A stretch of DNA of 64,000 nucleotides from an uncultured Flavobacteriaceae bacterium (GTDB lineage: Bacteria; Bacteroidota; Bacteroidia; Flavobacteriales; Flavobacteriaceae): assembly GCA_943789465.1 (NCBI GenBank), contig CALSUF010000001.1, positions 372,001 to 436,000 of the forward strand. Reading direction: 5' to 3'. Made by a program: the position numbers and the translations under genes. Position 1 is the first letter of the stretch, and each line of letters opens with the position of its first letter. Below the pieces are notes generated by a model. It was not told the origin of the DNA. It made no database searches and saw nothing but the letters and a program-made list of their open reading frames with translations. Of this stretch, positions 1 through 64,000 are shown one piece after another.

Positions 1-1445
1 GCTTTTGAGTAGTCCTTTACTTCAGAGACTCTTAATGTATTCACCATCCCTTTGTCTTTCATTGGCATAGCAGCCAAGCTAATGACCATATCGTCTTTTT
101 CGACGTAGCCTTTATCAAAAGCAATTTTATTCACATCATTGATTGTTTGGTCGGTAGATGCAAATTTATCATAGTGAAATGCACGAACCCCCCATAGTAA
201 ATTCAACTGGGAAATAATTCGTTTGTTAGAAGAAAACACAAGAATATGAGCGTCAGGACGCCAAGCCGAAATTTGGAAAGCTGTATATCCACTGTTTGTT
301 AAGGTTGAAATCGCACGTGCATTAATTTCGTTGGCCATATTTGCAGCGTGATAGCAAATAGATTTTGTAATGTAACGCTTTGTGCGAATGTGCGGTGGGC
401 TTTGAGGGACACTAATTAACTCCGAATTCTCGACAGTTTTTATAATATCTGACATTTTTTCAATCACTTGAACAGGATATTGTCCAACAGAAGTTTCACC
501 AGAAAGCATCACTGCATCTGCACCATCCATTACAGAATTGGCAACATCGTTAACCTCTGCACGCGATGGCGTAAGGCTGTCAATCATGGACTCCATCATT
601 TGAGTCGCAATAATGACGGGGATACGTGCTTGTTTAGCTTTTAAAACCAGCTGTTTTTGAATTAGCGGCACTTGATGTGCAGGAATCTCAACACCCAAAT
701 CGCCTCTAGCAACCATAAGTCCATCACAATACGCCACAATTTTATCAATATTTTCTACCGCCTCTGGCTTCTCTATTTTAGCGATAATTGGAATTTTATA
801 AGAACTGTGTTTAGATATCAAATCTTGCAATTCCATTAAATCTTCAGGATGTCTTACAAATGAAAGCGCCATCCAATCGACTTCTTGTTTGATTGCAAAC
901 AATGCATCTTCTTTATCTTTTTCGGTAAGTGCTGGCTGTGAAATATCAGTATTGGGTAAATTAACCCCCTTTTTAGATTTCAATGGACCTCCTTGGATAA
1001 CCTTTGCTTTTACCTCATCTTTTTGGTTGCTTGAAATTACTTCAAAAAGAAGCTTTCCGTCATCCAATAAAATACGTTCACCTGGATTTGTGTCTAGTGG
1101 AAAGCGTTCGTAAGTCATGTACACGCGTTCTTTGGTCCCTTCAAAACGTTCGCCTGTAGCAAATATAATTTCATCGCCCGGGTTGACAACTACGTCATCT
1201 TTCATAACGCCAACACGTAGTTTAGGTCCTTGTAAATCCGCTAAAATAGAAGCGTTGTACCCATGCTCTTCATTGATTTCTCTAATGTTTTTGATGCGGG
1301 TTTTTACATCCTCATAGTCTGCATGAGAAAAATTAATTCTAAATACATTAACTCCAGCAGCAACCATTTTTAGGAGCATTTCCTTTGAACTAATTGCAGG
1401 GCCTAAAGTGGCGACTATCTTTGTTTTCTTTCTTGTGTATGACAT
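1..1445 (-). CDS. pyk: Pyruvate kinase (3' end cut by window edge)
   Basis: Pyruvate kinase converts phosphoenolpyruvate and ADP to pyruvate and ATP in the last step of glycolysis. The minus-strand reading frame begins MSYTRKKTKIVATLGPA and continues without a stop to the window edge. About 481 residues are visible, close to the usual full length, so only the last few residues can be missing. Family motifs include FRINFSH, LADLQGPKLRVG, IAKIEKPEAV, MVARGDLGVEIP (substrate and metal site) and MLSGETSVGQYP. The ATG overlaps the stop of the upstream IPExxxVDY gene by one base (TAATG), so the two are translationally coupled and form the tail of the acpP-fabF-rnc block. The identification is secure. 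Confidence 0.96.
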   Translation of the reverse strand, partial: MSYTRKKTKIVATLGPAISSKEMLLKMVAAGVNVFRINFSHADYEDVKTRIKNIREINEEHGYNASILADLQGPKLRVGVMKDDVVVNPGDEIIFATGERFEGTKERVYMTYERFPLDTNPGERILLDDGKLLFEVISSNQKDEVKAKVIQGGPLKSKKGVNLPNTDISQPALTEKDKEDALFAIKQEVDWMALSFVRHPEDLMELQDLISKHSSYKIPIIAKIEKPEAVENIDKIVAYCDGLMVARGDLGVEIPAHQVPLIQKQLVLKAKQARIPVIIATQMMESMIDSLTPSRAEVNDVANSVMDGADAVMLSGETSVGQYPVQVIEKMSDIIKTVENSELISVPQSPPHIRTKRYITKSICYHAANMANEINARAISTLTNSGYTAFQISAWRPDAHILVFSSNKRIISQLNLLWGVRAFHYDKFASTDQTINDVNKIAFDKGYVEKDDMVISLAAMPMKDKGMVNTLRVSEVKDYSK

Positions 1446-1927
1446 TAATTAAATATTAAATGTTCTTTTGATTTTAGTTGTACAACATCCACACTATAAG
1501 CAGTAGATATTTTTGATATGTTTTGAATCTTACTTAAGATTTCTTTTTCATTTATAAGTCCACCACCATTATTGATTTTTAAAAAATAATCAACCGATGA
1601 ATGATCAGATAGCAAGTAATGCATGGACCAATTATTATCATTACTTTCAGCAAAAAGCCCTAGTGAAATAGGGGATACATTTTTCACTAGACAATTGTTT
1701 TTAATGAGATGCCATGCCGTTTGTAAAGGCTTGTCATTCCATTCAAAAACAGAAAAGTAAGCTGCTGAATTGCTAAAATCTAAATCTTCTTTTGTGCGCA
1801 CCAACCGTGTTGCTAAATTTTGGTTTAAAAAGTATGCCAACCGATAGTCTTCAATATCGCAATGGATAGCTAATAGCGAGTAGCTTGCATCTTCAAAATC
1901 ATCAACAAGAAGTTTGTGTACTGCCAT
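1445..1927 (-). CDS. IPExxxVDY family protein
   Basis: This 160-residue cytoplasmic protein has no signal peptide or membrane segment. It belongs to the Bacteroidota family named after its IPExxxVDY motif; the visible counterpart near residue 115 is SSVDYFLKI. In this phylum the family is typically encoded directly before pyruvate kinase, as here, with the two genes overlapping by one base. The biochemical role is unknown. The conserved neighbourhood (rnc upstream, pyk downstream) is the main support. Its own start lies about 117 bases from the rnc stop, so it may have a separate promoter, but no clear -33/-7 pair was found there. Confidence 0.8.
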   Translation of the reverse strand: MAVHKLLVDDFEDASYSLLAIHCDIEDYRLAYFLNQNLATRLVRTKEDLDFSNSAAYFSVFEWNDKPLQTAWHLIKNNCLVKNVSPISLGLFAESNDNNWSMHYLLSDHSSVDYFLKINNGGGLINEKEILSKIQNISKISTAYSVDVVQLKSKEHLIFN

Positions 1928-2044
1928 GTGTCTTAATAAACATTTTGTAAATATAAGATATTAACACAATAGTAGACTTCGTATTGGTGTTTCTTAGCGC
2001 TAAATTATTACGAAAACGTTATAGTTTTGTAGAAAATATTTTGA

Positions 2045-2785
2045 TTAAGATGGATTATCAATTTTACCTTGCAATACAAAATAAGCACGTTTAGAGACTT
2101 TTTCTTCTGCTTTCTTTTTTGACGTTGCACGTGCCTTCGAAATGGTTTTTCCATCAATAAGAAGTTTAACAGAAAAGTGTTTGAGAATATCTTGTCCTGC
2201 GTCTTTTTGATTTTGAAAATCAAATTTTTTCTTTTCTTTTTGACACCATTCAATTATTAGACTCTTGTAGCTGATTACTTTTCCTTCCAACTGATCAATA
2301 TCGACATGAGGGTTAATCACCCTTTTGTAAATGAATTTCTCACAAGCGGCATATCCTTTATCTAAAAAAACAGCTCCAATTAAGGCTTCTAACAGGTTTC
2401 CGTGAATGTTGTCTCCAAATTGAGTAATCGGAATTTTTGTTCGCATTAAAGAAGAGAGTTTCAATTCTTTTCCAATTTCATTAAGATGTTCTCTGCTGAC
2501 AATCTTAGAACGCATTTTTGTCAAATACCCTTCATCGCCACCAACAACCTTTTCAAATAAATAATGTGCGATCACCGCGCTTAGTAAAGCGTCGCCCACA
2601 TATTCTAACCGCTCGTAGCTTACAGAGTTTCCAAAAGAATCTTTTTGATTTATTGAGCCGTGTGTAAAAGCTTTTATATAGTAATATAATTTTTTAGGAG
2701 TATATCCAACTATTTGGTTTATTGAGGCCTTTAGCGCCGTGTTTTTAGGAGTATTTGGTTTGAATATGTTTCGTAAAGAAATCAA
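2045..2785 (-). CDS. rnc: Ribonuclease III
   Basis: RNase III cleaves double-stranded RNA and processes rRNA precursors. The 246-residue protein has the catalytic signature ERLEYVGDALLSAV near residue 60, with the second acidic cluster in HGNLLEALIGAVFLDKGY around residues 128-145. A C-terminal dsRNA-binding domain follows (about 170-240), containing the KKKAEEKVSKRA helix. Length and domain order are normal for the family. The start lies six bases after the fabF stop, so the gene is read with fabF and acpP, an arrangement common in bacteria. Confidence 0.95.
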   Translation of the reverse strand: MISLRNIFKPNTPKNTALKASINQIVGYTPKKLYYYIKAFTHGSINQKDSFGNSVSYERLEYVGDALLSAVIAHYLFEKVVGGDEGYLTKMRSKIVSREHLNEIGKELKLSSLMRTKIPITQFGDNIHGNLLEALIGAVFLDKGYAACEKFIYKRVINPHVDIDQLEGKVISYKSLIIEWCQKEKKKFDFQNQKDAGQDILKHFSVKLLIDGKTISKARATSKKKAEEKVSKRAYFVLQGKIDNPS

Positions 2786-2791
2786 CAGAAG

Positions 2792-4042
2792 TTAATCTAA
2801 TTTCTTAAACACAACACAGGCGTTATGACCACCAAAACCAAATGTATTGCTCATAGCGACTTTAACGTCTCGCTTTTGCGCCTTGTTTAAGGTAAGATTT
2901 AATTCAGGGTCAATATTTTCATCTGGAGTAACGTGGTTGATGGTTGGAGGTACAATGCCGTGCTCTATCGATAAGATAGAAGCAATAGCTTCAATTGCTC
3001 CAGCGGCACCAAGTAAGTGTCCAGTCATGGATTTTGTAGAATTTATATTTATGTTTTTGGCATGTGTTCCAAAAACTTCAGAAATCGCTTTCAATTCAGC
3101 GACATCTCCCAGAGGTGTAGAAGTTCCATGCGTATTAATAGCATCCACATCTTCTGGTTTAATTCCTGCATTTTCCAAACAGTTTTTCATCACTGCAATA
3201 ACACCAATCCCATCCGGGTGTGGTGCAGTCATGTGGTGTGCGTCTGAAGACAGTCCACCACCAATAAGTTCTGCATAGATTTTAGCACCCCTGGCTTTGG
3301 CGTGATCATAATCTTCTAAAATAAGTGCTCCTGCCCCTTCTCCTAATACGAACCCATCTCTAGTGCCGTCAAAAGGTCTAGAAGCTGTTTCTGGACTTTC
3401 ATTTCTAGTAGATAGCGCATGCATAGCATTAAAACCACCCATACCAGATTCGTTTACAGTAGCCTCACTACCACCAGTGACAATAACATCACAATGTCCA
3501 AGACGAATTAAATTTAAAGCGTCAAAAATAGCGTTGGCTGAGGATGCACAAGCAGATACAGTGGTGTAATTTGGTCCCATAAACCCATGCTTAATTGAGA
3601 TATTACCAGGAGCAATATCTGCAATCATTTTAGGAATAAAAAAGGGATTAAATCTTGGAGTTCCATTACCGTTGGCAAAGTTCATAACCTCATTTTGAAA
3701 GGTTTCTATGCCACCAATTCCAGCACCCCAAATAACACCAACTCTTAGTTTGTTAATAGTGTCTAAATCTAGTTTGGCATCTATGATGGCCTCGTCTGAA
3801 GCCACCATAGCATATTGCGCAAACCGATCCATTTTACGAGCTTCTTTACGATCGAAGAAGTCCGTTGCATTGAAATTTTTTAATTCACAAGCAAACTTTG
3901 TTTTGAAATGTTCTGTATCAAAATAAGTTACAGGTGCGCAACCGCTTTTACCACTTACTAGGGCTTCCCAATAAGCATCTATGTTATTGCCAATGGGAGT
4001 CAAAGCCCCCAAACCTGTTACTACAACGCGCTTTAGTTCCAT
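2792..4042 (-). CDS. fabF: 3-oxoacyl-ACP synthase II
   Basis: FabF condenses malonyl-ACP with acyl-ACP in fatty-acid elongation. The protein has 416 residues, normal for the family. The active-site cysteine is in VSACASSANA (C165), and the two catalytic histidines lie in THGTSTPLGD and STKSMTGHLLGAAG. The N-terminal VVVTGLGALTPIG and the C-terminal NTFGFGGHNA are typical thiolase-fold landmarks. It sits 16 bases downstream of acpP, whose product carries its substrate, and six bases upstream of rnc. The identification is secure. Confidence 0.97.
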   Translation of the reverse strand: MELKRVVVTGLGALTPIGNNIDAYWEALVSGKSGCAPVTYFDTEHFKTKFACELKNFNATDFFDRKEARKMDRFAQYAMVASDEAIIDAKLDLDTINKLRVGVIWGAGIGGIETFQNEVMNFANGNGTPRFNPFFIPKMIADIAPGNISIKHGFMGPNYTTVSACASSANAIFDALNLIRLGHCDVIVTGGSEATVNESGMGGFNAMHALSTRNESPETASRPFDGTRDGFVLGEGAGALILEDYDHAKARGAKIYAELIGGGLSSDAHHMTAPHPDGIGVIAVMKNCLENAGIKPEDVDAINTHGTSTPLGDVAELKAISEVFGTHAKNININSTKSMTGHLLGAAGAIEAIASILSIEHGIVPPTINHVTPDENIDPELNLTLNKAQKRDVKVAMSNTFGFGGHNACVVFKKLD

Positions 4043-4058
4043 AAAAAATTAAAAGGTA

Positions 4059-4292
4059 TTATTTTGCAGCTTCAATATATGAAACAGCTTGACCTACAGT
4101 AGCAATGTTTTCTGCTTGGTCATCTGGAATTTGAATATCGAATTCTTTTTCGAACTCCATTATTAGCTCTACAGTATCTAACGAATCCGCGCCTAGGTCA
4201 TTTGTGAAGCTAGCTTCTGTTACCACTTCGTTTTCATCAACGCCCAATTTGTCTACGATAATCGCTTTTACTCTTGATGCAATGTCTGACAT
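4059..4292 (-). CDS. acpP: Acyl carrier protein
   Basis: Acyl carrier protein holds growing acyl chains on a phosphopantetheine arm. The 77-residue acidic protein has the attachment motif [10 protein letters not shown] with the modified serine at residue 37, and an N-terminal helix ending [11 protein letters not shown]. It is the first gene of the acpP-fabF-rnc-IPExxxVDY-pyk string, and a -7 promoter element lies about 30 bases upstream. It is divergent from purN, as in many Bacteroidota. Confidence 0.97.
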
Positions 4293-4322
4293 AATCTTTA
4301 ATTTTAAGTTTTAATTAGGATG

Positions 4323-4330
4323 CAAAAGTA
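4323..4330 (-). promoter_or_regulatory. Promoter -7 element for acpP operon
   Basis: On the minus strand the sequence reads TACTTTTG, an exact match to the Bacteroidota housekeeping -7 consensus TAnnTTTG. It lies about 30 bases upstream of the acpP start. A clear TTTG at -33 is not seen (only TATG at the expected distance), so the call rests mainly on the -7 element and its position. Confidence 0.5.
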
Positions 4331-4472
4331 AAAAACTTTATATTAAAAAACATAATTACTTTAAAAATGTGTACTTATTTGTGTGGAAATCGATGATGAG
4401 TTGCTGTTTTACTTCTCATTGTGAATTATTATTCTTTTTTTTGTTAAAGAATCCCAACCTTAAAACTTTTTA

Positions 4473-5039
4473 ATGAAACGAATTGCAATTTTTGCTTCTG
4501 GATCTGGATCAAATGCCGAAAATATCATTACATATTTTCAAAATAACAAAAAAGCCGAAGTGGTTTGTGTTCTTTCAAACAACCCAAATGCGCGGGTTTT
4601 AGAGCGCGCCACAAACTTGGGGGTTGAAAATGGGGTTTTTAATAAAGGACAGTTGAACGACCCTAAATGGGCAATAGAAAACCTAAAAAACCTTGATTTA
4701 ATTGTTCTCGCAGGGTTTTTGTGGAAATTTCCAGATCACATATTAGAAAATTATCAAAATAAAGTGGTCAATGTACATCCGGCATTATTGCCAAAATTTG
4801 GTGGAAAAGGAATGTATGGCATGCGCGTCCATAAAGCTGTAGTTGAACACAACGAATTAGAGTCAGGTATTACCATTCATTATGTAAATGAACACTATGA
4901 TGAAGGTGCTGTTATTTTTCAGGCAAAATGCACAATTAGCCCTAAGGACACTCCAAACGATGTCGCTGCTAAAATTCATCAACTAGAAATGAAACACTTC
5001 CCAGAAGTTGTTCAACAGATACTGTATCCACATGGCTAA
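4473..5039 (+). CDS. purN: Phosphoribosylglycinamide formyltransferase
   Basis: PurN transfers a formyl group from 10-formyl-tetrahydrofolate to GAR in purine synthesis. The 188-residue protein starts MKRIAIFASGSGSNAENI, the PRPP-like nucleotide-binding loop. It carries the catalytic region NVHPALLPKFGGKGMYG and the conserved aspartate in HYDEGAVIFQA. Length is typical. The stop lies inside the start region of the RNase H gene (8-base overlap), so the two are coupled. It diverges from acpP. Confidence 0.96.
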   Translation: MKRIAIFASGSGSNAENIITYFQNNKKAEVVCVLSNNPNARVLERATNLGVENGVFNKGQLNDPKWAIENLKNLDLIVLAGFLWKFPDHILENYQNKVVNVHPALLPKFGGKGMYGMRVHKAVVEHNELESGITIHYVNEHYDEGAVIFQAKCTISPKDTPNDVAAKIHQLEMKHFPEVVQQILYPHG

Positions 5040-5673
5040 AGCCAAAAAAAAATATTATACGGTTTGGAAAGGACATCATACAGGTGTTTTTGAAACATGG
5101 AGCGATTGTAAAGCACAAATCGCAAATTTTGAAGGTGCGCAATACAAATCCTTTCTAACATTTGAATTAGCAAAAACAGCACTCAAAGGAAACTACAGAG
5201 ATTACATTGGAAAAACCAAAAAGTTTTCCAGCGGTTTGTCTGAAGCCCGATTGAAATTGATAGGTCAGCCAAATTACAACTCTATTGCGGTGGATGCTGC
5301 TTCCAGCGGAAACCCTGGAGTAATGGAATATAGAGGCGTAGATACCCAGTCCAAAAAACAATTATTTCACAAAGGACCTTATGAACAAGGAACAAACAAT
5401 GTGGGGGAGTTTTTGGCGCTTGTACATGGATTGGCATTTTTAAAGCAAAATAACAGCAATAGAATTCTTTATACCGATTCAAGGACTGCCATGAGTTGGG
5501 TCAAGAAACAACAATGCAACACCAAGTTAAAACGTTCGACAACAAACGCCGCTTTGTTTGCACTTGTAGACCGTGCCGTTGTGTGGCTGAAAAACAACTC
5601 TTACACGACCGTAATCGTCAAATGGGAAACCAAGGCTTGGGGCGAAATTCCTGCTGATTTTGGACGTAAATAA
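5032..5673 (+). CDS. rnhA: Viroplasmin-type ribonuclease H
   Basis: This enzyme removes RNA from RNA-DNA hybrids. I chose ATG at 5032 (MAKAKKKYYTVWKGH) because the viroplasmin/HBD domain usually begins with KKYYVVWKG; this gives 213 residues. Residues about 6-50 are the hybrid-binding domain (TGVFETWSDCKAQI, FEGAQYKSF). The RNase H fold follows, with acidic residues in SIAVDAASSGNPG, NNVGEFLALVHGL, ILYTDSRTAM and the final PADFGRK. The start overlaps the purN stop by eight bases. The group resembles eukaryotic RNase H1 in layout and is common in Bacteroidota. Confidence 0.92.
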   Translation: MAKAKKKYYTVWKGHHTGVFETWSDCKAQIANFEGAQYKSFLTFELAKTALKGNYRDYIGKTKKFSSGLSEARLKLIGQPNYNSIAVDAASSGNPGVMEYRGVDTQSKKQLFHKGPYEQGTNNVGEFLALVHGLAFLKQNNSNRILYTDSRTAMSWVKKQQCNTKLKRSTTNAALFALVDRAVVWLKNNSYTTVIVKWETKAWGEIPADFGRK

Positions 5674-5723
5674 ATTAAGTCATTAGAGCACATTTTATTG
5701 TTTTATAAAGCCTAAAAAATACG

Positions 5724-5731
5724 TAACTTTG
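5724..5731 (+). promoter_or_regulatory. Promoter -7 element for PfkB-family gene
   Basis: TAACTTTG matches TAnnTTTG exactly and lies 23 bases before the ATG at 5755. A TTG at 5698-5700 is upstream with a 23-base spacer, somewhat longer than usual, so the -33 half is uncertain. Confidence 0.55.
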
Positions 5732-5754
5732 CCTTTTAATTTTTAAAATATCCT

Positions 5755-6684
5755 ATGAGTAAATTGGTAATCGTTGGAACTGTTGCATTTGATGCCGTTG
5801 AAACCCCTTTTGGAAAAACCGATAAAATACTTGGTGGATCTGCTTCTTATATTGGGCTCTCTGCATCACAATTTGAAATTGATAGTGCGATCGTTTCTGT
5901 TGTTGGCGGTGACTTTCCTCAAAACTATTTAGATCTTTTTTCCAATAGAAATATAGATATTTCAAGCATTGAAATGATTAAGAATGGTAAAACATTTTTT
6001 TGGAGTGGGCGTTACCACAACGACATGAATACACGAGACACTCTGGCAACAGAACTGAATGTGTTAGAAAACTTCCAACCGATAGTTCCAGAAAATTATA
6101 AAGATGCTAAGGTCTTAGTCTTAGGAAACTTACACCCCATTGTTCAATCCAGTGTTTTAGATCAAATGAAAGATGCTTCGACATTGGTTATTTTGGACAC
6201 GATGAATTTCTGGATGGACCATGCGTTAAACGATCTTTTAGATGTAATCAAACGCGTGGACGTCATTACTATTAATGACGAAGAAGCTCGCCAACTTACA
6301 GGAGAATACTCTTTGGTAACTGCGGCAAAAAAAATACACGATATGGGTCCTGAGTATGTAGTCATAAAAAAGGGAGAACATGGAGCATTATTGTTTAATG
6401 GTGCCAATGTGTTTTTTGCACCGGCACTTCCATTAGAATCTGTTTTTGATCCCACGGGAGCAGGAGACACCTTTGCGGGTGGTTTTGCAGGATTTTTAGC
6501 ACAGACCGAAAACATATCTTTTGAAAACATGAAAAAAGCGGTTATATACGGGTCTGCTCTAGCATCGTTTTGTGTAGAGAAATTTGGAACCGAACGGCTA
6601 GAGTCTTTACAATTTGAAGCGGTTCGTACACGCCTGAAAGCCTTTAAGGATCTAACACGATTTGAAATTGAATTAACATCATAA
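5755..6684 (+). CDS. PfkB-family carbohydrate/nucleoside kinase
   Basis: The 309-residue protein is a ribokinase-like sugar or nucleoside kinase acting in the cytoplasm. The C-terminal PfkB signature DPTGAGDTFAGGFAG near residues 226-240 supplies the catalytic aspartate and the anion hole. The N-terminal GGSASYIGLSASQF corresponds to the substrate-binding glycine pair. The exact substrate is not evident; the family includes ribokinase, adenosine kinase and fructokinases. It is followed by a strong terminator and then by the PurF-like gene, a pairing that hints at nucleotide or PRPP metabolism. Confidence 0.88.
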   Translation: MSKLVIVGTVAFDAVETPFGKTDKILGGSASYIGLSASQFEIDSAIVSVVGGDFPQNYLDLFSNRNIDISSIEMIKNGKTFFWSGRYHNDMNTRDTLATELNVLENFQPIVPENYKDAKVLVLGNLHPIVQSSVLDQMKDASTLVILDTMNFWMDHALNDLLDVIKRVDVITINDEEARQLTGEYSLVTAAKKIHDMGPEYVVIKKGEHGALLFNGANVFFAPALPLESVFDPTGAGDTFAGGFAGFLAQTENISFENMKKAVIYGSALASFCVEKFGTERLESLQFEAVRTRLKAFKDLTRFEIELTS

Positions 6685-6685
6685 A

Positions 6686-6718
6686 AAGAAACGCGCCAAT
6701 TTGGCGCGTTTCTTTTTT
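6686..6718 (+). terminator. Rho-independent terminator after PfkB-family gene
   Basis: A perfect 13-bp stem (AAGAAACGCGCCA with its complement) closes a three-base loop and runs into a T tract. It begins just after the stop at 6684 and separates this gene from the amidophosphoribosyltransferase-like gene. Confidence 0.85.
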
Positions 6719-6750
6719 ATTATATATAAATTATCTAATAGGACACGTAA

Positions 6751-8649
6751 ATGAGCGATGCTATAAAACACGAATGTGGAATTGCACACATTAGACTTTT
6801 AAAACCCTTAGAGTTTTATAAAAAAAAATACGGAACGGCTTTTTATGGGATCAATAAGATGTATCTCATTATGGAAAAGCAACACAATCGTGGTCAAGAT
6901 GGTGCAGGGTTTGCGAGTATAAAATTAGACATGCAGCCTGGAGAGCGTTACATAAGTCGTGTACGCTCCATAGCACAACAACCGATCCAAGATATTTTTG
7001 CTCAGATTAATAATCGAATTAATGATGTATTGGCGGAGCAACCAGAAGTGGTTAATGATGTAGAGGCACAAAAAAAAGCAGTACCTTATTTAGGTGAAGT
7101 AATGTTGGGCCATGTCCGCTATGGAACGTTTGGAAAAAATAGTGTTGAAAGTGTTCATCCTTTTTTGAGACAGAATAATTGGATGCATCGAAACGTTATC
7201 TTAGCAGGAAATTTTAACATGACCAATGTTAAAAGTTTATTTAAAAATCTTGTTGAGATTGGGCAGCATCCTAAAGAATATACGGATACGATTACCATTA
7301 TGGAGAAAATTGGACATTTCCTGGACGATGCCGTATCAAAACTTTACAAGAAACTTAAAAAGGAAGGCTTTAGTAAAATGGAGTGTTCTCCTCTTATTGC
7401 AGAGCGTTTAAACCTAAAGAAAATATTAAAAAAAGCAGCTAAAAGCTGGGACGGCGGTTACGCTATGGCAGGCCTTTTAGGGCATGGAGATTCTTTCGTG
7501 TTGAGAGATCCTTCAGGGATCCGACCAGCTTACTATTACATGGATGACGAGGTTGTGGTTGTCGCTTCTGAGCGCCCCGTGATTCAAACCGTTTTTAATG
7601 TTGATTATGAGCAGGTTCACGAACTACCACCTGGAAGTGCGATTATTACTAAAAAATCAGGCGAAACCTCGATTGATCAAATATTGGAGCCCTTGGAACG
7701 TATGGCTTGTTCGTTTGAACGTATTTATTTTTCCAGAGGTAGTGATGCTGAAATTTATCAAGAACGAAAACTATTAGGAAAACTGATTGTTCCAGAAGTA
7801 TTAAAGCACGTTGATTACGACATAAAAAATACGGTATTTTCGTATATTCCAAATACAGCCGAAACTTCATTTTTTGGAATGATTGAAAATGTTGAAGAGT
7901 ATTTGAATAAAAAGAAAACGGAACAAATACTAAAAGGAACTCGTTCTCTTTCTGCAGAAAAAGTGACACAGATTCTCTCAGAGCATACACGTGTTGAAAA
8001 AATAGCAATTAAGGATGTTAAATTGAGAACCTTTATAACAGAAGATAGTAGTCGAGATGATTTGGTAGCCCATGTATACGATGTTACTTATGGCGTTATT
8101 AAACCAGATGATAATCTTGTTATTATTGATGACAGTATCGTTCGTGGAACCACTTTAAAGAAAAGTATTCTAAAAATGGTAGACCGATTGGCACCTAAAC
8201 GTATTGTTGTAGTGTCTTCAGCGCCGCAAATTCGCTATCCAGATTGTTATGGGATTGACATGGCAAACCTTGAAGGTTTAGTTGCGTTTAGAGCTGCGTT
8301 GTCCCTGTTAAAAGATGCAAACATGTATCATATTGTTGAGGATATTTATACCCGATGTAAAGCACAAGTAAATTTAAAAGACACAGAAGTTCAAAATTTT
8401 GTAAAAGAAATTTATGCACCCTTTACACCAGAGCAAGTGTCGAATAAAATAGCAGAGCTTTTGAGTGAAGACGGGATTAATGCCGAAGTTAAAATTATAT
8501 TTCAATCTATAGAAAACTTACATAAGGCGTGTCCGAAAAATCTAGGGGACTGGTATTTTACAGGAAATTACCCGACACCAGGTGGAAATCGAGTAGTAAA
8601 TCGGGCTTATATTAACTTTTTTGAAGAAAATAATGAGCGAGCTTACTGA
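6751..8649 (+). CDS. PurF-like amidophosphoribosyltransferase, long form
   Basis: The protein has an N-terminal class II glutamine amidotransferase domain and a C-terminal phosphoribosyltransferase domain, as in PurF, which makes phosphoribosylamine from PRPP and glutamine. The probable nucleophile is the cysteine of HECGIAHIRLL (C9, after a short N-terminal stretch). HNRGQDGAGFASI and HVRYGTFG follow. The PRPP loop is VIIDDSIVRGTTLKKS near residue 455. At 632 residues it is well over 100 residues longer than ordinary PurF, with extra sequence in the glutaminase half and at the C terminus. Flavobacteria often carry this long paralogue besides a standard PurF, so I leave the symbol open. Confidence 0.85.
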   Translation: MSDAIKHECGIAHIRLLKPLEFYKKKYGTAFYGINKMYLIMEKQHNRGQDGAGFASIKLDMQPGERYISRVRSIAQQPIQDIFAQINNRINDVLAEQPEVVNDVEAQKKAVPYLGEVMLGHVRYGTFGKNSVESVHPFLRQNNWMHRNVILAGNFNMTNVKSLFKNLVEIGQHPKEYTDTITIMEKIGHFLDDAVSKLYKKLKKEGFSKMECSPLIAERLNLKKILKKAAKSWDGGYAMAGLLGHGDSFVLRDPSGIRPAYYYMDDEVVVVASERPVIQTVFNVDYEQVHELPPGSAIITKKSGETSIDQILEPLERMACSFERIYFSRGSDAEIYQERKLLGKLIVPEVLKHVDYDIKNTVFSYIPNTAETSFFGMIENVEEYLNKKKTEQILKGTRSLSAEKVTQILSEHTRVEKIAIKDVKLRTFITEDSSRDDLVAHVYDVTYGVIKPDDNLVIIDDSIVRGTTLKKSILKMVDRLAPKRIVVVSSAPQIRYPDCYGIDMANLEGLVAFRAALSLLKDANMYHIVEDIYTRCKAQVNLKDTEVQNFVKEIYAPFTPEQVSNKIAELLSEDGINAEVKIIFQSIENLHKACPKNLGDWYFTGNYPTPGGNRVVNRAYINFFEENNERAY

Positions 8650-8771
8650 GGATAAGCACACTTTATCTAATAAATTTGCAGTTCGTCTAAAATAAAAGTC
8701 TACTATGTATTAAACATATATATTTGACTCACCATAACATAAGTAGGTTAAGTTCATGGTAGATTTGGGGC

Positions 8772-8801
8772 AAAAAAGGTGAACGTAAGTTCACCTTTTT
8801 T
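8772..8801. terminator. Bidirectional terminator between PurF-like gene and sodB
   Basis: A perfect 13-bp stem (AAAAAAGGTGAAC and its complement) closes a GTAA loop. A/T tracts on both sides allow it to serve the plus-strand PurF-like gene and the convergent sodB. The 120 bases between the stop at 8649 and this hairpin show nothing else I can recognise. Confidence 0.8.
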
Positions 8802-8823
8802 ATTTTCTATTGTTTCTTAAAGT

Positions 8824-9432
8824 TTATTTTGCAGCAGCAAAACGTGTTTCAACTTCTTTCCAATTAATGACATTAAAGAATCCTTCAATATAATCGGGAC
8901 GTCGGTTTTGGTAGTTTAAGTAATAGGCGTGTTCCCAAACATCTAATCCTAAAATTGGAGTTCCACCACATGAAACGCCTGGCATCAATGGGTTGTCTTG
9001 ATTTGGTGTAGAACATATTTCTACTTTCCCTCCTTTATGAACACACAACCACGCCCATCCAGACCCAAATTGCGTTGCAGCGGCTTTACTAAAAGCAGTT
9101 TTAAAATCTTCAAAGGAACCATACGCTTCAAGGATAGCTTCTTTCAGCTCTCCAGAAAGTGCTTCTTTACCCTCAGGGTTCATAACACTCCAAAACAGTG
9201 AATGGTTATAAAATCCACCACCATTATTTCGGACAGCCTTATTTGACATGTCTAAGTTTTCAAGAATGGTTTCTATTGATTTATTTTCTAAGTCAGTCCC
9301 AGCAATTGCAGCGTTTAGATTGTTTGTATAGCCATTATGATGTTTAGAATGGTGGATTTCCATTGTTCGTGCATCAATATGAGGCTCGAGAGCATCGTAA
9401 GCATAATTTAATTTTGGTAATTCAAAAGCCAT
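8824..9432 (-). CDS. sodB: Superoxide dismutase (Fe/Mn)
   Basis: This enzyme dismutates superoxide in the cytoplasm. I chose ATG at 9432 ([20 protein letters not shown], 202 residues). The longer frame adds 17 AT-rich-encoded residues that run into the promoter. Metal ligands are expected in [11 protein letters not shown] (H27), NHSLFWSVM, and [13 protein letters not shown] (Asp and His). QFGSGWAWL is also present. Length and motifs fit the Fe/Mn family; metal preference cannot be read with certainty, and the opening resembles FeSOD (SodB). Confidence 0.94.
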
Positions 9433-9465
9433 AAGAATTTGTTTTAAGTGTTTAAATATTAATTT

Positions 9466-9473
9466 CAAATTTA
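9466..9473 (-). promoter_or_regulatory. Promoter -7 element for sodB
   Basis: Minus-strand TAAATTTG matches TAnnTTTG and lies 33 bases upstream of the ATG at 9432. It sits inside the longer alternative reading frame, which supports the shorter start. No convincing -33 TTTG was found at the right spacing. Confidence 0.5.
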
Positions 9474-9540
9474 CAATATTCAAATAAAAATTACGAGTAT
9501 ATATAATTAAGATTGTTTATTTTGGTATAAATTTTATTTA

Positions 9541-12500
9541 GTGAGCGGTTCAACATTCAATATCTATAATGCTTCGGCTGGTAGTGGTAAAACATTTACC
9601 TTAGTTAAAGACTATTTAAAAATAGTCTTAACTTCCAAAGAATTTTTGCCACATCGTCATGTTTTAGCAATTACCTTTACCAACAAGGCTGTTGATGAAA
9701 TGAAAACTCGGATTGTGGAAGCGTTAATGTCGTTTGCGGCTCCGACTATTTTGACACAGTCAGACGCTTTATTTGAGCAAGTCGTTAGTGAGTTAGGAAG
9801 TTCTCCAAAAGAAATACACTTCAAATCCAAACAACTCCTCAGTAAAATACTGCACAATTATGCAGCATTTGACATTTCAACGATAGATAAATTTACTCAA
9901 AAGCTAATTCGTACGTTTGCATTTGATCTGAAACTTCCCATGAATTTTGAGGTTGAATTGGATACGGATCTTTTGCTACAAAAAGCGGTCAATCGCTTGT
10001 TGTCTAAAGCCGGAAAAAACAAGGCACTCACAAAAGTATTGGTTGAATTTGCGATTGAAAAAGCAGATGATGACAAAAGTTGGAACATCGCTTTAGATTT
10101 AGTTAAAACAGCAAAGTTATTAACCAGAGAAACGGACGCTCCATTTTTAGAGGCACTTTCGCATCGTTCATTACAAGACTTTGGCGCGTTGAAATCAACG
10201 TTATTAAAAGATATTAGTGAAATAGAGATACAAATCATTGAGCTATCAACTCAGGTTTTAGATTTGATTACAGCGAATGGTATTGAGTTTTCAGACTTTA
10301 CAAGAAGCTCTTTGCCAAAACATTTTAAGAACTTAGCGTCTAGAAAATTTGACATTAAGTATGTGGCCGTATGGCAACAGTCTATAGAAACCAGCTCGTT
10401 ATACCCTAAAAAAGTACTGCCGCATGTTGCTGCTGCCATTGAACAGCTTCGACCTCAACTTGTACATGCGTTTCATAAAACAAAAGAAGCTGTCTTTAGA
10501 ATGCGATATTTAAAAAACATTCTAAAAAATACCACCCCACTTTCTGTGTTAAATTTAATACATCAAGAACTTAAAAACATTAAAGATGAAGACAGTCTAT
10601 TGATGATTTCTGAATTTAACACGATTATAAGCCAGCAAATAAAAGACCAGCCAGCCCCTTTTATTTATGAACGTATTGGCGAAAAGTTCAATCACTTTTT
10701 TATTGATGAATTTCAAGACACTTCCGAATTACAATGGGAGAATTTGGTGCCATTATTTACAAATACATTGGCAGAAGAAAACGGGAGTGCCATGCTGGTA
10801 GGTGATGCCAAACAAGCCATTTACCGCTGGAGAGGAGGAAAGGCCGAACAGTTTATCAATTTATACAACAATGCCACGGCATTTCCTTTTGATGCGACAC
10901 TTTCTCACCTTCCAACCAATTATAGAAGCTGTAGGCAGGTGGTTGATTTTAATAACAATTTTTTTAAGCACCTATCAACAGTTGTTTTCTCAAACGACAC
11001 TTACAAATCGTTATATCAGGCGCCTTCTCAGTTAGAGTTTAATAAAAAAACAGGTTATGTAAACATTTCGTTTTTAGAGTTTGAAAAAGGTGCAGACAAA
11101 TCTCTTTTGTATGCAGAAAAAGTTTTAAAAATCATCAAATCCTATTTAGCTTCAAGCAACCAGGCAATGCTGAAAGATATTTGTGTTTTGGTACGAAAAC
11201 GGAAAGAAGGAGTTGCTGTTGCAAACTTATTAAGCCAATCTAAAATTCATATTGTTTCAAGCGAGACTCTTTTAGTAGATCAATCTCCTGAAGTAAAACA
11301 TATTATGAACGTATTGGAGTATGTGCATGAGCCTTCCAATATGAACGCCAAACTGGAGGTTATCAATTATGTTGCATCTCATTCCGACGTAGGAGATCCG
11401 CATTTATTTCGTTTAAAGTGTATTCCATTAAATCCAGCCGCGTTTTTTAAATCTCTAGAAGTTTTAGGATTGAATTTTTCTTCTAAAACCGTTTTGCAAC
11501 TTTCTATTTATGAATCTGTAGAGTATATCATTAGTAGTTTTCAATTGGCAAAAACCTCTAATGCTTACATTCAGTTTTTCTTGGACTTTGTGGTAGAATT
11601 TACTCAAAAACCAATGTCGAGCATTCGTCAATTTATAGATCATTACAATTCAAAAAAAGAGAGCTTAAGCGTTGTGACTCCAAAAGGAATCAATGCTGTC
11701 CAAATAATGACAGTTCATAAATCCAAAGGGTTGGAGTTTCCGGTTGTTATTTTTCCTTTTGCAGAGTTGGATATTTACAAAGAATTGGAGCCGAAAGAAT
11801 GGGTGTCGATGGATCCTTCTTACGCACCTTTTCCACACTTTTTATTGAATTATAATAAGGACTTTGAAGCTTTTGGCGATGAAGGTGCGTCCATTTATAA
11901 GGAGCATCAATCCAAGCTTGAACTCGACAATATCAACCTGTTGTATGTGGCACTCACAAGAGCGGTTGAACAATTGTATGTTGTAGGAAATGCTTCAGTT
12001 TCTAAAAAGACTCCAGAAAAATTAAAAACATATTCGGAACTTCTGATTAATTATCTTAAATCGTCAGGTAAGTGGGAAGACGAAACATTAGAATATGAAT
12101 TTGGGACCTTTGAAAAAATTAAAGCTCCAAACCCCACAAAATATCCAACGGTATTTCAGAAGGAATTTATATCGACCCCAAAAGAACACCTTAATGTATC
12201 GATGGTTACCAATGCAGGATATTTATGGGATACCACACAAAAAGAAGCACTTGAGAAAGGGAATTTGATTCATTTGTTAATGTCAAAGATTTACACCCAA
12301 TCAGATATTGAAATTGCGTTGAATGATTTTTTTAATGCTGGTGTGATTTCATTGCCCCAAAAAGATGCGCTTTCGAGTACATTAGAAGCGATTGTTAGCC
12401 ATCCATTATTGTCTTCTTATTATGTTTCAAATTTAAACGTTTATAACGAAAAAGAAATCATGACTTCAAGGGGAAAAATTATAATTCCTGATAGATTGGT

Positions 12501-12672
12501 TATATTTAAAGACTTGACAGCGGTTGTCATCGATTATAAAACAGGCGACCCTTATGATAAATACGAAACTCAATTGGCAAATTATTCGGAAATTATTGAA
12601 GAAATGGGGTATACAGTAATTAAAAAATTCCTAGTCTATATCAATGCAAGTCTACAAGTTAAAGAGTGTTGA
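9541..12672 (+). CDS. AddA-like UvrD/Rep helicase-nuclease
   Basis: This 1043-residue protein is a superfamily 1 helicase of the RecB/AddA kind, likely acting on double-strand ends. The Walker A motif ASAGSGKT is at residues 11-18, HVLAITFTNKAVDEMK is motif Ia, and FFIDEFQDTSELQW near 385-395 is Walker B. AKQAIYRWRGG is motif III-like, MTVHKSKGLEFPVVI is motif V and LLYVALTRAVEQLYV is motif VI. The last 60 residues hold a PD-(D/E)XK core (IPDRLVI, VVIDYKTG). The start is GTG at 9541. Its nuclease partner is encoded at 14322-17078, beyond an OmpA gene. Confidence 0.88.
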   Translation: MSGSTFNIYNASAGSGKTFTLVKDYLKIVLTSKEFLPHRHVLAITFTNKAVDEMKTRIVEALMSFAAPTILTQSDALFEQVVSELGSSPKEIHFKSKQLLSKILHNYAAFDISTIDKFTQKLIRTFAFDLKLPMNFEVELDTDLLLQKAVNRLLSKAGKNKALTKVLVEFAIEKADDDKSWNIALDLVKTAKLLTRETDAPFLEALSHRSLQDFGALKSTLLKDISEIEIQIIELSTQVLDLITANGIEFSDFTRSSLPKHFKNLASRKFDIKYVAVWQQSIETSSLYPKKVLPHVAAAIEQLRPQLVHAFHKTKEAVFRMRYLKNILKNTTPLSVLNLIHQELKNIKDEDSLLMISEFNTIISQQIKDQPAPFIYERIGEKFNHFFIDEFQDTSELQWENLVPLFTNTLAEENGSAMLVGDAKQAIYRWRGGKAEQFINLYNNATAFPFDATLSHLPTNYRSCRQVVDFNNNFFKHLSTVVFSNDTYKSLYQAPSQLEFNKKTGYVNISFLEFEKGADKSLLYAEKVLKIIKSYLASSNQAMLKDICVLVRKRKEGVAVANLLSQSKIHIVSSETLLVDQSPEVKHIMNVLEYVHEPSNMNAKLEVINYVASHSDVGDPHLFRLKCIPLNPAAFFKSLEVLGLNFSSKTVLQLSIYESVEYIISSFQLAKTSNAYIQFFLDFVVEFTQKPMSSIRQFIDHYNSKKESLSVVTPKGINAVQIMTVHKSKGLEFPVVIFPFAELDIYKELEPKEWVSMDPSYAPFPHFLLNYNKDFEAFGDEGASIYKEHQSKLELDNINLLYVALTRAVEQLYVVGNASVSKKTPEKLKTYSELLINYLKSSGKWEDETLEYEFGTFEKIKAPNPTKYPTVFQKEFISTPKEHLNVSMVTNAGYLWDTTQKEALEKGNLIHLLMSKIYTQSDIEIALNDFFNAGVISLPQKDALSSTLEAIVSHPLLSSYYVSNLNVYNEKEIMTSRGKIIIPDRLVIFKDLTAVVIDYKTGDPYDKYETQLANYSEIIEEMGYTVIKKFLVYINASLQVKEC

Positions 12673-12750
12673 TTTTGACAGGGATTTAATAAAAAGAGTA
12701 TGGATCGTCGAGATTTTTTAAAGATTAATATTTTTTTTTATTACAGAATG

Positions 12751-12781
12751 TTTGTTTTGTAGAATTAACACCTTATTTTTG
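12751..12781 (+). promoter_or_regulatory. Promoter of ompA-like gene
   Basis: TTTG at 12751-12754 is followed, after exactly 19 bases, by TATTTTTG at 12774-12781. This is the textbook Bacteroidota -33/-7 arrangement. The -7 element lies 36 bases before the ATG at 12818, giving a short leader. It is the cleanest housekeeping promoter in the window. Confidence 0.78.
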
Positions 12782-12817
12782 CGTTTAATAAAATAATCAA
12801 ACTTTAAATTATTAAAC

Positions 12818-14251
12818 ATGAAAAATCTTAGCAGATTAATTCTAACAACGTTACTTGTTTTTGCAATCGGCAACGTAAATGCACAAGACGAAAACAATCC
12901 ATGGCAACTAACAATCGGTATAAATGCCGTAGATGTATTTCCTGTTGGTGAAGACGCTCCTCAAGGAGATTACTTTCAAGAATTTTACAATGTTGAAGAC
13001 CACTGGAGTATTCTTCCTGCAGTATCTTTAATTTCATTACAGAAATATATTGACGATGGCTTTTCTGTTGGGATTTCAGGGTCTATTAACAGACTTGATA
13101 AGTGGGGAACAGCTCAAGACGGAACACTAGCATCTGTCGATAATCTAATGTATTATGCAGTTGATGGAAGTGTAAAATACAGCCTTTCAGAGTTATTCAA
13201 AACTAAAAAAATCGAGCCGTTTGTTGGTTTCGGTGGTGGATACACTTGGATAGAAGAAGGGACTTATAACACGATTTCTACTGACGAATCAGCAAGTGAT
13301 TTAGTAGGTTCTGGAACTTTAAACGGAACTGTTGGGTTGGCGTATTGGTTTTCTGACAACATTGGTATTACAGCGCAGTCTACATACAAACATTCTTTTA
13401 ATGATTACTTAACAAAACATTTTCAGCATTCTGTAGGAATAGCTTTAAAGTTTGGAGGAACAGATACGGATGGTGATGGAATATACGACAAACACGATCT
13501 TTGTCCAGAAGTACCTGGTTTAGAAGAATTCAATGGATGTCCTGACTCAGACGGTGACGGCATAGAAGATTCGAAAGATACGTGTCCAGAATTAGCTGGT
13601 TTAGCGGAGTACAACGGTTGTCCTGATACAGATGGAGACGGTGTATCTGACAACAATGACTCATGCCCAAATGAAGCAGGATTAAAATCTTTAGCAGGTT
13701 GTCCAGATGCAGATGCAGATGGTTTAGCAAATGCTCAAGATGCATGCCCAAATGAAGCGGGTCCAGTTGCTAACAACGGATGCCCTTGGAAAGATAGTGA
13801 TAGTGATGGTGTTTTAGACAAAGATGACAACTGTCCTACAGAGGCAGGAACTGTTGCTAACAATGGTTGTCCTGAAGTAATTTTTCCTTCAGAAGAAGAC
13901 CAAGCGCAACTAATCAACTACTCAAGAACAATTAACTTTGACCTTGGAAAATCAAGCTTTAAAGCGGATGCTTATCCAACATTACAAGCGATTACTGCTA
14001 TTTTAACGGCCTACCCTAAAGCGAGTTTTGTTGTTGAAGGACACACAGATAGTACAGGAACTAACGATAACTTCAACCAGTTACTTTCTGAAAGAAGAGC
14101 TCAAAAAGTTGTAGATTATTTAGTAGAAAACGGAGTTTCAGCAGATAGATTGGCCTCGGCTGGTTTTGGTGAAAGCAAACCAATGGAATCTAACATGACT
14201 GCTGCAGGAAGATCTGCTAACAGACGTGTAGAAGTTAAATTGGCTGAATAG
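12818..14251 (+). CDS. OmpA-family outer membrane protein with TSP3 repeats
   Basis: The 477-residue protein has a signal peptide ending near VNAQDE and an N-terminal beta-barrel-like region (about 25-210). Calcium-binding thrombospondin type 3 repeats follow (about 215-355) with recurring DGDGI.D..D.CP units and paired cysteines, then an OmpA/MotB peptidoglycan-binding domain (about 365-477) with [16 protein letters not shown] and [13 protein letters not shown]. It therefore anchors the outer membrane to the cell wall. It has its own strong promoter and terminator, so it is an independent unit between the two halves of the AddAB-like pair. Confidence 0.93.
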
Positions 14252-14279
14252 TTTTTAACTACTTCAAAATAAAAAGTTT

Positions 14280-14314
14280 AAAACGCTTCGCTATTGCGAA
14301 GCGTTTTTTTATTT
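14280..14314 (+). terminator. Terminator after OmpA-like gene
   Basis: A perfect 12-bp stem AAAACGCTTCGC / GCGAAGCGTTTT with a TATT loop is followed by a T tract. It lies between the OmpA stop (14251) and the next start (14322). Confidence 0.85.
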
Positions 14315-14321
14315 TTATAAC

Positions 14322-17078
14322 ATGACAAGTTTTATTTATGATGTTCTAAAAGACCTAGACACCCACCCTGAAGATGTTTCTAAACTCAGTCTTATCCTCC
14401 CCAATAAACGGGCTGGGATATTTCTTAAAATGGAATGGTCCAAACTAAATAAAACAACAGGATTTTTACCTCAAATAATTGCTATTGAGACTTTTATAGA
14501 GGAATTATCACAACTCAGACTTCTTAGTAACACCGAGCTTATCTTCGAGTTTTACGAAGTTTATTTAGAGCTTACACCCTTAAATGAAAGAGATTCATTT
14601 GATAGCTTCTCAAAATGGGCTCCAGTTGTACTTCAAGATTTTAATGAAATTGATCGTTATTTAATTCCTCCAAATCAGATTTTTGAATACCTCTCAGCAA
14701 TTCAAGAATTAAATCATTGGTCTTTAGACCCTCATCCAACGCCACTCATCAAAGGCTATTTGTCGTTCTGGAAAAAAATCTATAGTTATTACACCAAATT
14801 CACAGCGCATCTTCTTCAAAAAGATGAGGGTTATCAAGGTTTAATTTATAGAGAAGCTGTTAAGAACTTAGAGACCTATATTCAAAGTCATCCAGACAGG
14901 TCGCATGTTTTTTTAGGGTTTAACGCATTGAATGCAGCGGAATCTACCATCATTCAGGAGCTACTACTGAAAGACAGAGCAAAAATTTATTGGGACATTG
15001 ATCAATCCTTTTTAGAAACTCCTCAACATGATGCAGGCTACTTTATAAGACAACATCAAAAAACATGGAACCATTTTAAAACACAACCTCTTAAGTGGGT
15101 CTCTAATTATTATACGAAACCTAAAAACATTTCTGTTGTTGGAACCCCAAAAAATATAGGTCAGGTTAAATATGTTGGAACGCTTTTACAAAAGCTGTAC
15201 AATGAAAACAAACTACAAAATACAGCTCTTGTTTTAGGCAATGAAGATTTGTTAATCCCCATATTAAATTCACTTCCTAGCTGCATAGAAAACATCAATA
15301 TTACCATGGGTCTGCCACTAAAACAGATTCCATTTTCAGCCTTTATAGACCAATGGTTTCAGCTTCAGAAAGACGCTGTAACTCAGTATTATTATCAGGA
15401 CGTCATTGGCGTATTGTCCCACCAGTTTGTAAGACCTTTATTTCAAACCCAAGACCAAGATGCCGCCCAATTGATAATCACGACTATTAAACGTCAAAAC
15501 TTAATAAGCCTTACTAAAGATCAAATTATTGCTATAGCTCCTGAACATAAAAATAATCTAGAGCTTTTGTTTGGGACTTGGAACGATCAACCCGTCAAGG
15601 CGATCGAAAGTGTTCTTGTTCTGATCTTTAAACTTAAAGATCATTATACCAAATCTAAAAACAATCATTTACTAGCTTTAGAGTATTTATATAGGTTTTC
15701 AGAAATATTCAATCACTTAAAACGCTTAAATTCTAACTATAGCTATATTACTAGTGTCAAAACTTTACAAAGTCTTTATAAAGAATTATTAAGCTTAGAA
15801 ACTTTAGATTTTAGAGGACAACCTTTAAAGGGGCTTCAGATTATGGGAATGTTAGAATCTCGTGTATTAGATTTTGAAACGGTAATTATTGTTTCGGTCA
15901 ATGAAGGGGTGTTGCCAGCAGGTAAAACGAACAACTCCTTTATCCCTTTTGATGTCAAAATTGAAAATGCACTACCCACCTACAAAGAGAAAGATGCTGT
16001 TTATACCTATCATTTTTATCGATTACTTCAACGTGCTAAGAATGCATATATTATTTATAATACAGAACCGGATGTATTAAGTGGTGGCGAACGCAGTCGC
16101 TTTATAACCCAGTTAGAGTTTGAAGCTCACCATAGTTTGGATCATAAAATAGTGATTCCAGAGACACCACAGATGACTCCTCAATTACTATCGGTTCAGA
16201 AGACCTCTGAAATTATTTCAAAACTCAAAACCGTGGCTGCTAAAGGGTTTTCTCCGTCATCATTGAGTCAATACATTCGCAATCCAATCGATTTTTATAA
16301 TCAGAAAATCTTAGGAGTCAAAGACGAAACTCTCTTAGAAGAAACAGTTGCCGCTAACACGTTTGGAAGTATTGTTCACAACACACTTGAAGCCTTTTAT
16401 AAACCTCTCATCGGAAAGGTTTTGGAACCATTTATGCTTACGGAATTAAAACCCAAAATTGACACGACAGTCACCCACTATTTCAAAGAACTTTACAGAG
16501 AAGGCGATATCACTCACGGCCCCAATCTTATTAGTTTTGAAATTGCCAAACGGTATGTTTCAAACTTTTTAGCTTACGAGTTGGCGTGTATCAATAAAGG
16601 CGATGAAATTATAATTGAAGCTATCGAATCAAAAATGAATGTATCTCTTGATATTCCTGAACTTAAAATTCCGATACAGTTGATTGGAACGATTGACAGA
16701 ATCGATATTTGTAATGGCATACGAAGAATTATAGACTACAAAACCTCAAAGGTATCTCAATCTGAACTGGAGTTGGTGCATTGGGGGGATATTACAAGGG
16801 ACTACAAAGCCTATAGCAAAAGTTTTCAGATTATGACTTATGCGTTTATGCTAAATACCGAAGCGGTTTTCACAACGCCTGTAGAAGCAGGGGTTATTTC
16901 TTTTAAAAATCTAAAGTCAGGATTGCTAAAGTTTGCTAAGAAAGATAAACTAGGAGCTCATGCCCAGAAAACAACATTACTTTCAGCGGAGCTTTTAGAT
17001 CGTTATGAACAAGAACTCAAAACCCTCATTCTAGAGCTTTTTAATCCAGATATTGATATTATCGAAAAAGAAGTTTAA
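14322..17078 (+). CDS. AddB-like helicase/PD-(D/E)XK nuclease subunit
   Basis: This 918-residue protein resembles AddB, the partner of AddA-type helicases. The N-terminal LILPNKRAGIFLKMEW is typical. VVIVSVNEGVLPAGK near 525 corresponds to the inactive-helicase signature. The C-terminal nuclease begins SPSSLSQYIRNPIDFYNQ and includes FGSIVHNTLEAF and GTIDRIDICNGIRRIIDYKTS (Asp and Asp-x-Lys of the catalytic core). The cysteine usually found in the SQYLRCP context is an asparagine here, so the Fe-S staple seen in Bacillus AddB appears absent. The hydrolase at 17079 follows without a gap, so the two are co-transcribed. Confidence 0.85.
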   Translation: MTSFIYDVLKDLDTHPEDVSKLSLILPNKRAGIFLKMEWSKLNKTTGFLPQIIAIETFIEELSQLRLLSNTELIFEFYEVYLELTPLNERDSFDSFSKWAPVVLQDFNEIDRYLIPPNQIFEYLSAIQELNHWSLDPHPTPLIKGYLSFWKKIYSYYTKFTAHLLQKDEGYQGLIYREAVKNLETYIQSHPDRSHVFLGFNALNAAESTIIQELLLKDRAKIYWDIDQSFLETPQHDAGYFIRQHQKTWNHFKTQPLKWVSNYYTKPKNISVVGTPKNIGQVKYVGTLLQKLYNENKLQNTALVLGNEDLLIPILNSLPSCIENINITMGLPLKQIPFSAFIDQWFQLQKDAVTQYYYQDVIGVLSHQFVRPLFQTQDQDAAQLIITTIKRQNLISLTKDQIIAIAPEHKNNLELLFGTWNDQPVKAIESVLVLIFKLKDHYTKSKNNHLLALEYLYRFSEIFNHLKRLNSNYSYITSVKTLQSLYKELLSLETLDFRGQPLKGLQIMGMLESRVLDFETVIIVSVNEGVLPAGKTNNSFIPFDVKIENALPTYKEKDAVYTYHFYRLLQRAKNAYIIYNTEPDVLSGGERSRFITQLEFEAHHSLDHKIVIPETPQMTPQLLSVQKTSEIISKLKTVAAKGFSPSSLSQYIRNPIDFYNQKILGVKDETLLEETVAANTFGSIVHNTLEAFYKPLIGKVLEPFMLTELKPKIDTTVTHYFKELYREGDITHGPNLISFEIAKRYVSNFLAYELACINKGDEIIIEAIESKMNVSLDIPELKIPIQLIGTIDRIDICNGIRRIIDYKTSKVSQSELELVHWGDITRDYKAYSKSFQIMTYAFMLNTEAVFTTPVEAGVISFKNLKSGLLKFAKKDKLGAHAQKTTLLSAELLDRYEQELKTLILELFNPDIDIIEKEV

Positions 17079-17930
17079 ATGGTTATCGAAGAAATAAATA
17101 AAGTTATAAAGGGAGCTCACAGCCTACCAATAGTATTGGATATGTTTTACGATAGTACTGTAAAACAGGCGCCACTTATTATCTTTTGTCACGGCTATAA
17201 AGGGTTTAAAGACTGGGGGGCTTGGAGTTTACTAGCAAAAACATTTGCAACTTCGGGAATTGCCGTATTAAAATTTAATTTTTCTCATAACGGAGGTACG
17301 GTCGAGCAGCCAATTGATTTTCCAGACCTTGAAGCCTTTGGCCGCAACAACTATATTAAGGAATTAGACGATTTGGACCAGGTTCTTAATTGGGTTGAAT
17401 TAACTTATGGAAAACACTCCAATATTGATGCGACCAATATTACTTTAGTTGGCCACAGCCGTGGTGGCGGTATTGTGACTCTAAAAGCCGCCGAGGATAC
17501 TCGCGTAAAAAAACTAGTGAGTCTAGCGGGAGTTTCTGATTTTAAATCTAGATTTCCTTATGGCTCAGAACTTGACGCTTGGAAATCGACAGGCGTACAA
17601 CTTGTAACAAATGGCCGCACAAAACAACAGATGCCTCATTACTATCAGTTCTATGAAAACTTTATAGCAAACGAGTTAAGGCTTACGATTCAAGTTGCAG
17701 CTAAAAATCTAAACCTCCCACACTTAATTATTCATGGAGATGCAGATACAAGTGTGGATTTAAAAGAGGCTTTAGCATTACATAAATGGCATCCAAGGAG
17801 TCAACTGCTTGTATTGGAAGGCGCGAATCATGTATTTGGAAGCCATCACCCTTGGTCATTTCTTAGTTTACCCCCTTATTTGCAGCAAAGTCACTCAAAA
17901 ATCACCTCTTTTATTAACAATTTGCGCTAG
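17079..17930 (+). CDS. Alpha/beta hydrolase (dienelactone hydrolase-like)
   Basis: The 283-residue cytoplasmic protein has an alpha/beta hydrolase fold. LIIFCHGYKGFKDWGAW is the oxyanion region. The nucleophile elbow is TLVGHSRGGGIV (GxSxG) near residue 130. The acid is probably in IHGDADTSVD and the histidine in GANHVFGSHHPW. The substrate is unknown. The start codon abuts the stop of the AddB-like gene, which indicates co-transcription but not necessarily a shared function. Confidence 0.85.
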   Translation: MVIEEINKVIKGAHSLPIVLDMFYDSTVKQAPLIIFCHGYKGFKDWGAWSLLAKTFATSGIAVLKFNFSHNGGTVEQPIDFPDLEAFGRNNYIKELDDLDQVLNWVELTYGKHSNIDATNITLVGHSRGGGIVTLKAAEDTRVKKLVSLAGVSDFKSRFPYGSELDAWKSTGVQLVTNGRTKQQMPHYYQFYENFIANELRLTIQVAAKNLNLPHLIIHGDADTSVDLKEALALHKWHPRSQLLVLEGANHVFGSHHPWSFLSLPPYLQQSHSKITSFINNLR

Positions 17931-18016
17931 TTCTTAAAAAAAAGAACATTTATCTGATATTTTTTTTGGAAAGAATAAACTAATTTTTGTAATTTAGACT
18001 AAATTAAATATATATT

Positions 18017-18211
18017 ATGGGATATTCATTCAAAAATAGCAAAGGAAAGACGTATTTTTTACACACTAAAGATGTAATTCTTAAAGGTGGTAGAGAACAA
18101 ACTATTTATTATTTCGCAAAAGACGAGCGTGACAATACATGTGATCTTCCTGCTGGAAAAAAGATTGTTGAAAATGAAAAAACAGGATTACCTTTTGTGA
18201 AAAAGGCTTAA
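18017..18211 (+). CDS. Small conserved protein (64 aa), function unknown
   Basis: The predicted 64-residue soluble protein begins MGYSFKNSKGKTYFLHTKDV and is rich in lysine and glycine, with no membrane segment. The context of a free-standing gene with a strong terminator just after it supports expression. The short beta-rich pattern (KGKTYFLH, REQTIYYFAK, GLPFVKKA) suggests a small beta-sheet fold, but I do not recognise a named domain. Confidence 0.6.
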   Translation: MGYSFKNSKGKTYFLHTKDVILKGGREQTIYYFAKDERDNTCDLPAGKKIVENEKTGLPFVKKA

Positions 18212-18235
18212 TAAGTTTTTCAATCTTAAAAATTT

Positions 18236-18266
18236 AAAACCCACTCATAGAGTGGGTTTTTTTTTT
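18236..18266 (+). terminator. Terminator after small 64-aa gene
   Basis: An 11-bp stem AAAACCCACTC / GAGTGGGTTTT closes an ATA loop and is followed by a ten-base T tract. It marks the end of the unit starting at 18017. Confidence 0.85.
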
Positions 18267-18326
18267 CATACCTATATTTCCGATGAGTGAATCATTACTT
18301 ACATGAAACATTCGGTAAAATCAATT

Positions 18327-18740
18327 TTATTTTTGATTTGTTTTTACAATGGTGTACAGCATTGTAAGTGCAACTACTAAATGCATAAATCCAAATTGAA
18401 GAGGGACATTAAACAGTACGCTTAAGATTAAGAATCCATGTAAAAGATTAAAGACTAAAATGGCTAAACGTATTTTTTTGCTCAAATAAATTGAGGATTT
18501 AGAACTCGAGTTTATTGGCAAAGAGATCATCATCTGGATCAAAAAAATAAGTAAAAAAAACAAGTGTATCGAGTGGTCACTCAATAAATAAAGGTAAACT
18601 TCTCCAGTTATAGGGATTATGCTAAAAAGACAAATTCCAAGAGAAAGCAACCTCTTGTTTTCTGTCAATGCACCATAAGACATGGCTGTTAAAAAAGAAA
18701 CTCCTGCGAAGGAGCCAAAAATTTCAAAGGCAGGAAGCAT
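18327..18740 (-). CDS. Four-helix membrane protein, paralogue A
   Basis: The 137-residue protein is almost entirely hydrophobic, with about four predicted transmembrane helices (near 5-22, 30-52, 58-75, 90-130). No catalytic motif is visible. It clearly resembles the product of the neighbouring gene at 18795: both contain a LGIC/FGICL...IPI.GE segment near residue 40 and a QFG(F/Y).H pattern near the C terminus. This indicates a tandem duplication. The function is unknown. Confidence 0.6.
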   Translation of the reverse strand: MLPAFEIFGSFAGVSFLTAMSYGALTENKRLLSLGICLFSIIPITGEVYLYLLSDHSIHLFFLLIFLIQMMISLPINSSSKSSIYLSKKIRLAILVFNLLHGFLILSVLFNVPLQFGFMHLVVALTMLYTIVKTNQK

Positions 18741-18794
18741 ATCTAGCGTAATTTAAATTAATCAAATGGTTTAAATTGAAGTATAATACAATAA

Positions 18795-19229
18795 TTAAAA
18801 ATATCTTAAGTCGTTTACATTAACTCCAAAACACTTTTTTTGCGAGCTTATTCTTATAATTACGTAGGTTATTATTGAGGCAATAACAAAATGAAAATAC
18901 CCAAATTGAGGAGCCACATCAAGGTCCTCGTTTAAAATTAGGTATCCGATATAAAGATTAGTTGCTATGATTACGCCCCCAATTTTTTTACTTAAAGCAA
19001 CTGCTGCTAGATTGTTGGCATCAAAAGCTACTTTTGTAGGTAGACAAAGAATTATCAGTATTAAGAAAGCCATAATATTAGACAGATGTATGAGTTCGCC
19101 ATCCATTCCGTAAGCGATCGATTCCCCTATTATCGGAATCGTGTTGTATAAACAGATGCCAAATAAGAAAAACTCTTTTTTTCGTTTTACTATGCCATAA
19201 ATTATAACTGAGAGAAAAACAAAAAACAA
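18795..19229 (-). CDS. Four-helix membrane protein, paralogue B (start uncertain)
   Basis: The predicted 144-residue membrane protein is a tandem paralogue of the gene at 18327. FGICLYNTIPIIGE matches the LGICLFSIIPITGE of its neighbour, and APQFGYFHFVIA matches its C-terminal part. The first usable codon in frame is TTG at 19229. Similarity to paralogue A continues eleven codons further upstream (SVNIIGS beside AFEIFGS) to about 19262, where no ATG, GTG or TTG is found and a stop follows soon after. The true start may therefore be non-standard, or the initiator has been lost. Confidence 0.5.
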   Translation of the reverse strand: MFFVFLSVIIYGIVKRKKEFFLFGICLYNTIPIIGESIAYGMDGELIHLSNIMAFLILIILCLPTKVAFDANNLAAVALSKKIGGVIIATNLYIGYLILNEDLDVAPQFGYFHFVIASIITYVIIRISSQKKCFGVNVNDLRYF

Positions 19230-19285
19230 AACACTACCTATAATATTTACACTTTGAATAACGGCTGCTTGTTTTTAATATACAA

Positions 19286-19319
19286 ATCAATAAAATGTAA
19301 TTTAATACATTTTATTGAT
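19286..19319. repeat. Perfect 14-bp inverted repeat upstream of paralogue B
   Basis: The two arms ATCAATAAAATGTA and TACATTTTATTGAT are exact complements around a six-base loop. No T tract follows on either side, so a terminator is unlikely. It lies about 57 bases upstream of the TTG at 19229 on the minus strand and about 185 bases upstream of the hydrolase at 19504. A regulator-binding site is possible. The rest of the 19230-19503 gap shows nothing else I recognise. Confidence 0.45.
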
Positions 19320-19503
19320 ATTAACAAATATAGTTCTCTCTTCGTTGATTTTTATTTTACAATTATTCAGGTCTCGAGCTCTAAGGCTTAAATAATAGTT
19401 TGAAAATAGCAGAATTATTACAGTTAAGTTTTGTAGATTTATAGAACTAGATCGCAACGCAACGGTTCTAAAACACTGCTAAATTCACTTACAAAACTAA
19501 CCC

Positions 19504-20370
19504 ATGAAAACTCTTAAAAAAATTAGTTTCTTATTCTTGTTTTTGGCCCTTTATTTAGGCTGTTCTAAAGACAGTTCTGAAGAAGAAACAACAGCAGCTG
19601 TTCCCGAAGCCGTAGAGGCCTACCAAGCCTTAAACGTCTCTTATGGCTCGGACGAAAATCAAGTTTTTGATATTTACCTCCCAGAAAACCGAACTACTAG
19701 TACAAAGATTCTCATTTTGATTCATGGAGGTAGCTGGGTTTCAGGAGATAAGTCGGACATGACCAGTATCAAAGCATTTATTTCAGCTCTTCACCCCAAT
19801 GTAGGAATTGTTAATATGAACTATACTTTAGCAGGCATTAATAACCCACCGGTCCCAATGCAAACAGAGGATATTTCAACGGTAGTTAATTATCTGTCTA
19901 TGAATAAATCGTCGCTTATTGTGAGTGATGATATTGGTTTTATTGGAGTGAGCGCAGGCGCTCATTTGTCATTACTGTGGAGTTATGCGCACGATGTTAA
20001 TAACCAAGTAGACATGGTTTGTAGCATTGTTGGTCCTGCTAACTTTACAGATCCAGCTTATTACGACAACGTGTTATATCAGCCAGTATTTCAATTATTT
20101 GGAAATCCCTCCATCGAGTTTTTAGAGTCCGCGAGTCCGTATCACAGAGCAACCACAAGTTCACCTCCAACACTGCTGTTTTATGGTGGCATGGACCCCT
20201 TGGTTCCAACCTCACAAGGAGTAGATATGGATGCGCAACTCACAACCTTGGGCGTACCGCACGAGTTTCACTTTTATCCAGAAGAAGGCCATGGATGGGA
20301 TGGTGAAAACTTATTAGATACAACCTCAAAAATATCAACCTACATAAACACATACATAGAAACTGAGTAA
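19504..20370 (+). CDS. Lipoprotein alpha/beta hydrolase (esterase)
   Basis: The 288-residue protein carries a lipoprotein signal (LALYLGCSKDSS, lipobox cysteine at residue 20) and should be anchored at the cell envelope. The alpha/beta hydrolase body has the HGG oxyanion motif in ILIHGGSWVSGDKS. The nucleophile elbow is GFIGVSAGAHLSLL (GxSxG), the acid is probably in GGMDPLVPTSQG, and the histidine is in PEEGHGWDG. This pattern fits the carboxylesterase / BD-FAE-like group. The substrate is unknown; deacylation of polysaccharides is plausible in this setting but is only inference. Confidence 0.82.
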   Translation: MKTLKKISFLFLFLALYLGCSKDSSEEETTAAVPEAVEAYQALNVSYGSDENQVFDIYLPENRTTSTKILILIHGGSWVSGDKSDMTSIKAFISALHPNVGIVNMNYTLAGINNPPVPMQTEDISTVVNYLSMNKSSLIVSDDIGFIGVSAGAHLSLLWSYAHDVNNQVDMVCSIVGPANFTDPAYYDNVLYQPVFQLFGNPSIEFLESASPYHRATTSSPPTLLFYGGMDPLVPTSQGVDMDAQLTTLGVPHEFHFYPEEGHGWDGENLLDTTSKISTYINTYIETE

Positions 20371-20481
20371 CTTCAATTTGCCTTTTCAGAAATAATAATT
20401 GTCTTAAACGAATTCATTCTGAAAGAATTATTTAGTATTTTATTCATATATTTAAAGAGAATATTAAAAAAAACAGCTTTT

Positions 20482-20826
20482 ATGGAAACTATTTCAATTT
20501 TAGCGCAACTTATCGTTTCAATCTCCGTAGTTATTGTGTGGGTTTTTAGATACGATAATATCGTTGTAGAGTTTAAACATTATGGTTTGTCAAGCCTCGT
20601 AAGAAATGTTGTTGGAGCATCTAAAATAGCACTAGCAACAGTTTTGATTTTAGGGATTTGGTATCAGGAATTTTTAATTCCAGCATCGCTTTTGATGGCG
20701 TTTTTAATGTTAGGGGCTCAATACTATCATGTGAAGGTAAAAAACCCAGTAATGAAATTCATTCCTTCTTTTGTACTCTTAATTTTGTGCTTATTTATCG
20801 CGGCCTTTAACTATGGCATCTTATAA
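20482..20826 (+). CDS. DoxX-like membrane protein A
   Basis: The 114-residue protein has about four transmembrane helices and the layout of DoxX-like small membrane proteins (hydrophobic N-terminal helix, then NVVGASKIALATVLILGI). The downstream gene at 20830 encodes a similar protein and begins three bases after this stop, so the pair is likely co-transcribed and arose by duplication. No redox motif is visible, and the function is unknown. Confidence 0.6.
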   Translation: METISILAQLIVSISVVIVWVFRYDNIVVEFKHYGLSSLVRNVVGASKIALATVLILGIWYQEFLIPASLLMAFLMLGAQYYHVKVKNPVMKFIPSFVLLILCLFIAAFNYGIL

Positions 20827-20829
20827 AGA

Positions 20830-21168
20830 ATGGATTTAAATTTTAGTGTTCTTTTATTTTCGGCAGTATCATTTATTTTTTATGGGATTTCTTCTTTTTT
20901 TTCAAGGAGAATGCTAACTGAATATGCGCGTTGGGGCTATAAAGACCAACGCATTATACTTGGGTGTTTGCAGCTACTAGGAGGAATCGGCTTACTTATT
21001 GGAATTATCAATCCCGTATTACTTACTGTGGCATCGTTTTTATTAACTTTTATGATGATTACAGCCGTTTTTGTAAGGATTAAAATAAAAGATAACATCA
21101 TCCAGATGTCTCCAGCTATTTTTTATACCGTACTAAATCTCATAATTATGTACAACTCGTTGGTCTGA
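20830..21168 (+). CDS. DoxX-like membrane protein B
   Basis: The 112-residue membrane protein has four predicted helices and the DoxX-like segment RIILGCLQLLGGIGLLIGI near residues 44-62. It shares length, helix spacing and a VRIKIKDNIIQM / HVKVKNPVMKF loop with its upstream neighbour. The two stand as a two-gene unit with nothing else attached. Confidence 0.6.
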   Translation: MDLNFSVLLFSAVSFIFYGISSFFSRRMLTEYARWGYKDQRIILGCLQLLGGIGLLIGIINPVLLTVASFLLTFMMITAVFVRIKIKDNIIQMSPAIFYTVLNLIIMYNSLV

Positions 21169-21202
21169 GCACAAGTCAATAATCATTTGAGTTCAACACG
21201 AG

Positions 21203-21391
21203 TTATGACTTCTTTTTGGAATCGTTCATAGGAAATCTTCCTTGATTTCCGATACCATCCATGTCAAGTTCGTCATACGCATTTTGATGTTCACTTCGTT
21301 GTATTTTGTGTTGCTTCGAGATGATAGTCAGCAAAAAATAGACATACACTATAAAAATAATAAATCCGAAAATAAATATAAGTAAATTCAT
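21203..21391 (-). CDS. Small single-pass membrane protein (62 aa)
   Basis: I chose ATG at 21391 (MNLLIFIFGFIIFIVYVYF) because the upstream part of the open frame overlaps the neighbouring gene in another frame. The protein has one N-terminal transmembrane helix (about 2-24) and a polar tail ending NDSKKKS. The start overlaps the stop of the gene at 21388-21558 by four bases (ATGA), so the two are translationally coupled. The function is unknown. Confidence 0.6.
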   Translation of the reverse strand: MNLLIFIFGFIIFIVYVYFLLTIISKQHKIQRSEHQNAYDELDMDGIGNQGRFPMNDSKKKS

Positions 21392-21558
21392 TTTTTTCTT
21401 CTTTGTCTTATGGCAATGGAAAGCGACAAAATCGACGGAACCCATATTCCTACAAAAATTCCTTCTAGTTTGTTTCCAGTAAACCAAAGCGTAACTGACA
21501 TCAAAAACGAAAGGAATGCAAGTAATATAGGATAGTATTTTTCGATAAAATCTTTCAT
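21388..21558 (-). CDS. Small two-helix membrane protein (56 aa)
   Basis: The 56-residue protein starts MKDFIEKYYPILLAFLSFLM and has two predicted membrane helices joined by TGNKLEG, followed by a basic tail RQRRKK. ATG at 21558 is preferred over an upstream frame extension that is AT-rich. It is the first gene of an ATGA-coupled pair with the 62-aa protein. Such coupled small proteins often form membrane complexes, but I do not recognise a named family. The 250 bases upstream, to 21813, show nothing recognisable. Confidence 0.6.
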   Translation of the reverse strand: MKDFIEKYYPILLAFLSFLMSVTLWFTGNKLEGIFVGIWVPSILSLSIAIRQRRKK

Positions 21559-21813
21559 TGTTTTTTTCTTAAAACTAGACAAGATTATATGTAAAAATGT
21601 TACAAAATTCATAAATTTTTAACATATATGTTAAAATTTAGTCACAATTAGTGTGCTTTTGTCAGAAATTAAATCTGAGTTTTGTCCGTCAGACTAAATG
21701 TTAAAGAGGATGCGATTTTTTCATTTATAAAAAACATAAATACCTAACAAATTTAATACGTAACAGAATTAGACTGCAATTATCTAGCAAGATTTTTTTG
21801 TGTACGATCCAAT

Positions 21814-22251
21814 TCAAATATTTACAGCGCTACTTTCAGAGCTTTGTTCGTGCCTCATTAGAAACAGAGCACATATCAAAAGTAGATAATTGGTGTTGCC
21901 TTTATCATTGAATTCAGCACTCAAAGTTTCTTTCCATTTTTTTAAAGCGTAATGAATTGTTAATATTGGAGTTTCGCCATTTTGGTAAAGGATATATTTT
22001 CGGTCGGATGCATACCATTTTCCTACCCGTTCTGTTTCGAGTCCATACTCAAGAGTTGAATTACTGTCATTAAGAGTTATTTTATTGGCTGTTTGGAAGT
22101 TCAACTTGATGTCACCAATTTGTCGTCCACCTTCCAAAATAGCAAAGGTAGTACCCCAAAACCCTTTCTTTTTTAACTCATAGGTTTTGTTTTTATTGTT
22201 CTTACAACAGTAATTTGGTTTGATCAGATATCGGGAGCATTCCCAAACATT
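21814..22251 (-). pseudogene. Probably 5'-truncated hypothetical gene
   Basis: The frame stays open from a stop at 22252-22254 down to 21814 and encodes a protein-like stretch (WECSRYLIKPNYCC, YELKKKGFWGTTFAILEGG, VGKWYASDRKYILYQNGE, ILTIHYALKKWKETL). No ATG or GTG is present at its start; the first candidate is TTG at 22137, which would remove conserved-looking sequence. The aromatic pattern suggests a beta-sheet protein, possibly tubby-like, but this is only a guess. I read it as a gene that lost its 5' end. An intact gene with a rare start remains possible. Confidence 0.45.
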
Positions 22252-22364
22252 TCAAGAAAAGTTTGGACAGACGAATTAAAGAGTTTAGAAAAAGATAAGA
22301 TAAATAAATCTACTTTTATTAACTTTAGCAAATGGTAAAAATAGTATCAAACAAACACTACCGT

Positions 22365-22898
22365 ATGATGAAAAAACACTTCATAATACTTTTAATGACT
22401 TTAGGACTTCAATCTTGCGTCGGCGCTCAGAAAGACAGTGAAATATTTACAATATATTTAGTAAGACATTCAGAGAAAGAGTTAACATCAAGTAACCATT
22501 CAGACCCTCCACTCTCTAAATGTGGCGAGCAAAGATCGGAGAGTTTAAGTAACTTTCTTAGAGATGTAAATCTTGATGTCATATACAGCTCCGACTATAT
22601 TCGAACTAAAAGTACGGCGCTGCCAACGGCACTTTCCAAAGGATTAGAGATCAGCGAATACAACCCTCAAGAGTTAGAAGATTTCTCAAAATTATTAATC
22701 GACAGCAAACAAGACGCACTCGTTGTTGGGCACAGCAATACAACAGGTGTTTTAGCGGGTCTTTTGGTTGGTGAAGAAATAGGGGCATTTGATTTAAATA
22801 TTTACGATCGTGTATATCAGGTATTAATTTATAATAACAGCGGAGAGCTTCATTTACTACACACGGCTTTTGACTGCAGCGACGCAATGAAGAGATAG
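22365..22898 (+). CDS. Lipoprotein histidine phosphatase (SixA/PGM-like)
   Basis: The protein belongs to the histidine phosphatase superfamily: IYLVRHSEKE carries the phospho-accepting histidine, and ALVVGHSNTTG carries the second histidine. The conserved arginine is probably in SSDYIRTKSTALPTA. I chose the start at 22365 (MMKKHFIILLMTLGLQSC) because it gives a clean lipoprotein signal with the lipobox cysteine in LQSC. The upstream ATG at 22332 adds eleven polar residues that would spoil the signal. It should be attached to the envelope; the substrate is unknown. Confidence 0.82.
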   Translation: MMKKHFIILLMTLGLQSCVGAQKDSEIFTIYLVRHSEKELTSSNHSDPPLSKCGEQRSESLSNFLRDVNLDVIYSSDYIRTKSTALPTALSKGLEISEYNPQELEDFSKLLIDSKQDALVVGHSNTTGVLAGLLVGEEIGAFDLNIYDRVYQVLIYNNSGELHLLHTAFDCSDAMKR

Positions 22899-23132
22899 CA
22901 GTTACAACTACAGTTATTAATTTTTGTTATGATTTTTAATCAAATAGTTAAACAAAATAATCATCAAAGGCTTTTTCTTTGCTTTTGGTTGACACTCGAT
23001 ATTCAACAATTTACTTCTTAGATGAACGTATCTTTTTGATTTTCAGCACTGAAATAATTAAATACACTTCAATTAAAGGTTAAACATTTGTATATTTAAG
23101 TTTTTGCAACTGTATCAACCAATTTTTTTTAA

Positions 23133-26100
23133 ATGTCTAAGAAACTTATACTTTTACTTATTTGTTTAATTTCTGCTTATAGTTTTTGTTATGCTCAACC
23201 CGTAACAATTGACAATTATTCTGTGAATGGTCTTGGACAAGTACAATTATCAATACAAGCCCAAGAAGGTAAATATTACGTGCTTCATGCTCAGCACAGC
23301 CCAACATTTAACTGGGCAGTCTCAATGACAATGGGCGTAAATGGAACCATGATCATTTCTGAATCATTGTCAGCGTATCCACAAGAGCAATATTCTATAA
23401 CAGCACACGACATTTCAGCTCCTGATGATTACGATGGAGACGGTATAAACGACATTATAGAATTTAATAACATGCCTACGGATTCGCCGTTTAATTTTGC
23501 AGCACCTATTGCAATTAACGATGGTGCCACCTCAATTCCGGATGCTGACACCTTTATGGAATTGGCTACAATAAATAATGTGGGTTGGGCGCCATTTCTT
23601 GACGATCAACTGTATGTGAAGTTTGGGATTCTTAATAGAGATACTGACAATCCACAGGTCTATTTTATTAATAGCAATACATACACTATTCACGCCAGCT
23701 TTTGGAGTGGAATTGGAGCCTCAGTCACTGGAGATGATGGTTCTGGAGAGATTGTTTTTAATCCCAATACCATCCTTCCAAATGGGGTTATTGGGAGCTA
23801 TTCATTCAATTTTTCTTTTGGAAATGCCTATGATTTTGAAGCCACCCAAAGAACCTATGAATTATTGGCGGCCAGCATGCCTTTTCTTCAAAATAATATG
23901 AACCACTTTATTGGGCAGTCTGACGAAGACGACCATAATAATAATTATGCTGCAGATTTTGTAGGGACACGAGTCGAAGTTGTTTTAGAGTCGGATGTTT
24001 TTGCTGAAATCAATTACATTCCTTTTCATGAAGCAGAAGGCTACGGATTTTTCAAGCACATTACAGATCTTAATGAAACCCCTGGAAGTAGAGATATTGT
24101 TCTTTATGATGCCTTACCAAATTCATTGCCTCGGGTAGGAGGAATTATAACTTCTGTCATACAAACCCCTTTGTCGCACGTTAATTTAAGAGCCATTCAA
24201 GACAATGTCCCAAATGCATATATTGCAAATCCTTTATTGAATGACGACATCGCAAATCTTCTAGGGGGCTATATTTATTACAAAGTAGAAAACGAGCAGT
24301 ACGAAATTCGAGAAGCCACTTTAACCGAAGTGAATGACTGGTATGAAGACCTTAGACCAACCGAACCGCAAACACCAATTAGAAATTTAAGCATCACCGA
24401 AATCATGCCTTTAGATGCTATTAGTTTTGAAATGTCAACGGCGTTTGGAGCAAAGTGTTCCAACGTTGCCACCATGAGATCTTTTGATCTTCCTACAGGC
24501 ACCATCCCTGATGGTTTTGGAATTCCATTTTATTACTATGACGAATTCATGAAGTTTAATGACTTTTACCAAGAGGCACAAGTCATGATAGACAACCCTA
24601 CGTTCCAAACCGATTTAAACTTTCGAATTGACCGTCTAAAAGATTTTAGAAGAGATATTAAAGACGCTCCAATGCCGCAATGGATGATGGATGACCTACA
24701 GGACATGCATGATGATTTCCCTGTTGGCACAGCCGTTAGATGTCGATCTAGCACGAACAATGAAGATTTACCCGGATTTAGTGGCGCGGGTCTATACACC
24801 TCCAAAACGCAATACCTAGACGAAGGTCATATCTCTAAATCTATCAAACAGGTCTATGCCAGTATGTGGAATTTTAGAGCCTATGAAGAAAGAGATTTTT
24901 ATCGTGTAGACCATTTTATAGCAGCGATGGGACTGCTATGTCACCCCAATTTTCAAGAGGAACAATCCAATGGAGTTGGGATCAGCATTGACCCTATCTA
25001 CGAAACAGAAGACACCTTTTATCTAAATACCCAAGTAGGAGAGTCTTTGATTACAAATCCTGACCCGAACTCGGTTCCAGAAGAACTTTTATTGTATGAA
25101 GATCCCACACAAGGTGGCGGATACCTCGTATTAAGGCTGTCTAACCTAGTCAACCCAGGAGAGCTGGTAATGGATGTCGCCTATATCAATCAAATGAGAG
25201 AGTTCCTTACCATTATTCATGATGGGTTTGAAATACTTTATGATGTTGTAGGTGCAGAAGGTTTTGGAGTAGATATCGAATATAAGGTTACAGCACAAGA
25301 TCAGTTAGTCATTAAACAAGCAAGACCATGGGTTTCGTTTTGGGCAAATATTAATGCCGATAATGATTTGGGTATTACAGCAATTGTAGACCCTCAGTCT
25401 TCCTCTAGCCTAGGAAGTAGCGAGCTTGTAACAGCAACAATTGCCAATCAAGGGTTAAATGACATGAGTAATTTTGATATTGAACTCGTTGTAGACGGTC
25501 AATCGATGCAAACAATTACGATTCCTCAAGCAATTCAACCTTTTAGTGAAGCAGATTTTCAGTTTTCAGTACCGCAAGATTTTTCGGCTATTGGAGATTA
25601 TAATATCACAGCAATTGTCAGTCATGCAAATGATGAATACGAAAATAACAACACTTTAGATGTTGTTCTAAGTAAGGTTCATGCGTTAGATGGAGCACTT
25701 TCAATTAGTGAACTAGCAGTTGTTTGTAATGACGTAGTTGAAGTGGACGCCATCATTACCAACCATGGAGAGACAACCATCACTGAGGTACAAATTGAGG
25801 TTGTAGTTAATGATTCAGTAGCAGAGGTTATTAATGCCTCAGTGGACATCCCATTCCAAGAACAAGGAACGGTAACTGTCGTGATTGATGACAACTTGCA
25901 ACAAAACAACAACATCTCACTAAACGTATTAAGCATCAACAATCAAGCCGATGGAGATGTAGCCAATAATTCGGTATCCACTACGACAAGCCTTGACTCA
26001 AACTATGATACAATCACGCTTCTTATCAACGCGGATGATTATGCAGGAGAAACATCTTGGAAGCTTCTAAACGAGGCAAACGAAATTATATCCACTGGCG

Positions 26101-27509
26101 CTTTAAGTTCTAGCGATTCAAACGAGGTCTATACAGAAGAAATTTGTGTTGATTATACGTCTTGCTTCTCCTTATATTTTTACGATTCGTATGGAGATGG
26201 AATTTGTTGTGGCTATGGCGAAGGGAATTTTCAGGTTTTGGATGCGTCAGGGGAGATTATTCTTGTAAATGATGGGGAATTTGACAACTATGTTCAAGAA
26301 GTCTTTTGTCTTGATGATTCTGCATGTGAAATTACAGCGGAGGTTAACGTCATGCATGCAACGTCTTCTACTACTAATGATGCTGCTATTATAATTAATA
26401 CAAGTACAGGGATGAGTCCTTTTCAATACAGTATTAATAATGGACAAACATTTTCGGACTCGAATACGTTTGAGAATCTAATGCCAGGAAATTATAGCGT
26501 ATTTGTTCTAGGTGCTGCGGGGCTTTGCTCTTATCAGCAGACCGTTTCAATTGCAGCCTGTAATTTTACTTCAGTTGATATTGAAGCTACTACAGTTCCC
26601 TCTGTCGTTTCAACAAATGGATCTATAGTCATTACTCCAAATTCTGGAGAGGGCCCCTATCAATACAGCATTGATGGAGGTCAAACCTTTAGTCAAAACA
26701 ATGTATTTTCCAACTTAGCCGTAGGCGACTATAATGTTGTTGTAAAAGATATTGCGGACATCTGTTCATATGAAGTGGATGTTCCTATTGAAGTCGAAGG
26801 ATTGATTGTCAATGAAATTAATTATAGTTCAAGCGCAGGTTTTAATGCCGGTGATTGGATTGAATTATACAATCCAAAAACAGCGTCTTTAGACATTTCA
26901 AATTGGCAAATAAAAGACGATAACAACACCCATGTGTTTGTTATTCCGGAGGGAACACAAATAGCAGGAAATGGATTTTTGGTACTGGTCAAAGATGCAG
27001 TTGCTTTTAGTAGTGTGTTTCCAAACATTCCTTACATCGGAGGGCTGGGCTTTGGATTTGGAGGGTCGGATGCTGTTAGAGTGTACAATTCTGATAGCAA
27101 GCTCTTAGACGAAGTGTATTACGATTCAGTAGCACCTTGGCCAACGTGTGCAGATAATACTGGAAACACCTTGGAGTTGCTCACACCAGACTTAGACAAC
27201 TCGTCGGCAGAAAATTGGAGTTGTATCAACGACAAAGGAAGCCCTAATGCAGTCAACAGTCCTCAGCTTTCTATTGAAGACATTGATACTAATTCGATAG
27301 CAGTGTATCCGAATCCTGTCAACAATATGCTTTACATTAAAGGTAAATCAGCAGGCTACGATATTGAGGTGTATTCATTGCTTAGTCAGCGAGTAATGAC
27401 CGCTTCTAATGTCAATGAAATAGATGTGAGTCTGTTTAATGAAGGTGTTTACTTGATAAGAGTGAGTACAGAAAACACAACCACTGTAAAACGCATTGTC
27501 AAGTTTTGA
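23133..27509 (+). CDS. Secreted dikinase-like protein with CARDB, SprB-like, LTD and T9SS domains
   Basis: The 1458-residue secreted protein has a signal peptide (about 1-21). Around residue 349, TPLSHVNLRAI resembles the phosphohistidine loop of glucan water dikinases and other PEP-utilising swivelling domains. About 437-735 resembles the ATP-grasp PEP/pyruvate-binding domain: FGAKCSNVATMRSF, AVRCRSSTNNEDLPGFSGAGLY near 530, and VIKQARPWVSFW near 728. Two CARDB-like beta domains follow (about 745-965), then two SprB-like repeats (YSINNGQTF, YSIDGGQTF), a lamin-tail domain (VNEINYSSS...DWIELYNP, about 1227-1340) and a T9SS type A sorting domain (VYPNPVNNMLYIKG). The protein should be exported to the surface. 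The substrate is unknown, and an ATP-dependent fold outside the cell is odd. Confidence 0.78.
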   Translation: MSKKLILLLICLISAYSFCYAQPVTIDNYSVNGLGQVQLSIQAQEGKYYVLHAQHSPTFNWAVSMTMGVNGTMIISESLSAYPQEQYSITAHDISAPDDYDGDGINDIIEFNNMPTDSPFNFAAPIAINDGATSIPDADTFMELATINNVGWAPFLDDQLYVKFGILNRDTDNPQVYFINSNTYTIHASFWSGIGASVTGDDGSGEIVFNPNTILPNGVIGSYSFNFSFGNAYDFEATQRTYELLAASMPFLQNNMNHFIGQSDEDDHNNNYAADFVGTRVEVVLESDVFAEINYIPFHEAEGYGFFKHITDLNETPGSRDIVLYDALPNSLPRVGGIITSVIQTPLSHVNLRAIQDNVPNAYIANPLLNDDIANLLGGYIYYKVENEQYEIREATLTEVNDWYEDLRPTEPQTPIRNLSITEIMPLDAISFEMSTAFGAKCSNVATMRSFDLPTGTIPDGFGIPFYYYDEFMKFNDFYQEAQVMIDNPTFQTDLNFRIDRLKDFRRDIKDAPMPQWMMDDLQDMHDDFPVGTAVRCRSSTNNEDLPGFSGAGLYTSKTQYLDEGHISKSIKQVYASMWNFRAYEERDFYRVDHFIAAMGLLCHPNFQEEQSNGVGISIDPIYETEDTFYLNTQVGESLITNPDPNSVPEELLLYEDPTQGGGYLVLRLSNLVNPGELVMDVAYINQMREFLTIIHDGFEILYDVVGAEGFGVDIEYKVTAQDQLVIKQARPWVSFWANINADNDLGITAIVDPQSSSSLGSSELVTATIANQGLNDMSNFDIELVVDGQSMQTITIPQAIQPFSEADFQFSVPQDFSAIGDYNITAIVSHANDEYENNNTLDVVLSKVHALDGALSISELAVVCNDVVEVDAIITNHGETTITEVQIEVVVNDSVAEVINASVDIPFQEQGTVTVVIDDNLQQNNNISLNVLSINNQADGDVANNSVSTTTSLDSNYDTITLLINADDYAGETSWKLLNEANEIISTGALSSSDSNEVYTEEICVDYTSCFSLYFYDSYGDGICCGYGEGNFQVLDASGEIILVNDGEFDNYVQEVFCLDDSACEITAEVNVMHATSSTTNDAAIIINTSTGMSPFQYSINNGQTFSDSNTFENLMPGNYSVFVLGAAGLCSYQQTVSIAACNFTSVDIEATTVPSVVSTNGSIVITPNSGEGPYQYSIDGGQTFSQNNVFSNLAVGDYNVVVKDIADICSYEVDVPIEVEGLIVNEINYSSSAGFNAGDWIELYNPKTASLDISNWQIKDDNNTHVFVIPEGTQIAGNGFLVLVKDAVAFSSVFPNIPYIGGLGFGFGGSDAVRVYNSDSKLLDEVYYDSVAPWPTCADNTGNTLELLTPDLDNSSAENWSCINDKGSPNAVNSPQLSIEDIDTNSIAVYPNPVNNMLYIKGKSAGYDIEVYSLLSQRVMTASNVNEIDVSLFNEGVYLIRVSTENTTTVKRIVKF

Positions 27510-27658
27510 TATAAAAATCGGACAACCCGTTTTACTTTTTAGTAGTTTAGAAATCGCTGAGTTAAAGGAAGAATAGATGCCTATTGTTTAGTCTCCCAAA
27601 GTTAATGAAGCCACAATCATAGAGATAATAATGAAGAACATTATAATGTAGTGTTTTT

Positions 27659-27835
27659 TTAATTCAAATCACTTACTAATACTTCCCACTCATTAAATTG
27701 TCCGCCATTATCAACCCCTTGATATCCATATATAATATACATTTTATCGTTAACAATACACATTTGATGAATAGTATCAAGACCACCTGCATAGTCCTCT
27801 TGATTAATCAAGGTTTTTTGTTTTAAAGTAATAAG
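27659..27835 (-). pseudogene. 3' fragment of an unidentified gene
   Basis: A 58-codon minus-strand frame with no start codon encodes a protein-like C terminus (YAGGLDTIHQMCIVND, MYIIYGYQGVDNGGQ, NEWEVLVSDLN) and then a stop. An in-frame stop lies just upstream at 27836-27838. This looks like the tail of a larger gene, possibly a secreted beta-propeller or similar. It is the only recognisable content of the 384-base gap between 27510 and 27893 apart from the promoter of the next gene. Confidence 0.4.
27799..27812. repeat. Palindrome CTTGATTAATCAAG, copy 1
   Basis: A perfect 14-bp palindrome followed by a T run. A second copy differing only in the first base lies at 29248-29261, also followed by a T run. 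The two copies bracket the predicted nuclease gene at 27894-29219. This first copy lies inside the gene fragment at 27659-27835. Confidence 0.5.
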
Positions 27836-27842
27836 CTAGAGT

Positions 27843-27872
27843 TTTGTATGTTTTTTTATTTATTTATATTTG
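27843..27872 (+). promoter_or_regulatory. Promoter of predicted nuclease gene
   Basis: TTTG at 27843-27846 and TATATTTG at 27865-27872 are separated by 18 bases, fitting the Bacteroidota consensus. The -7 element covers the TTG at 27870 that could otherwise be taken as a start, so the ATG at 27894 is the better start, with a leader of roughly 15 bases. Confidence 0.62.
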
Positions 27873-27893
27873 AGTTTAACTTTTAATTATAAT

Positions 27894-29219
27894 ATGAAAA
27901 AGCTAACAAAACTTATTGGCCTTAAAAAAATAGAATTTGACGATTTAGTAAATCAAATTGATAGTCCAATCCAGTTAAGACCTGCTAGACTTATCCCAGT
28001 TTTAAAAACAGGTGACGAAATGGCATTAACATCAATACTATTATCGTCATTAAGGTTAATAAAAGAGTTTAGAGATATTGTGTTTAGAGAAATCAAAATG
28101 AGTAGAAATGGTAAAGTCTTTTTTTACACTGAAGTATGCTTTCCGAAAATTGATAAATCAAGAATAGATGGACTTATTCTAGTCACAAAAAAGGATGTAA
28201 TAACTGAAGCTGCTTTTGTAGAAGTAAAAAGTAAAAAGGATGAAATTGATAAAATTCAAATAGAAAAGTATATCAAGATTGCCAAGCAATTAAAGGTAAA
28301 TACATTAGTAACTGTTTCAAATGAATTTGTTAGCACCCCAGAACAATCTCCGTTGAGGTTGAAAACAGGAAAGTTTAACTTATTTCATTTGTCTTGGTCT
28401 CACATTATAACACACGGACACATACTGTTATTTGATAATGATAATGATATCGAGGACACAGACCAAGTTGAAATTATGAAAGAGACGCTACATTATATGG
28501 AGCACCCAAATGCAGGCGTAAACGGATTTTTATCTATGAAGGGTTGGAAAGAACTCTCAGCTAACATTAGAGGTAAAGTTCCTATTCCAAAGGATATTGA
28601 TTATTTGGAAAATGCCATTAACAGTTGGTATCAGGAAGAAGCTGATATTTCTTTAATGTTGAGTAGAAACCTGGGGGTTTTAGCCAAGACCCCTATAAGA
28701 ACAGAAGCAACACTAAAGGCTGATAAAAGTAAATTAGTGAAAGATTTTACTTTGGCAGGTCAAATTTCTGTAAAAAATGCCGTCTCTGATATCAAAATAT
28801 TAATTGACTTTGAACGAAGGTCGGTGAGTTTAAAAAATAGTATTTTACCTCCAAAGGATAAAGGTACTGTAGCGAGAATTACTTGGGTTAAAAAACAAAT
28901 TGAAAACTGCAAAAAGAGCGAAAGCACTATTTTTCAGAAAATAAGTGATAAAATTTGGGTAGAGGCGGACATTAAATTTGCAAGAGAAAATTTAAAAGTA
29001 AACTTCAACAATATGGAAGACTTGTACGAACAATCTAAAGGGAAAGATATTCAAAAATTTCACATCTCTGTAATGGACGGATTTGGAAGCGGTTTTTCTT
29101 CTGAAAAGAAATTTGTTACATTAACTGAAGAACTAGTTTTAAATTATTACGAAGGGATTGTTCAAAACTTAACAAACTGGAACCAACCATCTCCAAAATT
29201 AAATCTTTCAGATAACTAA
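27894..29219 (+). CDS. Predicted PD-(D/E)XK nuclease-like protein, unknown family
   Basis: The 441-residue soluble protein has an N-terminal region with the order expected of a PD-(D/E)XK core: a helix with Glu42 (TGDEMALTSILLSSL), then SRIDGLILV (Asp92), then AAFVEVKSKKDEI (Glu110, Lys112). The remaining 300 residues, with several short beta/helical stretches, match nothing I recognise. The start at 27894 is preferred because the upstream TTG lies in the promoter. It stands alone between gene debris on both sides and is flanked by a repeated palindrome, which suggests arrival by transfer. A defence or repair role is possible but unproven. Confidence 0.55.
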   Translation: MKKLTKLIGLKKIEFDDLVNQIDSPIQLRPARLIPVLKTGDEMALTSILLSSLRLIKEFRDIVFREIKMSRNGKVFFYTEVCFPKIDKSRIDGLILVTKKDVITEAAFVEVKSKKDEIDKIQIEKYIKIAKQLKVNTLVTVSNEFVSTPEQSPLRLKTGKFNLFHLSWSHIITHGHILLFDNDNDIEDTDQVEIMKETLHYMEHPNAGVNGFLSMKGWKELSANIRGKVPIPKDIDYLENAINSWYQEEADISLMLSRNLGVLAKTPIRTEATLKADKSKLVKDFTLAGQISVKNAVSDIKILIDFERRSVSLKNSILPPKDKGTVARITWVKKQIENCKKSESTIFQKISDKIWVEADIKFARENLKVNFNNMEDLYEQSKGKDIQKFHISVMDGFGSGFSSEKKFVTLTEELVLNYYEGIVQNLTNWNQPSPKLNLSDN

Positions 29220-29247
29220 TTGTACAAAACACACAGCATAAAAAGAG

Positions 29248-29261
29248 TTTGATTAATCAAG
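29248..29261. repeat. Palindrome TTTGATTAATCAAG, copy 2
   Basis: The second copy of the 14-bp palindrome (first base differs, T for C) lies 28 bases after the predicted nuclease stop and is followed by a T run. Together with copy 1 it frames the gene. It could be a short terminator-like element or a footprint of insertion. Confidence 0.45.
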
Positions 29262-29280
29262 TTTTTTCAATTAGGTTAGT

Positions 29281-29510
29281 ATGGTGAAAAACAGCCTGTT
29301 TAAACACCTTTTAGAAGCTACTGAAATAAATGACATTCAACGTCGCTATATAGCCTTTAAATTAGCCGAAAACAGCGTTAAGACCATTATCAGTATAGAG
29401 CGATAGATAAACTCAAATACACGCTTAAAACGGACAACGGAAATTATAAATTAGAAGCTACTGACTTGCCACTTCCTATTAGTAGGGTTGAGAAGTTTAA
29501 AACAATCTAA
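29281..29510 (+). pseudogene. Frameshifted gene remnant
   Basis: ATG at 29281 opens a 41-codon frame (MVKNSLFKHLLEATEIND, RRYIAFKLAENSVKTII) that stops at 29404-29406. Coding-like sequence continues in another frame to a stop at 29508 (KLKYTLKTDNGNYKLEATDLP, ISRVEKFKTI). This is best explained by a frameshift near 29400 in a short gene of about 75 codons. I do not recognise the family. It accounts for most of the 379-base gap before the next gene. Confidence 0.4.
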
Positions 29511-29598
29511 TTCTTATATGATTAGTTCTACTAATTTTCAAATCAAAGTATAATCCGTAGTAATTAAAGAAGTTAACTTTATGAATTAGTTTTTTCAT

Positions 29599-30441
29599 TT
29601 AGTTGGTGTATAATATTTCTAAAGTCACTTCAGACAAGCTATTGTCTATATTTTGATTTTGAGAGTCTGTAAAAGTCCCTATTTCTAAAAACGTTACATA
29701 GCCGTCATTATCAAAACTATAGGAATAATACTCGGTTTCTGTATAACTTAACACCCCTTCATAATACCTATTTATTTCTTTAGTTAAAGGAAGGTTTGTG
29801 TTGTTTTTTCCATAATAATTTTGAACAGGATAATGCGGTATTAAACTTCCAAAGAAAGGGTGAAATAATTTAGATTTATTTTCAAATGTAGTGTAGGTTA
29901 TGACGGTCTCAAATCTATCATCACCGATACCCTCAGTTCTTATTAAATTTCCATTTTGGTAAATATAGTTTACTCCTGAAGACCCATCATCTGGATTAAT
30001 ACTACTAATATATCCATTGTCATACACAATATTACTAGTGACTTCAATATTACCATCTTCATCATTTGTATTAAATGTATCAATGTAACCATTGTCATTT
30101 AAATCAATTTGAGCTAACTCTCCCATAGAACTAGCTATTAGATATCCATCGAAGTGCTCTATGTAGTTAGTAGAGTTTTGTTCCTCGTATAACAAATCGT
30201 TAGGACATTCTAAGCCGTAGATTTGGGTTTTAAAAGAAGTAATTAAGTTGTCACTATTGTAAATGCAATTAGTGGTATTTGCAGAACGAAAACTACTGTA
30301 ATCCAAACAAGTTTGAACAGAACTAAACGTAACACTTTCTATTAATTTTTCGTTAGATGGATTTGTGTTTTCCTCATTAGAAGCATCATCACTTGAACAA
30401 GCGAAGATTAATAAAGCGGAGAGAAGAATTAGTTTTTTCAT
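29599..30441 (-). CDS. Lipoprotein with repeated beta-hairpin motifs
   Basis: The 280-residue protein has a lipoprotein signal MKKLILLSALLIFACSSDD (lipobox LIFAC, followed by the SDD stretch common in Bacteroidota surface lipoproteins). The body has tandem hydrophilic hairpins (YNSDNLITSFKTQ, YDNGYISSINPDD, YQNGNLIRTEG), typical of DUF4595/YD-like porin-fold lipoproteins; this family name is tentative. The first 16 residues and the DNA around the start are almost identical to those of the next gene upstream. The two genes are three bases apart. Confidence 0.65.
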   Translation of the reverse strand: MKKLILLSALLIFACSSDDASNEENTNPSNEKLIESVTFSSVQTCLDYSSFRSANTTNCIYNSDNLITSFKTQIYGLECPNDLLYEEQNSTNYIEHFDGYLIASSMGELAQIDLNDNGYIDTFNTNDEDGNIEVTSNIVYDNGYISSINPDDGSSGVNYIYQNGNLIRTEGIGDDRFETVITYTTFENKSKLFHPFFGSLIPHYPVQNYYGKNNTNLPLTKEINRYYEGVLSYTETEYYSYSFDNDGYVTFLEIGTFTDSQNQNIDNSLSEVTLEILYTN

Positions 30442-30458
30442 TGGTTAGTTTTTAATAA
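30397..30458. repeat. Signal-peptide cassette repeat, copy 1 (62 bp)
   Basis: This 62-base stretch covers the start and lipoprotein signal of the gene at 29599-30441 plus the last codons and stop of the upstream LamG gene. It matches 31381-31442 at 61 of 62 positions. Such conservation between otherwise unrelated genes points to a recent duplication or gene conversion. Confidence 0.85.
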
Positions 30459-31425
30459 ACTTTTTTGTTGATGAATTTATGCCATCAGAGATTTTAATAA
30501 AATAAACCCCATTTGACAATTCACTTACATCAATCTTATCAACATTACTCTTAGAAAGCACCTTTTTACCTAGAAGGTTAAAAACAGAAATAGATGTTGA
30601 GTTTTTATGGCCCTGTACAAATAGTTGATTATCCGTTGGGTTTGGATATATTGAAATATCTAATTTGTTTTTATGGCTTAGTGAGAGAGTTGAAGAAGAA
30701 TGAATATTCTCAACTTCGTTCTGAGTAAGAGGCCTTGTCCAAATCCCAATATTGTCAAACCATCCATTGTAATATTCAGTAGACCCTCCTCCAATATCGC
30801 CACCAAAATATACACTCATATTGTTGTCATAACAACTTAAATCGGAGGCTTCATTAGAAACTGTTATTAAATTACCATTTACATAAAATGATGTTTGCTG
30901 CCCTTCAATAACATACGTTAATAAATGCCATATATTCCTTTCAATACTGACTAAGTTATCAATATCGTTGAGGCTCTCAGCATATGACCCATTACATTCT
31001 CCTGGTGCGTAATATAAATATCGCCCGTTATATAATGGAGAGGTAGAGTCTGCCCAATTTAAGCCCCATCGCCACCCACCACCAATTGTTCCAAATTGGA
31101 CTTTATTGTGAATGTTATAAGAAACGGCTTTTGTCCAAAATTGAATCGTGAAGTTAACAATATCCAATTCATTATTGGAGGGCAAAATAATCAACTGGTT
31201 TTCTAAATATACAGATTCATCACCATTTTCAAAAGTATCAACAGAATATAAACCATTTGTTGTCCCGTGATTTTCATTGCCACTCAAATCATCAACTCCA
31301 GAAGTGACATTTAGAGGCCAATATCCATATAGCCCATCAGCTGGAATCCAGTCCGGTAATGAACTATCTTGTGAATAACTACAAGCGAATATTAATAAAG
31401 CGGAGAGAAGAATTAGTTTTTTCAT
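30445..31425 (-). CDS. LamG-domain protein with lipobox and T9SS sorting domain
   Basis: The 326-residue protein has a LamG/concanavalin-like domain (about 30-230: GLYGYWPLN, FTIQFWTKAV, GWFDNIGIWTRPLTQNEVE) and a T9SS type A sorting domain (about 250-326: IYPNPTDNQLFVQG, LSNGVYFIKISDG, KKFIKN). Its first 16 residues are identical to the lipoprotein signal of the next gene, with the lipobox LIFACS. The continuation SYSQDS looks like the end of an ordinary signal peptide. T9SS cargo normally uses signal peptidase I, so a lipobox here is unusual and may result from recombination. Confidence 0.75.
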   Translation of the reverse strand: MKKLILLSALLIFACSYSQDSSLPDWIPADGLYGYWPLNVTSGVDDLSGNENHGTTNGLYSVDTFENGDESVYLENQLIILPSNNELDIVNFTIQFWTKAVSYNIHNKVQFGTIGGGWRWGLNWADSTSPLYNGRYLYYAPGECNGSYAESLNDIDNLVSIERNIWHLLTYVIEGQQTSFYVNGNLITVSNEASDLSCYDNNMSVYFGGDIGGGSTEYYNGWFDNIGIWTRPLTQNEVENIHSSSTLSLSHKNKLDISIYPNPTDNQLFVQGHKNSTSISVFNLLGKKVLSKSNVDKIDVSELSNGVYFIKISDGINSSTKKFIKN

Positions 31426-31442
31426 TGGTTAGTTTTTAATAA
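31381..31442. repeat. Signal-peptide cassette repeat, copy 2 (62 bp)
   Basis: This copy covers the start and signal sequence of the LamG gene. Upstream of the ATG it includes TTATTAAAAAC-TAA-CC on the minus strand, the same bases that form the IKN-stop end of the LamG gene in copy 1. It therefore seems to retain the tail of a lost T9SS gene in front of the LamG gene. Confidence 0.8.
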
Positions 31443-31473
31443 GACATTCTTATTGATTGGAATTTTTGATTTA

Positions 31474-31902
31474 CTATTGACAAAGATTAGAAAATTGAGT
31501 TTTGGAAAAATATTCTGTATATAAACCATTTATCTCTTCACCTTCTAAAACTAAATCAACGTTGTCATTAACAGTTAATCTGTTTGTGTATTGAGTTGCC
31601 TCTTCAATATAAACTAATCTATCTCCAGAATTTTCGATTATTGTAAAAAATTCATTGCCTATAACTTCTGTATAACACGAATTGTCGTCAGCGTTTTCAA
31701 GAATTTCACTGAACGTAACGCTTTTTGGGTTATTGCTGACAATAATCCTATATGAATATTCTGGATTTGTACTGTAAAAATCCTCATCCCATACCACACC
31801 ATCATATTTCTCTAAAAACGTTCCGTTAGAGTTATCATTACTATCATCACTACTACAAGCAAAAATTGTTACAGCTAAAAATAAGCAAATAAAATTCTTC
31901 AT
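31474..31902 (-). CDS. Lipoprotein (142 aa), function unknown
   Basis: The protein begins MKNFICLFLAVTIFACSSDD, a lipoprotein signal with the lipobox IFAC, followed by an acidic linker and a body of about 115 residues with two cysteines near the C terminus (SCYTE, SNLC). No family is recognised. It is the first gene of a run of three minus-strand lipoprotein or surface genes, and a -7 promoter element precedes it. Confidence 0.65.
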   Translation of the reverse strand: MKNFICLFLAVTIFACSSDDSNDNSNGTFLEKYDGVVWDEDFYSTNPEYSYRIIVSNNPKSVTFSEILENADDNSCYTEVIGNEFFTIIENSGDRLVYIEEATQYTNRLTVNDNVDLVLEGEEINGLYTEYFSKTQFSNLCQ

Positions 31903-31922
31903 AATTAAATTGGTTTATAATT

Positions 31923-31930
31923 CAAATATA
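31923..31930 (-). promoter_or_regulatory. Promoter -7 element for lipoprotein run
   Basis: Minus-strand TATATTTG matches TAnnTTTG and lies 20 bases upstream of the ATG at 31902. It probably drives the three genes 31902-29599. No TTTG at the expected -33 spacing was seen. The bases from 31931 to 32120 contain no gene I can support; only a short direct repeat GTCTGTCA (twice near 32010) stands out. Confidence 0.45.
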
Positions 31931-32120
31931 AGAAATAATTATCTAAGTAGCTTTGGAACAAAGCGTGTTGAGGAAACTGCTAAAAGCGAAAAGAACAGAA
32001 GTGTCTGTCAAAAGTCTGTCAGTTATTTAGTAAATTTGGACTGTTCTTTGAGATGTTTAAAAATTAAGTGAGAGATGGCTTTTAGTAGCTTTTCGAGACT
32101 GGTTAGAGAGTGAGAGCCAC

Positions 32121-32145
32121 AAAAAACCCCTCAATTAAGAAGGGT
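32121..32145 (-). terminator. Terminator after GIY-YIG / tRNA-half unit
   Basis: On the minus strand ACCCTTC and GAGGGGT pair with one mismatch around a TTAATT loop and run into TTTTTT. It lies just beyond the 3' end of the tRNA-like remnant and would end transcripts from the unit. Confidence 0.55.
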
Positions 32146-32153
32146 ATTCAGGG

Positions 32154-32213
32154 TGGTCCCACATGGGCTCGAACCATGGACCCTCTGCCCCGATAGCTAT
32201 CGGGGGAGTCAGA
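32154..32213 (-). pseudogene. tRNA 3'-half with palindrome replacing anticodon loop
   Basis: On the minus strand this reads TCTGACTC, then the 18-bp palindrome CCCCGATAGCTATCGGGG, then CAGAGGGTCC, a T arm (CATGG-TTCGAGC-CCATG) and the acceptor end TGGGACC plus A. It matches the intact tRNA at 32545-32618 on both sides of the anticodon loop. The T-stem bases differ in a compensated way (CATGG/CCATG in place of CGAGG/CCTCG), so pairing is kept. The D arm and 5' acceptor strand are absent. It overlaps the last codons of the GIY-YIG gene. Confidence 0.75.
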
Positions 32214-32496
32214 CGCTAGTTTGCTTTTTTATTTTATCTACTAGTTCTGGATATTTTTTCAAATTTTCAATAAAAACGCTGCTTTTCATTCGTTTAATTT
32301 TACGTTCGAGTCGAATAGCATGCTTGTTTGTTTCAGTTTGAATTACCAAAAAGCGTTTCCAGTCGTCAGACTTGGAGGTATAAGAAGCGGTGTATTTTTT
32401 GGAGTTATGAGCTTTTAATCTTAGGTCAAAATTAGCACATGATCCTGTATAATACGAATCAAGTTGAGGACTGTATATGACATAACAAAAAGGCAT
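32209..32496 (-). CDS. GIY-YIG endonuclease (95 aa)
   Basis: The single-domain protein starts MPFCYVIYSPQLDSYYTGS, where VIY...YYTG is the GIY-YIG signature. The catalytic arginine is probably in FDLRLKAHN and the glutamate in AIRLERKIKRMKSS. I chose 32496 over the longer frame, which runs back through a terminator and the tRNA gene. The TGA stop lies inside the tRNA-like remnant. The small family is widespread in Bacteroidota as putative endonucleases; the biological target is not established. The position between a tRNA gene and a tRNA half suggests a mobile or homing element. Confidence 0.8.
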   Translation of the reverse strand: MPFCYVIYSPQLDSYYTGSCANFDLRLKAHNSKKYTASYTSKSDDWKRFLVIQTETNKHAIRLERKIKRMKSSVFIENLKKYPELVDKIKKQTSV

Positions 32497-32513
32497 CGAT
32501 TTGGTTTTGATAT

Positions 32514-32539
32514 AAAAAAGCAGCCCTAGAGCTGCTTTT
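32514..32539 (-). terminator. Terminator after tRNA gene
   Basis: On the minus strand AAAAGCAGC pairs perfectly with GCTGCTTTT around a six-base loop and is followed by a T run. It lies a few bases after the 3' end of the intact tRNA gene and just before the GIY-YIG start. Confidence 0.75.
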
Positions 32540-32544
32540 ATCAG

Positions 32545-32618
32545 TGGTCCCACGAGGGCTCGAACCTCGGACCCTCTGATTATGAGTCAGATGCTCTAAC
32601 CAACTGAGCTATGGGACC
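32545..32618 (-). tRNA. tRNA with CAT anticodon (elongator Met or Ile2)
   Basis: The minus-strand cloverleaf is complete: acceptor GGTCCCA / TGGGACC, D arm GCTC...GAGC, anticodon arm TCTGA-CTCATAA-TCAGA with anticodon CAT, variable GGGTC, T arm CGAGG-TTCGAGC-CCTCG, and discriminator A. CCA is not encoded. The loop CTCATAA occurs in both elongator Met and lysidine-modified Ile2 tRNAs, so I cannot decide between them by eye. It lies downstream of mce on the same strand. Confidence 0.95.
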
Positions 32619-32665
32619 AATACGGCTGCAATATTACAACGTTTTTTAAAATTATAAAAAGAAAA

Positions 32666-33079
32666 TCAGTCTTTATTAGGGCGTTCTTGACAGAGTTCAA
32701 TCAGAACACCGTTTGTTGATTTCGGATGTAGAAACGCAATCCGTTTATTGTCTGCTCCTTCTTTGGCGACCTCATGAATCAACTCAAAACCTTCCGCTTT
32801 TAAACGGGTCAACTCAACTTCAATATCTTCCACCTCAAAAGCAATATGATGGACGCCTTCGCCTTTTTTAGCAATAAACTTAGCAATGGGACTGTTCGCA
32901 TCTGTCGCTTCTAACAACTCAATTTTATGCGTTCCTACATCAAAGAATGAGGTTGTGACCCCTTCTGACGCCACTTGCTCTGTTTTATAATGCGGCACCC
33001 CCAAGAGTTTTTTAAACAACTCATTAGAAGTTTTCAAGTCTTTGACTGCAATGCCAATGTGTTCTATTTTCTTCAGCAT
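32666..33079 (-). CDS. mce: Methylmalonyl-CoA epimerase
   Basis: The 137-residue protein belongs to the glyoxalase/VOC fold and interconverts the epimers of methylmalonyl-CoA. The opening KKIEHIGIAVKDL (His metal ligand), the central KIELLEATD and GVHHIAFEVEDI, and the C-terminal VLIELCQ (Glu ligand) match the enzyme closely. It diverges from rbfA. A -7-like TAAATTTG at 33084-33091 lies only five bases before the ATG, which would give a leaderless or nearly leaderless mRNA. Confidence 0.92.
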   Translation of the reverse strand: MLKKIEHIGIAVKDLKTSNELFKKLLGVPHYKTEQVASEGVTTSFFDVGTHKIELLEATDANSPIAKFIAKKGEGVHHIAFEVEDIEVELTRLKAEGFELIHEVAKEGADNKRIAFLHPKSTNGVLIELCQERPNKD

Positions 33080-33146
33080 AGGACAAATTTAACCGAAAAG
33101 GACTAGCTTTTAAACAATTCACCTAGAAATATATTATTTTTACCCC

Positions 33147-33539
33147 ATGGAAAGTCAAAGACAAAAAAAAATAGCCTCCGTTTTACAGCGTGATCTCGTT
33201 GAGGTACTTCAAGGCGCAGCCACCCAAGGCGGGATGAAAGGTATACTTATTTCAGTCACCAAAGTCAATGTGACCGTCGATCTTTCGATCGCCAAAGTGT
33301 ATTTGAGTATTTTTCCAATAGATAAAGGTGCCGAGCTTTTAGAAGGTATAAAATCAAATGCACCCCTTATCAAACACGAGCTATCGCAACGCACCAAACA
33401 CCAACTGCGTCGCATGCCACAATTGATTTTTTATATTGATGATTCATTGGAGTACATCGACCAGATAGACAAGTCGCTCAAAGGTATTGAAAATCCAATT
33501 GACAACCCTGATTTGCTAGAGAAACGAAAAAAATCCTAA
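33147..33539 (+). CDS. rbfA: Ribosome-binding factor A
   Basis: RbfA helps 30S ribosomal subunit maturation. The 130-residue protein starts ESQRQKKIASVLQRDLVEVL and includes ISVTKVNVTVDLSIAKVYLSIF and the KH-like motif LRRMPQLIFYIDDSLEY. It is followed with no gap by the LolC/E-like permease gene. This rbfA-permease pairing is common in Bacteroidota. Confidence 0.94.
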   Translation: MESQRQKKIASVLQRDLVEVLQGAATQGGMKGILISVTKVNVTVDLSIAKVYLSIFPIDKGAELLEGIKSNAPLIKHELSQRTKHQLRRMPQLIFYIDDSLEYIDQIDKSLKGIENPIDNPDLLEKRKKS

Positions 33540-34739
33540 TTGAAATTCCCTCTCTATATCGCCAAACGTTATTTGTTTTCTAAAAGCAATAACAACGCCA
33601 TCAATTTTATCACCCTTATTGCTGGTTTTGGAATTATTATAGGAACTGCCGCCCTTTTTATAGTCCTTTCAGGATTTTCGGGACTTAAAAATTTTAGCTT
33701 AGAATTCACCTCTTTTATAGATCCAGATCTTAAAATTGTACCCAGTACTACCAAAACAATTCGGTTTACTGCTGCCCAAAAACAAGCTCTTAAATCTTTA
33801 AACAGTGTTGCCTCCTTTACAGAAGTAGTCGAAGAACGGATGCTTATGAATTGCGATAACAAACATTTGGCTGTTACCCTCAAAGGGGTAGATGCCAATT
33901 ATCCGCAAGCAACCATCGATTCTGTTTTGATGTACGGACAGTGGTTTGAACCCAACACGCCGCAAATAGTCGCCGGTTGGGGGGTTACTAATGAGCTAGG
34001 TTTTGGAATTTTTGATGTTGCAAAAGTGATTAAACTCTATGCGCCCAAACCAGGTACTGGACAACAGACCTCTGTAAAAAGTGCTTTTACAAGTATGAAA
34101 GTCGCCAATGCTGGTATTTTCCAAGTGAATGAAACACTTGATAACGGAACAGTATTTACATCTCTTGAAAACGCCAAATATTTATTAAACTACGATACGG
34201 AAACCCTTAGCGCATTAGATATTTACCTAAAACCATCTATTGATGAAGAGACCGCAAGAAGTGCACTACAATCTATTTTTAATAATAAAGTTACGATTAA
34301 GAACCGTCTCCAACTTAACGATGCGCTTTATAAAATGCTCAATACAGAACACGTGGCGGTCTATTTGATTTTCACATTGATTTTGATCATCGCCTTGTTT
34401 AATATTATCGGATCTATTATTATGATGATTTTAGACAAGAAAAAGAATTTGAAAACTTTGTATAATCTAGGCGCAACCGTCAAAGAATTGCGACACATAT
34501 TTTATTACCAAGGTATTTTAATGACGGTAATCGGTGGGAGTATAGGACTCGGTATTGGTGTAGTTGTCATATGGATGCAGCAAAAATATGATTTAGTAAT
34601 GATCACCCCTTCGTTGCCATATCCTGTAGATTTACAGCTTACTAATATTGGTGTTGTTTTTGGAACTATTTTTATTTTAGGGGTATTAGCCTCGCGCATT
34701 GCCTCACAACGTATTGCTAAAACACAGCTAAACGTCTAG
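33540..34739 (+). CDS. FtsX/LolC-E-like ABC transporter permease
   Basis: The 399-residue inner-membrane protein has one N-terminal helix (about 20-45), a large periplasmic MacB-like domain (about 50-270) and three C-terminal helices (about 275-395). This is the layout of lipoprotein-releasing LolC/LolE permeases. It starts with TTG at 33540, immediately after the rbfA TAA; the resulting MKFPLYIAKRYLFSK is the standard opening of the family, so the TTG start is well supported. The 3' end overlaps the convergent dusB by four bases. The ATPase partner is not in the window. Confidence 0.85.
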   Translation: MKFPLYIAKRYLFSKSNNNAINFITLIAGFGIIIGTAALFIVLSGFSGLKNFSLEFTSFIDPDLKIVPSTTKTIRFTAAQKQALKSLNSVASFTEVVEERMLMNCDNKHLAVTLKGVDANYPQATIDSVLMYGQWFEPNTPQIVAGWGVTNELGFGIFDVAKVIKLYAPKPGTGQQTSVKSAFTSMKVANAGIFQVNETLDNGTVFTSLENAKYLLNYDTETLSALDIYLKPSIDEETARSALQSIFNNKVTIKNRLQLNDALYKMLNTEHVAVYLIFTLILIIALFNIIGSIIMMILDKKKNLKTLYNLGATVKELRHIFYYQGILMTVIGGSIGLGIGVVVIWMQQKYDLVMITPSLPYPVDLQLTNIGVVFGTIFILGVLASRIASQRIAKTQLNV

Positions 34740-35728
34740 ACAAACTGATAGTCACCAAAAGTCGCTTCTACTGCATCAAACGCTGCAAAAACATCAGCAC
34801 TGTGATCACTGGTCACCATCCGAGTTCGGAATGGTTTAAAATCTGGAATGCCTTTAAAATAGTTGGTATAATGACGTCGGGTTTCTAAAACACCTAAAAC
34901 TTCGCCTTTCCAATCAATTGCCATTTGCAAATGACGTCGCGCAGCTTCCACCCGTTCCAACATACTAATAGGCCCCAAATGTTCTCCTGTTTGCATAAAG
35001 TGTTTCACTTGCTTAAAAAACCAAGGATTTCCAATTGTTGCACGTCCAATCATAGCACCATCTAGTCCATATTGATCCCGCATTTCAATAGCGCGTTCTG
35101 GGGTGTTCACATCGCCATTTCCAAAAACAGGAATGTGCATACGCGGATTGTTTTTAACCTCCGCAATCGGCCCCCAATCGGCAGCGCCTTTATACATCTG
35201 TGCACGTGTACGCCCATGTATAGAAATAGCTGCACAACCTACATCTTGCAACCGTTCAGCCACTTCCACAATCCGAATCGAATCGTGATCCCAGCCCAAG
35301 CGCGTTTTGACGGTAACAGGTAAATTGGTCCGCTTCACCATTTCGGCCGTCAGTTTTTCCATCAAACACACATCTTTTAAAATACCTGCCCCAGCCCCTT
35401 TGCTCACTACTTTTTTAACAGGACAACCAAAATTAATATCAATAATATCCGGATTGGATTTTTCAACAATATCAATGGCTTGTAACATACTGTCCAAATT
35501 GGCTCCAAAAATTTGAATTCCCACAGGACGTTCTTTTTCATAAATGTCCAATTTCATGGTACTTTTGACTGCATCACGAATGAGGCCTTCACTAGATATA
35601 AATTCGGTATAAACCACATCAGCACCTTGTTCCTTACACAAGGCACGAAAAGGAGGGTCGCTCACATCTTCCATGGGAGCAAGTAATAAAGGAAATTCGG
35701 GGAGTTCTATAGAACCAATTTTGACCAT
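34736..35728 (-). CDS. dusB: tRNA-dihydrouridine synthase
   Basis: Dus enzymes reduce uridines in tRNA using FMN. The 330-residue protein has the TIM-barrel signatures LLAPMEDVSDPPFRALC, INFGCPVKKVVSKGAGAG (catalytic Cys), VKTRLGWD, AISIHGRTRAQMYKG and MIGRATIGNPWFF. It is the last gene of the yicC-gmk-nadD-dusB string, three bases after nadD. Its 3' end overlaps the convergent permease gene by four bases, so no separate terminator is possible there. Confidence 0.94.
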   Translation of the reverse strand: MVKIGSIELPEFPLLLAPMEDVSDPPFRALCKEQGADVVYTEFISSEGLIRDAVKSTMKLDIYEKERPVGIQIFGANLDSMLQAIDIVEKSNPDIIDINFGCPVKKVVSKGAGAGILKDVCLMEKLTAEMVKRTNLPVTVKTRLGWDHDSIRIVEVAERLQDVGCAAISIHGRTRAQMYKGAADWGPIAEVKNNPRMHIPVFGNGDVNTPERAIEMRDQYGLDGAMIGRATIGNPWFFKQVKHFMQTGEHLGPISMLERVEAARRHLQMAIDWKGEVLGVLETRRHYTNYFKGIPDFKPFRTRMVTSDHSADVFAAFDAVEATFGDYQFV

Positions 35729-35731
35729 TTG

Positions 35732-36313
35732 TTATTTATAAAAATTCATTTCATCTAAATAGTCCCAAACTGCACTGGGCAGCATAGGTCGAATATTTTT
35801 ACCCGCTTTAATAGACTGACGAATAAAAGTAGAAGACAACTCCATTATGGGAGCATCTATTTTAGTTATGTTGGCATCTTTTTCTAAGAGTGCTATTTTT
35901 TTGGATTCGGTTAACTTTCTAGGATATACATAAATCGGATACCCTTTGATAATTACCGCTGCATTTTTCCATTTTGGTAAGGACTGTAAATTGTCCTCCC
36001 CCATAATAAGTGAAAAGCGGTGTTCAGGGTGTTTTTCTTCTAAATATGCCAACGTATGCACCGTATAATTCGGCTGCGACAAATTAAATTCAATAGCACT
36101 CGGCATTAGTTTTGGATACTGCTTTGTAGCTCGATAAACCATTTCTAAACGTTGATGATTGTCCAATAAGCTTTGCTTTTTTTTATGAGGACTTTGTGGC
36201 GTAACCACCAACCAAACTTGATCCAAATCAGAATGTTCCGCAATATGATTGGCAATCACAAGATGCCCAACATGGATGGGGTTGTAAGTTCCAAAAAAGA
36301 GTCCAATGCGCAT
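35732..36313 (-). CDS. nadD: Nicotinate-nucleotide adenylyltransferase
   Basis: NadD adenylates nicotinate mononucleotide in NAD synthesis. The 193-residue protein starts MRIGLFFGTYNPIHVGHLVIA (the GxFxPxHxGH nucleotide-binding site), has SLIMGEDNLQSLPKWK in the middle and ends with ISSTFIR-like LSSTFIRQSIKAG (the SxTxxR signature). It sits six bases after gmk in the operon. Confidence 0.95.
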   Translation of the reverse strand: MRIGLFFGTYNPIHVGHLVIANHIAEHSDLDQVWLVVTPQSPHKKKQSLLDNHQRLEMVYRATKQYPKLMPSAIEFNLSQPNYTVHTLAYLEEKHPEHRFSLIMGEDNLQSLPKWKNAAVIIKGYPIYVYPRKLTESKKIALLEKDANITKIDAPIMELSSTFIRQSIKAGKNIRPMLPSAVWDYLDEMNFYK

Positions 36314-36319
36314 TGATCC

Positions 36320-36901
36320 TTATTTAGTATAGTTAGCCACTTTATCGTAAGCTTCTTGTTGAGCCATTTCCAAAACGTCGTTTTCAATGATGCAGTCAAA
36401 TAAAGGAGCCGTAGCAAGTTCTGCAGAAGCTTTAGCAACCCTCATATTGATTTTATCTTGCGTTTCTGTTTGCCTTTTTTTGAGACGAATTTTTAGTTCA
36501 TCGATGCTTGGAGGTTTTACAAAAATTGCCAAGGTTTGTTCTGGAAATTTACGTTTAATTCGCAAGCCACCAGAAACATCTATATCAAAAATAACATGTT
36601 TTCCAAGAGCCCAAATACGTTCTACTTCAGACTTGAGTGTACCATAAAAATTATCTCTATAGACTTCTTCCCATTCCAGAAAATCATCTGACTTTATATG
36701 TTGCTTAAAAGCATCACTCGACAAAAAATAGTAATCTTTTGCGTCAACTTCAGTGCCTCTTTTTTCACGAGATGTTGCCGACACAGAAAATTCTAAATTC
36801 AATTCTTTTTGTGCCAACAAATGTCTTACAATTGTTGTTTTTCCTGATCCCGACGGTGCCGAGAATACAATCAGTTTTCCTTGTGTCATCTTAGAGGACA
36901 T
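36320..36901 (-). CDS. gmk: Guanylate kinase
   Basis: Guanylate kinase converts GMP to GDP. The 193-residue protein has the P-loop SAPSGSGKTTIVRHLL, SVSATSREKRGTEVDAKDYYFL (GMP binding), FLEWEEVYRDNFYGT and FDIDVSGGLRIKRKF, all standard. Its start overlaps the 3' end of yicC by 11 bases, and nadD follows six bases later, so the genes form one operon. Confidence 0.96.
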   Translation of the reverse strand: MSSKMTQGKLIVFSAPSGSGKTTIVRHLLAQKELNLEFSVSATSREKRGTEVDAKDYYFLSSDAFKQHIKSDDFLEWEEVYRDNFYGTLKSEVERIWALGKHVIFDIDVSGGLRIKRKFPEQTLAIFVKPPSIDELKIRLKKRQTETQDKINMRVAKASAELATAPLFDCIIENDVLEMAQQEAYDKVANYTK

Positions 36902-37748
36902 TGAGTAATTGTTCTTTAATTTTTTCTAATTCATCTTTCATTTGAACCACTAATTTTTGCATGGGCGCAAAATTAGCTTTGGATCCAATGGTGTTGATCT
37001 CTCGCCCAATCTCTTGAGAAATAAACCCTAATTTTTTACCGTTAGAATCCTTGGAATCTAAGGTTTTTATAAAGTATTCTAAATGATTTTGAAGTCGTAC
37101 TTTTTCTTCTGTAATATCAAATTTTTCGATATAATATACCAACTCTTGCTCAAAACGATTTTCGTCATACTTTTCTTTTAGTTCCGCAACCCCTTTATGT
37201 AAACGCTCTCTTACATTTGTGATGCGTTCAGGGTTTATTGCCAAGACTTGATTTAGTAAGTCTGAAATAATGGTAATTCGTTTTGTGAAATCAGCCTCCA
37301 ACACTCTTCCTTCTTCTAATCTGTAAAGTAAAATGTTTTCTAAGGCGTTATGAATTTCATTTTGAATATCAGCCCATTCCGATTCGTCAATATCATCACG
37401 TTCGGTACTAATTGCATCAGGCATTTTGATGGCCATTTGAAGGCGCTGCATTTCATCTCCTGTTGCCAATTCTTCCAATTGTGCCATGTATTTTTTCACG
37501 ACCGTAGGATTGACATTCGTGAACGTTTCTGCTCCTGTATTTTCAATAAACAGTGAAAAATCGACCTTACCTCTATTTAACTTAGAAGCAATAAGCTTTC
37601 GAAGGGTCAACTCTTTAGACCGATACATAGAAGGCATGCGCATGTTGAGGTCTAAGGATTTACTATTCAATGATTTTATTTCGATTGAAATGGTTTTGCT
37701 TGGCAATTGTAGTACGGACTTACCATAGCCCGTCATGGAATGTATCAT
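36891..37748 (-). CDS. YicC-family endoribonuclease-like protein
   Basis: The 285-residue protein opens MIHSMTGYGKS and ends KDELEKIKEQLLNVL, both hallmarks of the YicC family. Other matches are EIKSLNSKSLDLNMRMP and GKKLGFISQEIGREINTIGSKAN near the C terminus. E. coli YicC has been reported as an RNase; activity here is inferred from family only. It is the first gene of the yicC-gmk-nadD-dusB operon, overlaps gmk by 11 bases and is preceded by a promoter. Confidence 0.92.
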   Translation of the reverse strand: MIHSMTGYGKSVLQLPSKTISIEIKSLNSKSLDLNMRMPSMYRSKELTLRKLIASKLNRGKVDFSLFIENTGAETFTNVNPTVVKKYMAQLEELATGDEMQRLQMAIKMPDAISTERDDIDESEWADIQNEIHNALENILLYRLEEGRVLEADFTKRITIISDLLNQVLAINPERITNVRERLHKGVAELKEKYDENRFEQELVYYIEKFDITEEKVRLQNHLEYFIKTLDSKDSNGKKLGFISQEIGREINTIGSKANFAPMQKLVVQMKDELEKIKEQLLNVL

Positions 37749-37771
37749 CGTTTGCTATTAAAAACTTTTTT

Positions 37772-37803
37772 CAAAGATACTGAAAACCAATAAGTATACC
37801 CAA
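37772..37803 (-). promoter_or_regulatory. Promoter of yicC-gmk-nadD-dusB operon
   Basis: On the minus strand TTG (37803-37801) is followed after 21 bases by TATCTTTG (37779-37772), matching the Bacteroidota -33/-7 pattern. The -7 element lies 23 bases upstream of the yicC ATG. Confidence 0.6.
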
Positions 37804-37892
37804 GTTGAATTTCAACTCTTCCACAGAGTGCAGATGCGTGTGTTTATTTTTTTTGTACATTGTTACCGACTTAACTTAAACCCTAACATATT

Positions 37893-38336
37893 ATGGAAAA
37901 TTTTTCAATGAATTGGTTGGCAATACTTGTGTCAGCCTTGATCCCTTTAATTATTGGAGCAATCTGGTACCATCCCAAGGTATTTGGAACCGCATGGATG
38001 CATGCGATAGGAATCACGGAAGACAAAATTAAAAGTATGTCACCTGCAAAGGCTTACATTGCTGCCATACTGCTATCGGTAGTTCTGTCATTTTACTTGT
38101 ATCTTAATGTTATGACAGGTGGACCAGACGAGATGCGTCATGGTCAAGAACTATTTATGACGTTTAAACATGGTGCTGCACATGGCGCTTTTCTAGGAAT
38201 CTTTGTAGCATTTCCAGTACTTGCTACCAATGCTATTTTTGAAATGAAATCTGCTAAATATATTTTTATAAACGTATTTTATTGGATAGTGTCATTAGCA
38301 CTTATGGGCGGTGTGCTAAATGGTTGGCCAGTATAA
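37893..38336 (+). CDS. DUF1761-family membrane protein
   Basis: The 147-residue protein has four predicted membrane helices. It matches DUF1761 through the N-terminal WLAILVSALIPLIIGAIWYHPKVFGTAWM and the HGAAHGAFLGIFVAFPVLATNAIFE segment. The function of the family is unknown. It stands alone, with a bidirectional terminator just downstream. Confidence 0.8.
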   Translation: MENFSMNWLAILVSALIPLIIGAIWYHPKVFGTAWMHAIGITEDKIKSMSPAKAYIAAILLSVVLSFYLYLNVMTGGPDEMRHGQELFMTFKHGAAHGAFLGIFVAFPVLATNAIFEMKSAKYIFINVFYWIVSLALMGGVLNGWPV

Positions 38337-38350
38337 GTCTGTAACAAATA

Positions 38351-38375
38351 AAAAAAAGGCTACGGCCTTTTTTTT
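38351..38375. terminator. Bidirectional terminator between DUF1761 and acetyltransferase genes
   Basis: AAAAAAAGGC and GCCTTTTTTT form a 10-bp stem with a TACG loop. The A and T tracts serve both the plus-strand gene ending at 38336 and the minus-strand gene ending at 38374, whose stop touches the hairpin. Confidence 0.7.
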
Positions 38376-39513
38376 ATTTAAAAGGTGAATGTTGCCTAAA
38401 TTCTTTAACTTTAATACGTTTGAAAAACGGCTTAATTAATGAATTTAAGAACGGGTTTTTATGCTTTATATAACAACTCAGTTCTGAAGGATTGGCACCA
38501 ATAGTGGTTTTTATTTCAGAAGCTGTTCGACCTAAATTGATAGAGGAAACTTGTTTTTCTATCCCAAGTCTTACATAATCGTTCAAAATACGAGGATAGA
38601 TGGCGTGGGATTTATTTAATTCATAATCTAAGCCAATAAAATGGGCGTCCAATGTGTTTTTATTGACAAGGGCTGTCAAAAACCCAACGAGCTTGTCTTC
38701 TAGGAAATAAGCTTTCACGATGAAATTGTCTTTAAATGTTGCCCGTAAATGGATGTACGTATTTAGGTTTAAAACTTGCGCATTAAAATTGGCATTGGCA
38801 ATAGTGTTTTGGTACAAGGCTTGCAGTTCATCTTTGTAAGTTTCAAAATCATGCTCCGTAAACAAGCGTGTATCTAAAGTACTACTAGTTGAGTCGGCCT
38901 TATTCGCTTTAACTCGATATTTAGATTTTAATACATTTTTATAATCTTCAAACGATTTCCATTCTGGCTGTAGTTGAATGATCATATTGGGCTCTACCTT
39001 GATTTCACTATACCCAAAATTTAAAAATTGGCGCGTGTTCTTTAGAGATTCTCCTTTAAAATCTTTTATAAAAATAGCATGAAGCAGTTTTGTGTTTGCT
39101 GCAACGGCATCTAAAGCAGTGCCGATTTGAGTCATAATTTCGTTTTTTGAAATGCCACCCGAGCTGTTAATTCCATGTTCGCCACTAAGAAATATATTTC
39201 CACAAAACATGATTTTTATATGTTCATTACAAAAAAAAAGACTTAAAAATTTTCTAACAAATGGGGCAACTTTTATGTTTTTTAAAGTGCCTTCAACACT
39301 TAAATTTATAACTTGTACCAAGGCAAGGGCTATCGTGTTTTTTTTGGCATTCGATATGGTAATGTATTTGAATTCAATTTGAGGATTTGAAAGTTCAAAA
39401 GCCTTTAGGAATGGTTTTGAAAAATAGACGCTTTTATCAGGGTTCACCTCTTCAAAAATATCGGAGTCGATAAGTTCGATGGAAGGGTATAAGGTGGTGA
39501 TAAAAGAACTCAT
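38374..39513 (-). CDS. GNAT/BioF2-like acyltransferase, unknown substrate
   Basis: The 379-residue cytoplasmic protein resembles the FemAB/BioF2-type GNAT fold in its second half: SFEDYKNVLKSKYRVKANKA, then VKAYFLEDKLVGFLTALVN and SINLGRTASEIKTTIGA. The first half is less conserved. It overlaps the EamA transporter gene by four bases, which indicates coupling. The acceptor is unknown; peptidyl or sugar acylation is possible. Confidence 0.6.
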   Translation of the reverse strand: MSSFITTLYPSIELIDSDIFEEVNPDKSVYFSKPFLKAFELSNPQIEFKYITISNAKKNTIALALVQVINLSVEGTLKNIKVAPFVRKFLSLFFCNEHIKIMFCGNIFLSGEHGINSSGGISKNEIMTQIGTALDAVAANTKLLHAIFIKDFKGESLKNTRQFLNFGYSEIKVEPNMIIQLQPEWKSFEDYKNVLKSKYRVKANKADSTSSTLDTRLFTEHDFETYKDELQALYQNTIANANFNAQVLNLNTYIHLRATFKDNFIVKAYFLEDKLVGFLTALVNKNTLDAHFIGLDYELNKSHAIYPRILNDYVRLGIEKQVSSINLGRTASEIKTTIGANPSELSCYIKHKNPFLNSLIKPFFKRIKVKEFRQHSPFK

Positions 39514-40409
39514 TTTGTTACTTGAAGGTTCGGGTTTTTAGAAACCAAATATACACCTAAAAATATTAAAGCAGCCGCCAGAACTTTCACAGTGTTCAGG
39601 CTATCACTCCCCATCATAATGGCAAAAACACCTGCAAAAATAGGCTGTATATACACAAATGTACTAACGGTTGTGGCACTCAACTTTCGTAAGGCGAGCG
39701 GATTTAATAGATAGGTAGCAAAGGTAGCGCAAACCACTACGAACAAAATTGAAAACCAAACGTAAGGTGTGAAACTACTCCAGTTGACGGCGACAAGTTC
39801 GTTGTATCCAAAAGGAAGCACAAAAAAGGTTCCAAATAAAAACAACCATTTAATGAAGGTGTACGGATGGTATTTGTTGGTTAATTTTTTTATTAAGATA
39901 AGGTAATAACTGTAGGAGGCGGCATTGACAAGAACCAAAAAATTACCTAATAAGACATTGTCTCCAGAGCTGGACGAACGGTTATATACACTTAAAATTA
40001 AAGCTCCTAAAAGTCCTGCTAAAATCCCTAAAATCTTAATTTTTGTAATTTTTTCTCCTAAAATAATGACAGATAACACCAACACAATAATTGGGGTAGT
40101 AACCATGATTACAGATCCATTGATAGGTGTAGTGAATTGTAGCCCTTTGAAAAACGCGAGCATATTTAGTGCAACACCAAAAAAGGCGGCAATTACAAAT
40201 TTAATATAATCTTTTCGGTCTATTTTTTCCTTAGGCGCCCAAACACTAAATATCCAAAACAGAATGGCTGCAAAGCTTACTCTAAACAAAATAAAGCCGT
40301 AGGGTTGGATATACCCGCCGTCTATAACATCGTTAGCAAAGGTAAAAGTGACGCCATAAAAAAGCTGTACCAATACAAGCGCAAAGAGCGCGAACTTGTT
40401 ATTTTTCAT
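39510..40409 (-). CDS. EamA/DMT-family transporter
   Basis: The 299-residue protein has about ten predicted transmembrane helices in two EamA repeats (about 8-140 and 150-290). Typical motifs are FLILFRVSFAAILFW-like GFILFRVSFAAILFW, ALNMLAFFKGLQFTTP and VYIQPIFAGVFAIMMGSD. It likely exports a small metabolite; the substrate is unknown. The start overlaps the ArsC-like gene by 11 bases and the 3' end overlaps the acyltransferase gene by four. Confidence 0.85.
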   Translation of the reverse strand: MKNNKFALFALVLVQLFYGVTFTFANDVIDGGYIQPYGFILFRVSFAAILFWIFSVWAPKEKIDRKDYIKFVIAAFFGVALNMLAFFKGLQFTTPINGSVIMVTTPIIVLVLSVIILGEKITKIKILGILAGLLGALILSVYNRSSSSGDNVLLGNFLVLVNAASYSYYLILIKKLTNKYHPYTFIKWLFLFGTFFVLPFGYNELVAVNWSSFTPYVWFSILFVVVCATFATYLLNPLALRKLSATTVSTFVYIQPIFAGVFAIMMGSDSLNTVKVLAAALIFLGVYLVSKNPNLQVTK

Positions 40410-40758
40410 CCAACAGTGCCGTTTTTGCGGAGTTTATTACTTTGGGACTGTTTCCTATAAATATCGTATCATTTACAACAAGAACGGGTCTTTTTAGGAA
40501 TGTGTAATGTTCTAAAATATAATTTTTATAATCAGTTTCGTTTAGTGTTTTTTCTTTTAAACCTAACTCTTTGTAAAGCTTAGCATGCTTGCTAAAAAGC
40601 GCTTCATAACTGCCAGATAGGGTTTTTAATTGTTCTAATTCTTCCAAATCAATAGGAATTTTCTTGATATCCTGCATCTCAAAATCTGTACTGAGGTTCA
40701 AGAAATTTAGAATTCGTTTGCAGGTATTACAGGTACTCAAAAAATAGAATTTTTTCAT
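40399..40758 (-). CDS. ArsC/Spx-family thioredoxin-fold protein
   Basis: The 119-residue protein has the ArsC-like opening KKFYFLSTCNTCKRILNFL with a CxxC pair, then the conserved KKIPIDLEELEQL and FLKRPVLVVNDTIFIGNSP. The family covers arsenate reductases and Spx regulators; which applies here cannot be told. It is the first gene of a three-gene unit with the EamA and acyltransferase genes, and it diverges from the DinB gene. Confidence 0.8.
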   Translation of the reverse strand: MKKFYFLSTCNTCKRILNFLNLSTDFEMQDIKKIPIDLEELEQLKTLSGSYEALFSKHAKLYKELGLKEKTLNETDYKNYILEHYTFLKRPVLVVNDTIFIGNSPKVINSAKTALLDEK

Positions 40759-40826
40759 GGGATTCTTTTCTTATTTTTACAAAGAAAATCATTTCTTTAA
40801 TAAGAATTAAATAATCTTGTAATATT

Positions 40827-41282
40827 ATGAACTGGAACCACCTCGTTACCTTACAAAACAGAACACTTCTATTGAAATTTCTTGAAAAATTTTCTTTACA
40901 ACAACTCAATACGGTTCCTAAAGGATATCGAAACTCTATCTTTTGGAACGTTGCCCACACTATTGTGACTCAGCAGTTGCTTGTTTATGGACTGTCAAAC
41001 CAACCCATTTTAGTTGATTCGGAGTTCGTAAAAACTTACAGGAAAGATTCTAAAACTGTTCACGAAGCTACAGAGACAGAGCTGGCACTTGTCAAAACCC
41101 TTTTGTTCTCAACAATTGAGCAAACCAAAATAGACTATGATAATGGGGTGTTTAAAAATTATACTCCCTACACAACTTCTTTAAACGTGACCTTGAGCAC
41201 TATTGACGAAGCAATTAGTTTTAACACACTTCACGAGGGCATTCATCTTGGATATATTTTAGCAATGAAAAACAGTTTATAA
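40827..41282 (+). CDS. DinB-family protein
   Basis: The 151-residue protein has the four-helix DinB fold. The likely metal ligands are histidines in FWNVAHTIVTQQ (near residue 44) and LHEGIHLGYI (near 137-141). The family includes thiol transferases and damage-induced proteins of unknown role. It stands alone. The only other content of the following 290-base gap is a possible remnant and the gdhA promoter. Confidence 0.75.
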   Translation: MNWNHLVTLQNRTLLLKFLEKFSLQQLNTVPKGYRNSIFWNVAHTIVTQQLLVYGLSNQPILVDSEFVKTYRKDSKTVHEATETELALVKTLLFSTIEQTKIDYDNGVFKNYTPYTTSLNVTLSTIDEAISFNTLHEGIHLGYILAMKNSL

Positions 41283-41407
41283 ATCTAATTTTATTTAATT
41301 ATGGTGCTGCTGTTTTAGTAAAACTTCTCGAAAGTAATGGGTTTTTGACTGCTAAGTGTTTTGTGGATGATTTAAAACGGGTGATAAACTCACGTTTTAT
41401 GCAATGA
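41283..41407 (+). pseudogene. Possible gene remnant (about 40 codons)
   Basis: A start-less frame reads NYGAAVLVKLLESNGFL, then TAKCFVDDLKRVINSRFMQ and a TGA at 41405. It looks protein-like, with alternating helix-forming residues, but is short and has no start. It could be the 3' end of a lost gene or chance. It occupies the first half of the 41283-41573 gap. Confidence 0.22.
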
Positions 41408-41523
41408 ATTAAATATTTCATTAAATAATTCCTATTAAAATGTCATATTACGAATTTATTTATTAATTATCGCCTTCAAATTATCATATACAAAAAAATA
41501 GAGCATTATTTTTAAAGATATTA

Positions 41524-41531
41524 TATATTTG
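41524..41531 (+). promoter_or_regulatory. Promoter -7 element for gdhA
   Basis: TATATTTG matches TAnnTTTG and lies 42 bases before the gdhA ATG. No TTTG at the expected -33 distance is seen. Confidence 0.45.
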
Positions 41532-41573
41532 TACCGTACAGTATTTAAAATTTAATACCCCTAACACTTTGAT

Positions 41574-42920
41574 ATGGAAGATAAAATTAAAGGCTTTTTA
41601 GACTTAGTAAAAGAAAGAAATGGGCATGAAGCTGAATTTATTCAAGCGGTAGAAGAGGTTGCCGAAACAGTGATTCCTTATATTGTTAAACACGATATTT
41701 ATCACGGAAAAAACATTTTATTAAGGATGGTTGAACCTGAACGTGCCGTTACTTTTAGAGTTAATTGGGTAGATGATAAAGGTGAAATTCAAGTGAATAG
41801 AGGGTATCGAGTTCAAATGAATTCTGCAATTGGTCCTTACAAAGGAGGACTTCGATTCCATCCGACGGTTACCATGAGTGTTTTAAAGTTTTTAGCTTTT
41901 GAACAAGTCTTTAAAAACAGCTTAACAACCCTTCCAATGGGTGGTGGAAAAGGCGGAAGTGATTTTGATCCGAAAGGAAAGAGCGATAATGAAATTATGC
42001 GATTTTGCCATGCTTTTATGAGTGAATTGTTTCGTCATATTGGCTCTAATACGGATATCCCAGCAGGTGATATTGGTGTAGGAGGTCGTGAAATAGGATT
42101 CCTTTTTGGGATGTATAAAAAACTTAGAAATGAATTTACGGGAGTGCTAACCGGCAAAGGAATGACATGGGGTGGTTCGCTGATCCGTCCTGAAGCTACT
42201 GGATATGGAAACGTCTATTTTGCCGATAAAATGTTGCAAACCAAAGGCGATAGTTTTAAAGGAAAAACAGTTGTAATATCTGGTTCTGGAAATGTAGCAC
42301 AATACGCTGCCGAAAAAACAATTCATTTAGGAGGAAAAGTAATTACATTATCAGATTCTTCAGGTTATATCCTAGATCATGAGGGGATTGATCACGATAA
42401 ACTTGGGTTTATAATGACGCTTAAAAACATCAAACGAGGGCGAATAAGTGAATATGTTAAAACGTATCCCAATGCTAAATATGTGGCTAACAAAACCCCT
42501 TGGGAAGTTAAATGTGATATTGCATTGCCATGTGCGACTCAAAATGAATTAAACGAAGATGATGCAGAAGCATTATTGAAAAATGGTTGTATTTGTGTGA
42601 GTGAAGGCGCCAATATGCCTTCGACAAAAGAAGCAATCGCCAAATTTCATGAAGCAAAAATTTTATTTGCACCTGGAAAAGCATCCAATGCAGGTGGTGT
42701 TGCTACTTCTGGATTGGAAATGACACAAAATTCTTTACGTTACAATTGGTCAAGAGCTGAAGTGGATGAAAAGCTAAAAGATATCATGTCCAATATTCAT
42801 GATGCATGTATAGAATACGGAAAAGATGAACAAACAGGATATATTGATTATGTTAAAGGCGCCAATATTGCAGGCTTTGTAAAAGTAGCTGATGCAATGC
42901 TCGCACAAGGCGTGGTGTAA
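41574..42920 (+). CDS. gdhA: NADP-type glutamate dehydrogenase
   Basis: The enzyme interconverts glutamate with 2-oxoglutarate and ammonia. The 448-residue protein is the hexameric bacterial type: GYRVQMNSAIGPYKGGLRFH, LTTLPMGGGKGGSDFDPKGK (catalytic lysine), DIPAGDIGVGGREIGFLFG and the nucleotide-binding VVISGSGNVAQYAAEK. Length and motifs fit the NADP-linked, ammonia-assimilating form. It has its own promoter and a strong terminator. Confidence 0.96.
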   Translation: MEDKIKGFLDLVKERNGHEAEFIQAVEEVAETVIPYIVKHDIYHGKNILLRMVEPERAVTFRVNWVDDKGEIQVNRGYRVQMNSAIGPYKGGLRFHPTVTMSVLKFLAFEQVFKNSLTTLPMGGGKGGSDFDPKGKSDNEIMRFCHAFMSELFRHIGSNTDIPAGDIGVGGREIGFLFGMYKKLRNEFTGVLTGKGMTWGGSLIRPEATGYGNVYFADKMLQTKGDSFKGKTVVISGSGNVAQYAAEKTIHLGGKVITLSDSSGYILDHEGIDHDKLGFIMTLKNIKRGRISEYVKTYPNAKYVANKTPWEVKCDIALPCATQNELNEDDAEALLKNGCICVSEGANMPSTKEAIAKFHEAKILFAPGKASNAGGVATSGLEMTQNSLRYNWSRAEVDEKLKDIMSNIHDACIEYGKDEQTGYIDYVKGANIAGFVKVADAMLAQGVV

Positions 42921-42939
42921 TAACTACCAAACCTACTTT

Positions 42940-42973
42940 AAAAAAGCTTTCATGAATTTGAAAGCTTTTTTTG
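42940..42973 (+). terminator. Terminator after gdhA
   Basis: AAAAAAGCTTTCA pairs perfectly with TGAAAGCTTTTTT (13 bp) around a TGAATT loop, and the T tract extends beyond the stem. It starts 20 bases after the gdhA stop. Confidence 0.85.
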
Positions 42974-43099
42974 TTTATGTACAATAATGAGTTCATTTCT
43001 CGTTTGTAATAAATATATTTGTATTACAGATTGCATACAGATCAATTAATTTCTATGCATAGTAATCAGGGAAGTTTTCATACATAAAACACGTGAGAG

Positions 43100-44134
43100 T
43101 TGAATAGGGTTAATATTAATAATTTTGATTTCTTAAGAGTTGTTTTTGCTTTTACAGTAGCATTTGCACATCTAATTGAATTGAGTGATCTTGAAATTCT
43201 TAAACCTTTTAAGATATATTTTAATACACGTTTAGCAATAGATGGGTTTTTTATTGTAAGCGGATTTTTGATTGCAAAAAGTTTTGAAAACAGCACTACT
43301 ATAAAAGAGTATATTATTAGAAGAGCGAAACGAATTATCCCTGCCTACTTTGTTGTCATTCTAGCTTCAGCTGTTCTTTTTAGTTTTATTTCAACAAGTT
43401 CCTTATACGATTATTTTTCTAATATTCAATTTTGGAAATACCTTACAGCCAACTTATCATTTCAAAATTATTTAGAACCCTGCCTGCCAGGAGTGTTCGA
43501 AACAAATATGTTTTGTGCTGTTAATGGCGCCTTATGGACCATTAAGTTGGAAGAAGCTTTTTATCTTTTAGTCCCTGTATTTTATTGGTTAGTCAGGGTT
43601 AAAAAATTAAATTTTTATGTACTAGTCTTTACTGTATATCTTTTATCAGTTTCCTATTATATGTATTTTCTTTCTATAGATAATTATAGAATTGCAAAAC
43701 AACTTCCAGGAGCTTTAGCCTTTTTTGCAACTGGAATTGTGTTTTACAAAAACTTTTCAACATTACATAAATGGAAAGATTATATAATTATCCCTTGCTT
43801 AATTTTATTTGTTTTAGAACACTATGTTTTAAAAACACAATTACTTAAACCAATTACATTTGGATTCATGGTGTTTTATGTTGCTTATAGTTTTAGGTTT
43901 TTAAATAATTTCGGTAAGTATGGGGATTTTACCTACGGGATTTATATTTACCATTTTCCCTTAATCCAATTATTTGTCTACTTAGGCTTATTTAATAAAT
44001 TTCCTCCTTTTATTATTTGTGCACTCGTTTTGATGCTTACATTACTATTGGCTATCTTGTCGTGGTATTTTATTGAAACCCCCTATTTGTCAAAAAGCAG
44101 AAGACTCCGGCAAAAGAAACTATTGACAAGATAA
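43100..44134 (+). CDS. OafA-type acyltransferase
   Basis: The 344-residue integral membrane protein belongs to the acyltransferase-3 family that O-acetylates polysaccharides. FDFLRVVFAFTVAFAH is the typical opening; GFFIVSGFLIAKSFENS, YIIRRAKRIIPAYFVV and LWTIKLEEAFYLLVPVFYW are conserved core segments. About ten membrane helices are predicted. A stop codon lies just upstream in frame, so the TTG at 43100 is the only standard start. A TATATTTG at 43014-43021 may be its promoter. Confidence 0.82.
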   Translation: MNRVNINNFDFLRVVFAFTVAFAHLIELSDLEILKPFKIYFNTRLAIDGFFIVSGFLIAKSFENSTTIKEYIIRRAKRIIPAYFVVILASAVLFSFISTSSLYDYFSNIQFWKYLTANLSFQNYLEPCLPGVFETNMFCAVNGALWTIKLEEAFYLLVPVFYWLVRVKKLNFYVLVFTVYLLSVSYYMYFLSIDNYRIAKQLPGALAFFATGIVFYKNFSTLHKWKDYIIIPCLILFVLEHYVLKTQLLKPITFGFMVFYVAYSFRFLNNFGKYGDFTYGIYIYHFPLIQLFVYLGLFNKFPPFIICALVLMLTLLLAILSWYFIETPYLSKSRRLRQKKLLTR

Positions 44135-44244
44135 GATTTATACAAAAAACACGTTTCTATTTATAGACATATATGCCATGAAGAATAAAGATTTTAAGCA
44201 ATTAGTATTTGATATAAATGTATTTGAAAACTTTAAAACGATGT

Positions 44245-46608
44245 ATGCTTAAGAGACTGGCAGTTATTATTATTTTTTCATTACCAATCCTAAATTTCTC
44301 TCAAGATTTTAATCAACTTTGGGAAGGTCATTTTTCGTATTTAAATATAGTAGAAATTGTGGACGCTAACAGTAAAATCTATGTAGCTGCCGAAAATGCT
44401 GTGTTTTCGTATGAACCAAGCACCAATCAGCTTGAAACCATTACAACTCTTAGTGGCCTTTCAGGGGAGCTCATTACTACCATGCATTATAGTCTCGATT
44501 ATCAATTACTGTTAATAGGATATCAAAACGGGTTGATAGAAATCTTTAAAGAATCGGAGAATGATGTTTTAAAAGTTATAGATATTGTAAACAAAACGAC
44601 CATTCCGCCAAACAATAAAAACATCAACCATTTTAATGAATTTAATGGGCTTATTTATATTGCCACGGATTATGGAATCTCAATTTATGATTTAGAAAAC
44701 TTAGAATTTGGAGACACATATTATATAGGGTTTAATGGGAGTCAAGTACCCGTCAACCAAACGGTGATTAAAAACAATGAAATTTATGCTAATTGTAGAG
44801 AAAATGGCGGTATTAAATCTGCGCCCCTCAACAACCCGAATTTAATAGATTATCAGCAGTGGACGACCCTGCTGACTGGGAACTTCGCAAACTTAATTGC
44901 AAACGACACGAATTTAATTGTCACGTCTTCTAATGCAGTAACCTCAAAAATAAATGCAGATAATTCGTTAACTCAATTGTTTGTGAGCGCAACTTTACCG
45001 GAGAATTTATACTTTTCTAATGAGTATCTTATAGAAACACTTTCCGCAAAAGTTAATTTTTATGATGCAAATTTTAGCTTAACACATTCTATCACGCCCA
45101 CAATCGAGTTTCCAGCGCCTTATTCTTGTACAATTGTACTTGGAAGTCATATTTTTATTGGAACCAGCGGTAATCCATCTACAGGACGGTCAGGTTTTGG
45201 AGTTTTAAAAACGACCTTAACAAACAGTGATGTGTTTGAAGAAATACATCCGGACGGCCCTTTGTTAAACACTCCCTTTTCTCTAGAATTAAGAAATAAT
45301 GAACTCTGGATCGCCTTTGGAGGCTATGGATTATTTTTTGATTGGAATGGTGGGCAAAGATTATCAGGAATAAGTCGGTACCGCCAAAATGAATGGCTCA
45401 ATATCTCTTATGATTCTATAAGTTCAGAAGTGGAGTCTCCTGACTTTTTATCTCATATAGCTATCAATCCTTTTGACACTGAGCAGGTTTTTCTAAGTTC
45501 ATATTATTCGGGTTTAATAGAAATTAATAACGCAGAGATTGTCAATATTTATAACGAAAACAATAGTAGTCTTGAAACATTCATACCACAACGCTATTTG
45601 ACATCCGCAAGTAAATTTGATGATAACGGAGCTTTGTGGGTTGCTAATGGAAGGGTACAAAAGCCTTTAAATAAATTTGAAAACAATCAATGGACTTCCT
45701 ATGATTTTACCCCTATTATTCCAGAAGCTATTGGAGATGAACTTGGATTTAGTGATATTGTTATTGGATCAGACGGCACCAAATGGATTGGAGGCTATAG
45801 ATCTGGCTTGATTGGTTTTAATGAAGATGGTATGTTGCTAAAAAACATAAATGATAAAGATGTTGCCAACTTTCCTTCAGCTTCAGTAAAATCTTTAGCA
45901 CTAGACAAAAACAATGTACTTTGGATTGGCACCTACAATGGACTTAGAGTGCTGTACAATACTTCTAATTTTTTTAACGATGACACTGTAAGAACCGAAG
46001 CTATTATCATCCTTGAAGACGGCCTTCCTCAAGAACTACTGGCACAACAGTTTATCTCAGATATTATTGTTGATGGATCTAACAATAAATGGATTTCTAC
46101 CGCAGATGCTGGCGTATTTTACGTGTCTTCGGATGGACAAAAAACCATTCATCATTTTACCAAAGAGAACTCTCCACTTCCTTCAAATGCGATCAGTAAT
46201 ATGGCGTTAGATTCTGAAAATGGAATTATCTATTTTGGAACCACCCGGGGCTTAGTCGCTTTTAAAACAGGGGGCTCAAGCACTACGGAATCTCTAAAAG
46301 ATATTTATGTGTACCCTAATCCTGTGCGACCTGGATTCAACATGGCGGAGGATAAAATTAAAATCAAAAATATAAGTGATAATGTCAATATTAAAATAAC
46401 AGATGTTGAAGGCAATTTGGTTGCCGAAGCTCAATCCAACATTAATTTAAGGTATAAAAATTACAATCTAGAAATTGATGGCGGAACCGCCTATTGGAAT
46501 GGTAAAAATTTAGCAAATAATACAGTAGCTTCAGGAGTGTATTTAGTGCTTTTTTCTGATTTTGACACATTTGAAACGAAAGTTTCAAAAATAATGATCA
46601 TACGATAA
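44245..46608 (+). CDS. porZ: PorZ-like beta-propeller protein of type IX secretion
   Basis: The protein (about 787 residues from this start) has a signal peptide (MLKRLAVIIIFSLPILNFSQ), a long stretch of beta-propeller repeats (GLSGELITTMHYS, DGTKWIGGYRSGLIGF, VLWIGTYNGLRVL, NKWISTADAGVFYVSS, GIIYFGTTRGLVAF) and a C-terminal domain of the sorting type (VYPNPVRPGF, SGVYLVLFSDF). PorZ is a surface component of T9SS in Porphyromonas, and in Bacteroidota its gene usually neighbours recO, as here. I prefer the start at 44245 over 44218 because it gives a clean signal peptide. The stop overlaps recO. Confidence 0.82.
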   Translation: MLKRLAVIIIFSLPILNFSQDFNQLWEGHFSYLNIVEIVDANSKIYVAAENAVFSYEPSTNQLETITTLSGLSGELITTMHYSLDYQLLLIGYQNGLIEIFKESENDVLKVIDIVNKTTIPPNNKNINHFNEFNGLIYIATDYGISIYDLENLEFGDTYYIGFNGSQVPVNQTVIKNNEIYANCRENGGIKSAPLNNPNLIDYQQWTTLLTGNFANLIANDTNLIVTSSNAVTSKINADNSLTQLFVSATLPENLYFSNEYLIETLSAKVNFYDANFSLTHSITPTIEFPAPYSCTIVLGSHIFIGTSGNPSTGRSGFGVLKTTLTNSDVFEEIHPDGPLLNTPFSLELRNNELWIAFGGYGLFFDWNGGQRLSGISRYRQNEWLNISYDSISSEVESPDFLSHIAINPFDTEQVFLSSYYSGLIEINNAEIVNIYNENNSSLETFIPQRYLTSASKFDDNGALWVANGRVQKPLNKFENNQWTSYDFTPIIPEAIGDELGFSDIVIGSDGTKWIGGYRSGLIGFNEDGMLLKNINDKDVANFPSASVKSLALDKNNVLWIGTYNGLRVLYNTSNFFNDDTVRTEAIIILEDGLPQELLAQQFISDIIVDGSNNKWISTADAGVFYVSSDGQKTIHHFTKENSPLPSNAISNMALDSENGIIYFGTTRGLVAFKTGGSSTTESLKDIYVYPNPVRPGFNMAEDKIKIKNISDNVNIKITDVEGNLVAEAQSNINLRYKNYNLEIDGGTAYWNGKNLANNTVASGVYLVLFSDFDTFETKVSKIMIIR

Positions 46609-47324
46609 TGGTGGTCTCTACAAAAGCAATTGTAATCTCTAAGATTAAGTATAACGACAACGATCTTATTGTCAAATGTTATACAGCATCATGTGGAGTG
46701 AAAAGTTACGTGATAAAAAACGCACTTAAATCTAAAAAAGGAAAACTAAAACCAGCCTATTTTCAATTACTTACTTTACTAGAAATAGAAGCAGAACACA
46801 AAGACAATCGTAGTTTACATTACTTTAAAGAAGTCCGATTATACAAATCCTATGAATCGCTGCACACCAATATTTTTAAATCGACTGTTTTGTTATTTTT
46901 AGCAGAAGTTTTGTCCATGATTTTAAACGAAGAAGAAGCAAACTCGACTCTTTTTGAATACCTTGAAACTACCTTATTATGGTTTGATACCGTAGAAAAA
47001 ACAGGAACTTTTCATCAACAGTTTTTAATGGGTCTGACAAAATTTTTAGGAATTAACCCCGATACAACTAATGGGTCTCTTCCTTATTTTAATCTCGAAA
47101 ATGGTAATTTTCAACTCCAAAACGGAGAACATTGCGTCACAGGCTCAAAATTAGAGCTGCTAAAACCTTTTTTGGGCACAAAATTTGATACTAATTTGAA
47201 TCAGGAACTAAACTCCTTACAAAAGCACGAATTACTTAATATGATTTTAGACTATTTTAAATTACATTTACATGCCTTTAAACACCCTCGATCGTTAACC
47301 GTTTTAAATCAAGTTTACAGTTAA
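46608..47324 (+). CDS. recO: DNA repair protein RecO
   Basis: RecO loads RecA at single-stranded gaps and anneals strands. The 238-residue protein has the N-terminal OB fold TKAIVISKIKYNDNDLIVKCYTASCG. The family's cysteine zinc site is not obvious; the expected CxxC region around FNLENGNFQLQNGEHC is reduced to one cysteine, as in many Bacteroidota homologues. The start overlaps the stop of the PorZ-like gene by one base, and the TonB receptor gene follows one base after the stop. Confidence 0.9.
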   Translation: MVVSTKAIVISKIKYNDNDLIVKCYTASCGVKSYVIKNALKSKKGKLKPAYFQLLTLLEIEAEHKDNRSLHYFKEVRLYKSYESLHTNIFKSTVLLFLAEVLSMILNEEEANSTLFEYLETTLLWFDTVEKTGTFHQQFLMGLTKFLGINPDTTNGSLPYFNLENGNFQLQNGEHCVTGSKLELLKPFLGTKFDTNLNQELNSLQKHELLNMILDYFKLHLHAFKHPRSLTVLNQVYS

Positions 47325-47325
47325 G

Positions 47326-49728
47326 ATGAATCGTCTTTTCCTTTTTATTTTCTCTTTTTTTATATGGAGCGGTTTTGCTCAACAAGTTGTTGTGGTTGAT
47401 GAATTAGACAATACGCCTATTCCAGGAGTGGCAATTTTTAATGACCTTAAAACCAAAACAGCAATTACAGACTTTGATGGGTATGTTGCGATTGATAAAT
47501 TCACTCAATTAGACAAAATTTATTTTCAACACCTTTCTTACCATAAATTTTCAGCTCTTAAATCGTTCATTCAAGATACTATTTTTTTATCTCCCAAATC
47601 GACAAGTTTAAATGAAATCGTCATATCGGCATCTAAATTTGAGCAAAGTAAAAAAGAAGTTCCTCAAAACATCATTAGTATCAGTTCTAAAGAAGTTCAG
47701 ATTTCTAATCCACAAACAAGCGCCGATTTATTAAGCAATAGTGGTCGTGTTTTTGTTCAAAAAAGTCAGTTAGGTGGAGGTAGTCCAATGATCCGTGGCT
47801 TTTCTACAAACAGACTGCTAATAACCGTTGATGGGGCTCGTTTGAATAATGCCATATTTAGAGGAGGTAATGTTCAAAATGTATTATCAATAAATCCCTT
47901 TAATATAGAGAATACAGAAGTTATTCTTGGATCTGGATCTGTTATTTATGGTAGTGATGCCATTGGTGGAGTTATGAATTTTTATACCACCACTCCAAAA
48001 CTATCCGAAGTAGCAACTCCAAATATGATGGCTCGAAGTACAGTCCGATATGCCTCTGCAAATAACGAAAAAACTGCCCATCTAGATTTCAATTTAGGAT
48101 TTCAAAAATGGGGTTTTCATAGCAGTGTGAGCGTATCTGATTTTGGAGATTTAGAAATGGGAACCAATGGACCAGATGATTATTTAAGCCCTTACTACGC
48201 ACAGCATGTGAATGGACAAGACATCATGGTCTCCAATGCAAACTCACGGATTCAGAAATTTACGAAATTTCGCCAAATGCACCTTGCTCAAAAAGTGCTT
48301 TACAAAGCCAATGACGATTTAAATTTCGACTTAGGACTTCATTATTCTACCTCCTCTGATTACCCAAGGTATGATAGGTTATCAACTTATGATGAGGATG
48401 GGATGTTACATTACGCCGAATGGAACTATGGTCCTCAAGAGTGGTTTCTTGCCAACTTACAAATGACCAAACTAAGTAGTCGCTCCAACTTGTATGATAA
48501 AATTAAAATATCTGCAGCGTATCAAAACTTTAAAGAGAGCCGAATTAATAGAAGGTTTAATTCAAAGATGCGTAAAATTAGAGAAGAAAATGTAGATGCA
48601 TTTTCCCTGAACTTTGATTTTTATAAATTACTTTCAAATAACTCTACTATTTCCTATGGAACAGAATATATATACAATAGAGTGGGTTCTTCGGGGCACA
48701 AAATAAACATTGACACCAATACCTCAGAAACGATTGCGTCTCGTTATCCAGATGGTTCAAAATGGCAAACTTTAGCTGCCTATTTAAGTCATAAGTACAA
48801 GCCCAATTCAAACCTGACAGTACAATCTGGTATACGGTATAATTACGTGACTATCGATGCCGATTTAACAGCTAACAACACATTTTATGACCTTCCTTTC
48901 AAAACAGCAAATTTAGACACAAGCGCCCTTACGGGGACTCTTGGTTTTAGCTGGAATCCTAACAACACCTTTCTTTGGAAATTAAATGCGACCACTGCTT
49001 TTAGAGCCCCAAATATTGATGATATAGGAAAAATATTTGAATCCGAACCTGGTTTAATTGTGGTGCCAAACAACGACCTTAAGCCTGAATATGCGTATGG
49101 TGGAGAACTTGGAGTTACGGTCAATTTGAGAGAATCTATAATTTTTGATGGCTCGGCCTATTACACCTATTTAGACAATGCATTGGTACGAAAAAACTTT
49201 GCAGTCGCTGGAACAACAGAAATGGAGTACGATGGTGGTTCAAGTGAAATTCAAGCCATCCAAAATGCATCTAAATCTTGGATTTATGGATTTGAAGCAG
49301 GCTTAAAAGTTCAATTTTCAAAAGTCTTAAAGTTCACCACTCAGTACAGTTATGTGCATGGTGTACAAGAAGAAACACCTGGGATTGAATTACCAGTGAG
49401 ACATGTAGCACCTATCTTTGGAAATGCACACCTTGTATGGAAAAACAACAAGTTTCAAATCGATGGGTTTGTAAATTACAACGGAGCGCTTAGTAGTTCA
49501 GATATTTCTGCGGAATTAGCCGATTCCTTATTCGCTTTAGACGCCCAAGGCAAACCTTACGCACCGTCCTGGTATAGCCTTAATATTAGAACCCAATATG
49601 ATTTTAATAAATCCCTTACTATTGTAGGAGCTATCGAAAACATCACCAATCAACGCTACAGAACCTTTTCTTCAGGAATTTCGGCTCCGGGAACCAATCT
49701 CATTTGTGCGATTACCTATAAACTTTAA
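47326..49728 (+). CDS. TonB-dependent receptor
   Basis: The 800-residue outer-membrane protein has a signal peptide (to about FAQQ), a carboxypeptidase-regulatory-like domain (about 20-95: VVDELDNTPIPGVAIFND, KTAITDFDGYVAID), a plug domain (about 100-215: EIVISASKFEQSKKEVPQN, GGGSPMIRGFSTNRLLITVDG, SGSVIYGSDAIGGV) and a 22-strand barrel ending with an aromatic-rich last strand (NLICAITYKL). The substrate is unknown; the fold resembles haem or siderophore receptors. It lies between recO and recX and appears co-transcribed with them. Confidence 0.9.
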   Translation: MNRLFLFIFSFFIWSGFAQQVVVVDELDNTPIPGVAIFNDLKTKTAITDFDGYVAIDKFTQLDKIYFQHLSYHKFSALKSFIQDTIFLSPKSTSLNEIVISASKFEQSKKEVPQNIISISSKEVQISNPQTSADLLSNSGRVFVQKSQLGGGSPMIRGFSTNRLLITVDGARLNNAIFRGGNVQNVLSINPFNIENTEVILGSGSVIYGSDAIGGVMNFYTTTPKLSEVATPNMMARSTVRYASANNEKTAHLDFNLGFQKWGFHSSVSVSDFGDLEMGTNGPDDYLSPYYAQHVNGQDIMVSNANSRIQKFTKFRQMHLAQKVLYKANDDLNFDLGLHYSTSSDYPRYDRLSTYDEDGMLHYAEWNYGPQEWFLANLQMTKLSSRSNLYDKIKISAAYQNFKESRINRRFNSKMRKIREENVDAFSLNFDFYKLLSNNSTISYGTEYIYNRVGSSGHKINIDTNTSETIASRYPDGSKWQTLAAYLSHKYKPNSNLTVQSGIRYNYVTIDADLTANNTFYDLPFKTANLDTSALTGTLGFSWNPNNTFLWKLNATTAFRAPNIDDIGKIFESEPGLIVVPNNDLKPEYAYGGELGVTVNLRESIIFDGSAYYTYLDNALVRKNFAVAGTTEMEYDGGSSEIQAIQNASKSWIYGFEAGLKVQFSKVLKFTTQYSYVHGVQEETPGIELPVRHVAPIFGNAHLVWKNNKFQIDGFVNYNGALSSSDISAELADSLFALDAQGKPYAPSWYSLNIRTQYDFNKSLTIVGAIENITNQRYRTFSSGISAPGTNLICAITYKL

Positions 49729-49730
49729 GG

Positions 49731-50207
49731 ATGTATCAAACACATAAAAGTTATACTATAGATGAAGCCCTCTCTAAGCTTCAAAAGTATTGTGCCTATC
49801 AAGATCGTTGTCACAAAGAAGTTGAGCAAAAGCTCAAACAGATGCGAATGATACCTGAAGCCATTGAAATTATCATTGTTGCGCTAATTGAAGACAACCA
49901 CCTAAACGAAGAACGTTTTGCAAAAGCATTTGTAAGAGGAAAATTTAGCATCAAAAAATGGGGAAAAGTAAGGTTGACTTTAGAACTTAAACAACGTCAA
50001 CTGTCTAAATACATCATTAAAATTGCCCTTCAAGAAATTGATCCTAGCGATTACCTTCAAACATTTCATGCCTTAGCAGAAAAGAAAGCAGCAACCCTCT
50101 CCGAAACAGATCCGTGGAAGAAAAAGAAAAAACTCGCCGACTACCTTCTTTATAGAGGATGGGAATCTCAGCTAGTATATGACAAAGTGAATGTACTTAT
50201 CAACTAA
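49731..50207 (+). CDS. recX: RecX family regulatory protein
   Basis: RecX inhibits RecA filament growth. The 158-residue protein is made of helical repeats with ALSKLQKYCAYQDRCHKEVEQKL at the N terminus, LIEDNHLNEERFAKAFVRGKF in the middle and KKLADYLLYRGWESQLVYDKV near the C terminus, all typical. It begins two bases after the TonB receptor stop, so it belongs to the porZ-recO cluster, and ends two bases before the convergent BtuB-like gene. Confidence 0.88.
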   Translation: MYQTHKSYTIDEALSKLQKYCAYQDRCHKEVEQKLKQMRMIPEAIEIIIVALIEDNHLNEERFAKAFVRGKFSIKKWGKVRLTLELKQRQLSKYIIKIALQEIDPSDYLQTFHALAEKKAATLSETDPWKKKKKLADYLLYRGWESQLVYDKVNVLIN

Positions 50208-50209
50208 TT

Positions 50210-52033
50210 TTAAAAGGCATAATTCACCCCTATCAAAACAGCTCCTTTTGGCATAGGTACAAATCCTGTTTCTACATATTCTGTATTGAAAATATTATTT
50301 CCAATGATAGAAAATTCAAGGTCTGAAGTACTCAAAGTGGCTTGTACATCTACTACACTATAGCTACTTCCTGAAGTACGCTCGGCAAATTTATAAACGA
50401 TACTTTGCGATACATTTTTCAAAAATTGCGAACGAACCGTCGCCGTAAAATGATGCGTTAAAGCGTTGAGTACATATTTAGAATAGGCCGTTTTGATGTC
50501 GTTTAAATTCTCATCTAAATAGGTGTATCCCAAACTAATATTCTGGGTGTATAGTCCCCATTTAAAACTAGAAGAGATGTTCAGTTCTGCACCTGTTGAA
50601 GTCAAGCTTTTCAGGTTTGTAGCTTGCCATTTATCAGCTTCATTTTCTTTGGTATAATCAATTAAATTATCAGAAGATCGATTGAAAACAGCGACATAGG
50701 CATTGAAATTTGCTCCAAAATATTTCAATCCAATTTCTTCAGAAAGTGCTTTTTCAGGTTCTAAATTTTCATTTCCTAAATCCGTTCTTCCCACATAATA
50801 TAAATCGGTATAAGTTGGTACCCTATAGGTATAGCCAACATTTGCATACGCTTTAAATGCATCATTAATAGCATAACCGACATCGACTCCTGGAAACGCA
50901 TGAAACTTAAAATCTGAAAAATAATTTACAGAGACGCCTGGCGTGATATCTAAAGTGTTGTCTGCTAAAGAAAACCGATGTTCAACAAACAAATTTGCCA
51001 TTGTTCGATCGCGTTCTCCTAAATTGGTACTCGTCATAAATACCTTTGCAGCGTCGATTCCAAAACCTGTAATTCCAGCGCCTGAGGTATAAGAGGCATT
51101 GACCTGTAATCCTACTTTATTGGAGATATGTAAGTTTCTGTAAACTGACGGTCTTTCACGAATATATAAGTACATATCTTGGGTGCGTTTCCAGTAGAGG
51201 CGTGGCGTAATTTTAAAATTTTTGGTGTGAAAGTTAGTAGAAGCTCCCACAAGACTGCTTTGTGTTTCTTCATATTGATCGTAACCACTTTGAACGGCAT
51301 AAAACTGATTGGCTCCAAACTTTCGTTCTGAAAAATATCCAACCACATCAATAGGATTAGTAGTTGTATTGAAACGTCCTTTTACAAAATAATTTTGATT
51401 TTCAAAATCAGTATTGTAACGATATCCATCAGAAGTATTTACAGAAGCATGTGCTATAAGTGTCGTATTATCTAAGTTGGTTCCTAAAGTTCCTGAGGCT
51501 TGCTGCTGATTATAAGATCCCAGTTTATATCCTACTGAATTTACAGTATCAGCATTTGATTTTGTTACAATATTAATGGCTCCTGTAAAAGCATTTTGTC
51601 CAAAAACGCGTGCTGCAGGTCCTTTGATAATTTCAACTCGTTCGATCACTTCTAGAGGCAGTGCCATGTTTAATGTATGGTGTCCTGTTTGAGGATCTTC
51701 AACTTTAATCCCATCAATCAAAAGGAGGGTTTGATCAAAACTCCCACCACGAATGTATAAATCTGCTTGCATTCCATTAATTCCTTGACGCCTTACATCG
51801 ATGCCCGCTTCTTGTTGCAGAAGCTCTGCCAAATTAGTCGCAGGGCTTTGCTTGATAACTTCGGATGAAATAAGTGTTATCGTGCGAGAATTTTTTTTAA
51901 AAGGCAACTCAATCGCTGTTGAAGTAATGGTAATAGAATCTAACTTTTGTGCCTCTGAAGGTTGCTGCGCGAATACATTATGAGATGAAAAAATGCTACC
52001 TAATATTAGCAATAAATAAAATTTAGTCTTCAT
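50210..52033 (-). CDS. BtuB-like TonB-dependent receptor
   Basis: The 607-residue receptor has a signal peptide (SSHNVFAQQ), a TonB box-like EAQKLDSITITSTA, a plug domain (GINGMQADLYIRGGSFDQTLLLIDGIKVEDP, GPAARVFGQNAFTGAINIVTK) and a barrel ending GVNYAF. The size without an N-terminal regulatory-like domain and the plug sequence fit the cobalamin-receptor (BtuB) group, but the ligand is inferred. No cobalamin riboswitch could be seen in the short upstream gap. Confidence 0.85.
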   Translation of the reverse strand: MKTKFYLLLILGSIFSSHNVFAQQPSEAQKLDSITITSTAIELPFKKNSRTITLISSEVIKQSPATNLAELLQQEAGIDVRRQGINGMQADLYIRGGSFDQTLLLIDGIKVEDPQTGHHTLNMALPLEVIERVEIIKGPAARVFGQNAFTGAINIVTKSNADTVNSVGYKLGSYNQQQASGTLGTNLDNTTLIAHASVNTSDGYRYNTDFENQNYFVKGRFNTTTNPIDVVGYFSERKFGANQFYAVQSGYDQYEETQSSLVGASTNFHTKNFKITPRLYWKRTQDMYLYIRERPSVYRNLHISNKVGLQVNASYTSGAGITGFGIDAAKVFMTSTNLGERDRTMANLFVEHRFSLADNTLDITPGVSVNYFSDFKFHAFPGVDVGYAINDAFKAYANVGYTYRVPTYTDLYYVGRTDLGNENLEPEKALSEEIGLKYFGANFNAYVAVFNRSSDNLIDYTKENEADKWQATNLKSLTSTGAELNISSSFKWGLYTQNISLGYTYLDENLNDIKTAYSKYVLNALTHHFTATVRSQFLKNVSQSIVYKFAERTSGSSYSVVDVQATLSTSDLEFSIIGNNIFNTEYVETGFVPMPKGAVLIGVNYAF

Positions 52034-52132
52034 AAGAATTTTAGTTTTATTAAATGAAAATTATTGTGTAAATATATAAATACTATTATACCTCAATCTA
52101 TAAAATTAAATAAATAACTTTAAAAATTTTAC

Positions 52133-52145
52133 TTGTTAAGAACAA
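52133..52145. promoter_or_regulatory. Inverted repeat upstream of umuC
   Basis: TTGTT-AAG-AACAA is a perfect 5-3-5 inverted repeat located about 32 bases upstream of the umuC start. It could be an operator for SOS-type control, but no LexA-like consensus for this phylum is available to me, so this is only suggestive. Confidence 0.3.
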
Positions 52146-52176
52146 TAAAAAATAACAAATGCACTACCTTTATAAT

Positions 52177-53439
52177 ATGTTTGCACTTGTTGATTGTAAT
52201 AACTTTTATGCCTCCTGTGAGCGGGTTTTTAACCCGAGTTTACGGCAAAAACCGATCGCTATTTTATCCAATAACGATGGCTGTGTGATTGCACGCAGTG
52301 ATGAAGCAAAAGCATTAGGGCTTCCTATGGGTGCACCTGCATTTAAGTTTAAAACATTTTTCAAGGCGAACAATATTCAATTATTTTCATCCAATTACGC
52401 ACTTTATGGAGATATGAGTAGCCGTGTGATGCGTATTTTAGAACACTTTTCCCCAGATGTAGAGGTGTATAGTATTGACGAAGCATTTTTGAAGCTTAAT
52501 GGATTTGATGCTTATGATTTACAGACACACGGATCTGACATGCGTCAACGTATTTTGAAATGGACAGGCATTCCTACTTGTGTTGGAATTGCTCCAACAA
52601 AGGCATTAAGTAAAGTTGCTAATAAAATTGCCCGAAAGTTCCCTAAAGAGACAGGAGGTGTTTATGTAATTGATAGCGAAGAGAAACGCATCAAAGCTTT
52701 GAAATGGACACAACTCAAAGACGTTTGGGGTATTGGTCCTGCTCTACACAAACGCCTATCAGAAAAACAGTGTAAAACCGCTTATGACTTTGTGCAGCTC
52801 CCCGATATGTGGGTGCGCAAAACGTTTTCTATTACAGAATGGAAGCTAAAAAAAGATTTGGAAGGGATTTCTAAAATCGAGACAGAAACCATTAAAAACA
52901 AACGAGCCATTGCTACTACACGTAGTTTCGAGTCTGCTATTAAAGACCTTGAAGAGATCAAAGAACGCATCTCTACTTTTGCTTGTAGTGGTGCTGAAAA
53001 ACTCCGTAAACAAGGGTCTAGTTGTCATATGATGATTGTTTTTCTACGAAGTGATTACCATAAAAAAGATACTGAACAGCACCGCGCAAGTGTTGTAGTC
53101 AACATTCCGTTTCCTACCAATTCTAGTTTAACTTTAAGTGCAAATGCTGTAAAAGCAGTGGCCTCAATCTATAAAAAAGGAATTCAATATAAGAAAGCAG
53201 GAGTTATTCTTACAGGGATTGTTCCAACAGATAATCACCAGTTACAGTTGTTTGACACAGAAAATCCAAAGCACCTTCCGTTGATGCGTACCATCGATTT
53301 TATCAATAAAAAGTACGACGCCCCAAAGTTAAAATTAGCCAATCAAGATTTAAAACGTACGTGGAAAATGCGTCAAGAACATTTATCGCCAAAATACACC
53401 ACCAGTTTTAAAGATATAATTACAGTCCAATGTCCATAA
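52177..53439 (+). CDS. umuC: Y-family DNA polymerase, UmuC-like
   Basis: UmuC is the catalytic subunit of error-prone DNA polymerase V. ATG at 52177 ([18 protein letters not shown], the usual opening) gives 420 residues. The first catalytic aspartate is in [18 protein letters not shown], the SIDEAFLKL box holds the second acidic pair, and [17 protein letters not shown] and [12 protein letters not shown] (helix-hairpin-helix) follow. The stop overlaps the start of umuD by ten bases, so the two are coupled, with umuC first. Confidence 0.94.
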
Positions 53440-53870
53440 AACAAAACACATCTCTTACATTTTTTACTCCTGAAAATTTTAATAGTTTAGGTGCGGTCTA
53501 TTTTGATACAGGTATTTCGGCAGGATTTCCGTCCCCAGCGGAAGATTTTAAACAAGAACGTTTATCGCTAGATAACGAGCTTATCAAAAATAAAGAAGCT
53601 ACCTTTTTTGCGCGGGTTAGTGGGCAATCAATGATTGATGCAGGGTTGAGTGACAATGATCTTTTGGTCATCGATCGCAGCCTTTCTCCAGCACATAACA
53701 AAATTGCGGTTTGTTTTTTGGATGGCGAATTTACGGTTAAACGTCTCAAGGTCGAAAAAGAGGTGGTTTGGTTGCAGCCAGAAAACAAAAACTACCAACC
53801 AATCAAAATTACAGAAGAAAACGATTTTGTAATTTGGGGAATTGTTACTAATGTGATTAAGAAAGTATAA
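53430..53870 (+). CDS. umuD: UmuD-like self-cleaving S24 peptidase
   Basis: UmuD is the partner of UmuC and is activated by RecA-stimulated self-cleavage. The 146-residue protein has the expected cleavage site Ala-Gly in [12 protein letters not shown], the catalytic serine in [12 protein letters not shown] and the lysine in [13 protein letters not shown]. Its start overlaps umuC by ten bases; umuC precedes umuD, the reverse of the enterobacterial order. The gene ends one base before the convergent rpoN gene. Confidence 0.93.
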
Positions 53871-53871
53871 G

Positions 53872-55326
53872 CTAAAGTTGTTTGCGAAGTCGTGCAACAG
53901 GAAGGTCTAATTGTTCGCGGTATTTAGCCACGGTTCTCCGTGCGATTGGATAGCCTTTTTCCTTTAAAATAACAGCTAATTTATCGTCTGTTAGGGGTTT
54001 TTTCTTGTCCTCTTCAGCGATTACAATTTCTAAGATACTTTTAATTTCTCGGGTCGAAACTTCTTCACCTTGGTCATTTGTCATGGATTCGCTAAAAAAT
54101 TCTTTGATCAACTTTGTGCCGTAAGGTGTATCTACATATTTGCTATTTGCTACACGAGACACCGTCGATATATCCATTTCTATTTTATCAGCAATGTCTT
54201 TCAGAATCATGGGTCTTAATTGTTGCTCATCTCCAGAAAGAAAGTAATTTTTTTGATAATACATAATGGTACTCATAGTGATAAACAGGGTATGTTGGCG
54301 TTGTTTGATAGCGTCAATAAACCATTTGGCAGCATCTAGTTTTTGTTTGATAAACTGTACAGCATCTTTCTGCGACTTTGTTTTTTCTTTGGAGGCTTTG
54401 TAGCCTTTTAGCATTTCATTATACGGTCTTGAAACGTGCAGTTCAGGTGCATTTCGACCATTGAGACTGAGCTCCAATTCGCCCTCAGTAATTTTGATAG
54501 TGAAATCTGGCACAACGTGTTCAATAGAGCGGGAATTATTCGAATAGGAACTTCCAGGCTTTGGATTCAAGCGCTCAATTTCTAAAATGGCATCCTTAAG
54601 TTGTAATTCGGTAATACTAAACTTCTGCAAGAGTTTTTTGTAGTGTTTTTTTGTAAACTGTTCAAATCCAGATTCAATAATGTTTGTAGCAAGTGCTGTA
54701 TTAGGTGTTTGTGTTTTTCGATGTAGTTGAAGCACTAAACATTCCTGAAGGTTTCGGGCACCCACTCCAGCAGGATCTAAGAGATGTACTACTTTGAGCA
54801 CAGATTCAATGGTTTTTTTATCCGTATATACATTTTGAGTAAAGGCCAAATCATCCATAATGTCCAGTAATGGACGGCGAATGTAGCCGCTATCATCAAT
54901 ACTTCCAATTAGAAACTCTGCGATTTGATACTGTGTTTCCTCCAAAGGAAAGGTGTTGAGTTGATCAATTAAATGTTGTGTAAAAGAAGTTCCAGAAGCA
55001 AATGGAATTGTCTTTTGCTCATCATCGGCACTGTAATTATTGGCGTGAAGTCTATATTCAGGAATTTCATCATCACTCAAATAATCATCCACATTGATGT
55101 CGTCCGCGTTGATCTGCTCGTTGTCTAGGTCATTGTTATTAACGTCAAACTCTTCTTCATACGTTTCTTCTTGATCCTTACCACTTTCGAGTGCTGGGTT
55201 TTCTTCTAACTCTTGTTTGAGTCGTTGCTCAAAAGCTTGCGTAGGTAATTGTATCAGCTTCATCAACTGAATTTGCTGAGGGGATAGTTTTTGTGATAAT
55301 TTATAGTGTAGGTATTGCTTGAGCAT
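53872..55326 (-). CDS. rpoN: RNA polymerase sigma-54 factor
   Basis: Sigma-54 directs transcription from -24/-12 promoters with AAA+ activators. The 484-residue protein has the glutamine-rich region I (SPQQIQLMKLIQLPTQAFEQRL), an acidic region II, and the C-terminal RpoN box in ARRTVAKYREQLDLPVARLRKQL. The helix-turn-helix region is near IEMDISTVSRVANSKYV. The gene lies three bases downstream of a small membrane protein gene and is convergent with umuD. Confidence 0.96.
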   Translation of the reverse strand: MLKQYLHYKLSQKLSPQQIQLMKLIQLPTQAFEQRLKQELEENPALESGKDQEETYEEEFDVNNNDLDNEQINADDINVDDYLSDDEIPEYRLHANNYSADDEQKTIPFASGTSFTQHLIDQLNTFPLEETQYQIAEFLIGSIDDSGYIRRPLLDIMDDLAFTQNVYTDKKTIESVLKVVHLLDPAGVGARNLQECLVLQLHRKTQTPNTALATNIIESGFEQFTKKHYKKLLQKFSITELQLKDAILEIERLNPKPGSSYSNNSRSIEHVVPDFTIKITEGELELSLNGRNAPELHVSRPYNEMLKGYKASKEKTKSQKDAVQFIKQKLDAAKWFIDAIKQRQHTLFITMSTIMYYQKNYFLSGDEQQLRPMILKDIADKIEMDISTVSRVANSKYVDTPYGTKLIKEFFSESMTNDQGEEVSTREIKSILEIVIAEEDKKKPLTDDKLAVILKEKGYPIARRTVAKYREQLDLPVARLRKQL

Positions 55327-55329
55327 TAA

Positions 55330-55500
55330 TTATTTCTTGAATTTTCTTTCAGAATATTGTCCTAATTGATATGCAATGAAAACTGGAATTAATGAAAAAG
55401 TCGTGTACTTTTCTAAAAGCCCATATTCTGATACTATTATCAATATTACAGTTGAAATAACAATAAAAATTAAGTCAAAGGTTCTTTTTTTTATTTTCAT
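55330..55500 (-). CDS. Small membrane protein (56 aa) upstream of rpoN
   Basis: A short frame on the minus strand encodes 56 residues: a basic start (MKIKKRTFD), two hydrophobic segments (LIFIVISTVILIIV and TTFSLIPVFIAYQLG) and a basic tail (SERKFKK). ATG at 55500 and a TAA at 55330 leave three bases before the rpoN start, so the two are probably co-transcribed. I do not recognise a named family. The sequence is protein-like rather than random, so I regard it as a real small gene. Confidence 0.55.
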   Translation of the reverse strand: MKIKKRTFDLIFIVISTVILIIVSEYGLLEKYTTFSLIPVFIAYQLGQYSERKFKK

Positions 55501-55608
55501 TTAATTTTGAGTGAGTTCTGCAATTGCAGGATTTTTATAAAAATAAGAAAAAAACGTTAGATATATACCAAGCGGCATTATTTTCAAAAAATGCGCCGGT
55601 GTTTGGTC

Positions 55609-57051
55609 TTAAAATTCAGCATTAAAAGGCGTTCGAGGGTAAGGAATGACATCTCGGATATTACCCATTCCAGTAGCAAACATTACCAAGCGCTCAAAAC
55701 CAAGTCCAAACCCAGAATGCACAGCTGTTCCGTATTTTCTTAAATCTAAATACCACCACAGATCTTCTTCTGGGATGTCAAGCTCTGCCATTTTTGTTTT
55801 TAAGACATCTAGTCGTTCTTCACGTTGCGATCCACCAACGATTTCACCAATTCCTGGAAACAAAATATCCATTGCTCTCACTGTTTTCCCATCTTCATTT
55901 AAGCGCATATAAAAGGCTTTAATTTTGGCAGGATAATCAAATAAAATTACAGGACATTTGAAGTGTTGTTCTACTAAAAAGCGTTCATGCTCACTTTGTA
56001 AATCGGCACCCCACTCGTTAATAATATATTTAAATCTTTTCTTTTTATTAGGCTTACTGTTTCTTAAAATATCAATTGCCTCTGTGTAGCTAACTCGCTT
56101 AAAATTGTTGTCAACAATAAAACGAAGTTTTTCGGTGAGTGGCATTGGCGCACGCTCATTTTGAGGTTTGGATTTGTCTTCTTGTTCCAAACGTTGCTCT
56201 AAAAAGGCAAGATCTTCTTTGTTGTGTTCTAAAACATAACTGATAACATATTTCATAAAATCTTCGGCAAGATCCATATTTCCGGCCAAGTCCATAAAAG
56301 CGACTTCAGGCTCAATCATCCAAAACTCGGCTAAATGTCGTGAAGTATTAGAGTTTTCAGCTCTAAAAGTTGGACCAAATGTATATACCTTTCCGAGGGC
56401 CATTGCATAGGTCTCTGCCTCGAGTTGGCCTGACACCGTCAGATTTGTTTCTTTTCCAAAAAAGTCTTTTGAGTAATCCACTTCTCCTTCATCTGTAAGT
56501 GGTGGGTTTTTTGGGTCTAATGTAGTCACTCTAAACATTTCTCCTGCACCTTCGGCGTCACTTCCAGTGACAATAGGAGCATGCATATAGTAAAACCCAT
56601 TTTTATTAAAATAGGAATGAACCGCAAATGACAGTGAAGAACGGAGTCGCATCACAGCACTAAAAGTATTGGTTCGTGTGCGTAAATGTGCTTGTTCTCT
56701 TAAAAATTCTAAAGAATGACGCTTGGGTTGCAAGATAGTTTTTGAAACCTCTTCCGGATCTGCATCTCCCAAAATCTCAATAGAGTTTACTTGAACTTCT
56801 ACAGATTGTCCTTTTCCTTGACTTTCAACCAAACCACCTTTTATGTGTACGGCGGCACCTGTTGTAATGCGTTTTAACAAGGCCTCGTCCATGCTTTCAA
56901 AATCGACCACACATTGGATACTTCGAAGGCAAGAGCCATCATTGAGGGCAATAAATCGGTTGGCTCTAAACGTTCGAACCCATCCTTTGACTTCTATATC
57001 TGTATGTTTTAACTCTTGAGTTAATAAATGCGCAACAGTGCTGGTGATCAT
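55609..57051 (-). CDS. asnS: Asparaginyl-tRNA synthetase
   Basis: AsnS charges tRNA-Asn. The 480-residue protein has an N-terminal OB-fold anticodon-binding domain (about 1-105: VKGWVRTFRANRFIALNDGS) and a class II catalytic domain with motif 2 (YTFGPTFRAENSNTSRHLAEFWMIEPE) and motif 3 (SGFGLGFERLVMFATG). Length and motifs are standard. A -7 promoter element lies 20 bases upstream. Confidence 0.96.
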   Translation of the reverse strand: MITSTVAHLLTQELKHTDIEVKGWVRTFRANRFIALNDGSCLRSIQCVVDFESMDEALLKRITTGAAVHIKGGLVESQGKGQSVEVQVNSIEILGDADPEEVSKTILQPKRHSLEFLREQAHLRTRTNTFSAVMRLRSSLSFAVHSYFNKNGFYYMHAPIVTGSDAEGAGEMFRVTTLDPKNPPLTDEGEVDYSKDFFGKETNLTVSGQLEAETYAMALGKVYTFGPTFRAENSNTSRHLAEFWMIEPEVAFMDLAGNMDLAEDFMKYVISYVLEHNKEDLAFLEQRLEQEDKSKPQNERAPMPLTEKLRFIVDNNFKRVSYTEAIDILRNSKPNKKKRFKYIINEWGADLQSEHERFLVEQHFKCPVILFDYPAKIKAFYMRLNEDGKTVRAMDILFPGIGEIVGGSQREERLDVLKTKMAELDIPEEDLWWYLDLRKYGTAVHSGFGLGFERLVMFATGMGNIRDVIPYPRTPFNAEF

Positions 57052-57071
57052 AAGTACAATTTTTAATACTG

Positions 57072-57079
57072 CAAATATA
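57072..57079 (-). promoter_or_regulatory. Promoter -7 element for asnS
   Basis: Minus-strand TATATTTG matches TAnnTTTG and lies 20 bases upstream of the asnS ATG. A clear TTTG at -33 was not found. Confidence 0.5.
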
Positions 57080-57109
57080 AAGTTTTAAGCTAAATTAACA
57101 GTGTATGAT

Positions 57110-59503
57110 TTAGTCTTCTTCTAACGTTTCCTCTTCTGGAATAATATTCAGTGCAGGCTTTTTCAATACTTTCTTGTTGGCAATACTGCGTTCTAAAGAC
57201 AATAACAAGCAGGGTAACAAGAGTAAATTAGCCAACATCGCTAATAATAAGGTCGCTGAAATCAATGCTCCTAAGGCGACAGTACCTCCAAAACTCGACG
57301 TTATAAAGACCGAAAATCCAAAGAACAATACAATAGAGGTATAGAACATACTAACCCCTGTTTCTCGAAGCGCTGCAAATACAGATTTTCTAATTTTCCA
57401 GTGGTTTGCCAACAACTCTTGTCGGTATTTGGCTAAAAAGTGAATCGTGTCATCCACCGAAATTCCAAAGGCAATACTAAAGACGAGTATTGTGGAAGGT
57501 TTTATAGGTACGCCTAAAAAGCCCATCATTCCTGCGGTGACCAATAGCGGCAACAAATTCGGAATCAACGAAATGATAATCATTCGGAAGGAGCGAAACA
57601 TGTACGCCATAAACAGTGATATTAAAAAGATAGCTAAGGCTAATGACAAGACTAAATTTCGCACTAAATATTTAGTTCCCTTTTGAAATAAGTAGGCTTT
57701 TCCAGTGATGGAAACATCGTACTGCTTTTCAGGAAATAGCTTATCAATTTTTGTCAGAAGATCTTCTTCAATACGTTCCATTTTATCGATCCCAGCATCT
57801 TTCATGAAGGTGGTGATTCGCGCATAGCGTCCCGTACTATCCACAAAGTTTTTTAGTAAATCAACATCTGAAGAAGCGTTTTTTGCATAGGACAAAATGA
57901 AACTATTTTCTTGTGCAGAAGGCAACTGATAATACTTAGGATTCCCATTGTAATAGGCTTGTTTGGAATATTTCACCAAGCTCACAACAGACACGGGTTT
58001 AGAAAGTTCTGGAATTTCAACAATCAAATCTTCTAACGCATTCATACGTTTTAAGGTTGAAAGTTTTAGGACCCCTTTTTTGCGTTTGGTATCCACTAAA
58101 ATTTCAAGCGGCATCACGCCATTAAATTCACTTTCGTAGAATTCGATATCTTTATAAAATTCTGCTTTTTTAGGCATGTCTTCAATTAAACTGCCTGTAG
58201 TTTCAATTTGAAAAATCCCAATAATGCTGATGACGAGTAAAAGAATCGCCGTTATGTAGATTGTAATATTTTTATGCTTCACTGTGTGTTCAATCCAGTC
58301 GCCAAGGCGGTTGATCCATCGTTTGTTTAAATGCTCTAAATGCTTGTCTTTTGGGATCGGCATAAAGCTATAAATGATCGGAATGATTAATAAGCACAAC
58401 AGAAAAATTGCAATAATACTCAGAGAGGCGACAATTCCAAATTCGGTCAGTAATTTACTTTGTGTGATTATAAAAGTTGCAAAGCCAGATGCGGTGGTTA
58501 CATTGGTCATTAAAGTCGCATTCCCAACTTTCGAAATGACGCGTTGAAGGGACTTTGCTTTGTTTCCGTGCTTGTTGACTTCATGCTGGTATTTATTGAT
58601 CAGAAAAATACAATTAGGAATACCAATCACAATAATGAGTGGTGGGATCAAAGCGGTAAGCACCGTAATTTCGTACTGTAATAACCCTAAAATTCCAAAG
58701 GTCCACATGACTCCAACAACTACCACAAACATGGAGATGAAAGTCGCTCTAAACGATCTGAAAAAGAAAAAGAAAATAAGCGAGGTGACTAAAATGGCGG
58801 CCAAAATAAAGACGCTAATTTCGTCAACAATATTTTGAGCATTTAGTGTTCGTACATAGGGCATCCCTGAAACGCGGACATCTAAGTCATAGGTTTCTTC
58901 AAAAGTTTTAACTTTTGGGGTTAAAATGGTTTCAATGAACGCTTTTCGTTCTGGAGTATTGACAATCGATTTTTCTAAATAGATGGCTGTCCGAATGGCT
59001 TCTGTTTCTTTGTTAAAAAGAATGTTATCATAGAAAGGATAGTCCTCAAAAAGTGCCTTTTTAAGGATATTGACTTCAGACTGCGTTTGAACAGAATCTT
59101 TGATAAAAGGAATGAGATCAAATTGTTTCTTACGCTCATTTTTAACCAATTTCTGCAAGTCTTTAATAGCGATAACAGCGTCCACACTGGCATGATCGTT
59201 GAAACTTTTTGAAAACGCATTCCATGCGTTCAATTTTTCGACGGTAAGTAAGGTGCTGTCCTTGACCCCCATGACAATCAAATTACCTTCTTCTCCAAAA
59301 ATATCTAGGAAATGATTGTATTCTATATTTATAGGGTGGTCATCGGGCAACAGGTTGGCTTCGGTATAGGTAAAGCGCATATTATTCCATTGCATGGAAA
59401 AAAACCCAGTAGTCAGTAGGACTACAACAAGAATAAAAATTCTATTTCTTAAAATGAGTCGTGCAACGGTTTCCCAAAACCCGCTTGAAAAAAGTTTAAA
59501 CAT
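57110..59503 (-). CDS. RND/MMPL-family transporter
   Basis: This protein of about 797 residues has about twelve predicted membrane helices in two repeats, each with a large periplasmic loop (about 40-220 and 430-620), the layout of MMPL/HAE3-type RND transporters. The second repeat has VFSIAFGISVDDTIHFLAKYR and the first has PPLIIVIGIPNCIFLINKYQ, the expected helix-4 regions. I prefer ATG at 59503 (MFKLFSSGFWETVARLILR). The longer frame would start with a TTG at 59524 that lies in the promoter -7 element. Lipid or hopanoid transport is possible; the substrate is unknown. Confidence 0.85.
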   Translation of the reverse strand: MFKLFSSGFWETVARLILRNRIFILVVVLLTTGFFSMQWNNMRFTYTEANLLPDDHPINIEYNHFLDIFGEEGNLIVMGVKDSTLLTVEKLNAWNAFSKSFNDHASVDAVIAIKDLQKLVKNERKKQFDLIPFIKDSVQTQSEVNILKKALFEDYPFYDNILFNKETEAIRTAIYLEKSIVNTPERKAFIETILTPKVKTFEETYDLDVRVSGMPYVRTLNAQNIVDEISVFILAAILVTSLIFFFFFRSFRATFISMFVVVVGVMWTFGILGLLQYEITVLTALIPPLIIVIGIPNCIFLINKYQHEVNKHGNKAKSLQRVISKVGNATLMTNVTTASGFATFIITQSKLLTEFGIVASLSIIAIFLLCLLIIPIIYSFMPIPKDKHLEHLNKRWINRLGDWIEHTVKHKNITIYITAILLLVISIIGIFQIETTGSLIEDMPKKAEFYKDIEFYESEFNGVMPLEILVDTKRKKGVLKLSTLKRMNALEDLIVEIPELSKPVSVVSLVKYSKQAYYNGNPKYYQLPSAQENSFILSYAKNASSDVDLLKNFVDSTGRYARITTFMKDAGIDKMERIEEDLLTKIDKLFPEKQYDVSITGKAYLFQKGTKYLVRNLVLSLALAIFLISLFMAYMFRSFRMIIISLIPNLLPLLVTAGMMGFLGVPIKPSTILVFSIAFGISVDDTIHFLAKYRQELLANHWKIRKSVFAALRETGVSMFYTSIVLFFGFSVFITSSFGGTVALGALISATLLLAMLANLLLLPCLLLSLERSIANKKVLKKPALNIIPEEETLEED

Positions 59504-59521
59504 AGTCTTTTTTGATGGCGT

Positions 59522-59529
59522 CAAAGGTA
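59522..59529 (-). promoter_or_regulatory. Promoter -7 element for MMPL transporter gene
   Basis: Minus-strand TACCTTTG matches TAnnTTTG and lies 19 bases upstream of the ATG at 59503. It excludes the TTG at 59524 as a translation start, because that codon overlaps the element. Confidence 0.5.
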
Positions 59530-59600
59530 AATAAAAGGAATCAAAAGGAGAGTTATAGAAAGGTTAACTTTCCATAATAAAAACTTAAAACCTCGAAGTG

Positions 59601-60158
59601 TTAAATTTTGAGAATTTCTTGCTCTTTAACAGCATACAAGTCTTCTGCTTTTTTGACGTGAGCATCGGTAAGTTGTTGCACATCCATTTCTGCATTTTTT
59701 TGAACGTCCTCAGAAGCATCTTCTACATTTTTGATTTCTGAATTTGCATCTTTTCTAGCAGCTCGTATCGATATTTTTGCGTCTTCCACTTCAGATTTCG
59801 CTTGTTTGGCTAATTCACGTCGACGCTCTTCTGTTAAAGGCGGCACATTGATAATGATGGTTTCGCCATTATTCATCGGGTTGAATCCTAAATTAGCAAT
59901 CATGATTGAGCGTTCTATTTCTTGCAACATCGCTTTTTCCCATGGTTGAACGGTAATCGTCCGTCCGTCTGGGGTATTTACGTTGGCTACTTGCGCCAAA
60001 GGAGTTTGAGATCCATAATAATCGACCATCACACTGCCCAACATGGAAGGACTTGCTTTTCCTGCACGGATGTTTACAAATTGTTTTTCTAAATGCTTCA
60101 GTGCATTTACCATTGCTTCTTTTGTACTATCAAGTATAAAATCTATCTCGTCGTTCAT
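59601..60158 (-). CDS. frr: Ribosome recycling factor
   Basis: RRF splits post-termination ribosomes together with EF-G. The 185-residue protein has the standard pattern: HLEKQFVNIRAGKASPSMLG, VDYYGSQTPLAQVANV, PMNNGETIIINVPPLTEERRRELAKQAK and a C-terminal helix ending VKEQEILKI. It lies about 35 bases downstream of pyrH, an order conserved in many bacteria. Confidence 0.97.
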   Translation of the reverse strand: MNDEIDFILDSTKEAMVNALKHLEKQFVNIRAGKASPSMLGSVMVDYYGSQTPLAQVANVNTPDGRTITVQPWEKAMLQEIERSIMIANLGFNPMNNGETIIINVPPLTEERRRELAKQAKSEVEDAKISIRAARKDANSEIKNVEDASEDVQKNAEMDVQQLTDAHVKKAEDLYAVKEQEILKI

Positions 60159-60193
60159 GGTTGAATCTTTTTATAAGTATGGTAAATATATAA

Positions 60194-60898
60194 TTAGCTA
60201 ACAGTTGTTCCAATGGACTGACCAGAAACAATTTTAAGAAGGTTTCCGTTTTTGTTCATATCAAAAACAATAATTGGTAAGTCGTTTTCTTGACTTAACG
60301 TAAAGGCTGTCGTATCCATTACTTTTAACCCTTTTTTGAGTACATCTTCAAAACTGATAGTATCAAATTTAATCGCCGTTTCATCTTTTTCTGGATCGGC
60401 ATTATAAATACCATCCACTCGAGTCCCTTTCAAAATCACGTCCGCTTCAATTTCAATGGCTCGAAGTACCGCTGCTGAATCGGTTGTGAAATAAGGGTTT
60501 CCTGTACCACCTCCAAAAATAACAACACGTCCTTTTTCTAAGTGACGCATGGCACGACGTCGAATAAAAGGCTCTGCAACTTCATTGATTTTTATGGCAG
60601 ATTGTAAGCGGGTAGGAACTCCTGCGTTTTCCAAAGCACTTTGCAATGCAAGGCCATTTATGACCGTTGCTAACATGCCCATATGATCGCCTTGAACACG
60701 GTCCATCCCATTACTCGCTCCTGCAACACCTCTAAAAATATTTCCACCACCAATTACAATTGCAACTTCAATGCCTTGCTCGGTAATTTGTTTGATTTGA
60801 TTCGCGTAGTCGGACAAACGATCGGGATCGATTCCATAATTGCGATTTCCCATCAGGGCTTCTCCAGAGAGTTTGAGTAATATTCGTTTGTATGTCAT
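60194..60898 (-). CDS. pyrH: UMP kinase
   Basis: PyrH phosphorylates UMP to UDP. The 234-residue amino-acid-kinase-fold protein has [49 protein letters not shown], and the C-terminal [23 protein letters not shown]. It precedes frr, and a -7 promoter element lies 19 bases upstream. Confidence 0.97.
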
Positions 60899-60917
60899 AA
60901 TAGCGTCGATCGTTGCA

Positions 60918-60925
60918 CAAATATA
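60918..60925 (-). promoter_or_regulatory. Promoter -7 element for pyrH-frr
   Basis: Minus-strand TATATTTG matches TAnnTTTG and lies 19 bases upstream of the pyrH ATG. No TTTG at the right -33 spacing is visible. Confidence 0.5.
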
Positions 60926-60967
60926 CGCAATATCTTAAATCCTAAAAGCAGTTTTTGGGAATTCTGA

Positions 60968-62542
60968 TTAATTAACCATCACCTTTTTAACTACTTTTTC
61001 AGTATTTGAAGACACTTCCAGAAAATATACGCCCGAGTTTAATCGACTTACGTCAAGAATTTTTGTATCATTTTCTTTTGTAAGGATCAGTTTTCCATAC
61101 ACATCATAAAGTGCCAATCTACTGAGGGTCATTATAGAAGAGACATGAATTTTGTCGGTTGCAGGGTTCGGGTATAATTTTAGTGCCGTGTCTAAATTCA
61201 AAGTATTACTAGCACTTAAAGGCGCTTCTTGGTACACTCTTACATAATCTACAATCATAGGACTCTGATTAAACCCAGGATCCACAGCTCCAGCAATACC
61301 ACCCATTGCAACATTGAGTAATATAAATTGTTCTTCATAAAAAGGCCATGTATTAACATCTTTGTCTGAGGGGTTATAGGTATAAAAGCCTACATTATCT
61401 ACCATAAACGTAATTTGATTTGGCGACCAGTTCATAGAATACACATGATAATTAGCATTCACATCTGTAATGTCAATCCCTAATGTATTTACGGTACTAC
61501 CAAAACTTGAGCGTGTGTGCAAGGCACTAGACACATGATTCGTTGCCCCTAAACCGTGTTCCATAATGTCTATTTCTCCACAGTCTGGCCAACTGGTTGA
61601 TCCATCACTAGAATGCCAAAAAGCACCTGGTTCATAAATGTTTTTACCGAGCGTCCAAATGGCAGGCCACGTTCCGTTACCACTTGGTAATTTTGCGCGG
61701 ACATCAACTCTACCGTATTTAAATGCAAATTTTGAATTGAGTCGTGCTGAGGTATAGTTTTTTGTTAACCCTTGATCCGTCCAAGTTTCACTTTTTGCGA
61801 CGATATTTAGGTTTCCTGAATTATCTACAAAAGAATTATCCAAACGATTGGTGTAATGCTGTTCTTCGTCGTTAGCCCAACCAATTCCTGGGATGATCAC
61901 TTGGGTCTGGTGGTGCCAATTCGTTGAATTTACAACGCCTGGAATATCGAAATTATCTTCCCAGACCAATTCATCATAAATCACATCCAATGCGTTTGGA
62001 TCGGTCTCTTCTGAACCGTCGTCAATATCATCTAATAAATACGTTCCTGAAACTGTGACACCGCCATCAATAAAAATAGTCAACTTATTGTAGGTTCCGC
62101 TGGCATTTATTGGAGTACCAACTCCTGGAATAAAAGCATTTTCGAAATCGAAAGTGATATTATGAGTCCATGAAGATCCAGACCCGGCAGGTATATTTTG
62201 AGACACCTCAACATCAGAATTTTCACCATTTTCTAATTTGAGAAGAATAGTGTGCGCGTTGGGGTCAAACCTGTAAAATGATAATGAAATGGTTTTTTGA
62301 AAATCTAAATCAATAGCTCTCGATAAATTAATTGAAAACCCTTGCCACGGTGCGCCACTATTGTAAAATTGTCCCACAACATTTCCAGAATCATTAGGGT
62401 CTTGTCTTGTACTAAAGCCACTACCGTCAAATACTTGAAAGACTTCAGATGAATCAGAAAAATCAATAGGCATTTGTTGTGCGAAAGATAATTGAGTTAC
62501 AACTAAAAGCTGTAAAAGTAACGGAGTAAGGTTAATTTTCAT
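60968..62542 (-). CDS. Secreted GH16 beta-glucanase with T9SS sorting domain
   Basis: The 524-residue protein has a signal peptide (to about FAQQM), an N-terminal jelly-roll module (about 25-180) that resembles a carbohydrate-binding domain, a GH16 catalytic domain (about 185-430) with the signature CGEIDIMEHG (two catalytic glutamates), and a T9SS type A sorting domain (LYPNPATDKIHVSS, LNSGVYFLEVSS, KKVMVN). WHHQTQ, NGTWPAIWTLG and WPFYEEQFILLNVAMGG fit laminarinase-type beta-1,3-glucanases. Laminarin as substrate is inferred. It should be exported and fixed to the cell surface. Confidence 0.9.
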   Translation of the reverse strand: MKINLTPLLLQLLVVTQLSFAQQMPIDFSDSSEVFQVFDGSGFSTRQDPNDSGNVVGQFYNSGAPWQGFSINLSRAIDLDFQKTISLSFYRFDPNAHTILLKLENGENSDVEVSQNIPAGSGSSWTHNITFDFENAFIPGVGTPINASGTYNKLTIFIDGGVTVSGTYLLDDIDDGSEETDPNALDVIYDELVWEDNFDIPGVVNSTNWHHQTQVIIPGIGWANDEEQHYTNRLDNSFVDNSGNLNIVAKSETWTDQGLTKNYTSARLNSKFAFKYGRVDVRAKLPSGNGTWPAIWTLGKNIYEPGAFWHSSDGSTSWPDCGEIDIMEHGLGATNHVSSALHTRSSFGSTVNTLGIDITDVNANYHVYSMNWSPNQITFMVDNVGFYTYNPSDKDVNTWPFYEEQFILLNVAMGGIAGAVDPGFNQSPMIVDYVRVYQEAPLSASNTLNLDTALKLYPNPATDKIHVSSIMTLSRLALYDVYGKLILTKENDTKILDVSRLNSGVYFLEVSSNTEKVVKKVMVN

Positions 62543-62646
62543 TGGTTTATAATTTTAGGTTTAAAAATATAGTAATTTACTTCACCATTCTTTGTTTTTA
62601 ACTATACAAAAACTATACAATTTGAAAGTTTTATTAAAGTCATAAA

Positions 62647-62678
62647 AAAAACCTGTTTAGCAAGCCAAACAGGTTTTT
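62647..62678 (-). terminator. Terminator after tsf
   Basis: A 12-bp stem AAAAACCTGTTT / AAACAGGTTTTT with an eight-base loop runs into a T tract on the minus strand. It lies 26 bases downstream of the tsf stop. Confidence 0.75.
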
Positions 62679-62703
62679 GAATAAATATATATGGGTATGT
62701 TTA

Positions 62704-63669
62704 TTATCCTAGGGATACACGTTTAAAACCAGTGATAGATACATCTCCAAAGCTTTTAACGTATTTTGCTACTCTTACCTTATCGTCTTTGATAAAGTTT
62801 TGATCTAACAAACATTGTTCTTGATCTAAAGTAGTGTTGTCAGAAATGAAACGTTCCATTTTACCAGGTAAAATTTTATCCCAAATTTGTTCTGGCTTTC
62901 CTTCGGCTTTCAATTCTGCTTTTGCAGCTTCTTCAGCTTGTGCTAAAGCGTCTGCTGTTAATTGTGCCATTGAAATGTATTGAGGGATATTTTTGAGTGT
63001 TTTTCCTAAACGGCCTAACTCAATATTATCTTTTTCAATCACTGCAATTCTAGCTTCTGTTTCAGAAGCAATAAATGCAGGGTCAAAATCTTTGTAAGAA
63101 AGAGTTGTAGCACCCATAGAAGCAACTTGCATCGCTACATCTTTTACCAAAACATCAGCGTTGTCTACTTTTGCTGATAAACCAACAACCGCAGCAATCT
63201 TATTAATGTGAACGTAAGAACCAACATATGCAGCTTCAATTTTATCAAATGCAGTAATGTCTAGTTTTTCACCAATCACTCCTGTTTGTTCGATTAATTT
63301 ATCGGCAACGGTCATACCTCCAAAATCGGCCGCTAAAAAGGCTTCTTTGGTGTCATGGTTCAATGCAATATCTCCAAACTGACTTGCTAATGCTAAAAAG
63401 TTTTCGTTTTTCCCAACGAAATCAGTTTCACATCCTAATACGATGGCAACACCCACAGTACTGTCAGCATTAATTTTTGCAACAGCAGCCCCTTCAGATG
63501 AGTCACGATCGGCTCTGTTGGCGGCTACTTTTTGTCCTTTTTTACGAAGGTTGTCAATTGCTTTATCAAAATCGCCTTCAGCTTCAACTAAGGCTTTTTT
63601 ACAGTCCATCATTCCTGCGCCTGTTGCTTTTCTTAATTTATTTACTTCAGCAGCTGTTACTTTTATCAT
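62704..63669 (-). CDS. tsf: Translation elongation factor Ts
   Basis: EF-Ts exchanges GDP for GTP on EF-Tu. The 321-residue protein has VNKLRKATGAGMMDCKKALVE, GAAVAKINADSTVGVAIVLGCETDFVGKNENF and, near the C terminus, AKYVKSFGDVSITGFKRVSLG. At 321 residues it is slightly longer than the E. coli protein, normal for Bacteroidota. It follows rpsB on the same strand. Confidence 0.96.
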   Translation of the reverse strand: MIKVTAAEVNKLRKATGAGMMDCKKALVEAEGDFDKAIDNLRKKGQKVAANRADRDSSEGAAVAKINADSTVGVAIVLGCETDFVGKNENFLALASQFGDIALNHDTKEAFLAADFGGMTVADKLIEQTGVIGEKLDITAFDKIEAAYVGSYVHINKIAAVVGLSAKVDNADVLVKDVAMQVASMGATTLSYKDFDPAFIASETEARIAVIEKDNIELGRLGKTLKNIPQYISMAQLTADALAQAEEAAKAELKAEGKPEQIWDKILPGKMERFISDNTTLDQEQCLLDQNFIKDDKVRVAKYVKSFGDVSITGFKRVSLG

Positions 63670-63680
63670 GATTTAATTGT

Positions 63681-63728
63681 TTAAAAAAAGTCGTTCAAAT
63701 TTTCCATGGGAAGAACCTGAACGACTTT
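63681..63728 (-). terminator. Hairpin with T-tract between rpsB and tsf
   Basis: AAAGTCGTTCA and TGAACGACTTT form a perfect 11-bp stem around a 20-base loop, and the minus-strand 3' side runs into a stretch of seven T residues. It lies about 12 bases before the tsf start and 30 bases after the rpsB stop. It probably limits read-through from rpsB into tsf. The loop contains the near-palindrome TTCCCATGGAA. Confidence 0.7.
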
Positions 63729-63758
63729 GTTATTACTTTATTACGTATAATTTTTTTG

Positions 63759-64000
63759 TTATTCTTCTTCCTTAGTAACGTCTTCTACTGCAGGAGCTTC
63801 AGGTGCTTTCGCTACTTTTTTAGCTTTGGCTGCTTTGGGTGCAGCTGTTTTTTTTGCTTTAGGCGCTTCGGTTTTTTCTACTACTTCTTTTTCTGCTACT
63901 TCAGTCTTGGCTTCTGTTACTTTCTCAGCTTTAGCCTCAACTTTTGCTTCAGTTTTTGTTTCTTTTGGAGTCTCCGCTGCTGCTTTTTCAGCATCTTTAG
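63759..64000 (-). CDS. rpsB: Ribosomal protein S2, C-terminal tail (start outside window)
   Basis: Only the last 80 codons are inside the window. They encode a low-complexity, lysine-, alanine- and glutamate-rich tail ending VEDVTKEEE-stop. The position immediately before tsf identifies it as rpsB. In Flavobacteriia, S2 carries a long charged C-terminal extension, which this matches; I cannot see the conserved S2 body here. Confidence 0.82.
   Translation of the reverse strand, partial: KDAEKAAAETPKETKTEAKVEAKAEKVTEAKTEVAEKEVVEKTEAPKAKKTAAPKAAKAKKVAKAPEAPAVEDVTKEEE

Follow-up and report, generated by a model that had tools for sequence, protein, structure and literature searches.

The window (the whole stretch of 64,000 nucleotides analyzed here, from an uncultured Flavobacteriaceae bacterium) contains, on its minus strand, an intact tRNA gene with the anticodon CAT, followed by a terminator-like hairpin, a GIY-YIG nuclease gene, a palindrome, a tRNA 3' part and a second terminator. 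An earlier note, made by a model from the letters alone, had described this layout as far as the tRNA 3' part, including the palindrome and a nuclease stop codon in tRNA-like sequence, and all of these details were confirmed. The features, in minus-strand order, are as follows:

32544..32618 (-), intact tRNA gene, anticodon CAT (elongator Met or Ile2); ARAGORN, Rfam tRNA 73 bits, empty-site comparison
32578-32544 (-), 3' part of the intact tRNA, a component of the inserted unit; empty-site comparison
32506..32540 (approximate) (-), terminator t1, carried by the unit (AAAAGCAGC tctag GGCTGCTTTTTT; T-run)
32209..32496 (-), GIY-YIG nuclease gene, 95 aa; Pfam PF01541, E 1e-10, above the cut-off
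32206..32213 (-), short copy of the tRNA stretch 5' of the anticodon, TCTGACTC
32188..32205 (-), perfect 18-bp palindrome CCCCGATAGCTATCGGGG
32153..32187 (-), displaced original tRNA 3' part, T-stem CATGG/CCATG
32121..32152 (-), original tRNA terminator t0 (CCTGAATACCCTTCTTAATTGAGGGGTTTTTT), directly 3' of the tRNA in empty relatives (L057, L063, L066)

The GIY-YIG open reading frame (ORF) starts with ATG at 32496 (the ORF list also gives an alternative GTG start at 32553, within the tRNA), and its stop codon TGA (32211-32209) falls within TCTGACTC (32213-32206), a part of the tRNA-like tail at whose position the congener G009 has the longer GAGCATCTGACTC. The palindrome substitutes exactly five anticodon-loop bases (tRNA positions 36-40), and it folds as a hairpin in single-stranded DNA. 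The T-stem is CGAGG/CCTCG in the intact tRNA and CATGG/CCATG in the 3' part. A free-standing homing endonuclease would be expected to leave its carrier allele without an intact target; here, the intact tRNA adjoining the nuclease keeps its anticodon arm, and the T-stem alone differs at the window locus. In the Rfam scan, tRNA alone reached the gathering score and no intron family was found; as the tRNA is, in addition, restored at the DNA level, a group I intron with a GIY-YIG ORF was rejected.

Comparison of genomes with and without the insert pointed to which tRNA end is new. In congeners without the GIY-YIG gene, the tRNA-Met gene, located downstream of the same epimerase gene, abuts the second terminator of the window, and the junction reads tRNA-Met and then CCTGAA(A/T)ACCCTTCTTAATTGAGGGGTTTTTT. 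Three such genomes (G011, G004 and G002) were empty, their intact tRNA running straight into the terminator found behind the broken half in the window; the long flank behind this half was also present in G011 and G004 (loci L057 and L063), and the terminator also in L066. Because the tRNA-Met of the empty relatives runs into t0 and the flank, the broken 3' half and its terminator are the original end of the gene, and the 3' half of the intact tRNA is the newcomer. The earlier description, otherwise confirmed, is corrected on this point. With its 391 bp, the insert brought in a fresh 3' half, a terminator of its own, the nuclease gene and the hairpin, and it rebuilt an intact tRNA upstream.

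The empty genes of the genus have the native T-stem alleles CTTGG (most of them), CCTGG and CGAGG, and the compensated T-stem change reported in the earlier note represents such natural allelic variation of this tRNA within the genus. The distal T-stem of the window, CATGG, is not the commonest native allele, and its history therefore includes conversion or array contraction. The unit was present in only two of the congeners with a readable tRNA-Met at the window locus. As a separate observation, the non-coding segment behind the old tRNA terminator (window 31991-32153) is 95-97% identical in G009, G011 and G004, and other congeners have a different sequence behind tRNA-Met; judged from these sequences, tRNA-Met seems to be a hot spot whose downstream ends can be exchanged.

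The same locus in G009 is filled with five tandem units with an exact period of 391 bp. In this array, the sequence of t1 comes after the intact tRNA and after each internal tail, and the last tail is followed by the native terminator; t1 is missing at empty sites. The last (distal) tail has the native T-stem CTTGG/CCAAG, and the proximal tRNA has the unit's CATGG; retention of the common native allele in the distal tail fits an original end, as a Campbell insertion predicts. The proposal of a tRNA-targeting homing or integrative unit (whose mechanism we infer) was supported by the empty and filled sites in one genus and by the tandem 391-bp repeat signature. Moreover, the five tandem units and the phylum-wide recurrence of the architecture show that the arrangement of the palindrome is not due to chance. 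In the same genome, a segment of about 7 kb that ends in a tyrosine-integrase-like gene (L037:4100-10950) separates the five-unit array from a second copy of 1.5 units (10954-11570), and an island seems to have used a broken tRNA-Met tail as its attachment site.

The catalytic Y, Y, G, R, H and E are kept in relatives of the window protein (Y5, Y16, G18, R26, H30 and E64 being invariant or nearly so in an alignment of 21 diverse members), and the protein has the intact catalytic motif of a free-standing homing endonuclease. Comparison of the window genome with G009 gave a dN/dS of 0.12-0.14 for the nuclease gene, which is under purifying selection (dN/dS about 0.13). The dS was 0.27-0.42 for this gene, compared with 1.01, 0.83 and 0.74 for three neighboring genes. 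According to the DNA identity of the epimerase, the two genomes are not closest relatives. The lower dS indicates a nuclease gene younger than the genes that flank it and therefore horizontal movement, and the unit, through transfer or recombination, has been shared at a later time than the genomes. Both traits of free-standing homing endonucleases, patchy presence (empty and filled alleles) and horizontal transfer (dS of the unit below that of all three flanking genes), were thus observed.

Profile comparison gave SLX1 and UPF0213 (BH0048, EF2693) as the best structural relatives. Like the window protein, UPF0213 is a small single-domain GIY-YIG protein, and SLX1 is a larger repair enzyme, a structure-specific nuclease; we know of no tie of UPF0213/SLX1 proteins to tRNA genes. 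Phage and plasmid collections had no match to the GIY-YIG protein of the unit, and membership in the sequence family of SegB, a phage nuclease, was rejected, as the window protein had no PHROG match and tblastn found no phage record. A host function at the RNA level, in which the broken tail would be part of the GIY-YIG transcript and act as a regulator or tRNA-like decoy, or in which the pair would form a defense or toxin module, seems very improbable. The tail does retain parts of a tRNA and a stable hairpin, and GIY-YIG domains are known from a few candidate defense proteins, to which two relatives gave weak partial matches in PADLOC. However, the window protein matched no defense, phage or NCBIfam family, the window tail has no 5' acceptor strand, few congeners possess the unit, and the arrays and both orientations described below suggest mobility rather than regulation.

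A GIY-YIG profile made from 21 relatives was searched in 395 sampled Bacteroidota genomes and had matches in 251 of them, a count that includes other small GIY-YIG families. We assembled a set of 143 loci, about 110 by searching genomes and the rest from named records of genera that include Arenibacter, Psychroflexus, Salinimicrobium, Aequorivita, Algoriphagus, Fulvivirga, Lacihabitans and Kaistella. A tRNA gene on the same strand was located within 260 bp of the GIY-YIG gene in 118 loci (within 100 bp in 98), and 14 tRNA types were used. With approximately 45 tRNA genes in a few Mb, we estimate that about 1 per cent of loci at most would adjoin a tRNA by chance. Among the 118 loci, the intact tRNA was upstream of the GIY-YIG gene in 94 and downstream in 24, and tandem arrays were frequent in the survey. 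The suspected recurrence in flavobacterial genomes was therefore observed in Flavobacteriales and throughout Bacteroidota: the tail is not a lone repeat unlinked to GIY-YIG genes, and both relatives with the insert and a repeat signature exist.

In 79 of 92 loci, a broken copy of the cognate tRNA was detected on the flank that faces away from the intact tRNA. The control was noisy, since T-loop sequence is common to tRNAs: when up to 20 foreign tRNAs were tried, the best of them reached the threshold in 24 of 92. Apart from the hairpin, tail and rebuilt tRNA were often identical (as at positions 45-75 in Val, Ala and Arg), and this frequent identity led us to reject tRNA recoding as a general immunity device. 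On the GIY-YIG tree (115 tips), tRNA type changed 33 times, compared with about 84 at random; thus, units keep one tRNA for long, yet have switched many times.

A second unit type in the genus of the window (L067-L070, in G013, G008 and G001) has the GIY-YIG gene upstream of an intact tRNA-Pro(TGG); in its tRNA-Pro copy, hairpins of another family (GTCACGC...GCGTGAC) replace both the 5' acceptor/D region and the T arm. ARAGORN called the broken tRNA-Val tails at L043:1893-1969, L051:1913-1990 and L052:1326-1405 'tRNA-Sec (tca)', and such false calls are an annotation trap in Bacteroidota genomes. Finally, L125 (G369:C1:540300-545500) has seven tandem GIY-YIG units with a period of about 381 and the hairpin CTCCGAAGCTTCGGAG, with no tRNA recognised nearby; its intact tRNA may have been lost or outgrown.

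The hairpin lay opposite the intact tRNA in 86 of the 118 tRNA-adjacent loci and on the tRNA side in 14, and about one quarter of these loci had no hairpin of the scanned type. It was nearly always TCCCG...CGGGA or a close variant. In 66 loci, where both flanks could be placed, it was positioned exactly inside a copy of the same tRNA, where a defined piece had been replaced, and for most tRNA types this position is fixed. In some Asp units and in many units at Arg, Ala, Val, Lys and Pro tRNAs, the hairpin took the exact place of the 17-nt anticodon arm; elsewhere the replaced piece was five loop bases (Met), part of the T arm (Asp, Phe and Gly) or five bases 5' of the T stem (Asn). The 18-nt type xCCGATAnnTATCGGx, to which the hairpin of the window belongs, was found in 26 of 45 units with window-like proteins and in 0 of 41 others (Fisher 3e-10), and it recurs in the tails of related units, whose tRNAs are those for Met, Asn, Leu, Phe, Thr, Pro and Arg. 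When hairpin class was mapped on the GIY-YIG tree, we counted 24 changes, compared with a mean of 33 and a minimum of 26 when classes were shuffled within tRNA type. A Mantel analysis restricted to pairs with different anticodons gave r 0.19 (0 of 2000 permutations), a modest value in which relatedness is only partly controlled. Thus, hairpin class follows the tree of the GIY-YIG protein, even within a tRNA type, and the palindrome in the tail, with a sequence class that follows the nuclease family, does not appear to be incidental.

Similar hairpins are dispersed over genomes. TCCCGAN(2-8)TCGGGA had 0-111 copies per genome, with a total of 1353 in 97 genomes of the class versus 90 in the reversed control. 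Counts were higher in genomes with a strong GIY-YIG match, the medians being 18 vs 2 and 23 vs 4.5 in two genera of one family and 11 vs 4 in the whole class. Every one of the 10 genomes with a strong window-type protein had the 18-nt form, as did 110 of the 385 others, and within the window's genus the exact palindrome occurred in the two carriers only. G455 and G346 had 41 and 20 TCCCGA hairpins, respectively, and no GIY-YIG match at 1e-6, which could reflect loss or another driver. In the window's genome and genus, the region around the dispersed hairpin is too divergent for a clean insertion to be demonstrated. A lone copy of the palindrome (L001:1501-1518; G000:C1:345107) lies near a glutamyl-tRNA synthetase-like gene, with no adjoining tRNA or GIY-YIG gene.

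This dispersal, and the hairpin-rich genomes without a GIY-YIG match, would fit a separate REP-like repeat that lands in dispensable tRNA copies and is unrelated to the nuclease. We consider this improbable, since hairpins, at a typical density of only tens per genome, lie opposite the intact tRNA in 86 of 118 units and on its side in 14, hairpin class tracks the protein clade within tRNA types, and hairpins are more numerous where strong GIY-YIG matches exist. Nor do the hairpins accompany Y1 transposases: among 30 Y1-transposase loci of hairpin genomes, only two had a hairpin within 1.6 kb and in neither was it flanking, so a HuH/RAYT driver was unsupported.

We give an even chance to the reading that these loci are minimal, homing-like mobile units of about 391 bp, in which tRNA sequence would provide the homology arms and the hairpin would be the nuclease's own or protected site. 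Each unit would consist of a tRNA 3' part, a terminator, the GIY-YIG gene, a short tRNA piece and the hairpin, and would enter a tRNA gene when the tRNA sequence common to both recombines, either in a Campbell-type insertion of a released unit or through copying of a donor locus. The recipient tRNA would then be restored upstream by the 3' part that the unit brings, and the recipient's old 3' part would be pushed downstream behind the hairpin; recombination through the tRNA 3' part reproduces the observed junctions and the allele pattern of G009. Cleavage at the hairpin, release of the unit and the route of recombination are steps that we infer from sequence patterns. The GIY-YIG protein may recognise the hairpin, or a cruciform, at its own unit boundary, and a break there may start the recombination that amplifies, excises or transfers the unit. 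The nuclease would most likely act at the hairpin that marks each boundary, because the hairpin follows the protein family, because the nearest solved relatives include the branched-DNA nuclease SLX1, and because the adjoining intact tRNA keeps its anticodon arm, which an enzyme that cuts tRNA genes could hardly tolerate. Genes for tRNAs may be used since they are conserved between species, multicopy and tolerant of insertion if an intact copy is rebuilt. Several observations weigh against this reading: the hairpin-rich genomes that lack a GIY-YIG match, the uncommon distal T-stem of the window, the modest Mantel correlation, the tRNA-adjacent loci with no scanned hairpin, and the dispersed hairpin that could not be demonstrated to be an insertion.

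The main rival to hairpin-directed recombination is classical free-standing homing, in which the GIY-YIG enzyme would cut the empty tRNA allele, repair would proceed from the carrier, the displaced copy would lose its cut site to the hairpin, and the rebuilt tRNA would be protected by small changes, like the recoded 3' ends in fungal mitochondrial hybrids. There are good precedents for this scheme. SegB of T-even phages, a GIY-YIG homing endonuclease that cuts within tRNA genes, is encoded, as in the window, by a gene among tRNA genes, and recombination amplifies the tRNA/nuclease segment in tandem; unlike the unit, it is phage-borne, and neither a regenerating tRNA end nor a hairpin tail has been described for it (PMC13096335). 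Mobile ORFs have formed gene hybrids in fungal mitochondria, in atp6 of Allomyces macrogynus and in atp6, atp9, cox2 and nad3 of Glomus, where, as in the window, an endonuclease ORF enters an essential gene with a foreign, restoring 3' end and displaces the native end downstream (PMC3630166). The parts of that report considered here concern mitochondrial protein genes, usually with a LAGLIDADG and once with a GIY-YIG endonuclease, and describe no hairpin in the displaced copy (PMC3630166). The unit has the same combination of a restoring and a displaced native 3' end, as seen from terminators t1 and t0 and the empty sites. In addition, the T-stem of both carriers in the window's genus differs from the commonest empty allele, and the fixed hairpin site in most tRNA types would also be expected under classical homing. 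However, we regard this explanation as rather unlikely. First, where the rebuilt tRNA equals the tail outside the hairpin and its anticodon arm is unaltered, as is often the case, the carrier would cut itself. Second, the pieces replaced under one hairpin type (Met loop, Asn variable region/T stem and Phe T loop) share no obvious common site. Third, the near-constant TCCCG...CGGGA would be needless if any disruption sufficed.

Integrase islands at tRNA 3' ends resemble the hairpin-bounded unit, since the tRNA is made whole again when they insert, and a 3' fragment remains at their far end. The unit differs in being only 0.39 kb, in having its crossover in the anticodon-to-T region and in a far copy broken by a hairpin; the GIY-YIG ORF is its sole ORF, and with no tyrosine or serine recombinase in the 391 bp, an integrase-type tRNA island was rejected. 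Y1 transposases are the usual drivers of REPs. The REP/RAYT (TnpA-REP) system shares with the unit short dispersed palindromes whose type is linked to a flanking nuclease gene, and co-evolution of tnpA-REP genes with their cognate REPs has been suggested (PMC6006769, PMC3733652). In agreement with this trait, the dispersed palindromes match the palindrome at the nuclease gene. In contrast to the HuH/Y1 partner of REPs, the unit has a GIY-YIG protein and carries its hairpin within a tRNA copy; with this partner, and with 30 Y1 loci lacking a flanking hairpin, membership in REP/RAYT was rejected.

Our search of the open-access literature (subscription papers and preprints lay outside it) found no published description of the unit. 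We consider it a variant of the homing-endonuclease or gene-hybrid kind, with a real chance that it represents a new, hairpin-based kind of element. A bolder proposal, which we advance tentatively and think somewhat more probably wrong than right, is a new minimal class in which a GIY-YIG nuclease, not a HuH transposase, partners REP-like hairpins and tRNA genes are universal sites of landing and homology. The hairpin would be swapped precisely for a tRNA stem-loop, the tRNA regenerated, and hairpins spread genome-wide by the same machinery. If so, a very large number of small Bacteroidota genes labeled 'GIY-YIG nuclease family' would become an explained class, as units of about 0.3-0.45 kb located next to tRNA genes whose function they preserve. 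They would be among the smallest autonomous mobile elements, would show that a parasite is able to occupy an essential non-coding gene, and would offer a possible driver for REP-like palindromes besides HuH transposases. They would also account for tRNA pseudogenes, for tRNA-Sec calls that are false and, probably, for some of the assembly breaks at such loci.

Elsewhere in the window, two adjacent minus-strand genes (29599-31425) start with the identical signal peptide MKKLILLSALLIFACS and then diverge, a sign of N-terminal recombination or duplication.
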